The translations under genes and the position numbers were made by a program. A DNA stretch of 49,430 nucleotides from the NCBI GenBank assembly GCA_012521675.1, contig JAAYLU010000004.1, forward strand, positions 1 to 49,430. The letters are read 5' to 3'. This DNA is from Synergistaceae bacterium (GTDB taxonomy: Bacteria > Synergistota > Synergistia > Synergistales > Aminobacteriaceae). Shown piece after piece: positions 1 through 49,430 of this stretch. Within the stretch, counting starts at the first letter, position 1; every line of letters starts with the position of its first letter. The notes under the pieces were generated by a model. That model was not told where the DNA came from and did no database searches. It saw only the letters and a list, made by a program, of their open reading frames with translations.

Positions 1-2
1 CG

Positions 3-203
3 TGTGCGCTGAAGGTCGGCACAGGGGCTCTCGAGGCCTATCACGCCGCCCTGCTGGTCTTCGACGGTCACTACCCGGAGCCGCAGGGGCTGGTGGACGA
101 GACGATCGAGAAGACGGTGAGCAACATGGTCCAAGTCTCCGTCCACGGCATGCAGAACTTGGACAGGGCGATAATAGACGTTATAGCGGGCAGATTCAGC
201 TGA
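3..203 (+). CDS. 3' end of an unidentified protein (partial)
   Basis: The window opens inside an open reading frame that runs 66 codons to a TGA at 201-203. The visible C-terminus includes GTGALEAYHAALLVFDGHY and ends DVIAGRFS. I do not recognise the family. The codon pattern resembles the neighbouring genes and the stop is followed about 40 bases later by the end of a convergent gene, so it looks like a genuine gene end rather than a shadow frame. The start and most of the protein lie outside the window, so no function is proposed. Confidence 0.5.
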   Translation, partial: CALKVGTGALEAYHAALLVFDGHYPEPQGLVDETIEKTVSNMVQVSVHGMQNLDRAIIDVIAGRFS

Positions 204-243
204 GATTCGCCGGGGCGGACGGGTGTTCGCCCCGGTCGCTTCG

Positions 244-1014
244 TCAGGCGCTCTCCATCAGCGACGCGTGGTCGAGGACCGAGTCTATGAAACGATCCAC
301 CGAGTCCTTCCGGGGCAGGGTCTTCGCTATCCAGCTCAGGGTCCCGGCCTCCCTCAGCATCCTGAAAGATGGAGCGTAGTTCATGTCCAGCACCCAGGAG
401 AGCTGCACCAGAAGAAAGTCGGGCAGCGACTTGACATTCTGGTAAGAGGCCCTTCCGTCGGACCCCAGCTCGACGAGCAGCGCCTCCGAGTAGCCTCCGT
501 CCGGGTCGATCGCAGTGAGCAGCTCCTTGATGCGCCCCTCCTGGACATGAGAGCGCACCAAACCGAACACGTCAAGCTTGTCGCTGTCACGGACTATCTT
601 CGCGATGGGCAGGGCGCGAGGCGGTACGTCGCCGGGCAGCTCCCTCTTGTTGTGAAGGCGCACTGCCAGCAGTATGTCCTCCCACCGAGGGCACGACCGG
701 GCCAGGTCGGCGGGGAATCTCTCCCGCAGGGCCGACTCACCCAGGTCCCCGTGATCTGTCGACGCGCCGTCGTAGTACGTCCCCCACCCGGCGTACTGGG
801 GGAAACGGCCGGTGTCGTGAAGAAGCGCCGCGGTCACCGCGCTGTCGAGCAGTTCACCGGTCCATCCGAGCTCCCTGGCTATCTTTACCGCGATGTCCCT
901 GACGCGGAGGCTGTGCACCCGCTTCACCTCCATCAGCGGCGGCAGAACCCCGTCCTCCGCGAAGGAGTTTATGTACCCCTCAAGCCACCTGGCGGCGGCA
1001 TCGTGAAACGTCAT
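244..1014 (-). CDS. HD-domain phosphohydrolase
   Basis: A 256-residue protein of the HD superfamily. The metal-binding set is visible: an early His in KRVHSLRVRD, the HD doublet in AALLHDTGRF, a downstream His in RLHNKREL and an Asp in VRDSDKLD. HD proteins usually cleave phosphoester or nucleotide bonds with two metal ions; the substrate cannot be told from sequence. No signal peptide or membrane segment is seen, so it is probably cytoplasmic. The reading frame stays open upstream to 1194, but the start at 1014 has a good Shine-Dalgarno (AAAGGAAG) and the extra N-terminus looks like non-coding sequence. It is convergent with the partial gene before it and divergent from the propeller gene. 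Confidence 0.75.
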   Translation of the reverse strand: MTFHDAAARWLEGYINSFAEDGVLPPLMEVKRVHSLRVRDIAVKIARELGWTGELLDSAVTAALLHDTGRFPQYAGWGTYYDGASTDHGDLGESALRERFPADLARSCPRWEDILLAVRLHNKRELPGDVPPRALPIAKIVRDSDKLDVFGLVRSHVQEGRIKELLTAIDPDGGYSEALLVELGSDGRASYQNVKSLPDFLLVQLSWVLDMNYAPSFRMLREAGTLSWIAKTLPRKDSVDRFIDSVLDHASLMESA

Positions 1015-1109
1015 GAGACCACACTTCCTTTCATTTTCCACGTCAAATTGTACACTCGCAGCCGAGGATTGGCAACGAGAATGCCGGGGTCGTTCAAAAG
1101 GACGACGGT

Positions 1110-1156
1110 CCCTGTCGTCCCGAACGGCGCGTAGCGCCGGAGGGACCTCGGGGATG
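1110..1156. repeat. Copy of a dispersed intergenic repeat (CGTCCCGAACG...GGAGGGACCTCGG)
   Basis: This stretch carries the same CGTCCCGAA...GAGGGA-C-TCG core that recurs in other intergenic regions of the window (6834-6974, 21852-21999, 35974-36190, 39043-39080). It contains a short internal hairpin (GGCGC/GCGCC). It lies in the spacer between two divergent genes and has no coding content. Confidence 0.55.
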
Positions 1157-1280
1157 AACCGACTTTGCCCACGAGGCCCCGACCTTCGGAACAACAGCTT
1201 CGCTGCGAGGGAGTATGAAAGAAGCGCGAAACGCTATATACTATAGGGGGTTTACACCATCGTGAAAAGAGGTGTTTTAA

Positions 1281-2345
1281 GTGAAAACAATCGAACTTGT
1301 CGTGCGTGTAAAGTGGTGCGTCGTCGCTCTGCTGGTCGCTGTCGTCCTCCTTCCCGCCGCGGAGGCTAGCGGCTGGAGTGGCGAGCTCCTGTGGAGCTAC
1401 GACGCGATGTCCCCGGTATCGGGGTCGCCTGTCTCGGCGGGCGATCTGATCATCACAGGGGACGACACCGGCTGGCTGCACGCGGTTGAAAAAAGCTCGG
1501 GGCGGGGCGTGTGGACCTTCAACACGGGGGCGACGATCAACGGCGCGCCCGCCATCCTCGGAGGGAACGCTTTCGTCGGCGGTGCGGATGGCACACTGCT
1601 CGCGGTCGACATAGCCACCGGGTCGGTCAGATGGAGATTCACCCCCTCCGGCGAGTACGTCTCGCTCTCCATATGGGCCTCTCCGGCGGCAGGGGACGGC
1701 AAGGTCTTCTTCAACAGCTCGGACGGGAAGACATACGCGCTGAACGCCGAGAACGGATCCCTCCTCTGGGCCTACGACACGGGCAGGGAGCTTCGCTCGT
1801 CCCCCGTCTACGGCGACGGACTCCTCTTCGTCGGTGCCTACGAGGGGCTCTTTCACGCCCTCGACGCCAAGACGGGCAAGAGGCTGTGGGGAGGCGGCAG
1901 CGGCGGGCCGATCGGCACCCCGGCGGTGTCGGACGGGGTCGTCTACTTCGGCGCCTGGGACGGAGCGATTCAGGCGGTGCGCATAAAGAGTGTGATCCCC
2001 CTGTGGAAGCACACTGCGGGAGAGGCCATCACCACAGCGCCGTCCGTATCGGGAGGAAGGGTCTTTTTCGGGACGATAAACGGGAAACTCGTCGCACTCG
2101 AGGCCGCGTCGGGAAGGCCGCTCTGGGAGTTCCCCGTCCCGGGCGGGGTGCACTCCAACCCTGCGGTTCACGACGGGCTGGTCTTCTTCGGCAGCGTCGG
2201 GGGTGCCTTCCACGCGCTGGACGCCGCAACCGGGCAGGAGCGTTGGCGTTTTGAATCATCGCGCGAAATCATGTCCTCGCCGCTGGTCGACGGTGGCGTC
2301 GTCTATTTCGGAGGGCACGACGGATGGGTGCGCGCCTTCCGATAG
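1281..2345 (+). CDS. Secreted PQQ-like beta-propeller protein (BamB-like repeats)
   Basis: A 354-residue protein with an N-terminal hydrophobic segment (VVALLVAVVLLPAAEA, about residues 14-29) that looks like a cleavable signal peptide. The rest is a series of about seven or eight roughly 40-residue repeats of the PQQ-enzyme/BamB type, each with the pattern G-x-hydrophobic-A-L-D-A-x-T-G-x-x-x-W; examples are ALDAKTGKRLWG and ALDAATGQERWRF. Such propellers act as periplasmic scaffolds or quinoprotein-like domains. It is not preceded by other outer-membrane assembly genes, so identity with BamB is not claimed. The GTG start at 1281 is preceded by AAGAGGTG. A terminator follows the gene. Confidence 0.75.
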   Translation: MKTIELVVRVKWCVVALLVAVVLLPAAEASGWSGELLWSYDAMSPVSGSPVSAGDLIITGDDTGWLHAVEKSSGRGVWTFNTGATINGAPAILGGNAFVGGADGTLLAVDIATGSVRWRFTPSGEYVSLSIWASPAAGDGKVFFNSSDGKTYALNAENGSLLWAYDTGRELRSSPVYGDGLLFVGAYEGLFHALDAKTGKRLWGGGSGGPIGTPAVSDGVVYFGAWDGAIQAVRIKSVIPLWKHTAGEAITTAPSVSGGRVFFGTINGKLVALEAASGRPLWEFPVPGGVHSNPAVHDGLVFFGSVGGAFHALDAATGQERWRFESSREIMSSPLVDGGVVYFGGHDGWVRAFR

Positions 2346-2372
2346 AGCCCGAATAATGCCTGCTACTCCGGG

Positions 2373-2408
2373 GACGGAGGGGACGATCCCCTTCGTCCTT
2401 TGTTTTTT
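2373..2408 (+). terminator. Rho-independent terminator after the propeller gene
   Basis: An 11-bp stem, GACGGAGGGGA pairing with TCCCCTTCGTC across the loop CGA with one G-T wobble, is followed by CTTTGTTTTTT. It separates the propeller gene from the hybrid kinase gene. Confidence 0.75.
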
Positions 2409-2473
2409 CGCCCGCTCGGTTTATAATTCCCGAGGAGATATCTGCTTTTTGAGCGACGAGGAGGTCGGATGAG

Positions 2474-3700
2474 TTGCAGGCTGAGATGGACTTGAAGAGC
2501 AGAATTGCGAACCTCGAGGATGCTCTGGCCGCGTCAGAGGACGAGAGCAGGAAGATGGCGGCTTTCATAGCCAACATGAGCCACGAGATTCGCACGCCCC
2601 TCAACACAATAATCGGCGTGGTCGCCCTTTTTCAGGATACCAAGCTCGACTTCGAGCAGAAGAAGTTCGTCGAGATGCTGTCTGCTTCCTCGAGCGACCT
2701 TCTGCAGCTGGTGGAGGAGCTGCTCGACATGTCGCGCCTGAAGACAGGCGGGCTCGAGCTGCAGGAGAGCCCTGTCCCCGTGCGCTCCTGTTTCTCCCAG
2801 GCGGTGCGCCCTCTCGCCATGGCGGCGCGCGAGCGGAGGGTGCAGGTCGAGCTCACCATCCCCCCCTCCGTTCCGGAGTTCCTGCTGGGGGACAGCCACC
2901 GACTGAGACAGACCCTCAGGAACATCGTCGCAACTGCCATCGCCCTCACCGCGAGGGGGGCAATCCTTATCAACGTGGTGCCCGAGGAGGAGACGAACGA
3001 ATCCGTCATGCTCCACGTCACCATCGAGCACCCCTCCAACCGGGCCTCCAACGACAGGATAAGAGCCATGCTCGACCACTCCGCCCTCGACCGCACCGAA
3101 TTCTCGCAGGCGTACGAGGGAACGGGCATCGGCCTGATAATCTCGGAGGGCATAGCCGAGGCCGCGGGAGGCGCACTGTGGGCAGAGAGTTTGGAAGACG
3201 AGCGGAACGTCTTCCACCTGACGCTGAACCTCAAGAAGATCCCCTCCCCGGCATCGCAGTCCCCCGAGAATCTGCCGAAGACGCAAGAGGAGAACCTTGA
3301 TCCGGCGCAGCTCCCCGCCGAGCTCTCCATACTGGTGGTCGACGACAATAACTTCAACAGGAGCCTCACCAGGTCAATACTCAGGAAAAAGGGAGGGCCC
3401 GGTTGGACCATAGACCTCGCCAAGGGGGGCGAGGAGGCGCTGCGGATGGTGGCGGAGAAGGAATTCGACCTCGTGTTCATGGACATCCAGATGCCCGGAA
3501 TGAACGGGCTGGATACGACCAGGGAGATACGCGCCAGAGAGGGCGCGGATACCAGACTGCCGGTGGTGGCTATGACCGCCTACGCGATGGAGGGGGACAG
3601 ACAGATGTGCCTGGACGCCGGGATGAACGACTACATAGCCAAGCCGGTGGACCCCGACGAACTGGTTGAGATAATCCTGCGCAACACGGCGCCGGGCTAA
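2474..3700 (+). CDS. Hybrid sensor kinase/response regulator with a degenerate ATP-binding site
   Basis: A 408-residue soluble protein. In order: a short coiled coil (residues 1-25), a HisKA domain with the H-box NMSHEIRTPLN (His about 37), a HATPase-like region (about 130-255), and a receiver domain (about 285-405). The receiver is intact, with ILVVDDNN, phospho-acceptor Asp in VFMDIQMPGMNG, Thr in AMTAYA and Lys in AKPVD. The ATPase is not: the N-box Asn is replaced (NIVATAIALT instead of NLLxNAIKFT) and the G1 D-x-G-x-G motif is missing, although the G2 stretch GTGIGLIISE survives. The start is uncertain: TTG at 2474 lies about 9 bases after GAGGAGG, and an in-frame ATG follows at 2486. 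It is convergent with a SpoIIE-type phosphatase gene. Confidence 0.8.
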   Translation: MQAEMDLKSRIANLEDALAASEDESRKMAAFIANMSHEIRTPLNTIIGVVALFQDTKLDFEQKKFVEMLSASSSDLLQLVEELLDMSRLKTGGLELQESPVPVRSCFSQAVRPLAMAARERRVQVELTIPPSVPEFLLGDSHRLRQTLRNIVATAIALTARGAILINVVPEEETNESVMLHVTIEHPSNRASNDRIRAMLDHSALDRTEFSQAYEGTGIGLIISEGIAEAAGGALWAESLEDERNVFHLTLNLKKIPSPASQSPENLPKTQEENLDPAQLPAELSILVVDDNNFNRSLTRSILRKKGGPGWTIDLAKGGEEALRMVAEKEFDLVFMDIQMPGMNGLDTTREIRAREGADTRLPVVAMTAYAMEGDRQMCLDAGMNDYIAKPVDPDELVEIILRNTAPG

Positions 3701-3721
3701 GGCGCCTGACCCGGGTCTCGC

Positions 3722-5200
3722 TCAGCGGACGTGCACGCACAGGGCGGACAAGTCGTCCTTGCTCGCGCCCGAGTAGCCTATGGTGAACAGGTGATCGTAC
3801 GCCTCGTTGAACGACATTGCCAGGTCTTCCGACCCATGCATCAGGTCGAGGAAGCCGTCGCTAGTGAAGATGAAGTAGTCCCCGCTCTTGGTCGAGATCT
3901 CTCCCGTGCCGAACTCCACCCTCCTTGACAGCCCCAGCAGCGACCCGGGCGACGATGCCTTGCTCATCACCCCGCCCGACCCGTGAAGGAACGCGTTCAC
4001 CCCCGCAGAGCAGTAGGACAGGCTCATCTCGCGCAGGTTCAGGCTGAAGCATATCGCGGCGGCGAAGGATTCCGACAGGAACCTCTCGGCTGCTATGGCG
4101 TTCACCCACTGCAGCTTCTCCAGCAGGCTCGTCCCTATCATCTCCTCGTCCTCGAAGGCCTGGCGGAAGAGCACCAGCATCGCCGACGTCTGCAGGGCCG
4201 CCGGGACGCCGTGCCCCATCAGGTCGAACAGGTATCCGTTCAGCACCCTGTCCTCCGGGTCCCAGTGGTACCCAAACAGGTCGCCGCTGATCATGAACAT
4301 CGGCCTGAAGATGCTTCGCACCTCCACGTCCGGCTCCCCCGTCAGGTCGCCCGGCAGGAAACCCCGCTGGATCGCCGAGGCCAGGGCGACGTCCTCCTTG
4401 GCCAACGTCTCCTGCGACACGTCCGTCACGACCATCATCATTATCTCGTCCGTGTCCTGCGCAAGCGAGCGGAAAGTGGCCTGGACCGGGAAGAACACCC
4501 CGCCCTTCTTCCTGTGCATGGTCGTCGTGACGGAGAAGACCCTGCCGGCGGACGCGTCGCGCGCCGGGTAGACCTCGTCAATAGTCAGGTCGTCCGTCTC
4601 CTCCAGGGAGTAGCCGTACAGTACCCTGGCCGCCTCGTTCATGTAGATGATCCTGTCCGTGCTCGTCTCCCAGACGACGAGCGACTCGCCGAACATGTCC
4701 AGCAGGTTCATGCCGTTGAACCGGAAGCCGGCTATCTCCACCGCCAGCGGAAACGGGGACGGAGCGGGCGGCGATGCCTGCCGTTCCTCCGGGGCCTCGT
4801 TCCTCATCCTCAGAACGACCATCCTGCCGGACTCCTCCAGCGTGACCTCGTCCACCAAGTGCAGGATGATCTGCACCCCGCGCCCGGACTCCATCTCGAA
4901 GTCCATGAAGACCTCCGGGTCCGGCCTGAGGTCGTGCGCGAAGCAGCCCCCCTCGCTCCTTATCGAGACGCTAAGCGCCTCTCCTTCCTTGAGGACGCGC
5001 AGCTCCACCCGCGCGTCGGGCAGACCGTTGTTGCCGTGAAAGAGCGCGTTGTTCGCGGCCTCGTTGACGGCCGTGAACAGCCTCATGCCCCTCCTGGGAC
5101 CGCAAACAGAGCGGAACAGATGCAACAGCCCCTCCCTATGAAGGGCAAACTCGTCCACCGTGCTGAACGACAACGAAGCCAGGATCTCGGTAACGCTCAT
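3722..5200 (-). CDS. Anti-sigma-type HATPase / PAS / SpoIIE phosphatase fusion
   Basis: A 492-residue regulator. The N-terminal third looks like an RsbW/SpoIIAB-type HATPase (AVNEAANNALFHGN N-box, SGRGVQII G2-like segment). The middle is a PAS domain (about 165-280, with VVWETSTDRIIYMNEAA). The C-terminus is a PP2C-like SpoIIE domain with GDLFGYHWD and DLMGHGVPAAL carrying metal-binding Asp residues, plus SDGFLDLM. Such proteins dephosphorylate anti-anti-sigma factors and so control a partner-switching cascade; the partner is not in this window. The frame is open further upstream, but ATG at 5200 has a strong GGGGGGTG site and begins the homologous region. It lies downstream of metK beyond a terminator. 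Confidence 0.8.
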   Translation of the reverse strand: MSVTEILASLSFSTVDEFALHREGLLHLFRSVCGPRRGMRLFTAVNEAANNALFHGNNGLPDARVELRVLKEGEALSVSIRSEGGCFAHDLRPDPEVFMDFEMESGRGVQIILHLVDEVTLEESGRMVVLRMRNEAPEERQASPPAPSPFPLAVEIAGFRFNGMNLLDMFGESLVVWETSTDRIIYMNEAARVLYGYSLEETDDLTIDEVYPARDASAGRVFSVTTTMHRKKGGVFFPVQATFRSLAQDTDEIMMMVVTDVSQETLAKEDVALASAIQRGFLPGDLTGEPDVEVRSIFRPMFMISGDLFGYHWDPEDRVLNGYLFDLMGHGVPAALQTSAMLVLFRQAFEDEEMIGTSLLEKLQWVNAIAAERFLSESFAAAICFSLNLREMSLSYCSAGVNAFLHGSGGVMSKASSPGSLLGLSRRVEFGTGEISTKSGDYFIFTSDGFLDLMHGSEDLAMSFNEAYDHLFTIGYSGASKDDLSALCVHVR

Positions 5201-5241
5201 GCCATCACCCCCCGAAATGAATAGGGAAAAGATGAAAGGGG

Positions 5242-5288
5242 AAAAAAGACCCCCGCGCCTGTACGTAATGATAGCACAGGGCGGGGGC
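5242..5288 (-). terminator. Rho-independent terminator after metK
   Basis: Read on the minus strand, GCCCCCGC-CCTGT pairs with ACAGG-CGCGGGGGT around a loop of about 13 bases and is followed by CTTTTTT. It separates metK from the SpoIIE-type gene. Confidence 0.75.
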
Positions 5289-5345
5289 ATCAGTCCGACT
5301 TGAAATACTACTGCCACCAGGACTTGACTCGCTCTTTCACCGGGC

Positions 5346-6545
5346 CTATTTAGCCGCCGCGGCCAGGGCCTGGGCCCTGTCGGTCCACTCCCAGAGAGGC
5401 AGGGGATCAAGGTCGATTCTGCCCATGTGCCCGTAGGCCGCAAGCCGCTTGTACTGGGGCTTGCACAGCTGAAGGTCGCGAATTATGGCCGCGGGGCGGA
5501 AGTCGAAGTGCTCTCGCACTATCTCCGATACCTTCTCGTCGGGGATCTTCCCCGTTCCCATGGTGTCCAGCATGATCGACACCGGCTCTGCCACCCCTAT
5601 GGCGTAGGCCAGCTGAATCTGGCACTGGTCGGCAAGTCCCGCCGCCACAACGTTCTTGGCCACGTAGCGCGCCATGTAGGCCGCCGACCTGTCCACCTTG
5701 GTCGGGTCCTTGCCCGAGAAGGCGCCCCCTCCGTGCGCCACCCATCCACCGTAGGTGTCGACGATGATCTTTCTTCCGGTGAGGCCCGAGTCAGCCATCG
5801 GCCCCCCCTTGACGAAGCGTCCGGTCGGGTTCACCAGGATCCTGGTCCCGTCCTTCATCAGGTGTCCGGGCACTATCGGCGCTACCACATACTCGATGAT
5901 GTCGGCCCTTATCTCGTCCAGGGTCGCCTCCGGGTGGTGCTGGGCGGCCACCACGATTGTGTCGGCGCGCACGGCCTTGCCCCCCTCGTATTCAAGGGTG
6001 ACCTGGGTCTTTCCGTCCGGGCGCAGGTAGGGGATCGTCCCCTCCTTGCGCACCTTGGAGAGCTGCCTGGCAAGCCGGTGGGCCAGAGCTATCGGCATGG
6101 GCATGTACTCCTCGGTCTCATTGCAGGCGAAGCCGTACATCATCCCCTGGTCGCCCGCACCCGTCCGTGCGATGTCCTCCTCGGACACCTGGAGCTCGCG
6201 CACCTCTAGAGCCTTGTCCACGCCCCGCGCTATGTCCCTGGACTGCTCGTCAATCGCCGTCAGCACCGCGCAGGTGTCCCCGTCGAAGCCGTACTTCGCC
6301 CTGGTGTAGCCTATGTCCTTGATTATGTCCCTGGCCAGCTTCGGGATGTCCACGTAGGTAGCCGTGGTGATCTCCCCCGCCACCATCACCATGCCAGTGG
6401 TACAGAGCACCTCGCATGCCACCCTGCCCGTCGGATCCTCGGCCAGGATTGCATCCAGAACGCCGTCCGAGATCTGGTCGGCCACCTTGTCCGGGTGTCC
6501 CTCCGTCACGGACTCAGAAGAAAACAGAAAACGCTCGCTCGCCAA
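5346..6545 (-). CDS. metK: S-adenosylmethionine synthase MetK
   Basis: A 399-residue methionine adenosyltransferase that makes S-adenosylmethionine from methionine and ATP in the cytoplasm. Length and motifs are typical: [16 protein letters not shown] near the N-terminus, GAGDQG (ATP-binding), and [19 protein letters not shown] (P-loop-like and K+ site). The start codon is TTG at 6543-6545, 8 bases after AAGGGGG; the nearby ATG at 6551-6553 is out of frame. The gene stands alone between a SAM-I riboswitch with terminator upstream and a terminator downstream, so feedback by its own product is expected. Confidence 0.97.
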
Positions 6546-6570
6546 TTATGCATCCCCCTTGAAAAGTGAT

Positions 6571-6599
6571 AAAAAAAAAGACCCCTCGCAAGAAGGGCC
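6571..6599 (-). terminator. Terminator of the metK riboswitch expression platform
   Basis: On the minus strand GGCCCTT-CTTGCG-AGGGGTC forms a 7-bp stem (with one G-U wobble at each of two positions) followed by nine T residues. It sits between the SAM-I aptamer and the metK ribosome-binding site. Confidence 0.7.
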
Positions 6600-6621
6600 T
6601 TTGACTGTTCTCAAACGCTCC

Positions 6622-6720
6622 CTCTTATCACTCGGCCTTGGGCCGCTGGTATTAGCACCATGCCTCGCGGCAGGTTGCCGGGTTTCATCGGGCCAGTCCC
6701 TCCACCTCTCTGGATAAGAG
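6622..6720 (-). ncRNA. SAM-I (S-box) riboswitch controlling metK
   Basis: Read on the minus strand this contains the hallmarks of the S-box aptamer: the closing P1 stem CTCTTATC...GATAAGAG, the conserved AGAGAGGTGGAGGGA start, GATGAAACCCGGCAACC, and GGTGCTAATACCAG. These match the SAM-I consensus in order and spacing. Binding of S-adenosylmethionine is known to favour the downstream terminator in this class, and one is present at 6571-6599. The target is metK. Confidence 0.95.
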
Positions 6721-6833
6721 TCCTAGATTGTAATGAATCGACCAGGATGAATTATACGCTATTTCGCTCCCCTGTCAACGATCGCCGAGGCGAAGGAACT
6801 CGCCGCGCTCGAGATGGCAAATAAAGCTGTCAT

Positions 6834-6974
6834 CCCGAACGAGTGTGAGGGATCCCGCCCCCCTCTGTCTTCCCGAACGAGTGTGAGGGATCCCGCCCCC
6901 CTCTGTCTTCCCGAACGAATGTGAGGGATCCCGCCCCCCTCTGTCTTCCCGAACGAATGTGAGGGATCCCGCCC
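6834..6974. repeat. Four-copy 38-bp tandem repeat
   Basis: The unit beginning CCCGAACGAGTGTGAGGGAT recurs at 6834, 6872, 6910 and 6948 (period exactly 38 bases), the last copy being partial. Copies 1-2 carry GAGTG and copies 3-4 GAATG; otherwise they are identical. The core is the same as the dispersed CCCGAACG...GAGGGATC element seen elsewhere in the window, here amplified in tandem. It lies between the divergent metK riboswitch and flaG promoter. Confidence 0.9.
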
Positions 6975-6991
6975 TTGAGGGCGCGGCAAGT

Positions 6992-7020
6992 TTGACAGCC
7001 GGGAGCGAGTGTAATATACT
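6992..7020 (+). promoter_or_regulatory. Sigma-70-type promoter for flaG
   Basis: TTGACA (6992-6997) and TATACT (7015-7020) are separated by exactly 17 bases, about 35 bases before the flaG start. No FliA-type promoter is evident instead. Confidence 0.7.
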
Positions 7021-7054
7021 TCATTTGTGTCAGTGTATCCTGGAGGTGAGAACG

Positions 7055-7423
7055 ATGACCCCGGCTTTCGCTATTCCATCGATTGAAGTAGTCGGCTGGG
7101 CCAGAAAAAACTACCTCGAACCCTCGTACCCCGACAAACGCTACGACGAGCAGAAGTCCTTCTCCGAGCTACGGGCCCGAGGCAGACATGCCCGAGGGGA
7201 CGGGACTCTTCAGCGTGCGCTTGACTCATACCGGGATCACGCGGCCTACAGCAGCCGTTTTCTTCAGTTCAACATCGTCGAGGAGGCAGGCCTCGTCCAG
7301 GTGATAGTGAAGGAGAAAAACGACGAGGAGAAGATCATCCGAAAGATACCGCCGGACGAGATAGTTCGCCTCATCGAGCGCCAGAACGAGATGATAGGCT
7401 TCCTGCTCGACCTGGTGGCCTAG
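7055..7423 (+). CDS. flaG: FlaG family flagellar protein
   Basis: A 122-residue protein. The C-terminal half matches the FlaG family pattern: FLQFNIVEEAGLVQVIVKE, then IIRKIPPDEIVRLI and a final hydrophobic GFLLDLV. FlaG proteins influence flagellar filament length. The frame is open upstream into the tandem repeat, but ATG at 7055 has the site GGAGGTGAG and fits the promoter at 6992-7020. The gene is monocistronic, ending in a terminator shared with the convergent nrdJ. The chemotaxis/flagellar operon is at the other end of the window. Confidence 0.8.
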   Translation: MTPAFAIPSIEVVGWARKNYLEPSYPDKRYDEQKSFSELRARGRHARGDGTLQRALDSYRDHAAYSSRFLQFNIVEEAGLVQVIVKEKNDEEKIIRKIPPDEIVRLIERQNEMIGFLLDLVA

Positions 7424-7450
7424 CTGAAATAAGATGGATAAAAATTAAGA

Positions 7451-7483
7451 GACCCGGACCGACCGCGGCCCGGGTCTTTTTTG
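7451..7483. terminator. Bidirectional terminator between flaG and nrdJ
   Basis: GACCCGG (7451-7457) pairs with CCGGGTC (7470-7476), followed by TTTTTT on the plus strand. On the minus strand the stem is followed by TCTTAATTTTT, so it can serve both convergent genes. Confidence 0.75.
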
Positions 7484-7493
7484 TTCGCCCTCG

Positions 7494-10082
7494 TTATTTA
7501 CAGGGGGTGTAGCCGCAGCTGAAGCAGTACTCGCACCCCGAGATCATCTCAAGGGGCGCCTTGCACTCCGGGCATACCGCCGCGCCGCCCTGCGTATCGC
7601 CTCCCCTGCCTATCAGCCTCTCCAGCAGCACTGCTATCGCGTCCGGGATGGAGCGGGTCACGTGCTGGTCGTCGAACTCGAACAGCCAGTACTCCTTGCC
7701 GGACAGCCCCTTCAGGGTCGCTATGAAGTCCTCCAGCTTTCCGCCGCTGCGCAGGCCGATGGAGATCGCTCTGGACAGGGCCTCAGTCATCGCCTTCAGC
7801 TCCGAGCCGCTCTTGCCTATCGTGGCGAAGACCTCGAACGGCTCGTCCCCGTCGAAGTTCAGGGTGACGTAGATGCTCCCCCACGGCGTGGTCTCCTTGA
7901 TGGTCTTGCCGAAGACCACCAGCCCGGGCCGCTCCTTGACACGGCTGGACATGGGCGGCCGCTTCTCCTCGGGGACCTCCGCCTTCTCCGGCTTCTTCAC
8001 CGTCTCGATCGGCTGAAGCGAGCGGGACCCGTCCCGGTATATCGTTATACCCTTCGCCCCCAAGTCGTGGCATCGCTGGTAGATCGCCCTGACCTGGGCA
8101 ACAGTCGCCTCCTGCGGCAGGTTGACCGTCTTGCTTATGCCGCTGTCCACTATGCCCGCGAAGACCCCCGTGACGTCGATATGCTCGTCGGGGGTTATGT
8201 CGTACGCCGTCACGAACACCGGGTCGGAGAGAGAGTCGCTTTCATGCAGCTCCGCCACCTGCTGCTGCGACAGCAGCTTGTGATGAAACTCCCTGGTCTC
8301 CTGCCCCTCTCCATCCACCTTGGCTATGCGACGGCTCCAGCTCCAGGCGAAGTTCGGCTCGATTCCGGCGCTTGTGTCTATCAGCATCGAGATGGACCCG
8401 GTCGGCGCTATGGAGAGCCGCCTGCTGTTGCGCATCCTGCCGCTTGCGAACGCCCGGAACACCCTCGCTGCAAGGGCCAGTCTCTCCTGCTCGTTTCCCA
8501 GACCGACCGCGTTGAAGAAGGACTCGAAAGAGTTGGCCAGCGTGTAGGGCACCGTGGGAGATGAGCGAAGCTTTCTCACCAGCGACTCCATCGTCTCTCG
8601 ATCTACCGAGTCGAACCACGACTCGGGGAAGAGCTGCTCACCCTGCTCGTGCGCGAACTTGAGGAAGAGCTTCTCCACCAGGTGCGACTCCGGGAAGGGC
8701 TCCTTCCCCATCTCGCCCACTATGTCGGTGGTGGCGCAGAGGGCAGCCGCTCCCATCGTGTCGGCGAGCGTCTTGCAGAAGACATTGAATCGCTCCGAGC
8801 CGTACCTCATCCCCAGCATTATTGCCGCGTCCGCCAGGCCCATGATCCCCAGCCCGACCGGCCTGATCCGTTCCGTGCGCTCCCCTATCCGGTCCAGCGG
8901 GTAGGAGCATGCGTCTATCACCAGGTCGAGGTAGTAGATCGACCGGAAGACCTGGTCGGCGAACCCCTTGAAGTCGAAGTACGAGCTCCCGTCCTCCCTG
9001 CGGGCCACGAACGCCTCCACGTTAACCGAACCAAGATTGCAGCTCGTATAGTTCGGCAGCGGCTGTTCACCGCAAGGATTAGTGGACTCGATCTTCCAGG
9101 TGTCGTCCAGCTTAAGCAGGTTGTCGGCGTTTGCTCGGTCGATGAAGAAGATTCCGGGGTCGCCGCGCCTCCAGGCGCTCTCGCACAGCTTGTTCCACAG
9201 CTCGACCCCGTCGACAGTCCGGACCGGCTTGCCGCTCCTCCGCGAGACCAGCTCGAAAGGCTCTCCCGTCCCTGCAGAACGCATGAGCGCGTCCGATACG
9301 CAGACGGAGATGTTGAAATAGGGCAGCCTTCCGTCGTCTACCTTCGCGTCTATGAAGTCGAAGATGTCAGGATGGTCGTCGAACAGCATCCCCATGAGCG
9401 CCGCCCTCCTGCGGCCGCCCTGCACCACCACGGCCCCCATGGTATTCCACGTCTCCATGAACGACACGGGCCCGCTGGCCTGTCCGCCGATGCCGCCGTT
9501 GATCACGGATCCCCTCTCCCGCAGGTGCCCGAAGTTGGCCCCCACGCCGCCGCCGAACTTGCTTATCACGGCCGCGTCCTTCACCGAGTCGAAGATGCCG
9601 TCTATGCTGTCCGGGACCTCTATGACGAAACAGGCGAAGAGCTGCTGCCCCCTCGTCCTTGAGCTGTGCAGCAGCGAGTAGTCCTCGAACGACAGCCTGT
9701 CGGGGTCGCAGTAGAGCTTGTCCGAGAGTTGCGGGTCGACCGTCTGACCCGCGCCCGCCGCGAACAGGCAGGGGGAGTTGAACAGAAAGCGCCTGCTCCG
9801 TATGTCGTCGAATATATTCAGCTCGAGCCGCCTCAGCCACTCCAGGGACTCCTCCCCGCCGTCGAGATACCGGGACTCGGCGCAGGCCACCGTGCGCGAC
9901 ACCCTGCGGGCGAACTCCGTGAAAGTCCTCTCCTTCCGGATCTCCTGTACGTCCGCATCGAAACGGCGGGCGAAATAGCGCTGGTCGAGAAGCCACATAG
10001 CGTTCTCGGAGAGACCGTTCTCGCCTCCTTCCGGGGGCGATGAGAACGAGGAACGGAAGCGATCTCTGTACGAAACCGACAC
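7494..10082 (-). CDS. nrdJ: Adenosylcobalamin-dependent (class II) ribonucleoside-diphosphate reductase
   Basis: An 862-residue class II ribonucleotide reductase that converts ribonucleotides to deoxyribonucleotides using a radical from adenosylcobalamin. Visible features are the active-site stretch ESTNPCGEQPLPN, the conserved FGGGVGANFGHLR region, and a C-terminal cysteine-rich tail with CPEC and CEYCFSC pairs as in thioredoxin-recycled enzymes. The GTG start at 10082 follows GGAGGGG. Two NrdR-like boxes lie just upstream. The B12 requirement links it to the same cofactor pool as the ethanolamine operon. No other reductase class is seen in the window. Confidence 0.95.
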   Translation of the reverse strand: MSVSYRDRFRSSFSSPPEGGENGLSENAMWLLDQRYFARRFDADVQEIRKERTFTEFARRVSRTVACAESRYLDGGEESLEWLRRLELNIFDDIRSRRFLFNSPCLFAAGAGQTVDPQLSDKLYCDPDRLSFEDYSLLHSSRTRGQQLFACFVIEVPDSIDGIFDSVKDAAVISKFGGGVGANFGHLRERGSVINGGIGGQASGPVSFMETWNTMGAVVVQGGRRRAALMGMLFDDHPDIFDFIDAKVDDGRLPYFNISVCVSDALMRSAGTGEPFELVSRRSGKPVRTVDGVELWNKLCESAWRRGDPGIFFIDRANADNLLKLDDTWKIESTNPCGEQPLPNYTSCNLGSVNVEAFVARREDGSSYFDFKGFADQVFRSIYYLDLVIDACSYPLDRIGERTERIRPVGLGIMGLADAAIMLGMRYGSERFNVFCKTLADTMGAAALCATTDIVGEMGKEPFPESHLVEKLFLKFAHEQGEQLFPESWFDSVDRETMESLVRKLRSSPTVPYTLANSFESFFNAVGLGNEQERLALAARVFRAFASGRMRNSRRLSIAPTGSISMLIDTSAGIEPNFAWSWSRRIAKVDGEGQETREFHHKLLSQQQVAELHESDSLSDPVFVTAYDITPDEHIDVTGVFAGIVDSGISKTVNLPQEATVAQVRAIYQRCHDLGAKGITIYRDGSRSLQPIETVKKPEKAEVPEEKRPPMSSRVKERPGLVVFGKTIKETTPWGSIYVTLNFDGDEPFEVFATIGKSGSELKAMTEALSRAISIGLRSGGKLEDFIATLKGLSGKEYWLFEFDDQHVTRSIPDAIAVLLERLIGRGGDTQGGAAVCPECKAPLEMISGCEYCFSCGYTPCK

Positions 10083-10100
10083 TTTAAACCCCTCCTAAAC

Positions 10101-10116
10101 ACACTACATATACTAT
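10101..10116. promoter_or_regulatory. NrdR-like box 1 upstream of nrdJ
   Basis: ACACTACATATACTAT matches about 12 of 16 positions of the NrdR box consensus ACACWATATWTWGTGT. It lies 18 bases before the nrdJ start, and its partner starts 30 bases away, about three helical turns. Confidence 0.55.
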
Positions 10117-10130
10117 GATACATCTTTCAC

Positions 10131-10146
10131 ACTCAACATATTGTGT
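10131..10146. promoter_or_regulatory. NrdR-like box 2 upstream of nrdJ
   Basis: ACTCAACATATTGTGT matches about 14 of 16 positions of the NrdR consensus. Paired boxes at near-integral helical spacing are typical of NrdR repression of reductase genes. Outside these boxes the 10147-10290 spacer shows no gene. Confidence 0.6.
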
Positions 10147-10293
10147 AGAAACCGGATTGCGGGTATCAGACTACCACTTCTTACCCTTTCTCACAAGGGG
10201 GACGATGCTACTTCAGAATTGAAAGAATAGGGGCCAAAAGCACCTTTTTTCATCCTTACAGGGCCCTTTGTGACTGAATCTTCCGTCCGCCCC

Positions 10294-10322
10294 TTGACAG
10301 GAGAGAGGAAAGGATGTATCCT
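10294..10322 (+). promoter_or_regulatory. Promoter for the aro leader and operon
   Basis: TTGACA (10294-10299) and TATCCT (10317-10322) are separated by 17 bases. Transcription would begin near 10330, just upstream of the leader ORF. Confidence 0.55.
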
Positions 10323-10358
10323 CTTCGCCAATTCCACGGGGAAAGGAGAGTCCGCCGG

Positions 10359-10490
10359 ATGGTTTCCGCAAGGTGCGCGGTCTTTGTGTTCGAGTTCGCG
10401 TTTACCTGTGACCAGGGTTATTATTACCCCTGGTCTGCCTTGCTTTGGAAACCGGATGACGGCTCGCGCTTTACGCCCGCAGAGGTATAG
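10359..10490 (+). CDS. Aromatic-rich leader peptide of the aroACK operon (candidate attenuator)
   Basis: A 43-codon ORF upstream of aroA, preceded by GAAAGGAGAG 9-10 bases before its ATG. Between 10383 and 10448 it encodes 9 aromatic residues in 22 codons: four Phe (VFVFEFAF), three consecutive Tyr (GYYYPW) and two Trp. The Tyr codons fall exactly in the loop of a perfect 8-bp hairpin (10410-10417 with 10428-10435). A second long pairing, GGTTTCC...GCAAGG with CCTTGC...GGAAACC, encloses it. A terminator lies at 10545-10584. This is the layout of a ribosome-mediated attenuator responding to charged aromatic tRNAs. An in-frame ATG at 10314 exists but overlaps the promoter. Translation is not proven. 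Confidence 0.7.
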   Translation: MVSARCAVFVFEFAFTCDQGYYYPWSALLWKPDDGSRFTPAEV

Positions 10491-10544
10491 AGGACCGTGT
10501 TTTTCCCACCCTGTTCGCAGGGCTAGGAATCGGAAGAGACAGCG

Positions 10545-10584
10545 AGGACCGTTCCCGGTTTCCACCGGAGGACGGTCCTTTTTG
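10545..10584 (+). terminator. Attenuator terminator upstream of aroA
   Basis: AGGACCGT (10545-10552) pairs with ACGGTCCT (10572-10579), with an inner CCGG/CCGG stem, followed by TTTTT. A second AGGACCGT copy lies at 10491-10498, right after the leader stop codon, and could compete for the same 3' arm. Confidence 0.75.
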
Positions 10585-10618
10585 TCTTCAGGACAACAGT
10601 CAAAAGGAGTGATGCAGG

Positions 10619-11905
10619 ATGAAGCGCATTGAACCGGCGAAGAGGATCCACGGCAGGCTCTCCCTGCCCGGGGACAAGTCCATCTCCCATAGGGCGGCCC
10701 TTCTCGGGGCCGTGTGCCCGGAGGGGATCACCGTGCGCAACTTCTCCGACGGAGCGGACTGTTCGGCCACGCTGAGCTGCCTTGAGCAGGCCGGAGCTTC
10801 CGTCAGGCTTGGAGGCGGCGCCCTCTCCGTGTCGGCCCCCGCGGGACTGACCTCCCCGGGAGGGGCGTTGGACGCGGGCAACTCCGGCACCACGGCACGC
10901 ACCCTATGCGGGCTGATCGCGGGCCTTCCCGGCGTCAAGGCGCGCATAACGGGCGATGACAGCCTTTCGAAGCGGCCGATGATGCGAGTGGTCAGCCCGC
11001 TGCGCGCCATGGGGGCGAGCATCGGCGGGCCGTCGGACGGACTGCGCCTCCCGGTCGAGATCCGGGGCGAGAGACTGAAGGGGACCTCTCACGTCATGGA
11101 GACCGCGAGCGCGCAGGTAAAGACCGCGATACTGCTGGCCGGCCTGGGCGCCGACGAGCCGGTCACAGTCATAGAACCGCTGCCCACCCGGGACCACACG
11201 GAGCGCATGCTGGCCCACATGGGGGCGGCGCTCTACCTTGACGGCGGCGCGATAACGATCTCCCCGTCGAGGCCGTTGAAGGGCGGCGAGTGGACCATAC
11301 CCGGCGACTTCTCCTCGGCGGCCTTCTGGATAGTGGCCGCCGCCATCCTCCCGGACTCGTGCGTCTCGCTGCCGGGCACCGGGCTGAACCCGACTCGCAC
11401 AGGACTTCTCAGTGTGCTCGAGCGAATGGGGCTGGCCTGCACTGTCGAGCAGGAGGGGCTTAAGGGAGGAGAGCCGGCGGGCACGATAACAGTCCACTCC
11501 AGCAGGCTGCGAGCGACGGAGATAGAGCCGTCGGAGATACCCCTGATGATAGACGAGCTCCCCGTTCTGGCCGTGGCAGCGACTCAGGCGGAGGGGACGA
11601 CGGAGCTTCACGGCGCCATGGAGCTTCGCTTCAAGGAGTGCGACCGCATAGTGGCCATGGTGCGCGGACTGTCGGCCCTCGGCGCGGACATAACAGAGCT
11701 GGAGGACGGCTGGAGGATAACAGGGCCCGTGAAACTCAAGGGCGGACGAGTCTCCAGCATGGGAGACCACCGGGTCGCCATGGCCCTGGCTGTGGCCGGA
11801 CTGGCGGCGGATTCTCCCGTCGAGATAATGGATCACCAGTGCGTGGACATCTCCTACCCCGGCTTCTTCAAGACTCTCGACATGCTAGCCGGGAGGAGGA
11901 ACTGA
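10619..11905 (+). CDS. aroA: 3-phosphoshikimate 1-carboxyvinyltransferase (EPSP synthase)
   Basis: A 428-residue enzyme of the shikimate pathway that joins phosphoenolpyruvate to shikimate-3-phosphate. Diagnostic motifs are LPGDKSISHRA near the N-terminus, DAGNSGTTARTL (about residues 82-93), and LRFKECDRI near residue 340. Full length for the family. The start at 10619 follows AAAAGGAG. First gene of aroA-aroC-aroK; its stop overlaps the aroC start (TGATG). Expression probably depends on the attenuator at 10359-10584. Confidence 0.96.
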   Translation: MKRIEPAKRIHGRLSLPGDKSISHRAALLGAVCPEGITVRNFSDGADCSATLSCLEQAGASVRLGGGALSVSAPAGLTSPGGALDAGNSGTTARTLCGLIAGLPGVKARITGDDSLSKRPMMRVVSPLRAMGASIGGPSDGLRLPVEIRGERLKGTSHVMETASAQVKTAILLAGLGADEPVTVIEPLPTRDHTERMLAHMGAALYLDGGAITISPSRPLKGGEWTIPGDFSSAAFWIVAAAILPDSCVSLPGTGLNPTRTGLLSVLERMGLACTVEQEGLKGGEPAGTITVHSSRLRATEIEPSEIPLMIDELPVLAVAATQAEGTTELHGAMELRFKECDRIVAMVRGLSALGADITELEDGWRITGPVKLKGGRVSSMGDHRVAMALAVAGLAADSPVEIMDHQCVDISYPGFFKTLDMLAGRRN

Positions 11906-13077
11906 TGAGCCTTCGCTTTTTGACAAGCGGTGAATCGCACGGCAGGGGGCTCCTGGTGGTGGTGGACGGGCTGCCCGCCGGCCTGCCGGTGTCGCCCGAG
12001 CACCTTGAACTGGCGCTGGCGCGAAGGAGGCGCGGATTCGGCAGGGGAGGAAGGGCTTCTGTCGAGCGAGACGAGACGGTGGTCTGGGGAGGGCTTCGGG
12101 ACGGTCGCACCACAGGCGGCCCTGTGGGCATCTCGATAGCCAACACGGAGCGAGAGCTGTGGGACGAGGCGATGAACCCTTGGGCGATCAACGCGGAGGC
12201 GGCCCGCACGAGGGCAGTCACCGCGCCGCGCCCGGGGCACGCGGACCTGCCCGGGGGGGTGAAGTTCGGCCACGACGACATGAGGGATGTGTTGGAGCGA
12301 GCCAGCGCCAGGTCCACCGCGCCCCGCACGGTCGCCGGGGTGCTGGCCGCTCGGATGCTGGAGGAGCTGGGCGTCTCCGTGCGGGGCGCGGTCGAGTCCG
12401 TAGGGGGAGTCAAGGCACGAATGCCGGAGAGATCGGAGGATTGGGCACGGGCGTCGATGTCCGAGCTCGGAGCGGCCTTCGCGGAGGACGAGGAAGCCAT
12501 GAGGGAGAGGATCGTCCGGGCCGATACGGAGGGAGACAGTTTGGGAGGAGTTTTCGTCGTGTCGGTAGCCGGGCTCCCCCCCGGAGTGGGCAGCTTCACC
12601 GAGTGGGACAGGAGGCTGGACGGGCTGCTTGGACAGGCGCTGCTCTCCATACCCGGGATAAAGGGGATCGAGTTCGGGCTCGGGTTCGATGCTGCGGATC
12701 TGCCGGGCAGCGAGGTTCACGACCCGATAGTCGTGGACGGAGGCCGGTGGACCAGGCCCACGAACAGGTCAGGAGGGATCGAAGGCGGTATGAGCAACGG
12801 AGGCGAGATAATAATCCGCGCGGCCATGAAGCCCATCCCGACGATGAAGAGGGGGCTTCCCTCCTACGACCTGGTCTCCCGCTCGCCCTGCGAGGGTCAC
12901 GTGGAGAGAAGCGACGTCTGCGCGGTCCCGTCGGCATGCGTGGTGGGAGAAGCGATGGCTGCATGGACCGTGGCGTGCGCCGTGGTCGAGCAGTTCGGCG
13001 GCGACAGGATGGACGACCTGGCGCAGAGGTTCATGCTCTACAGGCGTAGGGCGGAGGGGTGGAACCTCCGTGCGTAG
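11905..13077 (+). CDS. aroC: Chorismate synthase
   Basis: A 390-residue enzyme that makes chorismate from EPSP using reduced FMN. Family signatures are visible: GESHGRG at the N-terminus, GGPVGISIAN, RPGHADLPGGVKFG and MSNGGEIIIRAAMKPIPT. The ATG at 11905 shares its A with the aroA TGA, and the frame's upstream extension is the aroA shadow. The GTG start of aroK overlaps its last codons, so the three genes are translationally linked. Confidence 0.96.
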   Translation: MSLRFLTSGESHGRGLLVVVDGLPAGLPVSPEHLELALARRRRGFGRGGRASVERDETVVWGGLRDGRTTGGPVGISIANTERELWDEAMNPWAINAEAARTRAVTAPRPGHADLPGGVKFGHDDMRDVLERASARSTAPRTVAGVLAARMLEELGVSVRGAVESVGGVKARMPERSEDWARASMSELGAAFAEDEEAMRERIVRADTEGDSLGGVFVVSVAGLPPGVGSFTEWDRRLDGLLGQALLSIPGIKGIEFGLGFDAADLPGSEVHDPIVVDGGRWTRPTNRSGGIEGGMSNGGEIIIRAAMKPIPTMKRGLPSYDLVSRSPCEGHVERSDVCAVPSACVVGEAMAAWTVACAVVEQFGGDRMDDLAQRFMLYRRRAEGWNLRA

Positions 13078-13585
13078 CCGCGTCGTCTGCCTCGGAGGCT
13101 TCATGTGTTCGGGCAAGAGCAGCGTGGGGCGCGAACTGTCCCTCAGGCTGGGGCACGAGTTCCTGGACACGGACGAAATGGTGGAGGCAAGGGCCGGTCT
13201 GTCGGTCGCGGAGATCTTCGCCCGTCTAGGGGAGCCGGAGTTCCGACTCATGGAGCGGGAGGCCGTGCTGGAGGCGCTCGACGGGAGCGGTCGCGTGGTG
13301 TCCCTCGGAGGCGGGGCGCTGCTGGACGAGGGATCCCGGTCGGCGGTGCTCGCGAGGTCGTTCCTGGTGATGCTGGACGTCCGGCCGGAGACGGTGCTGA
13401 AACGGGCCTGGTCTGCCGGGCGAAGAGCGCGCCCCCTGCTGGACGGAGGGGTGCGCGCCCTCATGGAGAGCCGTGCAGAGGCCTACTCGTCATGCCATAT
13501 GAGGGTCGCCACGGACGACCTTGCGGTCGAGGCCGTGGCGGACGCAGTAATGAAGGGCCTGCCCCTCCTAGAAGCAGGGGTATGA
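13070..13585 (+). CDS. aroK: Shikimate kinase
   Basis: A 171-residue P-loop kinase phosphorylating shikimate. The Walker A is GGFMCSGKSSVG, followed by LDTDEMVEARAG (shikimate-binding Asp), EPEFRLMEREAV (substrate Arg), a GGGA turn and ARPLL near the lid. It starts with GTG inside the end of aroC (8-base overlap). Its last 18 bases overlap the end of the convergent pheA, a very tight arrangement without a terminator between them. Confidence 0.92.
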   Translation: MRSRVVCLGGFMCSGKSSVGRELSLRLGHEFLDTDEMVEARAGLSVAEIFARLGEPEFRLMEREAVLEALDGSGRVVSLGGGALLDEGSRSAVLARSFLVMLDVRPETVLKRAWSAGRRARPLLDGGVRALMESRAEAYSSCHMRVATDDLAVEAVADAVMKGLPLLEAGV

Positions 13586-14638
13586 GCCCAGCAGGCGTAT
13601 GAAGGAGGCCCGCTCCCTCATCTCGTCCAGCGCATTCCTGACGTGCGGCTCCTCGACGTGCCCCTCGATATCGATGAAGAAGTAGTACTCGAACGGGCTT
13701 CCCGACAGGGGCCGGGACTGGATGTGGGTCAGGTTCAGCCCGTTTGTGTATATAGGCTCCATCGCTCTGAACAGGCTTCCGGGCGTGTGACTTACGTTGA
13801 AGAGTATCGAGGTCTTGTTCCTCTCCCCCATTCCGGGGTTCCCGAATCCGACCGTCCAGAAGCGAGTGGTGTTCCGCCCCCGATCCTGTATCTTGCGGGC
13901 AAGCACGTTCAGCTCGTTGTTGCCGGCCGCCAGCTCGCTGCAGACAGCGGCACGCCCTCGGCTTCCCACCGCCAGGGCGGCCGCGGCGCTAGTGCTCGCC
14001 GCTGGTATCTGAATCGCCGACGGCAGGTTCGCCCTCAGCCACTCCCTGCACTGCCCCAGGGCCTGCGGGTGGGAGAATACCTCGAGAATGTCCTCCAGGC
14101 GATTCTCGCCGGAGGCCAGGTTGTGGTCTATGGATATCGACAGCTCCCTCTGGATGGAGAGCTCCGTTCCCTGCAGCGAGGCGAAGGCGTCCATCGTAGG
14201 AAGCACCGTCCCCTCCAGGGAGTTCTCCGCCGGGACGACCCCCCAGTCCGCTTTCCCCTTCTCCACCTCCGCGAACACGTCCACGAACGACGTGCAGTAC
14301 ACGGGCATCATCTCCGAGCCGAACGACGCCAACGCCCCCTCGTGGGAGAACGACCCCTCCGGCCCGAGGAAGGCGACCCTCGGCCTGCGCTGCACCGCTC
14401 GGCAGGCCGACAGTATTTCCCTGTATATATGCTCGACCGCCCTCCTGTCGACCCCCTCCGCGGCGGCGGCCACCCTCTCTATGACCTCGCCCTCCCTCGC
14501 CGGGTCGTACACCTGGCCCCCCTTCTTGGCGATCCCCGCCTCGAAAGCCACCTTGACCCTGCGCGACAGCAACGATGCTATCTCCAAATCGATCTCGTCT
14601 ATTCTCTCCCTGCACTCCCGGAGCTCTTCAGAGGACAT
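13568..14638 (-). CDS. pheA: Bifunctional chorismate mutase / prephenate dehydratase (P-protein)
   Basis: A 356-residue enzyme taking chorismate through prephenate to phenylpyruvate for phenylalanine. Residues 1-85 form the AroQ-type mutase (IDEIDLEIASLLSRR, with AGIAKKGG), about 88-270 the dehydratase (RVAFLGPEGSFSHEGA, VPAENSLEGTV, and the TRFWTVG triad), and 275-356 an ACT domain for Phe feedback, where the usual ESRP reads QSRP (HIQSRPLSG). The start has GGGGGAAG upstream. It points toward aroK and uses chorismate made by the aroACK operon. Its upstream region backs onto the ilv leader promoter. Confidence 0.95.
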   Translation of the reverse strand: MSSEELRECRERIDEIDLEIASLLSRRVKVAFEAGIAKKGGQVYDPAREGEVIERVAAAAEGVDRRAVEHIYREILSACRAVQRRPRVAFLGPEGSFSHEGALASFGSEMMPVYCTSFVDVFAEVEKGKADWGVVPAENSLEGTVLPTMDAFASLQGTELSIQRELSISIDHNLASGENRLEDILEVFSHPQALGQCREWLRANLPSAIQIPAASTSAAAALAVGSRGRAAVCSELAAGNNELNVLARKIQDRGRNTTRFWTVGFGNPGMGERNKTSILFNVSHTPGSLFRAMEPIYTNGLNLTHIQSRPLSGSPFEYYFFIDIEGHVEEPHVRNALDEMRERASFIRLLGSYPCF

Positions 14639-14693
14639 TCAGCTTCCCCCCCAACCACACATTTATCAGAGTTTTCTTTGTTTATTTCTCCTC

Positions 14694-14722
14694 TTGACAA
14701 TCTTCGACAAGGCATATAAAAT
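14694..14722 (+). promoter_or_regulatory. Promoter of the ilv leader and operon
   Basis: TTGACA (14694-14699) and TAAAAT (14717-14722) are spaced 17 bases, about 95 bases before the leader peptide ATG. Confidence 0.7.
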
Positions 14723-14817
14723 CTCCGACAACTTGCGGCGCCGTTGCCGACACACACCGTTGCATATAGTATCACACGGCCCGCAAGGACGACATAGACG
14801 CAAAGGAGGGAATCCCG

Positions 14818-14922
14818 ATGAACGATCTTTACTCGATGAATCGCTCGACAAACGCCTCTGTAGTAGCCATCGTTATTATCATTCGCTGCGGGGATTCCCC
14901 CGGAGCGCTTGTCGTCGTGTAA
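14818..14922 (+). CDS. Branched-chain leader peptide of ilvNCB (candidate attenuator)
   Basis: A 34-residue ORF, preceded by AAAGGAGGG, lying before a strong terminator and ilvN. It contains SVVAIVIIIR and ends ALVVV, giving 11 Val, Ile or Leu codons among 20 (14860-14919). This is the classical layout of an ilv attenuator: ribosome stalling at Val/Ile/Leu codons when the matching tRNAs are uncharged lets transcription pass the terminator. The terminator stem at 14941-14983 starts 18 bases after the stop codon. Function is inferred from layout. Confidence 0.8.
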   Translation: MNDLYSMNRSTNASVVAIVIIIRCGDSPGALVVV

Positions 14923-14940
14923 CCACGCGACAGGCTTTCC

Positions 14941-14983
14941 GGCCGGGGTCCCCAGCAATGAGGGGGCCCCGGCCTTTTTTTAT
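14941..14983 (+). terminator. Attenuator terminator upstream of ilvN
   Basis: GGCCGGGG-T-CCCC pairs with GGGG-G-CCCCGGCC around the loop AGCAATGA, giving a 13-bp stem with one wobble, followed by TTTTTTT. Confidence 0.85.
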
Positions 14984-15008
14984 TCAAAAACTTCGGGGAG
15001 GTGCAGAC

Positions 15009-15500
15009 ATGGAGCGGACGATAGGAGTAGTGGCGGAGAACAGGCCGGGAGTGCTGTCGAGGCTGTCGGGGCTGATGGAGCGAAGGGGCTTCCAGGTGAG
15101 GGACGTGTCGGCGGGGGTGACGCAGCAGCCGGGGCGCTCGCGCTTCACCTTCGTGATCGCCGGGGACGATAAGAGGGCGTCGCAGGCTGTGCGCCAGCTT
15201 CGCAAGATGGTGGAGACGGTCGACGCGTTCGAGCTTAGCCCGGCCTTCTGCGTGGAGAGGCGGATGATGCTGATGAAGTTCGACCTGCCCTTCGAGGGAC
15301 GGCCGGCGCTGTTCGACTCGCTGCGGGGTTATTCGCACTCGATCGCGGGTGAGCAGGGGGACACTCTCATAGTCGAGGTCACCGGCACGGGCGAGCAGCT
15401 TGACGGTTGCCTGGAGGCGGCCAGGGGTCACGGGCTGACGGAGGCCGTGCAGAGCGGCCCGTTGGCGATGGACGCGCGCTCCGGCGCGACGGCGTTTTAA
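15009..15500 (+). CDS. ilvN: Acetolactate synthase small (regulatory) subunit
   Basis: A 163-residue regulatory subunit with an N-terminal ACT domain (TIGVVAENRPGVLSRLSGLM, residues 4-23; then FTFVIAGDDKRA) and the usual C-terminal domain. It confers valine feedback on the IlvB catalytic subunit. It is the first gene after the ilv attenuator, with GGGGAGGTG ahead of the ATG. The frame runs far upstream but that is the antisense shadow of pheA. Gene order ilvN-ilvC-ilvB separates it from its catalytic partner, which is less usual than ilvBNC. Confidence 0.92.
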   Translation: MERTIGVVAENRPGVLSRLSGLMERRGFQVRDVSAGVTQQPGRSRFTFVIAGDDKRASQAVRQLRKMVETVDAFELSPAFCVERRMMLMKFDLPFEGRPALFDSLRGYSHSIAGEQGDTLIVEVTGTGEQLDGCLEAARGHGLTEAVQSGPLAMDARSGATAF

Positions 15501-15530
15501 GTACACATTGAAAAAGGAGCTGTGATCGAC

Positions 15531-16541
15531 ATGGCGAAGGTTCTTTACGACAGAGATGCGGATATGGGGTTGCTGAAGGGTAGGACGGTGGCGGTGCTAG
15601 GCTACGGCAGCCAGGGACACGCGCATGCGCAGAATTTGCGCGACAGCGGGGTCACGGTGCTGATCGGTCTGCAGGAGGGCAGCAGATCGAGGGCGACGGC
15701 AGAGTCGGACGGCTTCAAGGTCTTCTCGGTCGCCGAGGCCGTCAAGCAGGCGGACGTAGTGATGTTCCTTATGCCGGACCACGTCCAGGGGAACGTCTAC
15801 AGGGAGCACGTGGCCCCCAACCTCAAGAGGGGCGCGGCGCTGGCCTTCGCACACGGCTTCTCCGTCCACTTCAACCAGGTGACCCCGAGGGAGGACAACG
15901 ACGTCTTCATGGTGGCGCCCAAGGGGCCGGGGCACCTGGTCCGCAGGATGTACGCCGAGGGCAGGGGCGTGCCGTGCCTCCTGGCGGTGCATCAGGACGC
16001 GTCGGGCAGCGCGCGGGATCTGGGGCTGGCGTACGCGTGCGCGATAGGCGGCGGCCGGGCGGGGGTTCTATCCACCACCTTCAGGGAGGAGACGGAGACC
16101 GACCTGTTCGGAGAGCAGGCTGTCCTCTGCGGGGGGATAACCGAGCTGATCAAGGCCGGGTTCGATACCCTGGTGGAGGCCGGCTACCAGCCGGAGATCG
16201 CCTATTTCGAGTGCCTGAACGAGATGAAGCTGATCGTCGACCTGATGTACGAGGGAGGCATAGGATGGATGCGCTACTCGGTCAGCGACACGGCGAAGTA
16301 CGGCGACCTCGTGGCGGGAAAAAAGGTCGTCGACAACAGGGTTCGCGAGACCATGAAGGAGCTGCTGGAGAGCGTGCAGGACGGTTCGTTCGCCAAGGAC
16401 TGGATGCTTGAGAACCAGTGCGGCAGGCCGCGCATGAGAAAATGGATGGAGCGAGAGAGGGCCCACCCGATAGAGGAGGTCGGCAGAGAGCTGCGAGCGA
16501 TGATGCCTTGGATGGACGCCAAGTCCGCGCCCGAGGGATAG
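15531..16541 (+). CDS. ilvC: Ketol-acid reductoisomerase
   Basis: A 336-residue class I enzyme that isomerises and reduces acetolactate to dihydroxyisovalerate. The Rossmann motif [17 protein letters not shown] lies at about 24-40, followed by [10 protein letters not shown] and [11 protein letters not shown]. The metal-binding [12 protein letters not shown] and [10 protein letters not shown] stretches are in place. I chose ATG at 15531 because GGAG lies 11 bases upstream; the in-frame GTG at 15522 is only 2 bases from it. Lies between ilvN and ilvB in the attenuated operon. Confidence 0.96.
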
Positions 16542-16568
16542 AAGAGAGACGGAAAGGGGAAGGTTGAC

Positions 16569-18239
16569 ATGATGATGAACGGAGCGAAGATGGTCGTCGA
16601 GGCACTCCAGAAGGAGGGTGTCAAGTGCGTGTTCGGCATACCGGGAGGGTCGGTGATCCCCCTGTACGACGCCCTCTACGACGCGGCCTTCCCCCACATC
16701 CTGGTGCGGCACGAGCAGGCGGCGGCTCACGCCGCGGATGGATATGCCAGGGTATCCGGCAGGCCGGGGGTGTGCGTCTGCACCTCCGGGCCGGGCTTCA
16801 CGAACATACTCACGGGATTGGCCACGGCATTTCTTGACTCGGTGCCAATGGTCGCTATCGCGGGGCAGGTGTCCACGTCGCTCATCGGGGGGGACGCCTT
16901 CCAGGAGGTGGACTCCTTCGGCGCGAGCCTGCCGACCGTGAAGCACAGCATACTGGTCCGCTCTGCGGAGGAGATCCCGAGCGCGATCAAGGGGGCGTTC
17001 GAGCTGGCTCTCTCCGGCAGGCCAGGGCCGGTGCTGGTGGAGCTGCCGGTGGACACACAGAGGGCCGAGGGCGAGTTCGCCTGGCCGGAGGAGGAGCTCT
17101 TCTCGGGGCACCACCTGAAGCAGGCAGAGGACCTGTCGCGACTGGGCGATGCTGCGAGGCTCCTGAGGGGCGCGCAACGCCCCGTGATACTGGCGGGCGG
17201 CGGGGTGATAACCTCGGGCGCGGCGGGGCGGCTTCTGCTGCTGGCCGAGCGGGGGGACCTTCCGGTGGCGGTCACTCTGATGGGCAAGGGCGCCTTTCCC
17301 GACGATCACCCGCTGGCCCTGGGGATGGCCGGGATGCACGGGACGCCCGCGGCCAACACCGCTCTGGCGGAGGCGGACGTCGTGCTGGCGGTAGGCGCGA
17401 GGTTCAGCGACAGGACGACCGGCAAGGTTGCCGACTTCGCAAGCGGGGCCTCCGTCATCCACGTCGACATAGACCATGCGGAGATAGACAAGATCGTTAA
17501 CTGCGACGTCGCCCTGCTTGGGGATGCGGCCAGGGTGCTGCGGGCCCTCGCGGACTCCCTGCCGGAGATGGAGCACGGAGAGTGGACCGGCCGTCTGAGG
17601 GAACTGGCCGAGGAGATGCCCCTGAACAACCCGGAGGAGGGCTTCTCACCCGCGTCGGTCTTCGAGGCGGTGAGGCGTCGAGTGGACGAGCGGACGGTAG
17701 CCGTCACCGACGTCGGGCAGAACCAGATGTGGGCCGCGCTCCACTGGAGGGCGGGCGGGCCGAGGACCTTCCTCAGCTCCGGCGGCCTGGGGACGATGGG
17801 CTTCTCTCTCCCCGCCGCGATAGGGGCCTCGTTCGCTGCGGGAGAGGCGCCGACAGTATGCTTCGCTGGCGACGGAGGCTTCCTGATGACCTGCCAGGAG
17901 CTTGAGACCTGCGCCCGCTACAGGCTGCCCGTCAAGGTCATCCTGCTGAACAACGGCTGCCTGGGGATGGTGCGACAGTGGCAGGAGCTCTTCTGGGACG
18001 AGCGTTACTCGGCGACCACCCAGGCCCCAGTCTGCGACTTTGCCGCCATCTCCTCGGCCTTCGGAGTCCCGGCCCGTTCATGCGACGATCTCGGCGGGCT
18101 GGAGAGAGCGCTGGACTTCGCCTTCGACGTGCAGGGCCCGGCCTTGGTCGAGTGCCGCATCCCGCAGAATGAGCTCGTAATGCCGATGGTCCCGGCGGGA
18201 ACGGCACTGAAGGATTTCATGTACAGGGTGAGGGCGTAA
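16569..18239 (+). CDS. ilvB: Acetolactate synthase large (catalytic) subunit
   Basis: A 556-residue thiamine-diphosphate enzyme making acetolactate from two pyruvates. The catalytic Glu is in LVRHEQAAAHAADGYAR, the FAD/substrate region in GQVSTSLIGGDAFQEVD, and the TPP/Mg motif runs from GDGGFLM to LLNNGC near residue 455. Full length for the family. It closes the ilvN-ilvC-ilvB operon. Its last 23 bases recur almost exactly at 20967-20989 in front of eutS, part of a duplication described separately. Confidence 0.95.
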   Translation: MMMNGAKMVVEALQKEGVKCVFGIPGGSVIPLYDALYDAAFPHILVRHEQAAAHAADGYARVSGRPGVCVCTSGPGFTNILTGLATAFLDSVPMVAIAGQVSTSLIGGDAFQEVDSFGASLPTVKHSILVRSAEEIPSAIKGAFELALSGRPGPVLVELPVDTQRAEGEFAWPEEELFSGHHLKQAEDLSRLGDAARLLRGAQRPVILAGGGVITSGAAGRLLLLAERGDLPVAVTLMGKGAFPDDHPLALGMAGMHGTPAANTALAEADVVLAVGARFSDRTTGKVADFASGASVIHVDIDHAEIDKIVNCDVALLGDAARVLRALADSLPEMEHGEWTGRLRELAEEMPLNNPEEGFSPASVFEAVRRRVDERTVAVTDVGQNQMWAALHWRAGGPRTFLSSGGLGTMGFSLPAAIGASFAAGEAPTVCFAGDGGFLMTCQELETCARYRLPVKVILLNNGCLGMVRQWQELFWDERYSATTQAPVCDFAAISSAFGVPARSCDDLGGLERALDFAFDVQGPALVECRIPQNELVMPMVPAGTALKDFMYRVRA

Positions 18240-18245
18240 AAAACT

Positions 18246-18343
18246 CCAAGAGTACGTGCCGGGGAAACAGGCGACATCGGCGCACGTCACGTCATATTAT
18301 GCGACCCGCGCCCCGATCTGTGCTTGCCTATCGGCATGAAGGA
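18246..18343 (+). pseudogene. Truncated duplicate of eutS, directly abutting ilvB
   Basis: The stretch starting TCCAAGAGTACGTGCCGGGG aligns with the 5' part of eutS (from about 21087: TCCAGGAGTACGTGCCGGGA) at roughly 80-85% by eye. It carries a short insertion (CACGTCACGTC versus CACGTC) and a frame break, and it lacks the eutS start and the rest of the gene. It begins just after the ilvB stop. The copy is too decayed to code. Confidence 0.75.
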
Positions 18344-18347
18344 TCTC

Positions 18348-19127
18348 TCAAAGAGAGTGAGATCGGCGCTTTTGAATACGCGCCCGAACGACGAGAAGGA
18401 CAAGGGCGACTATCATCAAAAGCAGGGCGTAGGCCTGAGGCTGCGAGACCCCAAGCGCACCTGCCCGGCCGCGAAAATCGCCCCTGAAAAACTCCAGCGC
18501 GAACCGCGCCGCGCCGTACCCGGCGCAGTAGCCGATCAGCCTGAGCCTCTCGGGCAGCAGCGTCAGAAGCAGATAAAGCGCGAACAGCCAGGCGGCCTCC
18601 ATAAGCTGCACCGGCCACACCGGGACGCCGCCGTAGTGAAGCGCGGCGGGGCTGCCCGGGGGGAAGACCACCCCCCACCCCTCGGGTGACGGCCTGCCGT
18701 AGCAGCAGCCCGCCATGAAGCAGCCGATGCGTGTAAAAGCGTGAGCCAAGGCAAGATACGGGGCCAGCCTGTCCATAGTCTGAAGAACGGGGATGCTGAG
18801 GACACGAAACGCCATAACAAGAATAACCCCTCCGATGAACATGGCGGGCATCACAGAAAAGCCACTGGAAGGAATCCATACGCCCATATCAAGCGTCAGG
18901 AAGGCCCTTGCCCCGCGCCTGCAGAACACCCTCGTCCAGTGCGAGAGCAGAAACCCGCACCCAACCGCCAGCAACCCCATCACCAAGGAGGGCACGGCCC
19001 TGGCGTCGTGCCCGTACCTGAACCAGTAGAGCAGCGAAGCCAGGGCTATCCCTGTCCACACCAAAAGGCTGAACGACCGGAGGGGCACGCCCTCTCCTAT
19101 CGGCATCACGCAGAGAATCGGGCGCAT
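18348..19127 (-). CDS. Divergent prolipoprotein diacylglyceryl transferase (Lgt) homologue
   Basis: A 259-residue integral membrane protein with about six or seven hydrophobic segments. Lgt-type features are TRIGCFMAGCCYGRP (about 132-146), VWPVQLMEA and ARFALEFFRGDFRG with the conserved Arg and Glu. However, the HGG motif of canonical Lgt is missing and the usual Asn of the signature is Cys, so this belongs to the GCCYG-type branch. Lgt attaches diacylglycerol to a cysteine of lipoprotein precursors. It starts 22 bases after the stop of a Synergist-CTERM protein gene, in the same operon, which suggests it serves that protein. Whether a canonical lgt exists elsewhere is unknown. Confidence 0.75.
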   Translation of the reverse strand: MRPILCVMPIGEGVPLRSFSLLVWTGIALASLLYWFRYGHDARAVPSLVMGLLAVGCGFLLSHWTRVFCRRGARAFLTLDMGVWIPSSGFSVMPAMFIGGVILVMAFRVLSIPVLQTMDRLAPYLALAHAFTRIGCFMAGCCYGRPSPEGWGVVFPPGSPAALHYGGVPVWPVQLMEAAWLFALYLLLTLLPERLRLIGYCAGYGAARFALEFFRGDFRGRAGALGVSQPQAYALLLMIVALVLLVVRARIQKRRSHSL

Positions 19128-19149
19128 AACATGAGTATTATGAGTATTC

Positions 19150-20844
19150 CTATCTCCTCAGCAGTATCAGCAGAGGCAGCAACAGGACGACCACGGACGC
19201 GCCGGTTCGACCGGCGACAAACGAGCAACCACCGCCACCACCGCCTGCAGGCGGCCTTGGATCAGGGTCGGGTCCCGGGGTCGGCTCCGGCTCGAGTTCG
19301 GGTTCGAACGAATCCTCGACTGCGCCCGTATCTCTATTCACATTGTTTACCCTCATATTCGATAAATCGCCCACGAACAGCCTGCCGTCAGGGGAGACCG
19401 CCAAAGTCGACGGGATCAGCATCTTGCCCTCCGGGACCTGCGACGGTGCGTCTTCGATCGGCCCCTTCCAGCCATCCACCCATCCGTCGCCATCGCGTGT
19501 GGGCGATACGAAGCCCTCTGCGCGGACGAAATCCCCGCCATTCTCGACGTAACAGACTATCTCGTTCTTCCATCCGTCGCCTCTCGGGTTGTTGCGATAT
19601 GTCACATAGAGCCTCTCCCCCTCGGCACTGGTTTTTCCCGAGCCTGACGCGGCGGCCACCAGCAGATTCTCCGGTGTCTTTGTGCCTATTACCATCTGTG
19701 GATAACTTGCGACAAGCGAGGGGCTGCTGCCGGTGGAGATTTTCAGAACCCTGCCGCCCTCTGCAAGCTCTGCTACGTAAAAATGCCTTCCGTCCGGGGC
19801 CACCGCCACGCCTGACGGACGCTCCACACCCGCCAGCTTCAGCATGTCGTAGACTATCTTCTCTCGAACCTCCCCCGACGATTCAAAAAAGTACTGAAGC
19901 ACCAGATGATTGGTCTGCATAGAGGACGCGTTGCAGTCCAGGACAAACAGGCTTCCGTCGGCGGGGCTCCAAGCCAAGTCGCGCAGCTTGTTGAACTCCA
20001 TTGAACCGCCCCCCGGCTCGTCCAACTTCCTCAGGAATACGCCGTCGGTGTCGAAGGCCTGAATACGCGAGTTGTCCGCATCGCCCACGTAGACGACGCC
20101 CCTCTCACGGTCAACGGCTATCCCCCTGGGTTGTATGAACTCACCGTCACCACTTCCGGCGGCACCCCATTTTTTTATCAGATCTCCGCTCGGCGAGCGC
20201 TTCTGAATCTGAGGAGGCTTTGCCAGCACGGTGTAGCAGTTGCCCTGGCTGTCGAAATCCGTTCCCGCTACAGCGCTCATCGGTGTGACGGAGTCCGACG
20301 TCGCGCCGACCCCCGCAGCGGCGCTGTTTGGTTTTCCGTAGTTCATCTTCAGCTCTTCTCCGTCCCAAGATACGGAGACCCACACATGTTTCATGTCATC
20401 CTCGCCCGCGCCGGAGGGTCTCTCGAGGGGGAACACGGCCTTTGCCAAGACCTCGTTTCCGGAGACGACCCTTGCGGGCATCTCGTCCCCCCAACTGCCG
20501 GCCCTGACGGTCATATACGTCTGCGCCTCGCCGGGCCTCAACTCCGACCTTCGATATTCCGTATCAGATTGTATTGCCGCCAACGACCGGGAGGAGGAAA
20601 CATCGTCGTCCTCGTCATGATACAGCTCGATGATAACGTCGGCCCTTTCCTCGCTTTCTGTTGCTCCGACACTTTTAATGGTGTGTATTGAAGATGTGGA
20701 CACACAATAATCGGCAACGAAGAATAACCCCATTTCAAAGCAGCCTGCGCCTCCCAGAAAAACCACCGCACAGGCCAGGACACAAAGGATCCCAACCAAC
20801 CCCGCCAAACCCCTTCTTTGTGGCTTCGACTCGCTTTTCATCAT
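19150..20844 (-). CDS. NHL-repeat surface protein with a Synergist-CTERM-type sorting signal
   Basis: A 564-residue exported protein. Residues 12-35 form a signal segment ending GGAGCF, a poor lipobox. The middle (about 190-500) carries NHL-type propeller repeats, for example FIQPRGIAVDRERGVVYVGD. Then comes a Pro/Glu/Asp-rich linker (PELEPEPTPGPDPDPRPP). The end is Gly-rich with an invariant-looking Cys (GGGGGGCSF), a hydrophobic segment (VVVLLLPLLILL) and Arg-Arg. That tripartite tail matches the Synergist-CTERM pattern, a known Cys-containing sorting signal thought to be cleaved by Rce1-like proteases and anchored at the surface. It has its own promoter (20905-20932) and is followed by an Lgt-like gene. 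Ligand or role unknown. Confidence 0.8.
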   Translation of the reverse strand: MMKSESKPQRRGLAGLVGILCVLACAVVFLGGAGCFEMGLFFVADYCVSTSSIHTIKSVGATESEERADVIIELYHDEDDDVSSSRSLAAIQSDTEYRRSELRPGEAQTYMTVRAGSWGDEMPARVVSGNEVLAKAVFPLERPSGAGEDDMKHVWVSVSWDGEELKMNYGKPNSAAAGVGATSDSVTPMSAVAGTDFDSQGNCYTVLAKPPQIQKRSPSGDLIKKWGAAGSGDGEFIQPRGIAVDRERGVVYVGDADNSRIQAFDTDGVFLRKLDEPGGGSMEFNKLRDLAWSPADGSLFVLDCNASSMQTNHLVLQYFFESSGEVREKIVYDMLKLAGVERPSGVAVAPDGRHFYVAELAEGGRVLKISTGSSPSLVASYPQMVIGTKTPENLLVAAASGSGKTSAEGERLYVTYRNNPRGDGWKNEIVCYVENGGDFVRAEGFVSPTRDGDGWVDGWKGPIEDAPSQVPEGKMLIPSTLAVSPDGRLFVGDLSNMRVNNVNRDTGAVEDSFEPELEPEPTPGPDPDPRPPAGGGGGGCSFVAGRTGASVVVLLLPLLILLRR

Positions 20845-20904
20845 AACATCCCCCTTTCACTATTGCCTTGCCACGGCACTAATGCCGATCACATCTCTCA
20901 AACA

Positions 20905-20932
20905 ATAATACAACATTTAAAAATTTATTCAA
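20905..20932 (-). promoter_or_regulatory. Promoter of the Synergist-CTERM protein / Lgt-like operon
   Basis: On the minus strand TTGAAT (20932-20927) and TATTAT (20910-20905) are 16 bases apart in an AT-rich stretch, about 60 bases before the gene start. Next to it, TTCAAGCATCA is repeated in tandem (20929-20950). Confidence 0.6.
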
Positions 20933-20966
20933 GCATCATTCAAGCATCACTATTGTCCAAAATAAG

Positions 20967-20989
20967 TTCATGTACAGGGCGAGGGCGTA
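20967..20989 (+). repeat. Duplicate of the ilvB 3' end
   Basis: TTCATGTACAGGGCGAGGGC and the following GTA repeat the last bases of ilvB (18217-18239) with a single difference. With the eutS fragment at 18246-18343 it marks the edges of the inserted Synergist-CTERM/Lgt cassette. Confidence 0.8.
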
Positions 20990-21058
20990 GGCGGGCATTG
21001 CGACGGTCGTGGTATCATACTCTTCAGCGATGGGGGAACTGTCGAAGGGGGGAGCTCC

Positions 21059-21403
21059 ATGACCGGCGAGGTCAAGGCCAGGGTGATCCAGGAGTACGTG
21101 CCGGGAAAACAGGTGACATTGGCGCACGTCATATGCAACCCGCGTCCCGAGCTGTGCTCGCTGATCGGCGTGGAGAGCTCCGGCGCGATAGGCATAATGA
21201 CGATCACCCCGGGCGAGGGGGCGATAATCGCCGCGGACATAGCGTCCAAGTCCGGCGACATAGCGATGGACTTCATCGACCGATTCACTGGGTGCGTGCT
21301 CTTCACCGGGGACGTGGCGGCGGTCGAGAGCTCGCTCGAAAGCGCGGTGAGGACCCTAGCCTCGGTTCTGGGGTTCGCCCCGGCACCACTGACCCGAACC
21401 TAG
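21059..21403 (+). CDS. eutS: Ethanolamine microcompartment shell protein EutS
   Basis: A 114-residue circularly permuted BMC-H protein of the EutS/PduU type: VIQEYVPGKQVTLAHVICNP at the N-terminus and SSGAIGIMTITPGEGAIIAAD in the core. It forms hexameric facets of the shell, with the N-terminal strand making a barrel that caps the pore. The start follows GAAGGGGGG. It is the first of two plus-strand EUT genes (eutS-eutP), and a decayed duplicate of its 5' part lies at 18246-18343. Confidence 0.92.
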   Translation: MTGEVKARVIQEYVPGKQVTLAHVICNPRPELCSLIGVESSGAIGIMTITPGEGAIIAADIASKSGDIAMDFIDRFTGCVLFTGDVAAVESSLESAVRTLASVLGFAPAPLTRT

Positions 21404-21410
21404 CGGCCTC

Positions 21411-21848
21411 ATGAAAAGAGTGATGGTAGCGGGGCCCGCCGGCGCCGGGAAGACGAGCCTGCTGAGGGCGCTCGGCCTGCTGGAGGGGAACGTCCGCAAG
21501 ACGGAGGCGATAGGTTTCAGCGAGACTACGGTGGACACCCCCGGCGAGTTCTTCGACATGCCGCGCTTCTACCACGCGCTGATAACCACATCGGTGAAGG
21601 CGGGGCTGGTGCTGCTGGTGGCCGACCCCCTCAGGCGCTTGCGACGCTCCTCCGGGTTCGCCCGCGCCCTGCGGGCCCCGGTGATCGGCGTGATTACCAA
21701 GCTGGACGTCGCCCGGCCGGAGGACGTGGAGGCCGCCCGCGACAGCCTGAAATATTCCGGGGTGAGCGAGATATACGCCGTCTCCTCCCTGCGGGGCGAC
21801 GGGATAAGGGAGCTGGCCGAGCGAGTGCGCAGCCTCCGCGAGGGTTAA
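21411..21848 (+). CDS. eutP: EutP/PduV family P-loop protein
   Basis: A 145-residue protein with Walker A GPAGAGKTSLLRAL, DTPGEFF in place of the G3 motif and TKLD as the G4 motif. EutP/PduV proteins are GTPase-like; in Salmonella EutP has been reported to act as an acetate kinase, and PduV to bind the microcompartment shell. Its Met lies 7 bases after the eutS stop, so the two are cotranscribed. An acetate kinase role would complete the acetyl-phosphate to acetate step after PduL; this is inference. Confidence 0.88.
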   Translation: MKRVMVAGPAGAGKTSLLRALGLLEGNVRKTEAIGFSETTVDTPGEFFDMPRFYHALITTSVKAGLVLLVADPLRRLRRSSGFARALRAPVIGVITKLDVARPEDVEAARDSLKYSGVSEIYAVSSLRGDGIRELAERVRSLREG

Positions 21849-21851
21849 ACC

Positions 21852-21999
21852 CCGAGATCCCTCCTCCCTAGCGGTCGTCGGGATGACAAAACACGCTGCT
21901 CATAGGGGGACAAAACACGCTGCTACTCGGGAAAAATTGCAATGCCCTCTGAGAAACGACCTTGGTCATCCCGACGACCAGCGGGAGGAGGGATCTCGG
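21852..21999. repeat. Long inverted repeat of the dispersed element between eutP and pduT
   Basis: The left arm (21852-21887), beginning CCGAGATCCCTCCTCCC, and the right arm (21965-21999), ending AGGAGGGATCTCGG, are reverse complements over about 35 bases with a few differences near the centre. They are separated by 77 bases that include a direct repeat of ACAAAACACGCTGCT (21886-21900 and 21910-21924). It lies between convergent genes, where it may fold as a large hairpin. Confidence 0.8.
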
Positions 22000-22011
22000 C
22001 ATCGCCGCTAG

Positions 22012-22560
22012 CTACACTATATACGACACCAGGTCCCCGTGGGGGGCCGGAATTACTGCGACGCTGACTATGCCGCCCTCCTCGCCCAGCTCCCTCTCGC
22101 AGGCCTGCATCGACGCCTCGACGCTCCCCAGGTCCCCGGTGAACAGGACGAAACCCTTGCCGCCCAGCCCCCTGGCTATGCGTATCTCCACCAGGCAAAC
22201 CGCGGCCGCCTTAGCCGCGACGTCTCCCGCCTTTATCGCCGCTATTGCCGAGATGGTCTCGACCACGCCGAGCGCCTTCATCTCGGAGATCTCGACCGTG
22301 GCGGTTATCGCCGGGATGACCGACGGATGTACGTTCGGGATGACGTGCGACTCTATGGTGAAGAGATCACCTATAGCAACGGCCCTGTCGACCGCCGTCC
22401 TTACCGAGTCGACCTTTCCGCCGATGACCGTGACGTACTTTCCGGGGCATATGGGCGAGGAGAACAGGATCCGGACCTCGGACGCCTTGAGCATGCCGTC
22501 CGCCGCCTCTATCCCCTTGGGTACGGTCTTGTACTCGACGAGTCCTATGGCCTTGCTCAT
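22012..22560 (-). CDS. pduT: Tandem-BMC shell protein with Fe-S pore (PduT type)
   Basis: A 182-residue BMC-T protein with two BMC folds: residues 1-88 (AIGLVEYKTVPKGIEAADGM) and 94-182 (LGVVETISAIAAIKAGD). Cys38 in SSPICPGKY is at the position that in PduT binds a 4Fe-4S cluster at the trimer pore, thought to pass electrons or a cluster through the shell. The gene overlaps pduS by 4 bases, and the two proteins are known to interact in the Pdu system. It is the last gene of the minus-strand EUT operon. Confidence 0.9.
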   Translation of the reverse strand: MSKAIGLVEYKTVPKGIEAADGMLKASEVRILFSSPICPGKYVTVIGGKVDSVRTAVDRAVAIGDLFTIESHVIPNVHPSVIPAITATVEISEMKALGVVETISAIAAIKAGDVAAKAAAVCLVEIRIARGLGGKGFVLFTGDLGSVEASMQACERELGEEGGIVSVAVIPAPHGDLVSYIV

Positions 22561-23900
22561 TCGTTTTCCCTCCCGCCCGAAACCTCCACGATCATCCTGT
22601 CGCTCTCGACTGCGACGACCGTGCCCGAGATCGACGAATGAACGGCCGCCGAAACCTCGCCTTCCGCGGCCGCCACCATTTGCCCCCGCTTCACGAAGTC
22701 GTCCGGCGATACCACCGGCACGGCCGGCGCTCCTATGTGCTGCTTGAGCATGAGCACCACTCTGCTCGCGGGCAGGATCTCCTCCGACAGGGGGGCCCTC
22801 TGCTCCGCGTACTTGGAGAGACCTAGCCTGAGGGTCAGCTTCCAGACCGGGAAGAGGCGATACTCCCTGAACGGGTTGGCCCGCTCGGGTCGCTCCTGGT
22901 GCGGGTTCTTAATGCCCGCCGCCGTCATTCGCGCCTTCAGCTCCCTGTTCAACTTCCACGGCTGAAGCCCCATTATGCAGGCCGTCTCGCACAGTCCGCA
23001 CTCGCAGCAGAGAAAGGCCTCCGTGGCCGCAGCATCGCGCTCGCAGGTGCTGTTGAAAGCCGCCAGGCGCATAAGCTTGTCCGGCCGCAGCCTGTGCCCC
23101 AGCAGGTAGCGGGGGCAGACGTCGGTGCAGAGCATGCAGTGGCAGCAGGCGGTCTTCGCCAGCCGCATCATCTCCGCCATGTCGCGCCCTTTGGAGATCG
23201 CCAAGGGATGATCGCGGGGCAGCACAAGCACGCCCTTTGTGGTCTTGGTCACCGGCTCTTCCCGTTCGAAGACCAGCCTGCCCATCATCGGTCCCCCCTC
23301 GATGAAGACCGGGGCATCCGTCGTCGCGCCGCCGCAGGCCTCGACCGTCTCGCCGAAGGAGACCCCCACGGGAACCCTGAGGGTCGCCGGCGTCCTCACC
23401 TCGCCCGCTACCGTAAGGTACTTGTCGGTCACCGGCCTGCCCTCGGCCGCCCCGGCAATGTTCAGAAGGGTCTCGACGTTGAGGGTCGCCACGCCGACGT
23501 CGAGCGGTATGCCACCCTCCGGGACGATTCGCCCCAAGGTCTCGTAGACCATCACCTGCTCGTCCCCCGCAGGGTAGGTGTTCGACAGGGAGTGAACGCG
23601 AAGCCTCGGATACGCGGGCAGGGCAGCCTCGATCCTTCGGACGGCGTCCTCGTACTTTTTCTTCAGGACGAATACCGCTCCCTCGGCCCCGGACAGGTCG
23701 ACCAGCGAATCCAACGTCGCGGGCAACCTCTCGGCGTGCACGGCGGCCAGCTGCTGATCGACCTCCAGCAGCGGCTCGCACTCGGCCCCGTTGACCAGTA
23801 TGTACTCGCACGGGCGGGCGAGCTTCGCGTGGGTCGGGAATCCAGCCCCTCCCGCCCCGACCACGCCAGCGCTTTTAATCCGCTCAAGAAGATCGCTCAT
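22557..23900 (-). CDS. pduS: RnfC-like cobalamin reductase / NADH oxidoreductase PduS
   Basis: A 447-residue flavo-iron-sulfur protein. The N-terminus has the GAGGAGFPTHAKL glycine-rich stretch and ILVNGAECEPLL of the RnfC/Nqo1 FMN/NADH-binding domains. A SLBB-like part follows, then two 4Fe-4S motifs in CCHCMLCTDVCP and CCECGLCETACIMG. The C-terminus has a barrel-sandwich-like domain. PduS reduces cobalamin for adenosylation and can pass electrons to PduT. Here it sits between eutA and pduT in an ethanolamine operon, so it may reduce B12 for EutB/EutT or remove NADH electrons formed by EutE. Confidence 0.9.
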   Translation of the reverse strand: MSDLLERIKSAGVVGAGGAGFPTHAKLARPCEYILVNGAECEPLLEVDQQLAAVHAERLPATLDSLVDLSGAEGAVFVLKKKYEDAVRRIEAALPAYPRLRVHSLSNTYPAGDEQVMVYETLGRIVPEGGIPLDVGVATLNVETLLNIAGAAEGRPVTDKYLTVAGEVRTPATLRVPVGVSFGETVEACGGATTDAPVFIEGGPMMGRLVFEREEPVTKTTKGVLVLPRDHPLAISKGRDMAEMMRLAKTACCHCMLCTDVCPRYLLGHRLRPDKLMRLAAFNSTCERDAAATEAFLCCECGLCETACIMGLQPWKLNRELKARMTAAGIKNPHQERPERANPFREYRLFPVWKLTLRLGLSKYAEQRAPLSEEILPASRVVLMLKQHIGAPAVPVVSPDDFVKRGQMVAAAEGEVSAAVHSSISGTVVAVESDRMIVEVSGGRENE

Positions 23901-23907
23901 CAGGACT

Positions 23908-25341
23908 CTACCCCCCGAACACCAGGGTCTTTATGACCACGGGAAGCACCCTTCCCCTGGCCAGCGGCCTGCCTATGTCGATGTAGTCGCCGTTCTCAAC
24001 CTTTATCCCGTCGATGCTGACGATCTTCTTCCCCTCTCCCAGGGTGCCGCGAAGAGCGTAGCCGAGCGCCTTGGCCATGTCGTTCTCAAGCACCAGCACT
24101 GCCACGTCGTTCCGCGCCAGGTACTCCTCCAGGCCAATGCGAATCTCCGCCGCCAGCGCCTGCACCGAGTCGAACGACGGATTCTCCAGCCCCCGGAAGG
24201 ACACGGCCACAGCCCCCTGGACACCGGAGGAGTCCCTGAACCAGCGCAGCCCCTCCGCGATGGCTCTCCCGACCCCCTCCCGCTCATCCCTCTCCGAGAG
24301 CTTTAGGATCGGCAGGTTTCTCAGGGGGAGGACCGACTCGTCGGAGAAGGATATAGTGCTGCCGCTGATGTCCATGGAGTGGCTGCCAGCACCGACAACG
24401 GTGGCCCGGATGGTCTCCTCGGCCGGGATGACCTTCAGGGTCCGGCAGGTCTCGGTCCACCTGGCCGCCTGACCCAGCAGGATGCCTATGTCGCCGTAGA
24501 CGAACGGCCCGCCCGGTGGAACGGCGGCCATGCCGTCCGCCACTCCGCCGGAGAAGGAGACATGCTTCACGCTCCTGTCGTCCCCCCTGAAGTCGTGAGA
24601 CGTCAGCAGACCGTCGAAGAGCCGGCTCCTTGGCGCGAGCCCCATCAGTTCGTCAAGGAAGGCGGCCATGCGCGCGGCGAGCCTCTCGAGCTCGCCCACG
24701 GGGGCCGCCCTCCCCTCTGAGATCGACAGCCCGAGCGACGAGACAACTGGGGCGAGGCAGGGAGCCACGTACTCGATCCTCCTTGAGGCAGGGTCGAGCC
24801 GGACCAGCCTGCCGCCGATGTCAAGGCAGCTCGTGTCCGCAACCTCGCCGTTCCGGAAGATAGCGACGTTGGTCGTGCCGCCGCCCATGTCGAAGTTCGC
24901 GACCGACGTTCTCTCGCTCTTGGAGTAGGCCGCCGCTCCCGAGCCCTTTCCAGCTAGGATCGCCTCCAGGTCCGAGCCGGCGGTGACGACGACGAAGTCC
25001 CCGGCCAGCCCCTCCATTCCTCGCGCCAGCGTCTCCGCGTTCTCCTTCCTCGCGGTCTCGCCGGTTATTATGACGGCCCCGGCGGAGATTTTCTCCCTTC
25101 TCATCCCCGCCGCCCGGTACTCGGACTCGATTATGCGCCTCACTCCGTCGGCGTCTATCACGGAGGCCGAGAGCAGCGGGGTGAAGTGGATGCCGCTTCG
25201 GAAGATCACTCGCTTGTCCACCACGGCGATGCGCGGCACCGAGGCGACGCTAGCCGTGTTCTCTATCTCGAGCTCGCTAAAGACCAGCTGGGTTGTGGAT
25301 GTGCCTATGTCGATTCCTACGCTGAGAACGGTCTCGGCCAT
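23908..25341 (-). CDS. eutA: Ethanolamine ammonia-lyase reactivase EutA
   Basis: A 477-residue actin-like ATPase fold protein that exchanges inactivated cobalamin from EutBC. The phosphate-1 loop SVGIDIGTSTTQLVF is at the N-terminus and phosphate-2 NFDMGGGTTNVAIF near residue 147; FSGGVADG lies further on. Length fits the family. It follows eutT by 16 bases and precedes pduS by 7 bases, a cluster of cofactor-maintenance genes. Confidence 0.93.
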   Translation of the reverse strand: MAETVLSVGIDIGTSTTQLVFSELEIENTASVASVPRIAVVDKRVIFRSGIHFTPLLSASVIDADGVRRIIESEYRAAGMRREKISAGAVIITGETARKENAETLARGMEGLAGDFVVVTAGSDLEAILAGKGSGAAAYSKSERTSVANFDMGGGTTNVAIFRNGEVADTSCLDIGGRLVRLDPASRRIEYVAPCLAPVVSSLGLSISEGRAAPVGELERLAARMAAFLDELMGLAPRSRLFDGLLTSHDFRGDDRSVKHVSFSGGVADGMAAVPPGGPFVYGDIGILLGQAARWTETCRTLKVIPAEETIRATVVGAGSHSMDISGSTISFSDESVLPLRNLPILKLSERDEREGVGRAIAEGLRWFRDSSGVQGAVAVSFRGLENPSFDSVQALAAEIRIGLEEYLARNDVAVLVLENDMAKALGYALRGTLGEGKKIVSIDGIKVENGDYIDIGRPLARGRVLPVVIKTLVFGG

Positions 25342-25357
25342 GTCAGCGGCGGGCCGC

Positions 25358-26131
25358 CTACCCGAACTCCCTGTCGTACCCCTTGGGCAGGTGCCTGTAC
25401 ATGAGGACGTAGCACACGCTGCTCAGGCGGTTCAGAGCCCGCAGCACGTCCGGCCGGCCGATGACCCCTTCCCCCTCGTAGTAGGCGTTGAACGCGGCCA
25501 GCTCCACCTCGCGGATCTCGGTGCGCAGAGCGTTGAGCCCGGCGCAAAGCGGGCCCATAGTGTAGTGCGGCCTGATGTGGCCAAGCCCGAAGTGCTTCTT
25601 CGGGTTGTGCGACATGGAGCGAAGCTCGTCGAGACCCAGCCCCAGCAGCGGGACGTCCTCCACCTGCCTGCCGGTGACGTCCGACGCCAGGAGCTCTCGC
25701 GAGAAGTCAAGCAGTTCGTCCAGCTCCTCCGCCAGAGTTTGGTTCCCAAGTTCCACGGCCCTCGACTGCAGCTCGATTATCCTGGACTGCAGACTGTCCA
25801 TCCTGCCGCGGAAGGCGATGCGGGGGTGCCCCTTGGTCACCAGCCTGTTGCCGGAGATGTGTGTCAGGTGCTCCGGCTTGACGGTGAACGAACCGCCGTC
25901 CGGGCCGACGAAGCGCGGCCTCCCTGCCTCCGGTGTCGGCGCGGGCCCGGTCGCGGGCGGGTCTTGCCGCTCGGCGGGCGTCTCCTCGTCCCCTACCACC
26001 AGCTCTATATTCCTGTCGCTCAGGTACTGGCGAGCCGAGGGGGTGACTATGGTTCCCCGTTCCACCCTGTAGGAGCAAAGCTCCCTCCCGTCTATCTCGG
26101 CTCGAAGATCCCCTTCTGTTATCAGCTTCAT
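25358..26131 (-). CDS. eutT: Corrinoid adenosyltransferase EutT
   Basis: A 257-residue ATP:corrinoid adenosyltransferase. The N-terminal 50 residues (LITEGDLRAEI ... RGTIVTPSARQYL) form the EutT N-domain, then a Pro-rich linker, and an adenosyltransferase core (residues 90-257) with LQSRIIELQSRAVEL and SVCYVLMYRHLPKG. The HX11CCX2C metal motif of Salmonella EutT is not present, as in some other EutT proteins. It feeds AdoCbl to EutBC. ATG 26131 is preceded by GAAGGGTGAG. A homologous N-domain recurs at the end of the flavoprotein-like gene upstream. Confidence 0.88.
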   Translation of the reverse strand: MKLITEGDLRAEIDGRELCSYRVERGTIVTPSARQYLSDRNIELVVGDEETPAERQDPPATGPAPTPEAGRPRFVGPDGGSFTVKPEHLTHISGNRLVTKGHPRIAFRGRMDSLQSRIIELQSRAVELGNQTLAEELDELLDFSRELLASDVTGRQVEDVPLLGLGLDELRSMSHNPKKHFGLGHIRPHYTMGPLCAGLNALRTEIREVELAAFNAYYEGEGVIGRPDVLRALNRLSSVCYVLMYRHLPKGYDREFG

Positions 26132-26181
26132 CCTGCTCACCCTTCCGTACCGTCCGGACGCCCCGGTCAACCGAGGCGGCC

Positions 26182-26457
26182 CTAGTACTCCAGCAGCCCC
26201 TCGTCCACCTCGACCGAGTCGATTATGCCGACGATCACCGCGTCTACAGGCACGTTCCGGTCGGCGAACACGGTCCGGGCGGAGCTTCCCTGTGAGACTA
26301 TCACGTCGTCGCCTATGCCCGCGCCCGCCGCGTCTACCGCGACGAAGGTCTCCAGCTTCGAGCCCTTGACCGGGCGCACTACGAAGAACTTCATGCCGTT
26401 CAGCCTGTCGTCCTTCTTCGTGGCCCAAAGGTTCCCCACGACCTTGGCGATAATCAC
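26182..26457 (-). CDS. eutN: Shell vertex protein EutN/CcmL
   Basis: A 91-residue BMC-P protein that forms pentamers at shell vertices. It begins VIIAKVVGNLWATKKDD and contains FFVVRPV, GAGIGDDVIVSQGSSAR and VDAVIVGIIDSVEVD, the standard EutN pattern. The GTG start overlaps the stop of the flavoprotein-like gene (GTGA). The frame upstream is a shadow. Confidence 0.93.
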   Translation of the reverse strand: MIIAKVVGNLWATKKDDRLNGMKFFVVRPVKGSKLETFVAVDAAGAGIGDDVIVSQGSSARTVFADRNVPVDAVIVGIIDSVEVDEGLLEY

Positions 26458-27098
26458 GGCTCGCCCTCCCGACGGACCGTCACGTTCTTGAACCGCAGCC
26501 AGTCGCGACCCAGCGGTGTTATTATCGCCCCGCGATCGACCAGCAGTTCTCCCCCGTCGCGGCAGACCTCCTTCAGATCCTGCTCCGTCAGCAGCCTCCT
26601 GCCCCTCGCGTCCGAGGCATTCGCAGGCGGGGCGGGGCAATCGCTGGAAGCGCCTGCTTGCAGGGCGGCGCCGAGCTCGCCCGATGCCACGAACTTCGCC
26701 CCGAACGAGCGCAGCCTCTCCTCGCACGATTCGTAGTGAGCGGCGATAGGCGTGTCTCTGCGGGCAAACCTCCAAGAGACTCCCTCCGTCAGCACGTACA
26801 CGGGCACGCAGGCCAGCAGAGCCCCGACGATGGCCGATGACTCCGCTCCATACCCCAGCCCCAGAGAGGCCAGGACGAGCTGGTTCTCCGAAAGAACCGG
26901 CACCACCAAGCCCGAGCAGTCGCCCCATTCAGGCGCCGCCCCGTCCCGGACGTACTCGACCGAGACCCCCGGGGGGACCTCGCAGCATCCCGGATCGCCC
27001 ACCACGAGGAACGGTCTCGCCGCCGGGTTCCCGCTCTTCATTCCAAGCCTCTTCATCAGCTCCTCGGTCACCATGTCGACCAACTTGGCCTGATCCAT
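26454..27098 (-). CDS. Flavoprotein-like EUT protein with an EutT N-domain at its C-terminus
   Basis: About 214 residues. The first ~18 residues (DQAKLVDMVTEELMKRLG) look like an amphipathic encapsulation peptide. Residues 30-135 resemble a small flavoprotein/decarboxylase-type Rossmann domain (LVVPVLSENQLVLASLGLGYG, WRFARRDTPIAAHYESCEERL). The last ~45 residues (LLTEQDLKEV, DRGAIITPLGRDWL) match the N-domain of the neighbouring EutT. I do not know a named function. Start: ATG at 27098 has GGTGAGG close by; an upstream TTG at 27146 is possible. It shares 4 bases with eutN. Confidence 0.65.
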   Translation of the reverse strand: MDQAKLVDMVTEELMKRLGMKSGNPAARPFLVVGDPGCCEVPPGVSVEYVRDGAAPEWGDCSGLVVPVLSENQLVLASLGLGYGAESSAIVGALLACVPVYVLTEGVSWRFARRDTPIAAHYESCEERLRSFGAKFVASGELGAALQAGASSDCPAPPANASDARGRRLLTEQDLKEVCRDGGELLVDRGAIITPLGRDWLRFKNVTVRREGEP

Positions 27099-27150
27099 CT
27101 CCTCACCCACAATCTTCGGACAAGAGCCATTGCCGGCCCCGTTCAACGCG

Positions 27151-27789
27151 CTAACCGTCCGAGCGCCCGATCATCCAGCCCCGGACCCCCGCGCTCCAGC
27201 CGCAGGCGTTGGCCTCGTCGTAGTCTATGTGCATCGCCATACGGTAATCAGGCGACACCCGCACAAGCACCCCCTCGAAGACCACGGGGCGCTCCCCGGC
27301 CACCCTGACGCTCACACTGTCCCCGTCCGAGACGCCGAACCGCTCCGCGTCCCCGGGCGTCATGTGGACGTGCCTGCGGGCTATGATTACCCCCTCGTCC
27401 AGGGTCACCTCGCCGGTCGCCGACCGGAGGGTAAGAGACGCGCTGCCGCACGTGTCCCCCGAGTCGCGCACCGGGGGGGCGACCCCGAGGGTCCTCGCGT
27501 CGGTCATCGACAGCTCCACCTGCGTGCGCTCGCGCTCCGGCCCGAGGATCGCGACGTTCTCGATCGTACCCCTCGGTCCGACGAGAGTCAGCCTCTCCTG
27601 GCTCAGGAATTCCCCCGGCTGAGACAGGCTCCGAGAGCTGGTGAGAGAGCGCCCCCTGCCGAAGAGGGCATCGACATGCTCCCGGCGCAGGTGAACGTGC
27701 CTGCCGGAGGCCTCCACCTCGAAGGAGATGCGGTTCGTCACCTCCGCCGCAATACGCTCGACGAGCAGCTCGAAGGCCTCGTCGGTCAT
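27151..27789 (-). CDS. pduL: Phosphotransacylase PduL (EutD-type role)
   Basis: A 212-residue PduL enzyme converting acetyl-CoA and phosphate to acetyl-phosphate and CoA inside the shell. The two zinc-binding His motifs are visible: SGRHVHLRREHVDALFG and ARRHVHMTPGDAERFG. The N-terminal EAFELLVERIAAEVTNR is an amphipathic encapsulation-like helix. Start: ATG 27789 lies about 11 bases after GGGGG; an in-frame GTG at 27798 is too close. It replaces the EutD phosphotransacetylase of enteric EUT operons and recycles CoA for EutE. Confidence 0.92.
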   Translation of the reverse strand: MTDEAFELLVERIAAEVTNRISFEVEASGRHVHLRREHVDALFGRGRSLTSSRSLSQPGEFLSQERLTLVGPRGTIENVAILGPERERTQVELSMTDARTLGVAPPVRDSGDTCGSASLTLRSATGEVTLDEGVIIARRHVHMTPGDAERFGVSDGDSVSVRVAGERPVVFEGVLVRVSPDYRMAMHIDYDEANACGWSAGVRGWMIGRSDG

Positions 27790-27832
27790 CTCGTTCACTC
27801 CCCCTCGCCTCGGCGTTCAGGCCGCGCGGGGA

Positions 27833-28120
27833 TCAACCCTCCAGCTTCGGCAGGATGAACTCCACCTCCGCGTGAGGACGGGGTATCACGTGGACCGATA
27901 GCAGCTCGCCGACCTTGCCCGCAGCCGCCGCGCCCGCGTCCGTGGCCGCCTTGACCGCACCCACGTCGCCCCGCACCATGACTGTGACCAACCCGCCTCC
28001 GACCATCACCTTGCCTATCAGAGAGACGTTCGCGGCCTTGACCATCGCGTCGGCCGCCTCGACCGCCCCGACCAGCCCTCTCGTCTCTATCATCCCCAGA
28101 GCCTGCATTCCGTTGTTCAT
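27833..28120 (-). CDS. eutM: Hexameric BMC-H shell protein EutM (PduA type)
   Basis: A 95-residue canonical BMC-H protein: [20 protein letters not shown] at the N-terminus, [20 protein letters not shown] around the pore loop (GGG), and [15 protein letters not shown] at the end. It is the main facet tile of the shell. It lies between eutE and pduL, so shell and enzyme genes are interleaved. Confidence 0.95.
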
Positions 28121-28151
28121 CGTTTCACTACCTCCCTGCCAGAAGTATTTT

Positions 28152-29618
28152 TCACCTGTTTAAACCGAGCCTCTCGGCCACCTTGGCCGTCACTCTCTCC
28201 ACCAGCAGATCCAGGGCCTCTCCGTCCAGCCCCTCCACCCTCGTCCCCGGGCGCTTCTCGATCTCGCGGACGCCCCACGCTACCCTCCTGATGTTCAGCA
28301 GGTGCAGCGGGCCCACATTGTCCGACGTGGCGTTGCGCCCTATCGCACCGCAGCCGAGAGTCATGGAGGGGAACAGGTTCGTCGTCGCCCCTACCGCACC
28401 GAGGGCGGATCCGGCGTTCACCACCACGCGCGACACGGGCTTTTTCAGACCGAACTCCCGTATGACTTCCTCGTTGGTGGAGTGTATCGCCAATGTGTGC
28501 CCCGCTCCCTCGAACGCCAGCAGCTCAATGCACTGCTCGCAGCACTTCTCCCACCCGTCGGCCGAGTAGAACGCCAGCACCGGGCAGAGCTTCTCGTGCG
28601 AGAAAGGAAAATCCGCGCCCACTCCCATCCCCTCCGCCAGCAGCACGGTCGCGCCCTCCGGGATCTCTATCCCCGCAGCGTCCGCGATGAACCCGGGCGG
28701 CTTGCCCACCGTCCTCGGGTTCATGCCGCCGGTCGGGGTGAAGATCGCGAGGGCTACCCTGGCCGCGTCCTCCCGCGACAGGAAGTGCCCTCCCTGCCGG
28801 ACGAACTCCTCCCTGACCTCCCGTTCGATGCACGACTCCACCACCACGGACTGCTCCGAAGCGCATATCGTGCTGTAGTCGAACGTCTTGCTGTCGATTA
28901 TCCTGCGGACCGTGAGGGGGATGTCCGCCGACCTCTCTATGAAGGCGGGAGTGTTTCCCGGCCCCACCCCTATCGCCGGGGTCCCCGAGCTGTACGCGGC
29001 CCTCACCATGTCCGAGCCGCCAGTGGCCAGCACAAGGGCGACGTCCTTCGAGCGCATCAGCTCGTCCGTCCCCTCGCGGGCGACCGTCGACATGCACCCG
29101 AATATTCCCTCCGGCCCGCCCGCGGATTCCACCGCCTGCGACATCAGCCGCACCGTCTCCCTCACGCAGCCCTTCGCGCTCGGGTGCGGGGAGAATACAA
29201 TAGCGTTGCCCGACTTGAGGGCTATCAAGGCCTTGAAGATCGCCGTCGAAGTCGGGTTGGTGCACGGAATGAGACCGGCCACCACTCCAACCGGCACCGC
29301 GACCTCGAACATCCTGGCTTCCCTGTCCTCTTTTATGATGCCGACGGTCTTCAGGTCCTTGATCGCCTCGTACACGTTGAACGACGCGAAGAAGTTCTTG
29401 AGGGCCTTGTCCTCGGGCCTGCCGAAACCGGTCTCCTCGTGCGCCAGCCGGCCGAGGGTCGAAGAGTTGTGCCGACACGTCACGGAGACGGCCTCCACAA
29501 GCTCGTCTATCTTGGCCTGGCTCATGGCGGCGAGGCATCTCTGCGCCTCCTTTGCCCCGGCGACGAGGTCCCGCGCCTCCTGCACGGAGAGAAGGTCGCG
29601 ATACACCAGACTCGTCAT
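28152..29618 (-). CDS. eutE: CoA-acylating acetaldehyde dehydrogenase EutE
   Basis: A 488-residue enzyme oxidising acetaldehyde to acetyl-CoA with NAD+. The catalytic Cys is in [14 protein letters not shown] (about residue 245), with [19 protein letters not shown] and [15 protein letters not shown] for cofactor binding. The C-terminus ends with [20 protein letters not shown], an amphipathic helix resembling the PduL N-terminus, so its encapsulation signal is probably C-terminal rather than N-terminal. It overlaps the tailed BMC-H gene by 4 bases. Its NADH output has no alcohol dehydrogenase partner in this window. Confidence 0.95.
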
Positions 29619-30136
29619 TCACCGTCACCCCCGGAGGACTCGAAGAACTCCGCCAGCTTCGCGATGAGCTCTGCCTTCCCCGCGTAGCGGATCTCCTTCT
29701 TCGTCATCGAGGTCAAATCAACGCTCCTCGCCAGCCGACGCAGCTCCATCACCTTCATGGACGCCAGCCCCTCTATATCGCCGCTCCACTCCGACCCGCC
29801 CTCGTCCTCGGCCCGCTCGGTCATCTCCCGTTCCGGGCAGGGACGTTCCTCGTCGCGGCCGAAGCCGTGCCCGAGCATCGCGAACACCTCGGGCGACAGG
29901 CGAGGTATCACGTGGGAGGAGCACTTCCTGTTCAACACGCCCAGCGACGCGACCGCCGCGTCGACCGCCGAGCTCACCGCCGACACCTCGCCGACGATCA
30001 GCACGGTTATCAGCCCGGCCCCCACCTTGCTGACCCTCAGCAGCGACACGGAGGCCGCCTTGAGGGCCGAATCCGCCGCCTCGATAGCGCCGAGCAGCCC
30101 GTTGACCTCTATCATCCCGATAGCCCTGTTCTCCAT
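29615..30136 (-). CDS. BMC-H shell protein with a SAP/Rho_N-like C-terminal tail (EutK-like)
   Basis: A 173-residue protein. Residues 1-88 are a BMC-H domain (AIGMIEVNGLLGAIEAADSA, SSHVIPRLSPEVFAM). A charged linker (about 95-125) leads to a C-terminal helical domain, SMKVMELRRLARSVDL ... KAELIAKLAEFFE, which resembles SAP/Rho_N nucleic-acid-binding folds. EutK of enterics also has a BMC domain with a nucleic-acid-binding-like tail, although of helix-turn-helix type. The role may be to bind DNA/RNA or organise cargo; this is inference. It overlaps eutE by 4 bases. Confidence 0.82.
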   Translation of the reverse strand: MENRAIGMIEVNGLLGAIEAADSALKAASVSLLRVSKVGAGLITVLIVGEVSAVSSAVDAAVASLGVLNRKCSSHVIPRLSPEVFAMLGHGFGRDEERPCPEREMTERAEDEGGSEWSGDIEGLASMKVMELRRLARSVDLTSMTKKEIRYAGKAELIAKLAEFFESSGGDGE

Positions 30137-30200
30137 GGAGGAGTCTCACCCCCCTCGCGGCCGCGCCCCGGCGGCCCGACATGATTCAGTACGATCCGTG

Positions 30201-30854
30201 CTAGTACAGAACCGGATTTTCCGCTACGAATACCACCGCCTGGGCGAACGCGTCGCACGCGGCCCTGCACGCCGACTGCGCGCCCGTCAACAGCCCGCCT
30301 CCGAAGTTGGTCTCCGACGGGGGCCCGAAGAAGGCGGCCAGCCTCACGTCCGCCGCCTTCAACGCCGCGTCCAGCGCATACATCGCCTCGAGCGGCGGTG
30401 CGATCAGGTAGGCTATCGCTTCCCCCTCCTTCACCCCCGCCACCTTGGAGAGGTAGCTGCCCGAGCGAGAGATACAGTGAGCGAAGTAGGGGATGGAGTC
30501 GTCATCGTCCGCGGAGACGAACCAGGCGTCGTTCTCCATGAAGTCCGCCAGCGCGTCGAGAGCGCTGCGCACCTCCGCCGGGTTCGGCCCGGCAAGAATG
30601 CCGATCACCTCACCGGCGAGCCTGGTGTTGGCGTTGGCCGCCCCCGCATAGAACGACCTGGCGTAGACCACCTCGACATCGGCCTTCTTCGTGGCCTCGT
30701 CAAGAGCGGTGTAAGTCACGTCGTCGCTGTCCGCCGTGACGATGCCGAGGCTCCTACGGTCGGGACTCAGTCCGAGCGACTCCGCCAGTGCCCGGTCCAC
30801 GTTCGGGATGATCTTCACGCTCAATAGCTTCGCCTTCAAGGGATCGCCCTTCAT
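30201..30854 (-). CDS. eutL: Trimeric shell protein EutL
   Basis: A 217-residue tandem BMC protein of the EutL type, forming trimers with a large gated pore. Matching stretches are SVKIIPNVDRALAESLGL near the N-terminus, YARSFYAGAANANTRLAGE, and FFGPPSETNFGGGLLTG in the second BMC domain. ATG 30854 follows GGAAGAGG. It follows eutC in the operon, as in most EUT loci. Confidence 0.95.
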   Translation of the reverse strand: MKGDPLKAKLLSVKIIPNVDRALAESLGLSPDRRSLGIVTADSDDVTYTALDEATKKADVEVVYARSFYAGAANANTRLAGEVIGILAGPNPAEVRSALDALADFMENDAWFVSADDDDSIPYFAHCISRSGSYLSKVAGVKEGEAIAYLIAPPLEAMYALDAALKAADVRLAAFFGPPSETNFGGGLLTGAQSACRAACDAFAQAVVFVAENPVLY

Positions 30855-30884
30855 ATCCTCTTCCCTCCCGACAGAAAAGCGTGC

Positions 30885-31769
30885 TTAAAGCTTCAGGTCG
30901 ATGCCGCCGACCTTCTTCTCCAGCATCAGCTTGATTATATCCGCGATGTAGCCGCCCGCCTCGACGGCCGGAGTGCCGCCCGCATGGATGTTGGACACCA
31001 CGGTGCGCCTGGCCTCCGGCATTCCGACCGTCGCCCCGTAGGCTATGTAGGCGGACATGCTCTCCGCCGTCACCAGGCCGGGCCTCTCCCCGATCAGAGT
31101 GCAGACCACCTCTGCCCCCGTGGCCTCCGACACGGCATCCATCGCCTGCACCCTTCCGTACTTGACGAAGAAGGGCCTCGCAATCTTGACGCCGCTCCTG
31201 TCCAGCCCCTGCTCCATCGCCTTGAGGGTGTCCATGGCGTTGGTCATCACCGCCGTGGAGCTGAGGCCGTCGGCTATGTAGACAGCGACCTTCGGCGACT
31301 GACCGACGATTCGCTTGATCGCTTCCACCGCCTCCCGACCGAACAGCCTTCCCAGGTCGGGGCGAGTCAGGAACTGATCCTTGTCTTCACACTCGGTCCG
31401 GACGGTCTCCAGGCCGTTGGCCTCCAGGAACTCGTCGGACACGTCCGTGAAGACCGCGTCCTGCGCCGCGGCGTGGTCGGCCCGGAAACGCAGCAGGGTC
31501 TCAGTCATGTACCTCGGCCCCGCGCGCCACACTCCGATGCGAGACGGCGTCGCGGCCTTCATCGCCATCAGAGCCTCCCGGTTCGCCGGCTCGGGCACCA
31601 AACAGTGCTTCCTCAGGTCGATCTCCGTCAGGTCCGGAAGACCGTCCCCCTCGGCGCCGGGGAGGGACTCCACCTTCGGCGCCTCGATCTTCGCCTCTAC
31701 TGCAGTCCCGGCACTCATCTCCGTCAGTATCTGCTGAACCATCTGCTTGAGTTCGAGTTCGCTAACCAT
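30885..31769 (-). CDS. eutC: Ethanolamine ammonia-lyase small subunit EutC
   Basis: A 294-residue beta subunit of the B12 enzyme that splits ethanolamine to acetaldehyde and ammonia. The N-terminus, SELELKQMVQQILTEMS, is an amphipathic helix resembling other encapsulation peptides. The core contains LRFRADHAAAQDAVF, DGLSSTAV and GERPGLVTAESMSAY, typical of EutC. ATG 31769 follows GGGGGTGAG; the frame extends eight residues further without a better start. It starts 16 bases after the eutB stop. Confidence 0.95.
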   Translation of the reverse strand: MVSELELKQMVQQILTEMSAGTAVEAKIEAPKVESLPGAEGDGLPDLTEIDLRKHCLVPEPANREALMAMKAATPSRIGVWRAGPRYMTETLLRFRADHAAAQDAVFTDVSDEFLEANGLETVRTECEDKDQFLTRPDLGRLFGREAVEAIKRIVGQSPKVAVYIADGLSSTAVMTNAMDTLKAMEQGLDRSGVKIARPFFVKYGRVQAMDAVSEATGAEVVCTLIGERPGLVTAESMSAYIAYGATVGMPEARRTVVSNIHAGGTPAVEAGGYIADIIKLMLEKKVGGIDLKL

Positions 31770-31785
31770 TGTCTCACCCCCGCTA

Positions 31786-33153
31786 TCAGGCAAAAACGGA
31801 CAGATCGCCGGCCTTCTTCGTCAGCCTGCCGTCCTCCATCAGGCCCATCCTCTCAAGCCACTTTTCGAACGGGGCTATCGGGCGGACGCCCAGGAGCTGC
31901 CGCAGCGCCGCCGCCTCGTGATAGCCCGTGCACTGGTAGTTGAGCATCGGATCATCCCCGTGGGGGACTCCCATGAAGAAGTTGCAGCCCGAGGCCGTCA
32001 GCAGCACCGCCAGATTCTCTATGTCGTTCTGGTCCACCTTCATGTGATTAGTGTAGCATGCGTCGCAGCCCATCGGGATGCCTGTCAGCTTGCCCATGAA
32101 GTGGTCCTCCAGCCCCGCTCGGATGACCTGCCGGCTGTCGTAGAGGTACTCCGGTCCGATGAAGCCGACCACTGTGTTCACCATGAAGGGCTTGTATCTC
32201 CTGGCGAAACCGTAGGTTCGCGCCTCCAGGGTCACCTGGTCCGCGCCGAAGTGCGCGTCCGACGAAAGCTCCGCCCCCTGCCCCGTCTCGAAGTACATGT
32301 AGTTCGGGCCGCTCCCCGTCCCCTGCTTGTCCGCCAGGTCGTTCGCCTCCGCTATAAGGTCGGCCGAGATGGCGAAAGCCTCGTTGCACTTCTGCGTGCC
32401 GGAGATGCTCTGGAAGACACAGTCCGAGGGCGCACCCCGCCTGATCGCCTCCATCTGGGTCGTGACGTGCGCCAGGGTGCAGATCTGCGTCGGTATCTCG
32501 AACCTTTCTTTTATCTCCTGGAAGCGCAAGAGGATCCTCATGATGCTGTCCACCGTGTCGTCGACCGGGTTCAGCCCGATCACCGCGTCGCCGACCCCGT
32601 AGGAGAGCCCCTCGTACACCGCCGCCGTCACTCCCTCCACGTCGTCGGTCGGGTGGTTCGGCTGGCAGCGAGCGGCCAATGTCCCCGGAAGGCCGATCGT
32701 GGTGTTGCAGTGCGCCTGTACGCGGATCTTGCTCGCCCCGTACACGAGGTCCAGGTTGGTCATCAGCTTCGCCACGCCCGCTATTACCTCGCTGGTCAGG
32801 CCCCGGCTTATTCGCTTGATCTGCTCGCCAGAGGTCTCGTTCGACAGGATCCACTCGCGCAGCTCGGCGATCGTCCATCCGGCGGCCTCGGCGTAGATCC
32901 TCTCGTTGACGTCGTCCTGGATCACCCGGGTCACTTCGTCCTGATCGTAGGGGATCACAGGATTGTTGCGGAGATCCGCGACCGTGAGATTGGCCAGCAC
33001 GTGCTTCGCCGCTATCCTCTCCTCCATCGACTCCGCCATTATCCCGGCAAGGCGGTCGCCGGACCTCTCCTCGTTCGCCTTGGCGAGAACCTCCTTGATG
33101 TCCTTGAACTGGTACGTTCGGCCAAAGAGCCTGGTCTTGAGGTTCACCGTCAT
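31786..33153 (-). CDS. eutB: Ethanolamine ammonia-lyase large subunit EutB
   Basis: A 455-residue TIM-barrel subunit holding adenosylcobalamin and the active site. Full length. Recognisable stretches are AHCNTTIGLPGTLAARCQP, VGDAVIGLNPVDDTVDS, FQSISGTQKCNEAF and MGCDACYTNHMKVDQND. First gene of the 13-gene minus-strand EUT operon. ATG 33153 follows AAAAAAGGAGGTGAA-type sequence (GGAGGTG). No EutV/W or EutR regulator is in the window. Confidence 0.97.
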   Translation of the reverse strand: MTVNLKTRLFGRTYQFKDIKEVLAKANEERSGDRLAGIMAESMEERIAAKHVLANLTVADLRNNPVIPYDQDEVTRVIQDDVNERIYAEAAGWTIAELREWILSNETSGEQIKRISRGLTSEVIAGVAKLMTNLDLVYGASKIRVQAHCNTTIGLPGTLAARCQPNHPTDDVEGVTAAVYEGLSYGVGDAVIGLNPVDDTVDSIMRILLRFQEIKERFEIPTQICTLAHVTTQMEAIRRGAPSDCVFQSISGTQKCNEAFAISADLIAEANDLADKQGTGSGPNYMYFETGQGAELSSDAHFGADQVTLEARTYGFARRYKPFMVNTVVGFIGPEYLYDSRQVIRAGLEDHFMGKLTGIPMGCDACYTNHMKVDQNDIENLAVLLTASGCNFFMGVPHGDDPMLNYQCTGYHEAAALRQLLGVRPIAPFEKWLERMGLMEDGRLTKKAGDLSVFA

Positions 33154-33438
33154 TTCACCTCCAAAAAAGATTCAAACGCCCCCGTGCCGGGTTTCGACCG
33201 GCTTCCCGAACATCCTGCCCGTCTTGCAAAGTCTTCGTCGATACTACTTCACTCCAAGCCAGCCTAACATGACGAAAATAACTCTGTCAATCGCAATCTC
33301 TGAAACTATAGCGATGCGCTGCCGGCGAGACAGGACCGCAGTTCCGCCTCGACGTCCGAAACTGCTTGACTCCGGCTCTTCTTCAGCAAGGGAGACACTC
33401 CGCCAGATTGAAGTGCAAAATTTTTATCGATCGGAGGG
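33154..33438. other. Divergent intergenic region between eutB and the lysC leader
   Basis: No gene is visible. On the minus strand a perfect TTGACA (33290-33285) is followed 17-18 bases later by a weak TAGGCT, a candidate eut promoter. I found no cobalamin aptamer, no AGCAANGRRGC antiterminator hairpins of the EutVW type, and no convincing sigma-54 site. How the EUT operon is induced is therefore unresolved. Confidence 0.4.
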
Positions 33439-33467
33439 TTGACAATTCCGCACGATGGGGATAATAT
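33439..33467 (+). promoter_or_regulatory. Promoter of the lysC leader and operon
   Basis: TTGACA (33439-33444) is followed by overlapping -10 candidates GATAAT (33460-33465, spacer 15) and TAATAT (33462-33467, spacer 17), about 45 bases before the leader ORF. Confidence 0.65.
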
Positions 33468-33510
33468 CTCATGGAACCGAAAATCCGCATCGAAAGGGGG
33501 TTCCCGCAAA

Positions 33511-33606
33511 ATGACCAATGCGAAGCTGAAGAACTTTGCGACATCGTTCGCATTTGCGATGATGATGATGACTAGCGGTGACCCTCCTGAGGCGGTCGGC
33601 GCTTAG
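33511..33606 (+). CDS. Met-rich leader peptide of the aspartokinase-homoserine dehydrogenase operon
   Basis: A 31-residue ORF with AAAGGGGG upstream of its ATG. It encodes FATSFAFAMMMMTS: four consecutive Met codons (33559-33570) followed by Thr. It lies between a promoter and a perfect terminator in front of lysC-hom, the entry to methionine and threonine synthesis. By analogy with thr and ilv leaders it would stall ribosomes when Met-tRNA (and perhaps Thr-tRNA) is scarce, preventing termination. Met-codon attenuators are rarely described; translation is not proven. Confidence 0.75.
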   Translation: MTNAKLKNFATSFAFAMMMMTSGDPPEAVGA

Positions 33607-33630
33607 TTCAACGTGCGCGCGAGAGCTTCA

Positions 33631-33669
33631 GCCGGGGGTCTTCGTATACGAAGACCCCCGGCTTTTTTT
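33631..33669 (+). terminator. Attenuator terminator upstream of aspartokinase
   Basis: GCCGGGGGTCTTCGTA (33631-33646) and TACGAAGACCCCCGGC (33647-33662) form a perfect 32-base palindrome, effectively a very strong hairpin with a tiny loop, followed by TTTTTTT. Confidence 0.88.
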
Positions 33670-33692
33670 ATACTTTCGAGGAGGCGGTCGGT

Positions 33693-34898
33693 GTGTGGAA
33701 AGAAGGGGAAGGCCTGGTGCTGAAGTTCGGAGGCACATCAGTGTCGAATCCGGAGATGATTCAAGCGGCGGCTCGAAGGACGGCGTCGTTCGCCCGCTCC
33801 GGGCGCAAGACCGCTGTCGTGGTCTCCGCGATGGGCGGTTCGACCGACGAGCTTATAGAACTGGCCAGGGCGACCGCGCCCCTTAAGACCGACCGCAGGG
33901 AGCTTGACAGGCTTCTGGCCACGGGCGAGCAACAGTCGTCCGCTCTTCTGGCCATGGCTCTCTCGGCCGAGGGGTGCCCGGCCCGATCATTCAGCGGCGA
34001 CGAGGCCGGATTCATAGCCGAGGGCCCGTGGGGGCAGGGCAGGATTCTGTCTGTGAACCCGGAGAGGGTAGCGGCAGCGACGGCCTTCGGCAACGTGGCC
34101 GTGATCTCGGGTTTCCAGGCTTCCACCAGGGAAGGGGAGACGATTACCCTGGGACGCGGCGGGTCCGACCTGTCGGCGATCGCGCTGGCGGGCGCCCTTG
34201 GAGCGTCCGAGTGCAGGATATACACCGACGTGGACGGCATCTACTCCGCGGACCCTCGCGTGGTGCCGGGGGCGGTCAAGCTCGACCGGATATGCTGGGA
34301 CGAGTGCCTGGAGATGTCCTTCTGCGGCGCTTCGGTGCTGCAGGCTCGGGGAATAGAGATGGCGGGCAGGTTGAAGATGCCCGTGTGCGTAGAATCAAGT
34401 TCGGAGGAAAGGGAGGGGACGTGGATCGTGGAGAGAAACATCGACGAAGCGGTTTTCATACGCTCGGTGGCGTCGGACGACAATCTGGCGGTGCTCACCG
34501 TCGGCGGGGGGAGGGAGGCCGAGCGCATGCTCATGGACGCCCTCTCCAAGGAGGGGATACGCACCACCGCGATAACCGCGGGAGGAAGCGCATCCTTCCA
34601 CATAGACGGAGCGCGTCTGCACGACGCGATGGAGATCTGCACCCGTCTCGGTGGATGCGACGTGTCCGTCAACGATGCCCTGGCGCGCGTATCGGTCATA
34701 GGACCGGGCGCAGGGAACCATCCCAAGGTGTCCGGCGCCATGCTCGGGATCCTCTCGGGGCTGGGGGCGACCGTTCACATGCTGACCTCCTCCGCTCTGT
34801 CGGTCACCTGCGTGGTGGACAGGGAGCGCTCGGCCGATGCCGTCCGCGCCCTTCACGAGGAGTTCATAGAGAAGAAAGGGGTATTTCAATGCGCTTAG
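33693..34898 (+). CDS. lysC: Aspartokinase
   Basis: A 401-residue aspartate kinase that starts the Lys/Thr/Met pathway. The N-terminal KFGGTSVSNPEM motif and TLGRGGSDLSAIALA (nucleotide/substrate sites) are present, followed by two ACT domains (about 265-401, for instance NLAVLTVGGGR and ARVSVIGPGAGNHP) for feedback. The GTG start follows GAGGAGG. Its end overlaps the start of hom by 10 bases. The symbol is a family label; the feedback ligand is unknown. Confidence 0.92.
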   Translation: MWKEGEGLVLKFGGTSVSNPEMIQAAARRTASFARSGRKTAVVVSAMGGSTDELIELARATAPLKTDRRELDRLLATGEQQSSALLAMALSAEGCPARSFSGDEAGFIAEGPWGQGRILSVNPERVAAATAFGNVAVISGFQASTREGETITLGRGGSDLSAIALAGALGASECRIYTDVDGIYSADPRVVPGAVKLDRICWDECLEMSFCGASVLQARGIEMAGRLKMPVCVESSSEEREGTWIVERNIDEAVFIRSVASDDNLAVLTVGGGREAERMLMDALSKEGIRTTAITAGGSASFHIDGARLHDAMEICTRLGGCDVSVNDALARVSVIGPGAGNHPKVSGAMLGILSGLGATVHMLTSSALSVTCVVDRERSADAVRALHEEFIEKKGVFQCA

Positions 34899-35947
34899 AT
34901 TCCACACTTGGCCTTTGCTTCATAGGCTTCGGCAACGTCGGACAGGGGCTCGCACACATCCTTCTCAGGAAGGAGAGAGAGCTCGAGGAGAGGTGGGGGC
35001 TGGCCTGCCGCACCGTGGCGGTCGTCACCCGCACAAGGGGAGCGGCCGTGTCGCGCGACGGGCTGAACCTGGAAGAGCTGCTCGCAAAGGCCGAACGAGG
35101 GGAGTCCATAGGCGTGGAAAAGATAACCCCGATAGAGGCGGCCCTTCTTCCTCAGACCGACATAGTGCTGGACGTCACCCCGACCGACCTCGAGACGGGC
35201 GAGCCCGGACTCTCCGTCACCCGCGCGGCCCTCGGCTCGGGCCGCTCAGTGGTCACGTCGAACAAGGGACCGGTCTCCCTTGCCCTTGCTGAACTGCAGG
35301 CGCTGGCCCGCGAACGCGGCGCTCACTTCCGCTTCGAGGGCTCCGTGATGAGCGGCACCCCATCGCTCAACCTCGCGCTCGAGTCGCTGGCCGGATGCGA
35401 CGTCAGCCAGGTACAGGGCATAGTCAACGGCACGACGAACTACATCCTAACCCGCATGGAGGAGGGATGCGAGTACGAGGACGCACTACAGGAGGCGCAG
35501 GAGAAGGGATACGCCGAGGCCGACCCGTCGGGCGACGTCGACGGATGGGACGCAGCCGTGAAGGCGCAGATCCTCGCCTCGGCCGTGTTGGGCGCACCAA
35601 TCTCGCTGAGCGCGGTGGATCGCACGGGAATATCAGCCATAACCCGCGCAGACGTGGAGGCCGCCGCCGCCCGAGGAAACAGGATAAAGCTGCTGGCCAA
35701 GGTATCCCGCACAGCGGGGGGAGTATCCGCCTCCGTCGCCCCCGGCGAAGTGCCCCTGTCACACCCGCTTGCAGGCGTGGGCGGAGCGACCAACGCCCTC
35801 ACCTTCACCACGGACAACCTGCACGACGTAACCATCATAGGTCCCGGCGCGGGAAGAGAGGAGACCGGACAGGCTCTGCTCACCGACCTCATAGCCATTG
35901 CAACAGCCGAGCGAACCACCGGCCGCTTCGCCGTCCAAGCCGGCTGA
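34889..35947 (+). CDS. hom: Homoserine dehydrogenase
   Basis: A 352-residue NAD(P)-dependent enzyme reducing aspartate semialdehyde to homoserine. The Rossmann GFGNVGQGLA lies near the N-terminus, and the family signature VNGTTNYILTRM near residue 180, with EADPSGDVDGWDAAVKAQI following. It lacks the C-terminal ACT domain found in longer forms. The ATG overlaps the aspartokinase stop, so the pair is translationally coupled and shares the Met-codon leader. Confidence 0.93.
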   Translation: MRLDSTLGLCFIGFGNVGQGLAHILLRKERELEERWGLACRTVAVVTRTRGAAVSRDGLNLEELLAKAERGESIGVEKITPIEAALLPQTDIVLDVTPTDLETGEPGLSVTRAALGSGRSVVTSNKGPVSLALAELQALARERGAHFRFEGSVMSGTPSLNLALESLAGCDVSQVQGIVNGTTNYILTRMEEGCEYEDALQEAQEKGYAEADPSGDVDGWDAAVKAQILASAVLGAPISLSAVDRTGISAITRADVEAAAARGNRIKLLAKVSRTAGGVSASVAPGEVPLSHPLAGVGGATNALTFTTDNLHDVTIIGPGAGREETGQALLTDLIAIATAERTTGRFAVQAG

Positions 35948-35973
35948 GCAGAAAAAAAAGACCGACAGGGGGG

Positions 35974-36192
35974 CCGCAGTGCCGAGATCCCTCGGCGATG
36001 AACCCGCCTCGGGATGACAGGCACATGTCGTCCCGAACGAGCGCAGCGAGGAGGGGCTTCGGTTTTGTCATCCCAACCGCAGCCCCTCTTGTCGTCCCGA
36101 GTGTTTTTTCTTTGTCATCCCGACGACCGGGCCCCTGCTGTCAACCCGATCGTTTCATTCTGTCATCCCGAGCGAAACGAGGGATCTCGCCT
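35974..36192. repeat. Cluster of dispersed GTCATCCCGA...GAGGGATCTCG elements
   Basis: At least five incomplete copies of the dispersed element occur here in both orientations, including CGAGATCCCTCGGCGATGA, CGTCCCGAACGAGCGCAGCG, GTCATCCCGACGACC and GTCATCCCGAGCGAAACGAG. The 35948-36482 stretch has no gene. It separates the GC-rich lysC-hom operon from the AT-richer HD/YwgA pair. Confidence 0.75.
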
Positions 36193-36482
36193 CTCTACTC
36201 CCCAAAACCAGGCCCCAAGGAAGAAGAGAGCCGTTCTTTCTCCACCTCTCGTCCTCGTCCCGTAGCATGATGCCTCAAGGCGGTATACGATCCGCTACTG
36301 CCGTGCAGTCCGCCCTTCCATAGACCGAAATACACCGATGATGGTAGAATAACCTCACGACTCGCCTGCATTACCTCCCTGGCCGTTGCCGGTATGTGCA
36401 TAACAGGGGGTTTTGCTTGGCGGAAGAACATAGACGCCTTGATATGTTCAAGGGCTGCACCCCGGTCACGGAGGATATATCC

Positions 36483-37979
36483 ATGGCAAATGAAACAAGT
36501 CGCATTCGGGATCCTCTTCACAATGTCATTAAGTTCAAGGATACTGGTATCGAGGCGGTTTTATGGAAGGTAGTCTCAACAGAACCCTTTCAGCGCCTCC
36601 GCCGGATTAAACAGCTTGGGTTTTCCGATCTTGTCTATCCTGGGGCCACTCATACCCGTTTTATGCATAGTCTTGGTGCATACCACATAGCAAAACGTCT
36701 ATTGAACCAAATTGAAAATAAAATGCCTTGCAATGAATTTGACATTTATAAGAGGGACACGGCCTTGGCCGCAGCTCTTTTACACGATATAGGGCATGGC
36801 CCTTTCAGTCATGCATTCGAGAATGCGGCGAAGAAGGCTGAAATGCATGAAATAACGGATCACGAAAAAATATCTGCTGAAATAATAATGAACACGAAAA
36901 TATCGGGCATATTAAACGGCTATAGTCAGGACTCCGGTTTTGCCGAAAAGGTCGCCGACCTTTTAAAATCAGAGAGTGGCGATATTTACAGCGCGGTGGT
37001 CTCAAGCCAGTTTGATGCTGATCGCTTGGATTACATGCAGAGAGACAGGCTTTTTACCGGGACTCAGTTAGGCATGGTCGATTTTGAGTGGCTTTTTTCG
37101 AATTTTGAAATCGGAGAAGAGACGCCGGCAGTTGAAGATCAGGACATCCCCGGGGTCACCGCGATGACACTCGCCATCAACGAAAAAGCTATACTGGCAG
37201 CTGAATCGTACGTGCTCAATTTGTTTCATCTATACCCTACTGTGTATTACCATAAAACCACCCGAGGCGCGGAAAAACTGTTCACGGAGCTAATATGCGA
37301 GCTATTTAATACGGTGAAAAATGGGGGCTCCAACATTGAAGCGAAGACAGGCCTTGAAAAGAATCACCCTGTCATTCGCTTGATTATCGATGGCAAGGAC
37401 CTCGTTGAAAGAAGCATTGCACTGGACGACACCGTGATGTGGAGCGCTTTCTCGTCGATGAGGAGCGCCAAAAACAAGTTGATGGCCGATTTTGCCGATC
37501 GCCTGCTTTCCAGAAGGCTTTTCAAATGTATAGATGTCCGAGAGTTACTGAAAGCGCGAACGGTAAACGAGAGAGATCATGATAAGGCCCGCCTGTGCGA
37601 GAAAACAAGAGAGAGCCTCTTGCGTTTAGAAGACAGCATTACAAAGACGTGTAAAAGTATTGAGGAAAAGGTAGAAGAATGGAATAAGGACAAACGCACT
37701 AGCCCTGAAATGATGATTCTATCTGACCTGGGTGATCGAGAGGCTTATGATGCCTATTCCAAAAAGGGTGTATCCGGGCGGATCCGGGTAAAAAAAGGCG
37801 AGAGTATTTACGGGCTGCATGAAGTATCCGAGGTTGTTGGAAACATCCCCGTTTACATGTTTTTCCGGTGTTATGTTTCCGATAAAAACGGAAAATCGGC
37901 AGAATTTTTACATAAACTTGTCGATTCTTTTGGAGACAAGCTTGCAAGGGAGGTCGAGCAAGATGAAGTGGGAGGATAG
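36483..37979 (+). CDS. HD-domain dNTPase-like protein (YwfO/SAMHD1 type)
   Basis: A 498-residue HD hydrolase. Key parts: IRDPLHNVIKF and LRRIKQLGFSDLVYPGATH then RFMHSLG (first His), the HD doublet in ALLHDIGHGPFSHAFE, and SSQFDADRLDYMQRD (last Asp). This order matches deoxynucleotide triphosphohydrolases of the SAMHD1/YwfO group. Base composition is visibly lower in GC than the rest of the window, so recent transfer is likely. ATG 36483 is about 10 bases after GGAGG; upstream in-frame Met codons lack a site. It overlaps the next gene by 17 bases. Confidence 0.85.
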   Translation: MANETSRIRDPLHNVIKFKDTGIEAVLWKVVSTEPFQRLRRIKQLGFSDLVYPGATHTRFMHSLGAYHIAKRLLNQIENKMPCNEFDIYKRDTALAAALLHDIGHGPFSHAFENAAKKAEMHEITDHEKISAEIIMNTKISGILNGYSQDSGFAEKVADLLKSESGDIYSAVVSSQFDADRLDYMQRDRLFTGTQLGMVDFEWLFSNFEIGEETPAVEDQDIPGVTAMTLAINEKAILAAESYVLNLFHLYPTVYYHKTTRGAEKLFTELICELFNTVKNGGSNIEAKTGLEKNHPVIRLIIDGKDLVERSIALDDTVMWSAFSSMRSAKNKLMADFADRLLSRRLFKCIDVRELLKARTVNERDHDKARLCEKTRESLLRLEDSITKTCKSIEEKVEEWNKDKRTSPEMMILSDLGDREAYDAYSKKGVSGRIRVKKGESIYGLHEVSEVVGNIPVYMFFRCYVSDKNGKSAEFLHKLVDSFGDKLAREVEQDEVGG

Positions 37980-38523
37980 AGCGACCGTAGTTGCCGATGT
38001 CATTCAAGCCGCTGGAGGGAGAATAATAGGTCGGACCAAGCTCCAGAAAATTATATACCTAATGACAGCCGCTGGTTGGCAAAGCGATTTTTCGTTTCGT
38101 TACCACCATTTTGGGCCGTACAGCGAATCTTTGGCCGAAGCAGTCGACGACGCAAGAATACTGGGGATGGTACGCGAGGACGTAAAGTTTACCAATGCAA
38201 AGAACCCTTACTCGGTTTTCACCCTGACGGATGGGCAAGAGGCAATGCAAGGTTTCAATGAGAAAATCGGGTGTCTCCTGAAAAAGGCTTCCGATGCCAA
38301 CGCCGTCGAATTGGAGCTGGCGGCAACCGCCTTGTTTCTTTTTAAGGATGAGGAATACGTGAATCCCTGGGAAGAGACACAGCGAAGAAAGCCTCAAAAG
38401 TCAACGGGGGAATATATTAGCAAAGCAAAAGTATTATACGAGGAACTACGCGGTTGCGCTCCGGAAACACTCCCGCAGCTGCTGGATCAAAGCAATAAAC
38501 AGTCCTGTCAGCACTTGGACTAA
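37963..38523 (+). CDS. YwgA / Panacea-type protein paired with the HD hydrolase
   Basis: A 186-residue protein whose N-terminal half (IIGRTKLQKIIYLMTAAGW, FRYHHFGPYSESLAEAVDD) matches the YwgA/SocA-like (Panacea, DUF4065-related) pattern. Panacea domains often act as antitoxins. In Bacillus subtilis ywgA likewise neighbours the HD-domain gene ywfO, so the pair is a conserved module. ATG 37963 follows AAGGGAGG and overlaps the HD gene end. Low GC like its partner. Function of the pair (dNTP control, defence or toxin-antitoxin) is inference. Confidence 0.75.
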   Translation: MKWEDRATVVADVIQAAGGRIIGRTKLQKIIYLMTAAGWQSDFSFRYHHFGPYSESLAEAVDDARILGMVREDVKFTNAKNPYSVFTLTDGQEAMQGFNEKIGCLLKKASDANAVELELAATALFLFKDEEYVNPWEETQRRKPQKSTGEYISKAKVLYEELRGCAPETLPQLLDQSNKQSCQHLD

Positions 38524-38608
38524 GGACCGTTTTTGACCCCTGGGACCCGTTTTTAGTTTGCTTATCCTGAGAAACAACGCGTTTATGACATAGAGGTTTT
38601 TCATGTTG

Positions 38609-38649
38609 CAAAAAACAAAAACAGGCTCCCCGCGAAACTTGGGGAGCCT
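38609..38649 (-). terminator. Terminator of the tRNA operon
   Basis: On the minus strand AGGCTCCCC pairs with GGGGAGCCT around AAGTTTCGC and is followed by GTTTTTGTTTTTT. It lies just downstream of tRNA-Thr. Confidence 0.8.
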
Positions 38650-38658
38650 TGGTATTGC

Positions 38659-38734
38659 TGGAGCCGGTGTGCGGACTCGAACCGCAGACCTGCGCATTAC
38701 GAGTGCGCTGCTCTGCCAACTGAGCTACACCGGC
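38659..38734 (-). tRNA. tRNA-Thr (CGT)
   Basis: On the minus strand this folds as a full cloverleaf: acceptor GCCGGTG with CACCGGC, D-arm AGCTCAGTTGGCAGAGC, anticodon loop CTCGTAA (anticodon CGT at 38701-38699), T-arm TGCGGTTCGAGTCCGCA, discriminator T and encoded CCA. Last gene of a three-tRNA operon. Confidence 0.93.
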
Positions 38735-38742
38735 TGAGAATT

Positions 38743-38818
38743 TGGCGGTCCCAACGGGATTCGAACCCGTGTCGCAGCCTTGAAAGGGCTGTGTCCTAGG
38801 CCACTGGACGATGGGACC
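38743..38818 (-). tRNA. tRNA-Glu (TTC)
   Basis: On the minus strand acceptor GGTCCCA pairs with TGGGACC. The anticodon loop is CTTTCAA (anticodon TTC at 38784-38782) and the T-arm is ACGGGTTCGAATCCCGT. The discriminator is G followed by encoded CCA. Middle gene of the tRNA operon. Confidence 0.93.
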
Positions 38819-38831
38819 GCTAGACTTGAAG

Positions 38832-38906
38832 TGGTGAGCCGTGTGGGGGTCGAACCCACGACACCCGGATTAAAAGTCCGGTGCTCTGCCTCTGAGCTAA
38901 CGGCTC
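38832..38906 (-). tRNA. tRNA-Lys (TTT)
   Basis: On the minus strand acceptor GAGCCGT pairs with ACGGCTC. D-arm AGCTCAGAGGCAGAGC, anticodon loop CTTTTAA (TTT), T-arm GTGGGTTCGACCCCCAC, encoded CCA. First gene of the operon. Its anticodon arm is duplicated at 39008-39031. Confidence 0.93.
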
Positions 38907-38932
38907 GTTACTTTCTTCGTGCGCAAGTGCTT

Positions 38933-38960
38933 ATTTTACACAAAAAACAGGCACAGTCAA
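38933..38960 (-). promoter_or_regulatory. Promoter of the tRNA operon
   Basis: On the minus strand TTGACT (38960-38955) and TAAAAT (38938-38933) are 16 bases apart, about 27 bases before tRNA-Lys. Confidence 0.65.
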
Positions 38961-39007
38961 GCCTTGCGACCGTTGACATTATTATATTATATATAGTTTT
39001 TGCAGTT

Positions 39008-39031
39008 CCCGGATTATAAGTCCGGTGATCT
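39008..39031. repeat. Duplicated tRNA-Lys anticodon arm (att-like remnant)
   Basis: CCCGGATTATAAGTCCGGTG and the next four bases match 22 of 24 positions of the tRNA-Lys anticodon arm at 38864-38887, with no D-arm or T-arm around it. Such fragments can be left by integrases that recombine at anticodon loops. No integrase gene is in the window. Confidence 0.6.
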
Positions 39032-39042
39032 TGAAGCGGCTT

Positions 39043-39084
39043 TTTGAGATCCCTCGTCGCAAGCTCCTCGGGATGACATAAGCA
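39043..39084. repeat. Copy of the dispersed element downstream of argH
   Basis: GAGATCCCTCGTCGCAAGCT followed by CCTCGGGATGACA is another copy of the dispersed element. The rest of 39085-39287 holds no convincing gene, only an imperfect direct repeat (CGCTTGGGCGGCA at about 39186 and 39249). Confidence 0.65.
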
Positions 39085-39287
39085 GGCGACAGGCGAAGCG
39101 AAGCAAGCCTAGTCGATCGCTTATGCGGAGCGCCACTGTCCGCGAAGCAGACGAGCGAACGGACGATTTTTCCGTTCGTGTCGGTCGCTTGGGCGGCATG
39201 TTTCTGGCCGCCTTCCCAGTCCTCGGGACGGCGAGGGGCGAGCCGACCGCTTGGGCGGCACTTACCTGGCCGCTTTACCATCGTCGC

Positions 39288-40700
39288 TTATCCGTCGGTT
39301 ATCGTTTTTCTGTAGCCGTTCTTTCTGACGGCTAGATCGCTGAGCAGTTGTTCTCCGGTCCCTATCTGCTCGCGCACTCTCTCCGGGGAGGTCCCGCCGT
39401 AGGTCTTCCGCCTCTCCACGGCTTTTTCAAGGGAGAGGATCGCCTGCAGGTCCTCGGACGCGGCGGGTAGCAGCTCTTTCCACTCGTCCGGGGAGAGCTC
39501 GAGCAGTCCCTTGCCTCTCTCGATGCACTGTTTGACCAGCTGTCCGGTCATGGCGTGCGCGTCGCGAAAGGGGACACCTTTCGACACCAGGTGTTCGGCG
39601 ACGTCGGTGGCCAGGGCGAAGCCATCCCTCATACCGCTGAGCGCTCTGTCCTCGTCGATCTCCACGGCGGAGAGAAGCGGCGGCAGGACGGACAGGATCC
39701 CGGCGACTGTGTCGAGGGAGGCGAGCAGGCCTCTTTTGTCCTCCTGGAGGTCCCTGTCGTAGGTGGACGGGAGGCCCTTGAGCGTGATCAGCAGATCCAG
39801 CAGGCGCCCTATTATCTGTCCCGTTTTACCGCGGATCAGCTCCGGCACGTCGGGGTTCTTCTTCTGGGGCATCATGCTGGATCCGGTGCAGAAGGCATCG
39901 GGAAGAAGCAGCCATCCGAACTCCGACGAGGAATAGATCACGAAGTCCTCCGCAAGCCTGCTGCAGTGGACGGCGAAGAGCGCCGCAAACGAGTGGTAGT
40001 CGACCATGTAGTCCCTCTGGGAGACTGTGTCCAGGCTGTTTCGGGTCGGCTCCGGGAAGCCGAGCTCCGACGCGGTGAACCAGCGGTCGATCGGGAGGGT
40101 GGAGCCTGCGAGCGCGCCGGCCCCCAGCGGGCACTCGTTCAGGGAGTCGAGCGCGAAGAATAGGCGTTCCGAGTCGCGCGAGAAGGCCGTGAAGTGCGCC
40201 ATCCAGTAGTGTCCCGCCGAGATGGGCTGGGCCTGCTGGAGGTGGGTATAGCCAGGGATTATGACGTCGACGTGCTTTTTGGCGAGCGCCAGCAGTTCCG
40301 CAAGCAGTCGCTCCAGCCCTTTGGCCGTGTCCAGCAGGCGATCCCTTAGGAAAAGGCGCATGGTTACGGCTACCTGGTCGTTGCGGCTTCTGCCGGTGTG
40401 CAGCTTGGCGCCAAGCGGGCCCAGAAGCTCGATAAGGCGGCTTTCGACGTTCATGTGGACGTCCTCGAGGTCGGGGTCGGGGACGAAGGTACCGTCCGCT
40501 ATCTCGTCTCTTATGCGCGAGAGTCCTTCGATTATCAGCTCGACCTCGTCGGAGTCGAGCACTCCGATCTTTCCCAGCATCCTGGCGTGGGCTTTGCTGC
40601 CCTCGATATCCCACCGAGCAAGGCCCCAGTCGAGGTCGAGGGACTGGGTGAAGTCGCGCACCACCAAGGCTGTGTCCCCGGAAAAACGCCCCTTCCACAT
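39288..40700 (-). CDS. argH: Argininosuccinate lyase
   Basis: A 470-residue enzyme splitting argininosuccinate to arginine and fumarate. The superfamily signature GSSMMPQKKNPDVPE lies near residue 280; TGRSRNDQVAVTMRLFLRD and GYTHLQQAQPISAGHYW are also present. Full length. ATG 40700 follows AGGAGAG. Third gene of an S1-protein/DUF501/argH operon; no other arginine gene is in the window. Confidence 0.96.
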   Translation of the reverse strand: MWKGRFSGDTALVVRDFTQSLDLDWGLARWDIEGSKAHARMLGKIGVLDSDEVELIIEGLSRIRDEIADGTFVPDPDLEDVHMNVESRLIELLGPLGAKLHTGRSRNDQVAVTMRLFLRDRLLDTAKGLERLLAELLALAKKHVDVIIPGYTHLQQAQPISAGHYWMAHFTAFSRDSERLFFALDSLNECPLGAGALAGSTLPIDRWFTASELGFPEPTRNSLDTVSQRDYMVDYHSFAALFAVHCSRLAEDFVIYSSSEFGWLLLPDAFCTGSSMMPQKKNPDVPELIRGKTGQIIGRLLDLLITLKGLPSTYDRDLQEDKRGLLASLDTVAGILSVLPPLLSAVEIDEDRALSGMRDGFALATDVAEHLVSKGVPFRDAHAMTGQLVKQCIERGKGLLELSPDEWKELLPAASEDLQAILSLEKAVERRKTYGGTSPERVREQIGTGEQLLSDLAVRKNGYRKTITDG

Positions 40701-40724
40701 CTCAATCTCTCCTTTATAGAAGAA

Positions 40725-41315
40725 TTATTGACAGCCCCACTTGGACGGAGCTTCGCACTCGAGGGGGCGTACCATCCGTTCGAGCAGCTCTTCCGCCGGA
40801 TGGAAACCGACCGCGAGCCAGTAGGCCACCTGGAGGTGCAGGCATTTGGCCCCTCCGCCTCCCTGGTATCGTATGCCGCCCACTCCGCCGAGGGAGAGCG
40901 ATCTCCACTCGCCCTTCCGAAACCGGTGCAAAAAGCGCCTCTCCATGGGTGAGATGGAGAGTATTCGCAGGCGCGCGGCTCTCATGTGGTAGCTTACCCA
41001 TGACGGCTGATTGCTCTTCACGTCGCGCTCCAGGAGCTCGATCGCTCCCTCGGACTCCAGTCGGCCGCACAGGTGAACCAGCCAAGGACAGGTCAGCCAG
41101 AAGGCTGTGGGGAACGGCTTGTTATCTCGAATCGAGCGACAGGTTATCACTGCGGGGTTCCCCCTGGAGCAGCGCACTGCAACTCCGGAGGCGACCGCCG
41201 GATCGAAGGCACGGGCTTTCATCCAGCTCGCAAGCATTGCAAGGTCTTTGCTCGAGAGAGGTCGCGAAAAAAAGAGGGGGCGGATGCGCCCCCGGGAGAA
41301 TCGCTTTTCCTTCAT
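40725..41315 (-). CDS. DUF501 family protein
   Basis: A 196-residue protein. It matches the DUF501 pattern: GVAVRCSRGNPAVITCRSI, then PFPTAFWLTCPWLVHLCGRL and near the end GVGGIRYQGGGGAKCLHLQV followed by AYWLAVGFHP. Conserved Cys and His residues suggest metal binding, but the function of the family is not established. ATG 41315 has AGGTGAG upstream. It starts immediately after the S1 gene and ends 24 bases before argH. Confidence 0.78.
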   Translation of the reverse strand: MKEKRFSRGRIRPLFFSRPLSSKDLAMLASWMKARAFDPAVASGVAVRCSRGNPAVITCRSIRDNKPFPTAFWLTCPWLVHLCGRLESEGAIELLERDVKSNQPSWVSYHMRAARLRILSISPMERRFLHRFRKGEWRSLSLGGVGGIRYQGGGGAKCLHLQVAYWLAVGFHPAEELLERMVRPLECEAPSKWGCQ

Positions 41316-41317
41316 TC

Positions 41318-41767
41318 TCACCTCGAAGGTCTGCCCCTCTTCTTCGGCGATCTGCCGCTGCTTCGCTTGCTGTTGAGATCCGCGATCTTAGCCTCGCTTG
41401 TCTTGAGGTAGTTCGAGAGCTTTTTCTCGAAGCTGTCGAGGTTGTCGTCAAACGACTGCGCCGGCGCCGAGCCTCTGGGCACGTAACCCGACGGAGCGGC
41501 CCGGGGGGCGTCCTGCCTCTTCAGGGAGAGGTCTATTCGCCCCTTCTCGTCGATTTTAATCACACGGGCCTGAAGCTCCTGACCAAGGGTCAGCACATCC
41601 TCGACTTTTTTTACAAAGCCTTGGGACAGCTCCGATATGTGAATCATCGCTCTCTGGCCATTTTTTATACGCACAAATGCGCCATACGGCATAATCTGCT
41701 CCACGACGCAGAAGACCATCTCTCCCGGCGATAGGGGAGAGACTTCGGTTTTTTTTTCGTCCGCCAT
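41318..41767 (-). CDS. S1 RNA-binding domain protein (general stress protein 13-like)
   Basis: A 149-residue protein with one S1/OB domain in residues 12-85: GEMVFCVVEQIMPYGAFVRI, MIHISELSQGFVKKVEDVL and RVIKIDEKGRIDLSLK. The C-terminal tail is basic (RSSGRSPKKRGRPSR). Small S1 proteins of this type bind ribosomes or RNA. ATG 41767 lies 11 bases after GGAGGG; the frame's N-terminal extension lacks a site. First gene of the argH operon. Confidence 0.82.
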   Translation of the reverse strand: MADEKKTEVSPLSPGEMVFCVVEQIMPYGAFVRIKNGQRAMIHISELSQGFVKKVEDVLTLGQELQARVIKIDEKGRIDLSLKRQDAPRAAPSGYVPRGSAPAQSFDDNLDSFEKKLSNYLKTSEAKIADLNSKRSSGRSPKKRGRPSR

Positions 41768-41881
41768 GCAGTTGTCAACCCTCCACGATTGTTTGGTGAA
41801 CCGAATGCGGCTACAGGGCCGCAATAAGGAGCAATTGTTGTTCGGGCGAAAACCACCTCCGCAGATCGTCTTCCGGATCGC

Positions 41882-42511
41882 CTAAACGTCGACCTGTCTC
41901 CACTCGAGCCTGCCTCCGGCGCTGAAATTCCTTACCAGCAGCAGGGCACCGACTCTATGCGCTTTTTGAGGATTATACCAGACTATCAGGGTTCCTTTAT
42001 CCTTATTGAAGATACTTTTTATCATCCCGTCCTCGAAGACCGGGTAGTAAAGCGCAAGGGGCGACTCGCCCGCGCTGGAGAGGCGCCCCCTCCCGTCGTA
42101 CCACTGCAGTCGATTCCCGACCTCGAAGGGCAGGGAGGCGACCCTTTTCAAGCCTCTCCTGTTTTTGACCGAGAGACGCTTGACACGGCGTATTGCGGCC
42201 TTTTCAAATCCCAGGATCTTGCGACCGCCCACCTTGACCTCTCTGTTCAGCGTGACCGGCACGGACTTCACCTGCCTGGTCATGCTGTCGAAGGCACCGT
42301 GCGGAAGGCGGAAGCCCTTAGCCTCGATCCTCATCCCGGCCCCGAGGAGTTTCGAGCCGAAGGCCCGCTCCGGCTTCCTAAGCGGGCGAACCTCAAGCTG
42401 CCGCGCGACTGTCTGAATATCCACCTTCCTCTCCTCTGTGCGAAGCGAACGGACTTTAGCCTTTCCGAGGAAGAGCCTTGCAAGAAAGGTGCGAATATCC
42501 TCAGTCGCCAC
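41882..42511 (-). CDS. Protein of unknown function at the end of the chemotaxis/fliA operon
   Basis: A 209-residue protein, rich in basic residues, for example RLSVKNRRGLKRVASLPFEV and a C-terminal LLLVRNFSAGGRLEWRQVDV. No signal peptide or membrane segment is obvious and I do not recognise the family. I chose GTG 42511, which follows GAGGAGCAAA and overlaps the previous gene by 11 bases. Co-transcription with fliA, fapA-like and che genes suggests a motility-linked role. Confidence 0.6.
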   Translation of the reverse strand: MATEDIRTFLARLFLGKAKVRSLRTEERKVDIQTVARQLEVRPLRKPERAFGSKLLGAGMRIEAKGFRLPHGAFDSMTRQVKSVPVTLNREVKVGGRKILGFEKAAIRRVKRLSVKNRRGLKRVASLPFEVGNRLQWYDGRGRLSSAGESPLALYYPVFEDGMIKSIFNKDKGTLIVWYNPQKAHRVGALLLVRNFSAGGRLEWRQVDV

Positions 42512-43070
42512 TTTGCTCCTCGCCCAGCGCAGCCAGGGCCTTGGACATGCGGGAGAACGGCTCCAGGAGGTCCATCGTGGAGGCGGCCTCAACCAGTATC
42601 GACGCCACGGCCTTCGCCTCCTCCTCCTTGGATCTGCTCAGCGGCAGCGAGATGCGCAACGGAGCGCTCATCGGGTCGGCCTGAACCAGGTACGACCCGG
42701 GGTCGTTCTGTTTTTCCGTGTCCCCCACGGCGTCCATGGGCGCCCTGCTGGTGGGGGCGAGCAATACTGCCTTCGCCCTAGCCGTGCGGGAAAGGGACTC
42801 GAGAAGGTCGGCGTCCCTGCAAATCCAGAGAGTCGGCTGCACTTCCACGGCTCCGACTATGTTCTCAAGTATCAGTTCCTCTTTAAGGTAGACGTCCAGC
42901 GCTCCCCCGTAAAGAATTTTTTCTATTCGGGAGGGCTTGATCGGGTCGGTGTAACGGAAGTCGGCCGGGATCCCCCGAAAGTCCGTGACCAGAACGGCAC
43001 CGCGAAACACCCCGCCCGAGCCGTCCACCAGGATGTAGCCCAGGTTTTTTCCTCCGTAGTGAGAAGACAA
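42501..43070 (-). CDS. Protein of unknown function in the chemotaxis/fliA operon
   Basis: A 189-residue protein with no recognised domain. It begins SSHYGGKNLGYILVDGSGGV and ends with a helical stretch (EEEAKAVASILVEAASTMDL). TTG start at 43070 about 7 bases after GGAGAGGGG. It overlaps the next gene by 11 bases and follows the Lys/Glu-rich gene by 18 bases. No transfer or decay signs. Confidence 0.6.
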   Translation of the reverse strand: MSSHYGGKNLGYILVDGSGGVFRGAVLVTDFRGIPADFRYTDPIKPSRIEKILYGGALDVYLKEELILENIVGAVEVQPTLWICRDADLLESLSRTARAKAVLLAPTSRAPMDAVGDTEKQNDPGSYLVQADPMSAPLRISLPLSRSKEEEAKAVASILVEAASTMDLLEPFSRMSKALAALGEEQSGD

Positions 43071-43088
43071 TGCGATGCCCCTCTCCGC

Positions 43089-43409
43089 TCAGGCGTAAAG
43101 GTCGAACTTGCCCGTGTCGGCAAGCGAGGACTCGGGCGCCTGCTTCTTTCCGGACGCTTTCGACCCTCCCGGTTTTCTTCTGCGTCGCCCCTCCCTCTTC
43201 TCCTCCTCTTCCTGTCGCTTCTTTCTGGCGATCCCCTCTTTTTCGGCGGAGGGGTCCATCTGTTGCACTGAAAAATCCCTTTGTTCAGCGGCTGCAAGCA
43301 CCTCTCCCTGTTGCCCGGCCTGCGCGGCTGCGGCGGCCGGGTCGCGCGTCTGCTGCGCAGTGTGCTCGAGGTTCCAGTGAGCCAGCTGCAGGTTGACCGG
43401 CGTGACCAC
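43089..43409 (-). CDS. Small charged protein of unknown function
   Basis: A 106-residue protein: a hydrophilic N-terminus (HWNLEHTAQQTRDP), an Ala/Gln-rich middle, then a long Glu/Arg/Lys-rich stretch (KKRQEEEEKREGRRRRK) likely to be helical or disordered. GTG start after GGAGTGGAGG. It has no known domain. Position between the fapA-like gene and a second unknown gene suggests a small motility-associated factor. Confidence 0.55.
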   Translation of the reverse strand: MVTPVNLQLAHWNLEHTAQQTRDPAAAAAQAGQQGEVLAAAEQRDFSVQQMDPSAEKEGIARKKRQEEEEKREGRRRRKPGGSKASGKKQAPESSLADTGKFDLYA

Positions 43410-43444
43410 GGGCCTCCACTCCTTTCAGTTATATTTCGGGCCGG

Positions 43445-45046
43445 TCAGTGATCGTACGGCCTGATCCTTATCTCCCCGTCCTCGAAGACGAAGGAGCAGA
43501 ACATCTGTTTCTCCCTGACGATGTAAGCCATTCCGCGGATGGACACGGTGACGCCCGGATGGCAGACACCCTTGACACGGACGGAGCCCCTGTTCTTGCT
43601 GCTCTCCATCTGCTCGTCTATGTCCCGCAACTCCTCGCGCAACGAGTGAAGCTTGTTTTGCATCTGGAACTTGGCCTTTGTCAGGCTTATCATCAGTGCT
43701 CTCTTGTTGTCGTCCAGCTGCTCCGTCTCCTCGGCTTTTTTCAGAAAGCCAAGGTTTGCCTCGACCTTGCCCTCCTTGTCCTCTGTCTCCGCGATGATGG
43801 CCACGAGCTGCTTCCTGCGCTCGGAGATCTCGGGGAGGACGCCGACGGCGACCTCGGTTTTGGTCCCCATTTCGCTTCCGAGCGTGAGGCATGCCACCTC
43901 GAGCCCCGCCTGGATCTTCCCGCCCGCGATCTGGGCCTTGGCCCCTCCCATGACGGTGATCTTCTCTCGGGCAGCAAGGTCGCTGTGAAGCACCGCGTTG
44001 GTCACGGTGATATTCCGACCGCTGCGCAACCTAGCCTGGTCTATGAAACCGACCGATATCTCGCCCTCGGCCTCTAGGTTCGCCTTGTTCATCCCCCTCA
44101 CGCCGCCGCTGATCACGATATTGCCCTTGCTTGAAAGGTGCGCTCCCTCCACTACTCCCCGAATCTCTATGTTTCCCGTGGTGACGATCTCGAAGCCCTC
44201 GCGGACGGCTCCGTTCACCACGACCGTTCCTATGAAGTTGATGTTTCCGATGCTGTAATCCACATCGCCATCCACTTGGAAAACCGGGATAACGTTGATC
44301 TTGTTGCCCTTCACTACAAGGTTTCCGTCGATCAGGGCGTGAAGCGACAGGCCATCCTCGCTCGCGTAGGTCCCCGCACCCGCCGGAAGGGGACGGTCCT
44401 TGCCCGGTTTGCTCTTGATGGGATCGCCCTTCACGGTGACACCCTGGACTCCCTCCGTGGGCGGTTTTTTTACGGCCAGGAGCTGGTCCTTCAGTATGAT
44501 CGTGACTATTCCGAGGTCCTTCAGATCCACCCTCCCGGACTCGTCCTCCTCCTTGGGCCTCGCGACGGCGGATTCGACCACGTACTCGATCTCGGCGTCC
44601 ACTCCGTCCACGGAGGGCGTGCCGTATGCGACAGGCACCCAGATGCGGGCGTTCTTCTCGGATATCATGGATTTTATGACACCGGGGTCGATCCCCTCCA
44701 CGACGCCCTTTTCCCCGAGAAATTGAAGAACTGTCTCAACGGAGGGCCAGGGTAGGTCGGCAAAAGGAGGCTCTATCCACAGCTCGGCTATCAACCCGTC
44801 CTGGCTCGTCCTGACGTCGAACCCGGCGGCTTTTTCACGGGAGGGATCTCTGTCGGCGATCCTTCTGGCCTCCTCGGTCCTCTCCTCGACGTATTTCTCC
44901 ACTGAGACCGAGTCGTAGCCATCGAGGCCCTGAGACTTGAGAAAACCAACCACGTTCGACATAGTAATCTCGGCACCCTCTCCGGCCTTTAGGTACACTC
45001 CGTCCTCGCGGACCTCCAGCTGGAAATAATCGATAGACACGAGCAT
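43445..45046 (-). CDS. FapA-family protein (DUF342)
   Basis: About 533 residues. Residues 180-400 show the FapA beta-helix pattern: GVTVKGDPIKSKPGKDRPLP, GDVDYSIGNINFIGTVVVNG, repeated units such as GNIEIRGVVEGAHLSSKG and NIVISGGVRGM, then a coiled coil (about 410-480). A start-site choice is uncertain (ATG 45046, or nearby GTG codons). FapA-like proteins often accompany flagellar or chemotaxis genes; the exact role is not settled. Follows fliA by 21 bases. Confidence 0.8.
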   Translation of the reverse strand: MLVSIDYFQLEVREDGVYLKAGEGAEITMSNVVGFLKSQGLDGYDSVSVEKYVEERTEEARRIADRDPSREKAAGFDVRTSQDGLIAELWIEPPFADLPWPSVETVLQFLGEKGVVEGIDPGVIKSMISEKNARIWVPVAYGTPSVDGVDAEIEYVVESAVARPKEEDESGRVDLKDLGIVTIILKDQLLAVKKPPTEGVQGVTVKGDPIKSKPGKDRPLPAGAGTYASEDGLSLHALIDGNLVVKGNKINVIPVFQVDGDVDYSIGNINFIGTVVVNGAVREGFEIVTTGNIEIRGVVEGAHLSSKGNIVISGGVRGMNKANLEAEGEISVGFIDQARLRSGRNITVTNAVLHSDLAAREKITVMGGAKAQIAGGKIQAGLEVACLTLGSEMGTKTEVAVGVLPEISERRKQLVAIIAETEDKEGKVEANLGFLKKAEETEQLDDNKRALMISLTKAKFQMQNKLHSLREELRDIDEQMESSKNRGSVRVKGVCHPGVTVSIRGMAYIVREKQMFCSFVFEDGEIRIRPYDH

Positions 45047-45067
45047 CACCACCCCAAGTGAAAACGG

Positions 45068-45820
45068 TCATTCACGCAAGACCAGGAAGGCCCTTAGCGA
45101 GGCCAACGCCTTGCCGTGTATCTGAGACACTCTTGACTCCGTAACCCCCAATATCCGGCCGATCTCCTTCAGTGTCAAGCCTTCGTAGTAGTACAGGGAT
45201 ACAACCTGTACCTCCCTCTCCGGCAGGGACTTCAGCGCTGCGGTCACCTTCGCCGCCTCGTCCCCCTCCTCGAGGAGGTCGATGGCCGATGCCTTTTCAT
45301 CGGGTATTATGGCATCGCGGGTCACCTCGCCCTCCTCCAGGGAGAGCACCTCGTCAAGAGAGACGATGTAGCTGCGGCTGGAGAGCTCGAGGGTTTCGCG
45401 GTACTCCTTCTCGCTCGCGCCCATGGCCTCCATCACCGCCTCGTCGGAGAGGACTCCCTTCTCCTGGAGGACGGACTCCATGGCCCTGCCGAGCCTCTGC
45501 AACTTTTCCCTGCCCGTCCTGGAGATCCAGTCGTACTTGCGCAGCTCGTCAAGTATCGCCCCGCGAATTCGCGGCACGGCGAAGGTTTGGAACGAGAAGC
45601 CCTTGGAGATGTCGAAGCGGTTGATCGCATCCAGCAGGCCGAACACTCCGAAGCTTAGCAGATCCTCGTAGTCCAGCCCGGAGGGCGGCGACACAGCCAT
45701 CCGCGCCGCGACGTACTTCACCAGGGGAAGGTATCTTTTTACCACCCTCTCCCTGTTCTTCTCGTCCGGCGTGGCGATGTATTCCTCCCACAGAGCGGCG
45801 TCCGATGTCTTCAGGGCCAA
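45068..45820 (-). CDS. fliA: RNA polymerase sigma factor FliA/WhiG type
   Basis: A 250-residue sigma-28-type factor. Region 2 contains LPLVKYVAARMA and DLLSFGVFGLLDAINRFD; FQTFAVPRIRGAILDELR follows. Regions 3 and 4 include LPEREVQVVSLYYYEGLTLK and EIGRILGVTESRVSQIHGKA. It directs late flagellar and chemotaxis transcription. A TTG start at 45820 gives MALKTSDAALW; the site ahead (GGGGCGGGCGG) is plausible. It lies after the membrane protein gene in the che operon. Confidence 0.93.
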   Translation of the reverse strand: MALKTSDAALWEEYIATPDEKNRERVVKRYLPLVKYVAARMAVSPPSGLDYEDLLSFGVFGLLDAINRFDISKGFSFQTFAVPRIRGAILDELRKYDWISRTGREKLQRLGRAMESVLQEKGVLSDEAVMEAMGASEKEYRETLELSSRSYIVSLDEVLSLEEGEVTRDAIIPDEKASAIDLLEEGDEAAKVTAALKSLPEREVQVVSLYYYEGLTLKEIGRILGVTESRVSQIHGKALASLRAFLVLRE

Positions 45821-45833
45821 GTCCGCCCGCCCC

Positions 45834-46940
45834 CTAGCTCCGATAGAGGATGTAGATCAACAGGCCTATCGCGATCGTGAAGACCAATCCGGGCAGGGCC
45901 TTTTTCGTCACGGTTTTAAGCCCGGCGCCTGCCTCCTTCATCGTAAAGAGAGGCGCGATCTTCAGTCGCAGGTCGGCGCTCACCCTGGCCAATCCCTCTA
46001 TCCCCTTGCTTATGAAGAGCTTGATGAGATACTGCCCGCTCGGCAGCCTCTCGACGGAGGTCACCTGGAAGGCCGGGTGTTCGCCGGCCCTTGACAGAAT
46101 CTTGTCGATGACGCTAGACAGGGCACCGGTCTTTACCACCTCGACGTACAGGTAGTCACCCGAAGAGATCTCCGAGACCGCCTTCCCCTTCACCGGATCG
46201 AGGATGGGCTTGCAGTTTATCAGAACCTTGGAGAGGCCGAGGGTCAAAGGCGTTTCGGACTCCGATTCCGTCACCTCAGCCTTCTCCACCTCGCCGAGCC
46301 CTCCCATGTCGAGCCGCGTCTTGTTGAACGTCTCGATCGAGAGGTCGAATACTATCTCGCTGTGATAGACCATCAGGAAGGACTTCTCAAGGGCCTCCGT
46401 TATGTACTCCTTCTGCGAGGCGGAGGAGTACAGGGTGTTGACGGCGGTGGGGGAAAAGACCTCTTTGATAAGCTGCATGACCTTTGGGAAGAGAGCTCGG
46501 TCAGGAGTGTTGCCCATCTTTTGGATGGCGTTTCTGACGGCCTCCCAATCGGCATGAATGTTGAAAGACACCGGCAGCTCCCTGCTGCTGACCCACATGG
46601 TGGTGTCGACCAGCTCTCCCGATCTCCCCTCGGCGATCACGCAGGCCGCTCCGCCCACCTCGCCCTTTTTCCGCGTCTCGAAGCGGAGCTTTATGGCTAT
46701 GTAAGAGGGAGAGAGCGCGTTTATAAGCGACAGCACGTGATTGGGGTCGGCGGAGGTCGACGAGAGAAGGACTCCAAGGGCGTCCCTGGTACAGCCGAAC
46801 ATCGAGCACAGTTCATCCACCGTGTCCGGAGGCAGCGCATCGACCACGGAGGCTGAATTTTCATAAGCCCCGGTCTCCGCGTAGCCAGTAGAAGTCGTTT
46901 CTCCGAGGACTTCTTCGACATGCTCGAACTCAGAATCCAT
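45834..46940 (-). CDS. Tail-anchored membrane protein of unknown function in the che operon
   Basis: A 368-residue protein with a hydrophobic C-terminal segment (LPGLVFTIAIGLLIYILY) that would anchor it in the membrane, leaving the body in the cytoplasm. No domain is recognised; patches include ALSPSYIAIKLRFETRKKGE and LPSGQYLIKLFISKGIEGLA. ATG 46940 has GGGAGATG upstream. It lies between cheD and fliA, so a chemoreceptor-linked or flagellar assembly role is plausible but unproven. Confidence 0.7.
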   Translation of the reverse strand: MDSEFEHVEEVLGETTSTGYAETGAYENSASVVDALPPDTVDELCSMFGCTRDALGVLLSSTSADPNHVLSLINALSPSYIAIKLRFETRKKGEVGGAACVIAEGRSGELVDTTMWVSSRELPVSFNIHADWEAVRNAIQKMGNTPDRALFPKVMQLIKEVFSPTAVNTLYSSASQKEYITEALEKSFLMVYHSEIVFDLSIETFNKTRLDMGGLGEVEKAEVTESESETPLTLGLSKVLINCKPILDPVKGKAVSEISSGDYLYVEVVKTGALSSVIDKILSRAGEHPAFQVTSVERLPSGQYLIKLFISKGIEGLARVSADLRLKIAPLFTMKEAGAGLKTVTKKALPGLVFTIAIGLLIYILYRS

Positions 46941-46966
46941 ACGATCATCTCCCTTCTCCGGTTCGG

Positions 46967-47461
46967 TCAAATTTCTATCTTCCCCTTCCCAAGCACCTTG
47001 ACCGTAAGCATCCATGTCGTCGTGGAGAACTCGATCGTTCGTCCCTTGTTGCCTCCGACATCGAATTTGACTATCGATATGCCGGTCCTTTTGAGCAGCA
47101 GTTCGGTCTCCTTGGCATTCCTGCTTCCCACTGCGAGGAAGTCGGTTTGTGCGCCGGGCAGGGCGAACATCTGGGACCCTCCGGCGTACTTCGCCTTAAG
47201 CCTCGTCCGCAGCGCCCCCTTGGCGCATACCATGTCTATCAGCTTCGGAATGGCGGTATCCGCGAACTTTCCCGGCTTCTCAAGCGCCTTGGCTCCCGCT
47301 CCCCTGCTGTCCGGCAGCATTATGTGCGCCATCCCCGCCACTTTGGCGGACTGGTCATATAGAACAAGGCCGATGCACGAGCCCAGCCCCAGGGTTACAA
47401 GCACTTCCGGGGCGGAGACGACAATTATATCGGCCATACCCACATGATGGGCCCTATCCAT
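46967..47461 (-). CDS. cheD: Chemoreceptor glutamine deamidase CheD
   Basis: A 164-residue deamidase of chemoreceptors. The catalytic Cys is in LGLGSCIGLVLYD and the His in GMAHIMLPDS. Length fits. The ATG at 47461 follows AGGTG and is 3 bases after the cheC stop; an alternative start is MADIIVVS at 47437. CheD binds CheC, and the two are adjacent here. Confidence 0.92.
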   Translation of the reverse strand: MDRAHHVGMADIIVVSAPEVLVTLGLGSCIGLVLYDQSAKVAGMAHIMLPDSRGAGAKALEKPGKFADTAIPKLIDMVCAKGALRTRLKAKYAGGSQMFALPGAQTDFLAVGSRNAKETELLLKRTGISIVKFDVGGNKGRTIEFSTTTWMLTVKVLGKGKIEI

Positions 47462-47464
47462 GGA

Positions 47465-48091
47465 TCAAAGCACCTGCAGCTTTCCAAAGAGTATTTCCAA
47501 CGATCCCGGGTCGGGGAGCAGCACAACCTTGCCCGAGACATCTCTGTCGAGGTCGCTCACCTTGAGCGTGGTATCGACGAGAAAGGCGTATTCCCCCGCC
47601 TGACCGAAGATCGACGCCACTACCTCAAGCACCGCGCCCATCATATCGTGGGCGACCCCGGGCACGGAGATGCTATGCGTTCCGCCTATGAGGACGTTGA
47701 CCGCGTTCAGGAAGGAGCTCAGGATGATATTGCCCACTTCGGTGAGCACGCTGTCCCTCATCTCGTCGGGCAGATCCTCCGGGAGCATGCCTCCCATCTG
47801 ATGCATGATCAAAAGGTCGACCATCGTCTGGGCGTCCTCCTCGTCCTGGAAGAAGATGAGGCTGCACGGGAAGTCTCCGTCCGAACGGACGAAGACCGCC
47901 GCGATCTCCTTCAACGGGTCGCCGTAGTACTCGGCGAGCTCGTAGATGGAGACCAGCTCGGCCTTCGGGACATCCATATCCACCGTGCGGGACAGCATGG
48001 CCGACAGCGCCGTCGCGGCGTTGCCGGCGCCGATATTGCCGACCTCTTTCATGGCGTCCAGCTGAATGCTGCTAAAATTTTCAACCTCCAT
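47465..48091 (-). CDS. cheC: CheY-P phosphatase CheC
   Basis: A 208-residue CheC with both phosphatase active-site motifs: MKEVGNIGAGNAATALS near residue 14 and RDSVLTEVGNIILSSFLNAV in the second half. CheC removes phosphate from CheY and regulates CheD. It follows cheA by 31 bases in the operon. Confidence 0.94.
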   Translation of the reverse strand: MEVENFSSIQLDAMKEVGNIGAGNAATALSAMLSRTVDMDVPKAELVSIYELAEYYGDPLKEIAAVFVRSDGDFPCSLIFFQDEEDAQTMVDLLIMHQMGGMLPEDLPDEMRDSVLTEVGNIILSSFLNAVNVLIGGTHSISVPGVAHDMMGAVLEVVASIFGQAGEYAFLVDTTLKVSDLDRDVSGKVVLLPDPGSLEILFGKLQVL

Positions 48092-48122
48092 GGAAATGCC
48101 GCGTCCTTCCCTATTTGAATTT

Positions 48123-49430
48123 TTATCTGCCGTGCAGGCCCGCGACGTCCAGGATCAGAGCCACGTTTCCATCTCCAAGTATCGTGGCGCCCGCTATGCC
48201 CTTAATCTTCGACATAAAGCGTCCCAGTGACTTGATGACGATATCCTGCTGGCCGATCAGCTCGCTGACGATGAAGCCCACCCTGTTGCGTCCCATCCTG
48301 ACGACCACCACCGGGAACTCTTCCCTCTGCTCCCGCGAGCAGTTCGGAGTCTGCAGAATCATCGAAAGATCGTACAGCGAGAGCACCTCTCCCCGAAGCA
48401 GCGTCGCCGGGGTTCCGTGAACGGTCTTGACGTTCTCCTTTTTCACGAGGATGGTCTCTTCGACGTTCTCCAAGGGAAGGGCGTATGTCTCCTCTCCGAC
48501 CTTGATCAGAAGCGCGAGGACTATCGCAAGGGTCAGGGGAAGCCTCAGATAGACGTTGGTCCCGGCACCCAGCTCCGTCGAGATGTCAAACTGGCCGCCG
48601 AGCGCCTCGACCTTTGTCCTCACGGCGTCCATGCCGACTCCCCTGCCGGACAGATCGGTGACCTCGTCCGCCATGCTGAAGCCCGGCAGAAGGATCAGGT
48701 TGACCATCTCGTCGTCGCTCATGGCGGCGGCCTCCTCCTCGGTGACGACGCCGTTCGCCAGCGCCTTCGTCCTCACCTTGGCGGCGTCTATCCCCTTGCC
48801 GTCGTCCATCACCTCTATTATGACCCCGCTGCCCTCCTGGTAGGCGGAGATCTTTATTGTGCCCTTGGCGGGCTTGCCCACGGATTTCCTGTCCGCCTTC
48901 CTCTCTATTCCGTGGTCGATCGAGTTCCTGATGATGTGGACCATCGGCTCGCCGATCTCGTCGATGACCGTGCGGTCGAGCTCCGTCTCCTGACCCTCCA
49001 TTATCAGCTGGATCTCCTTGTCAAGAGACTTGGAAAGGTCCCGGACCAGGCGCGGGAAGCGCTCGAATATGAAGGACACAGGGACCATGCGCAGCTTGGT
49101 CACAAGCTCCTGGATGTCGCCCGATATACGACCGAGCTGTGACAAGGGCTCGTCGAACTGGCGAAGTTGCGCCTCCTGGACCAGCCTCTCTATCCGGGCG
49201 CGCCCGATGACCAGCTCGCCCACCAGGTTCATGAGCTTGTCCAGGTGACCGATGTCGACCCGTACCGTCTGCCCCTGCTTCTTCTGCGCGGGGGTCGGCT
49301 TGGCCTTCACGGGCGGTGCCTGTCGCACGGCCCTTTTCTGCGCTGCCGGCCCGGCCTCCACGACCGAGGCCTCTTCCTCCGGCGTCTCGTCAAGCTCGGT
49401 CTCTCCCGCAGGCGAGGAGAGTTCCCTTAC
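48123..49430 (-). CDS. cheA: Chemotaxis histidine kinase CheA (partial, N-terminus outside window)
   Basis: The C-terminal 435 residues of CheA. A Pro/Lys-rich linker leads to the P3 dimerisation helices (DKLMNLVGELVIGRARIERL), the P4 kinase domain with N-box HIIRNSIDHGIE, G1 DDGKGID and G2 GRGVGMDAV, and the P5 CheW-like domain ending in VALILDVAGLHGR. The P1 phosphotransfer and P2 domains lie beyond 49430. The reading frame is open to the window edge. First visible gene of the motility operon. Confidence 0.95.
   Translation of the reverse strand, partial: VRELSSPAGETELDETPEEEASVVEAGPAAQKRAVRQAPPVKAKPTPAQKKQGQTVRVDIGHLDKLMNLVGELVIGRARIERLVQEAQLRQFDEPLSQLGRISGDIQELVTKLRMVPVSFIFERFPRLVRDLSKSLDKEIQLIMEGQETELDRTVIDEIGEPMVHIIRNSIDHGIERKADRKSVGKPAKGTIKISAYQEGSGVIIEVMDDGKGIDAAKVRTKALANGVVTEEEAAAMSDDEMVNLILLPGFSMADEVTDLSGRGVGMDAVRTKVEALGGQFDISTELGAGTNVYLRLPLTLAIVLALLIKVGEETYALPLENVEETILVKKENVKTVHGTPATLLRGEVLSLYDLSMILQTPNCSREQREEFPVVVVRMGRNRVGFIVSELIGQQDIVIKSLGRFMSKIKGIAGATILGDGNVALILDVAGLHGR

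Follow-up and report, generated by a model that had tools for sequence, protein, structure and literature searches.

As of 2025, the acyltransferase of the MYXO-CTERM system had not been identified, with Lgt as the leading candidate (PMC11980579). Most Gram-negative bacteria require Lgt for viability (PMC4728403), which makes the question difficult to address in them. In E. coli Lgt, Y26, H103, R143, N146, G154, and R239 are listed as essential residues (PMC13251419); H103 is required, and R143 and R239 have described roles (PMC4728403). A 2026 survey found that distant Lgts carry C or C/D in place of N146 and E151 (PMC13251419). The Synergistota appear to represent a natural experiment, as Lgt-family genes are sometimes absent from this phylum, usually jointly with Synerg-CTERM tails, the protease MrtS, and the type II secretion system (T2SS) protein GspG.

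We analyzed a window of 49,430 nucleotides on contig C4 of a Synergistaceae assembly (2,213,318 bases, 121 contigs, 97.63% complete). A first-pass annotation of this DNA had reported a surface protein gene followed 22 bases later by an Lgt homolog, and this pair is real: both open reading frames lie on the minus strand, the gene of an NHL beta-propeller protein preceding an Lgt-family gene, here called lgtX (Table 1). A terminator-like site was looked for in the 22-base gap, and none was found. The pair is flanked by ilvB (plus strand, ending at 18239) on one side and by eutS (plus strand, BMC domain) on the other.

Table 1. Features of the propeller/lgtX locus (positions in the window)
Feature	Position	Strand	Basis or remark
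ilvB 3' end	18216..18238	+	Repeated at 20967-20989 (96%), on the far side of the pair
Copy of internal 5' segment of eutS (relic), 45 bp, directly downstream of lgtX	18245..18289	+	91% identical to 21087-21131
LgtX, Lgt-family membrane protein, 259 aa	18348..19127	-	PF01790, E 3.6e-27
RFALEFFR, LgtX equivalents of E. coli R239, E243, R246, all kept	18483..18506	-	Alignment
RIGCFMAGCCYG, LgtX equivalent of E. coli signature R143..G154	18696..18731	-	Alignment to E. coli Lgt
22-base intergenic gap, propeller stop codon to LgtX ATG	19128..19149	-	ORF coordinates
NHL beta-propeller surface protein, 564 aa, putative Synerg-CTERM substrate	19150..20844	-	ORF; NHL repeats, E 9.4e-18
Synerg-CTERM-type tail GGGGGGC(540)SFVAGRTGASVVVLLLPLLILLRR	19153..19245	-	Own-clade profile, 26.5 bits, E 4.3e-7
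Propeller N-terminal signal region, lipobox-like FLGGAGC35 and VLAC25	20740..20844	-	VLAC, lipobox scan; GAGC, by eye
Second copy of the eutS segment, within intact eutS (21059-21403)	21087..21131	+	Repeat search, alignment

The propeller protein ends in GGGGGGCSFVAGRTGASVVVLLLPLLILLRR, and Cys540 of its tail is encoded at 19225-19227. This C terminus scored 9.2 to 10 bits with TIGR04564, below the cut-off of 22.5. We also built an own-clade profile from 16 other Synergistota tails, leaving out the propeller tail, and searched it against 1668 C termini from the window, E. coli, and five Synergistota samples. The propeller tail ranked fourth, behind three tails included in the profile, and its 26.5 bits compare with 10.3 bits for the best non-CTERM sequence. 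It resembles the tails of its clade in having a Gly run, a Cys, a hydrophobic stretch, and a basic end. The tail that had been called Synergist-CTERM is thus backed by the own-clade profile but stays under the cut-off of the NCBI model.

LgtX belongs to the Lgt family, scoring 95.7 bits against PF01790 (cut-off, 24.9), but does not reach the TIGR00544 equivalog (54.3 bits; cut-off, 118.9); with NF000778 it scored 111.5 bits (cut-off, 334). In an alignment to E. coli Lgt, R143 and G154 of the signature are kept, as is the equivalent of Y235, while N146, E151, and L152 are each replaced by cysteine and the H103-G104 position reads M-P. At Y26, H103, R143, N146, G154, and R239, LgtX therefore has F, M, R, C, G, and R and lacks the complete set of residues essential in E. 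coli. A PDB sequence search with LgtX returned no match, and its AlphaFold model (mean pLDDT, 49.4) was left unused.

That LgtX might be the only Lgt of its genome, which would have spoken against the initial reading, is out, as contig C7 carries another one. The C7 Lgt scored 118.1 bits against TIGR00544, whose cut-off is 118.9, and matched E. coli Lgt (5azb) in a PDB sequence search. It also lacks the HGG motif and reads RWGCFLNGCC. Indeed, when 37 main Synergistales Lgts were aligned with E. coli Lgt, R143, C146, C151, C152, R239, and R246 were found in all 37, H103 was replaced in every one, and E243 was changed to D in 36. R143, R239, and R246 are invariant across these proteins and LgtX. 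The cysteine substitutions and the loss of H103 are partly present in Firmicutes paralogs too. The GCCYG motif and the missing HGG motif noted in LgtX are thus present, but they do not set it apart, because the main Synergistales Lgts aligned share its cysteine substitutions and also lack HGG, and we rejected them as a mark of CTERM-specific enzymes. The same genome encodes eight tails over the TIGR04564 cut-off, MrtS on contig C22 (NF040589, 227.7 bits; cut-off, 130), LspA on C27, and GspG on C32. Two of its frames, one of 131 aa (L061, contig C65) and one of 857 aa (L064, contig C45), have a near-identical C-terminal stretch ending in a CTERM tail.

Whole-genome searches of 188 Synergistota genomes detected Lgt in 144, Synerg-CTERM tails in 140, GspG in 132, MrtS in 126 (GspG and MrtS over cut-off), and LspA in 111. 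Five f11/f12 genomes with canonical, high-scoring Lgts (237 to 256 bits) were set aside, leaving 183 for comparison by statistics that take no account of relatedness among genomes. Lgt and CTERM tails were both present in 132 and both absent from 37, with seven genomes having Lgt only and seven CTERM only (phi, 0.79). The corresponding figures (both, Lgt only, partner only, neither) were 103, 36, 3, and 41 for LspA (phi, 0.58) and 121, 18, 8, and 36 for GspG (phi, 0.65). The distributions of MrtS (NF040589) and GspG relative to Lgt resemble that of CTERM; Lgt-family genes follow Synerg-CTERM and MrtS more tightly than they follow LspA. CTERM tails were present in 30 of the 36 genomes that have Lgt without LspA. 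Some lineages retain Lgt, CTERM, and MrtS with no detectable LspA, so that they may make few N-terminal lipoproteins or none. Among the 116 of all genomes with completeness of ≥90% and contamination of ≤5%, 85 had both Lgt and CTERM, 7 Lgt only (two of canonical type), 1 CTERM only, and 23 neither. Six of the seven CTERM-only genomes are 55 to 86% complete; the other, G051 (91%), carries CTERM tails but neither Lgt nor MrtS. Joint absence was seen in f2, f9, f10, parts of f3 and f4, one f1 genome, and one f7 genome. Lgt was present in genus g6 (G009, G027, and G036), where CTERM, MrtS, GspG, and LspA were not detected, so that Lgt can persist without the pathway. The g6 lgt genes (L091, L092, and L090, respectively) lie in a jag-lgt-htrA setting. 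In G064, an f11 genome with a canonical-type Lgt, a protein at L193:13878-14675 has the tail PSGGGGGCSSGEGSIAGLLLLLPLALTFLRRK, and the genome gave a weak MrtS match (93.8 bits); the system may therefore extend beyond the Synergistales.

We also found lgt physically linked to mrtS and T2SS genes. Three g26 genomes have an lgt-mrtS tandem alongside a divergent subtilase gene whose product bears a Synerg-CTERM tail, and in G059 the two reading frames, as called, share 4 bases. In two g45 genomes (G149 and G158), lgt adjoins gspG and diverges from mrtS; gspE and gspF lie upstream in G149, and gspG also adjoins lgt in G153. A stretch of about 13.5 kb in G138 (g40) holds lgt, then a T2SS run (secretin, GspE, GspF, and GspG), and then mrtS, and in G108 about 1.8 kb separates mrtS from lgt. 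The majority of the loci opened in f1, the family of our genome, show the order yidC-jag-lgt-htrA, and lgt is not beside mrtS. A protein of 357 to 380 aa is encoded directly downstream of mrtS in our genome (G000, L094:8830-9912), G108 (L089:6645-7787), and G034 (L100:5660-6733); NCBIfam searches with the first two gave no match. Between this gene and lgt, G108 encodes a small membrane protein, CcdA/DsbD-like by eye (L089:7790-8497), for which Pfam gave no match.

These genes, the tail, their co-occurrence and linkage, and the conserved phosphatidylglycerol-handling arginines underlie a proposal in which we infer the lipid transfer, the order of the steps, and the substrate. Sec would export a Synerg-CTERM precursor, whose C-terminal hydrophobic stretch would keep it in the inner membrane. 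There, an Lgt-family enzyme of the Cys type would transfer diacylglycerol from phosphatidylglycerol to the tail cysteine, the glutamic protease MrtS would cut off the hydrophobic/Arg tail, and the T2SS would bring the lipid-anchored protein to the surface. We consider an Lgt-family acyltransferase a likely partner in the Synerg-CTERM/MrtS pathway, the proposal as a whole standing at about even chances. The lack of a clear N-terminal lipobox excess in the Synergistota samples and the MYXO-CTERM precedent (PMC11980579) also speak for it. Against it stand the g6 genomes, G051, the own-family loci in which lgt is apart from mrtS, the grouping of LgtX with a Firmicutes paralog, the loss throughout of H103, an essential residue in E. 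coli, and the lipobox-like cysteines of the propeller N terminus. With the same balanced confidence, we suggest that an Lgt-family enzyme of the RWGCFLNGCC type, having lost HGG, was recruited in the Synergistales for C-terminal lipidation and would catalyze the opening step of the Synerg-CTERM/MrtS/T2SS surface pathway. The earlier idea of tail-cysteine lipidation by an Lgt-type enzyme before an Rce1-like cut is strengthened by the co-occurrence, the mrtS/T2SS linkage, and the LspA-less lineages, but this evidence concerns the C7 type. The C7 Lgt is most likely, with somewhat better than even confidence, the housekeeping enzyme for Synerg-CTERM lipidation in this genome; the partner role is best supported for this type of enzyme and only plausible for LgtX.

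LgtX probably has a different history. In a 44-row tree it paired with a Lachnospira Lgt (support, 98/95). The main Synergistales Lgts, 37 in all, fell together on one side of a branch (100/99). A tree constrained to place LgtX in the Synergistales clade was 9.2 log units worse (p-AU, 0.067), so that this placement is not firmly rejected; by the same test, origin as a recent duplicate of the C7 Lgt is not favored. Apart from our genome, only G008 and G052 had a second PF01790 match among the Synergistota genomes searched, and a scan of contigs for relatives, using poor patterns, returned only the G008 paralog. Searches of the other Synergistota genomes did not recover the propeller/lgtX pair, and none of the 187 other genomes had a propeller homolog at E ≤ 1e-15. 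On the downstream side of lgtX, the similarity of the eutS relic extends to about 18341 (alignment, blastn), and two congeners have eutS with unrelated upstream DNA and a single copy of the segment each. The duplicated ilvB/eutS flanks would fit a single insertion carrying both genes. LgtX, an extra Cys-type Lgt from a different subfamily than the C7 enzyme, was probably acquired.

The propeller gene and lgtX would form a small two-gene unit in which, judged by gene position and the family arginines kept in LgtX, the enzyme most likely acts on its neighbor. Action at the C-terminal cysteine is a tentative reading, and action at an N-terminal cysteine of the propeller protein is clearly less probable. 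Cys25 and Cys35 could be alternative acceptors for an Lgt, with an imperfect lipobox fit that itself argues against N-terminal action. More broadly, LgtX might be an ordinary second Lgt acting on N-terminal cysteines, perhaps one of these two, with its CTERM neighbor present by chance or simple co-acquisition. We regard this as rather doubtful, even though it survives best among the alternatives: the examined neighbors of the Lachnospira and Paenibacillus paralogs with which LgtX groups are non-CTERM by annotation, the genome has LspA, the propeller N terminus has its lipobox-like sites, and the GCCYG paralog of G008 adjoins a different, HD-type gene (read by eye). Against it, we estimate that a given neighbor bears a Synerg-CTERM tail in about 1% of cases, and the Synergistota samples were without a clear excess of N-terminal lipoboxes. 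In a lipobox scan, the normalized Cys rate was 2.92 in E. coli, versus 0.40 for other residues, and 0 to 0.80 in the Synergistota samples, versus 0.08 to 0.47. As the scan is crude and the samples are small (0.1 to 0.4 Mb), what it shows is the absence of an E. coli-like excess. The G130 sample was given little weight because it yielded few ORFs and signal peptides, a shortage that N bases could not explain, as it had none.

Alternatively, the C7 Lgt may perform all Synerg-CTERM lipidation, LgtX being a passenger or having another role. A single PF01790 gene suffices in nearly all CTERM-bearing Synergistota, and the restriction of the pair to one of the genomes searched, with duplicated flanks as for a recent insertion, points the same way. 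Nevertheless, we consider this unlikely: the LgtX frame is intact, it has kept the equivalents of R143, G154, Y235, R239, E243, and R246, and it lies close behind a CTERM gene. A last rival holds that the tail cysteine stays unlipidated, with MrtS cutting unmodified tails and Lgt tracking CTERM through a common envelope lifestyle; in its favor, we know of no such tail cysteine on which a lipid has been demonstrated. We find it improbable, since lgt and mrtS are adjacent in differently arranged loci of several genera and MrtX cleavage requires the motif cysteines (PMC11980579), although Lgt-less genomes are mostly also without LspA and GspG over cut-off and MrtX acted on TraA in E. coli without the cognate Myxococcus acyltransferase, a result for which its authors favor host Lgt (PMC11980579).

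If lipidation of the tail cysteine by an Lgt-family enzyme is correct, the Synergistales protein would supply the acyltransferase missing from the myxosortase model. A specific candidate enzyme, residues, and genomes are now named for testing C-terminal lipidation. The route would not be wholly new, as had been suggested, because an Lgt-like acyltransferase has already been proposed for MYXO-CTERM (PMC11980579).

Compared with Lgt as described by PF01790 and TIGR00544, LgtX is similar in length, exceeds the PF01790 cut-off, and has the equivalents of R143, G154, R239, and R246, but it differs in the three cysteine substitutions at N146, E151, and L152, in the absence of HGG, and in its score below the equivalog cut-off. 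With the Synerg-CTERM/MrtS models (TIGR04564 and NF040589), the genome agrees in having MrtS and eight tails over cut-off; the propeller tail falls below it, and neither model names a lipid-transfer enzyme. The MYXO-CTERM/MrtX system shares the Cys motif, the hydrophobic stretch, the Arg end, a CPBP glutamic protease, and a T2SS. Unlike that system, the Synergistota have an Lgt-family gene whose presence covaries with that of the tails and which shows linkage to mrtS.
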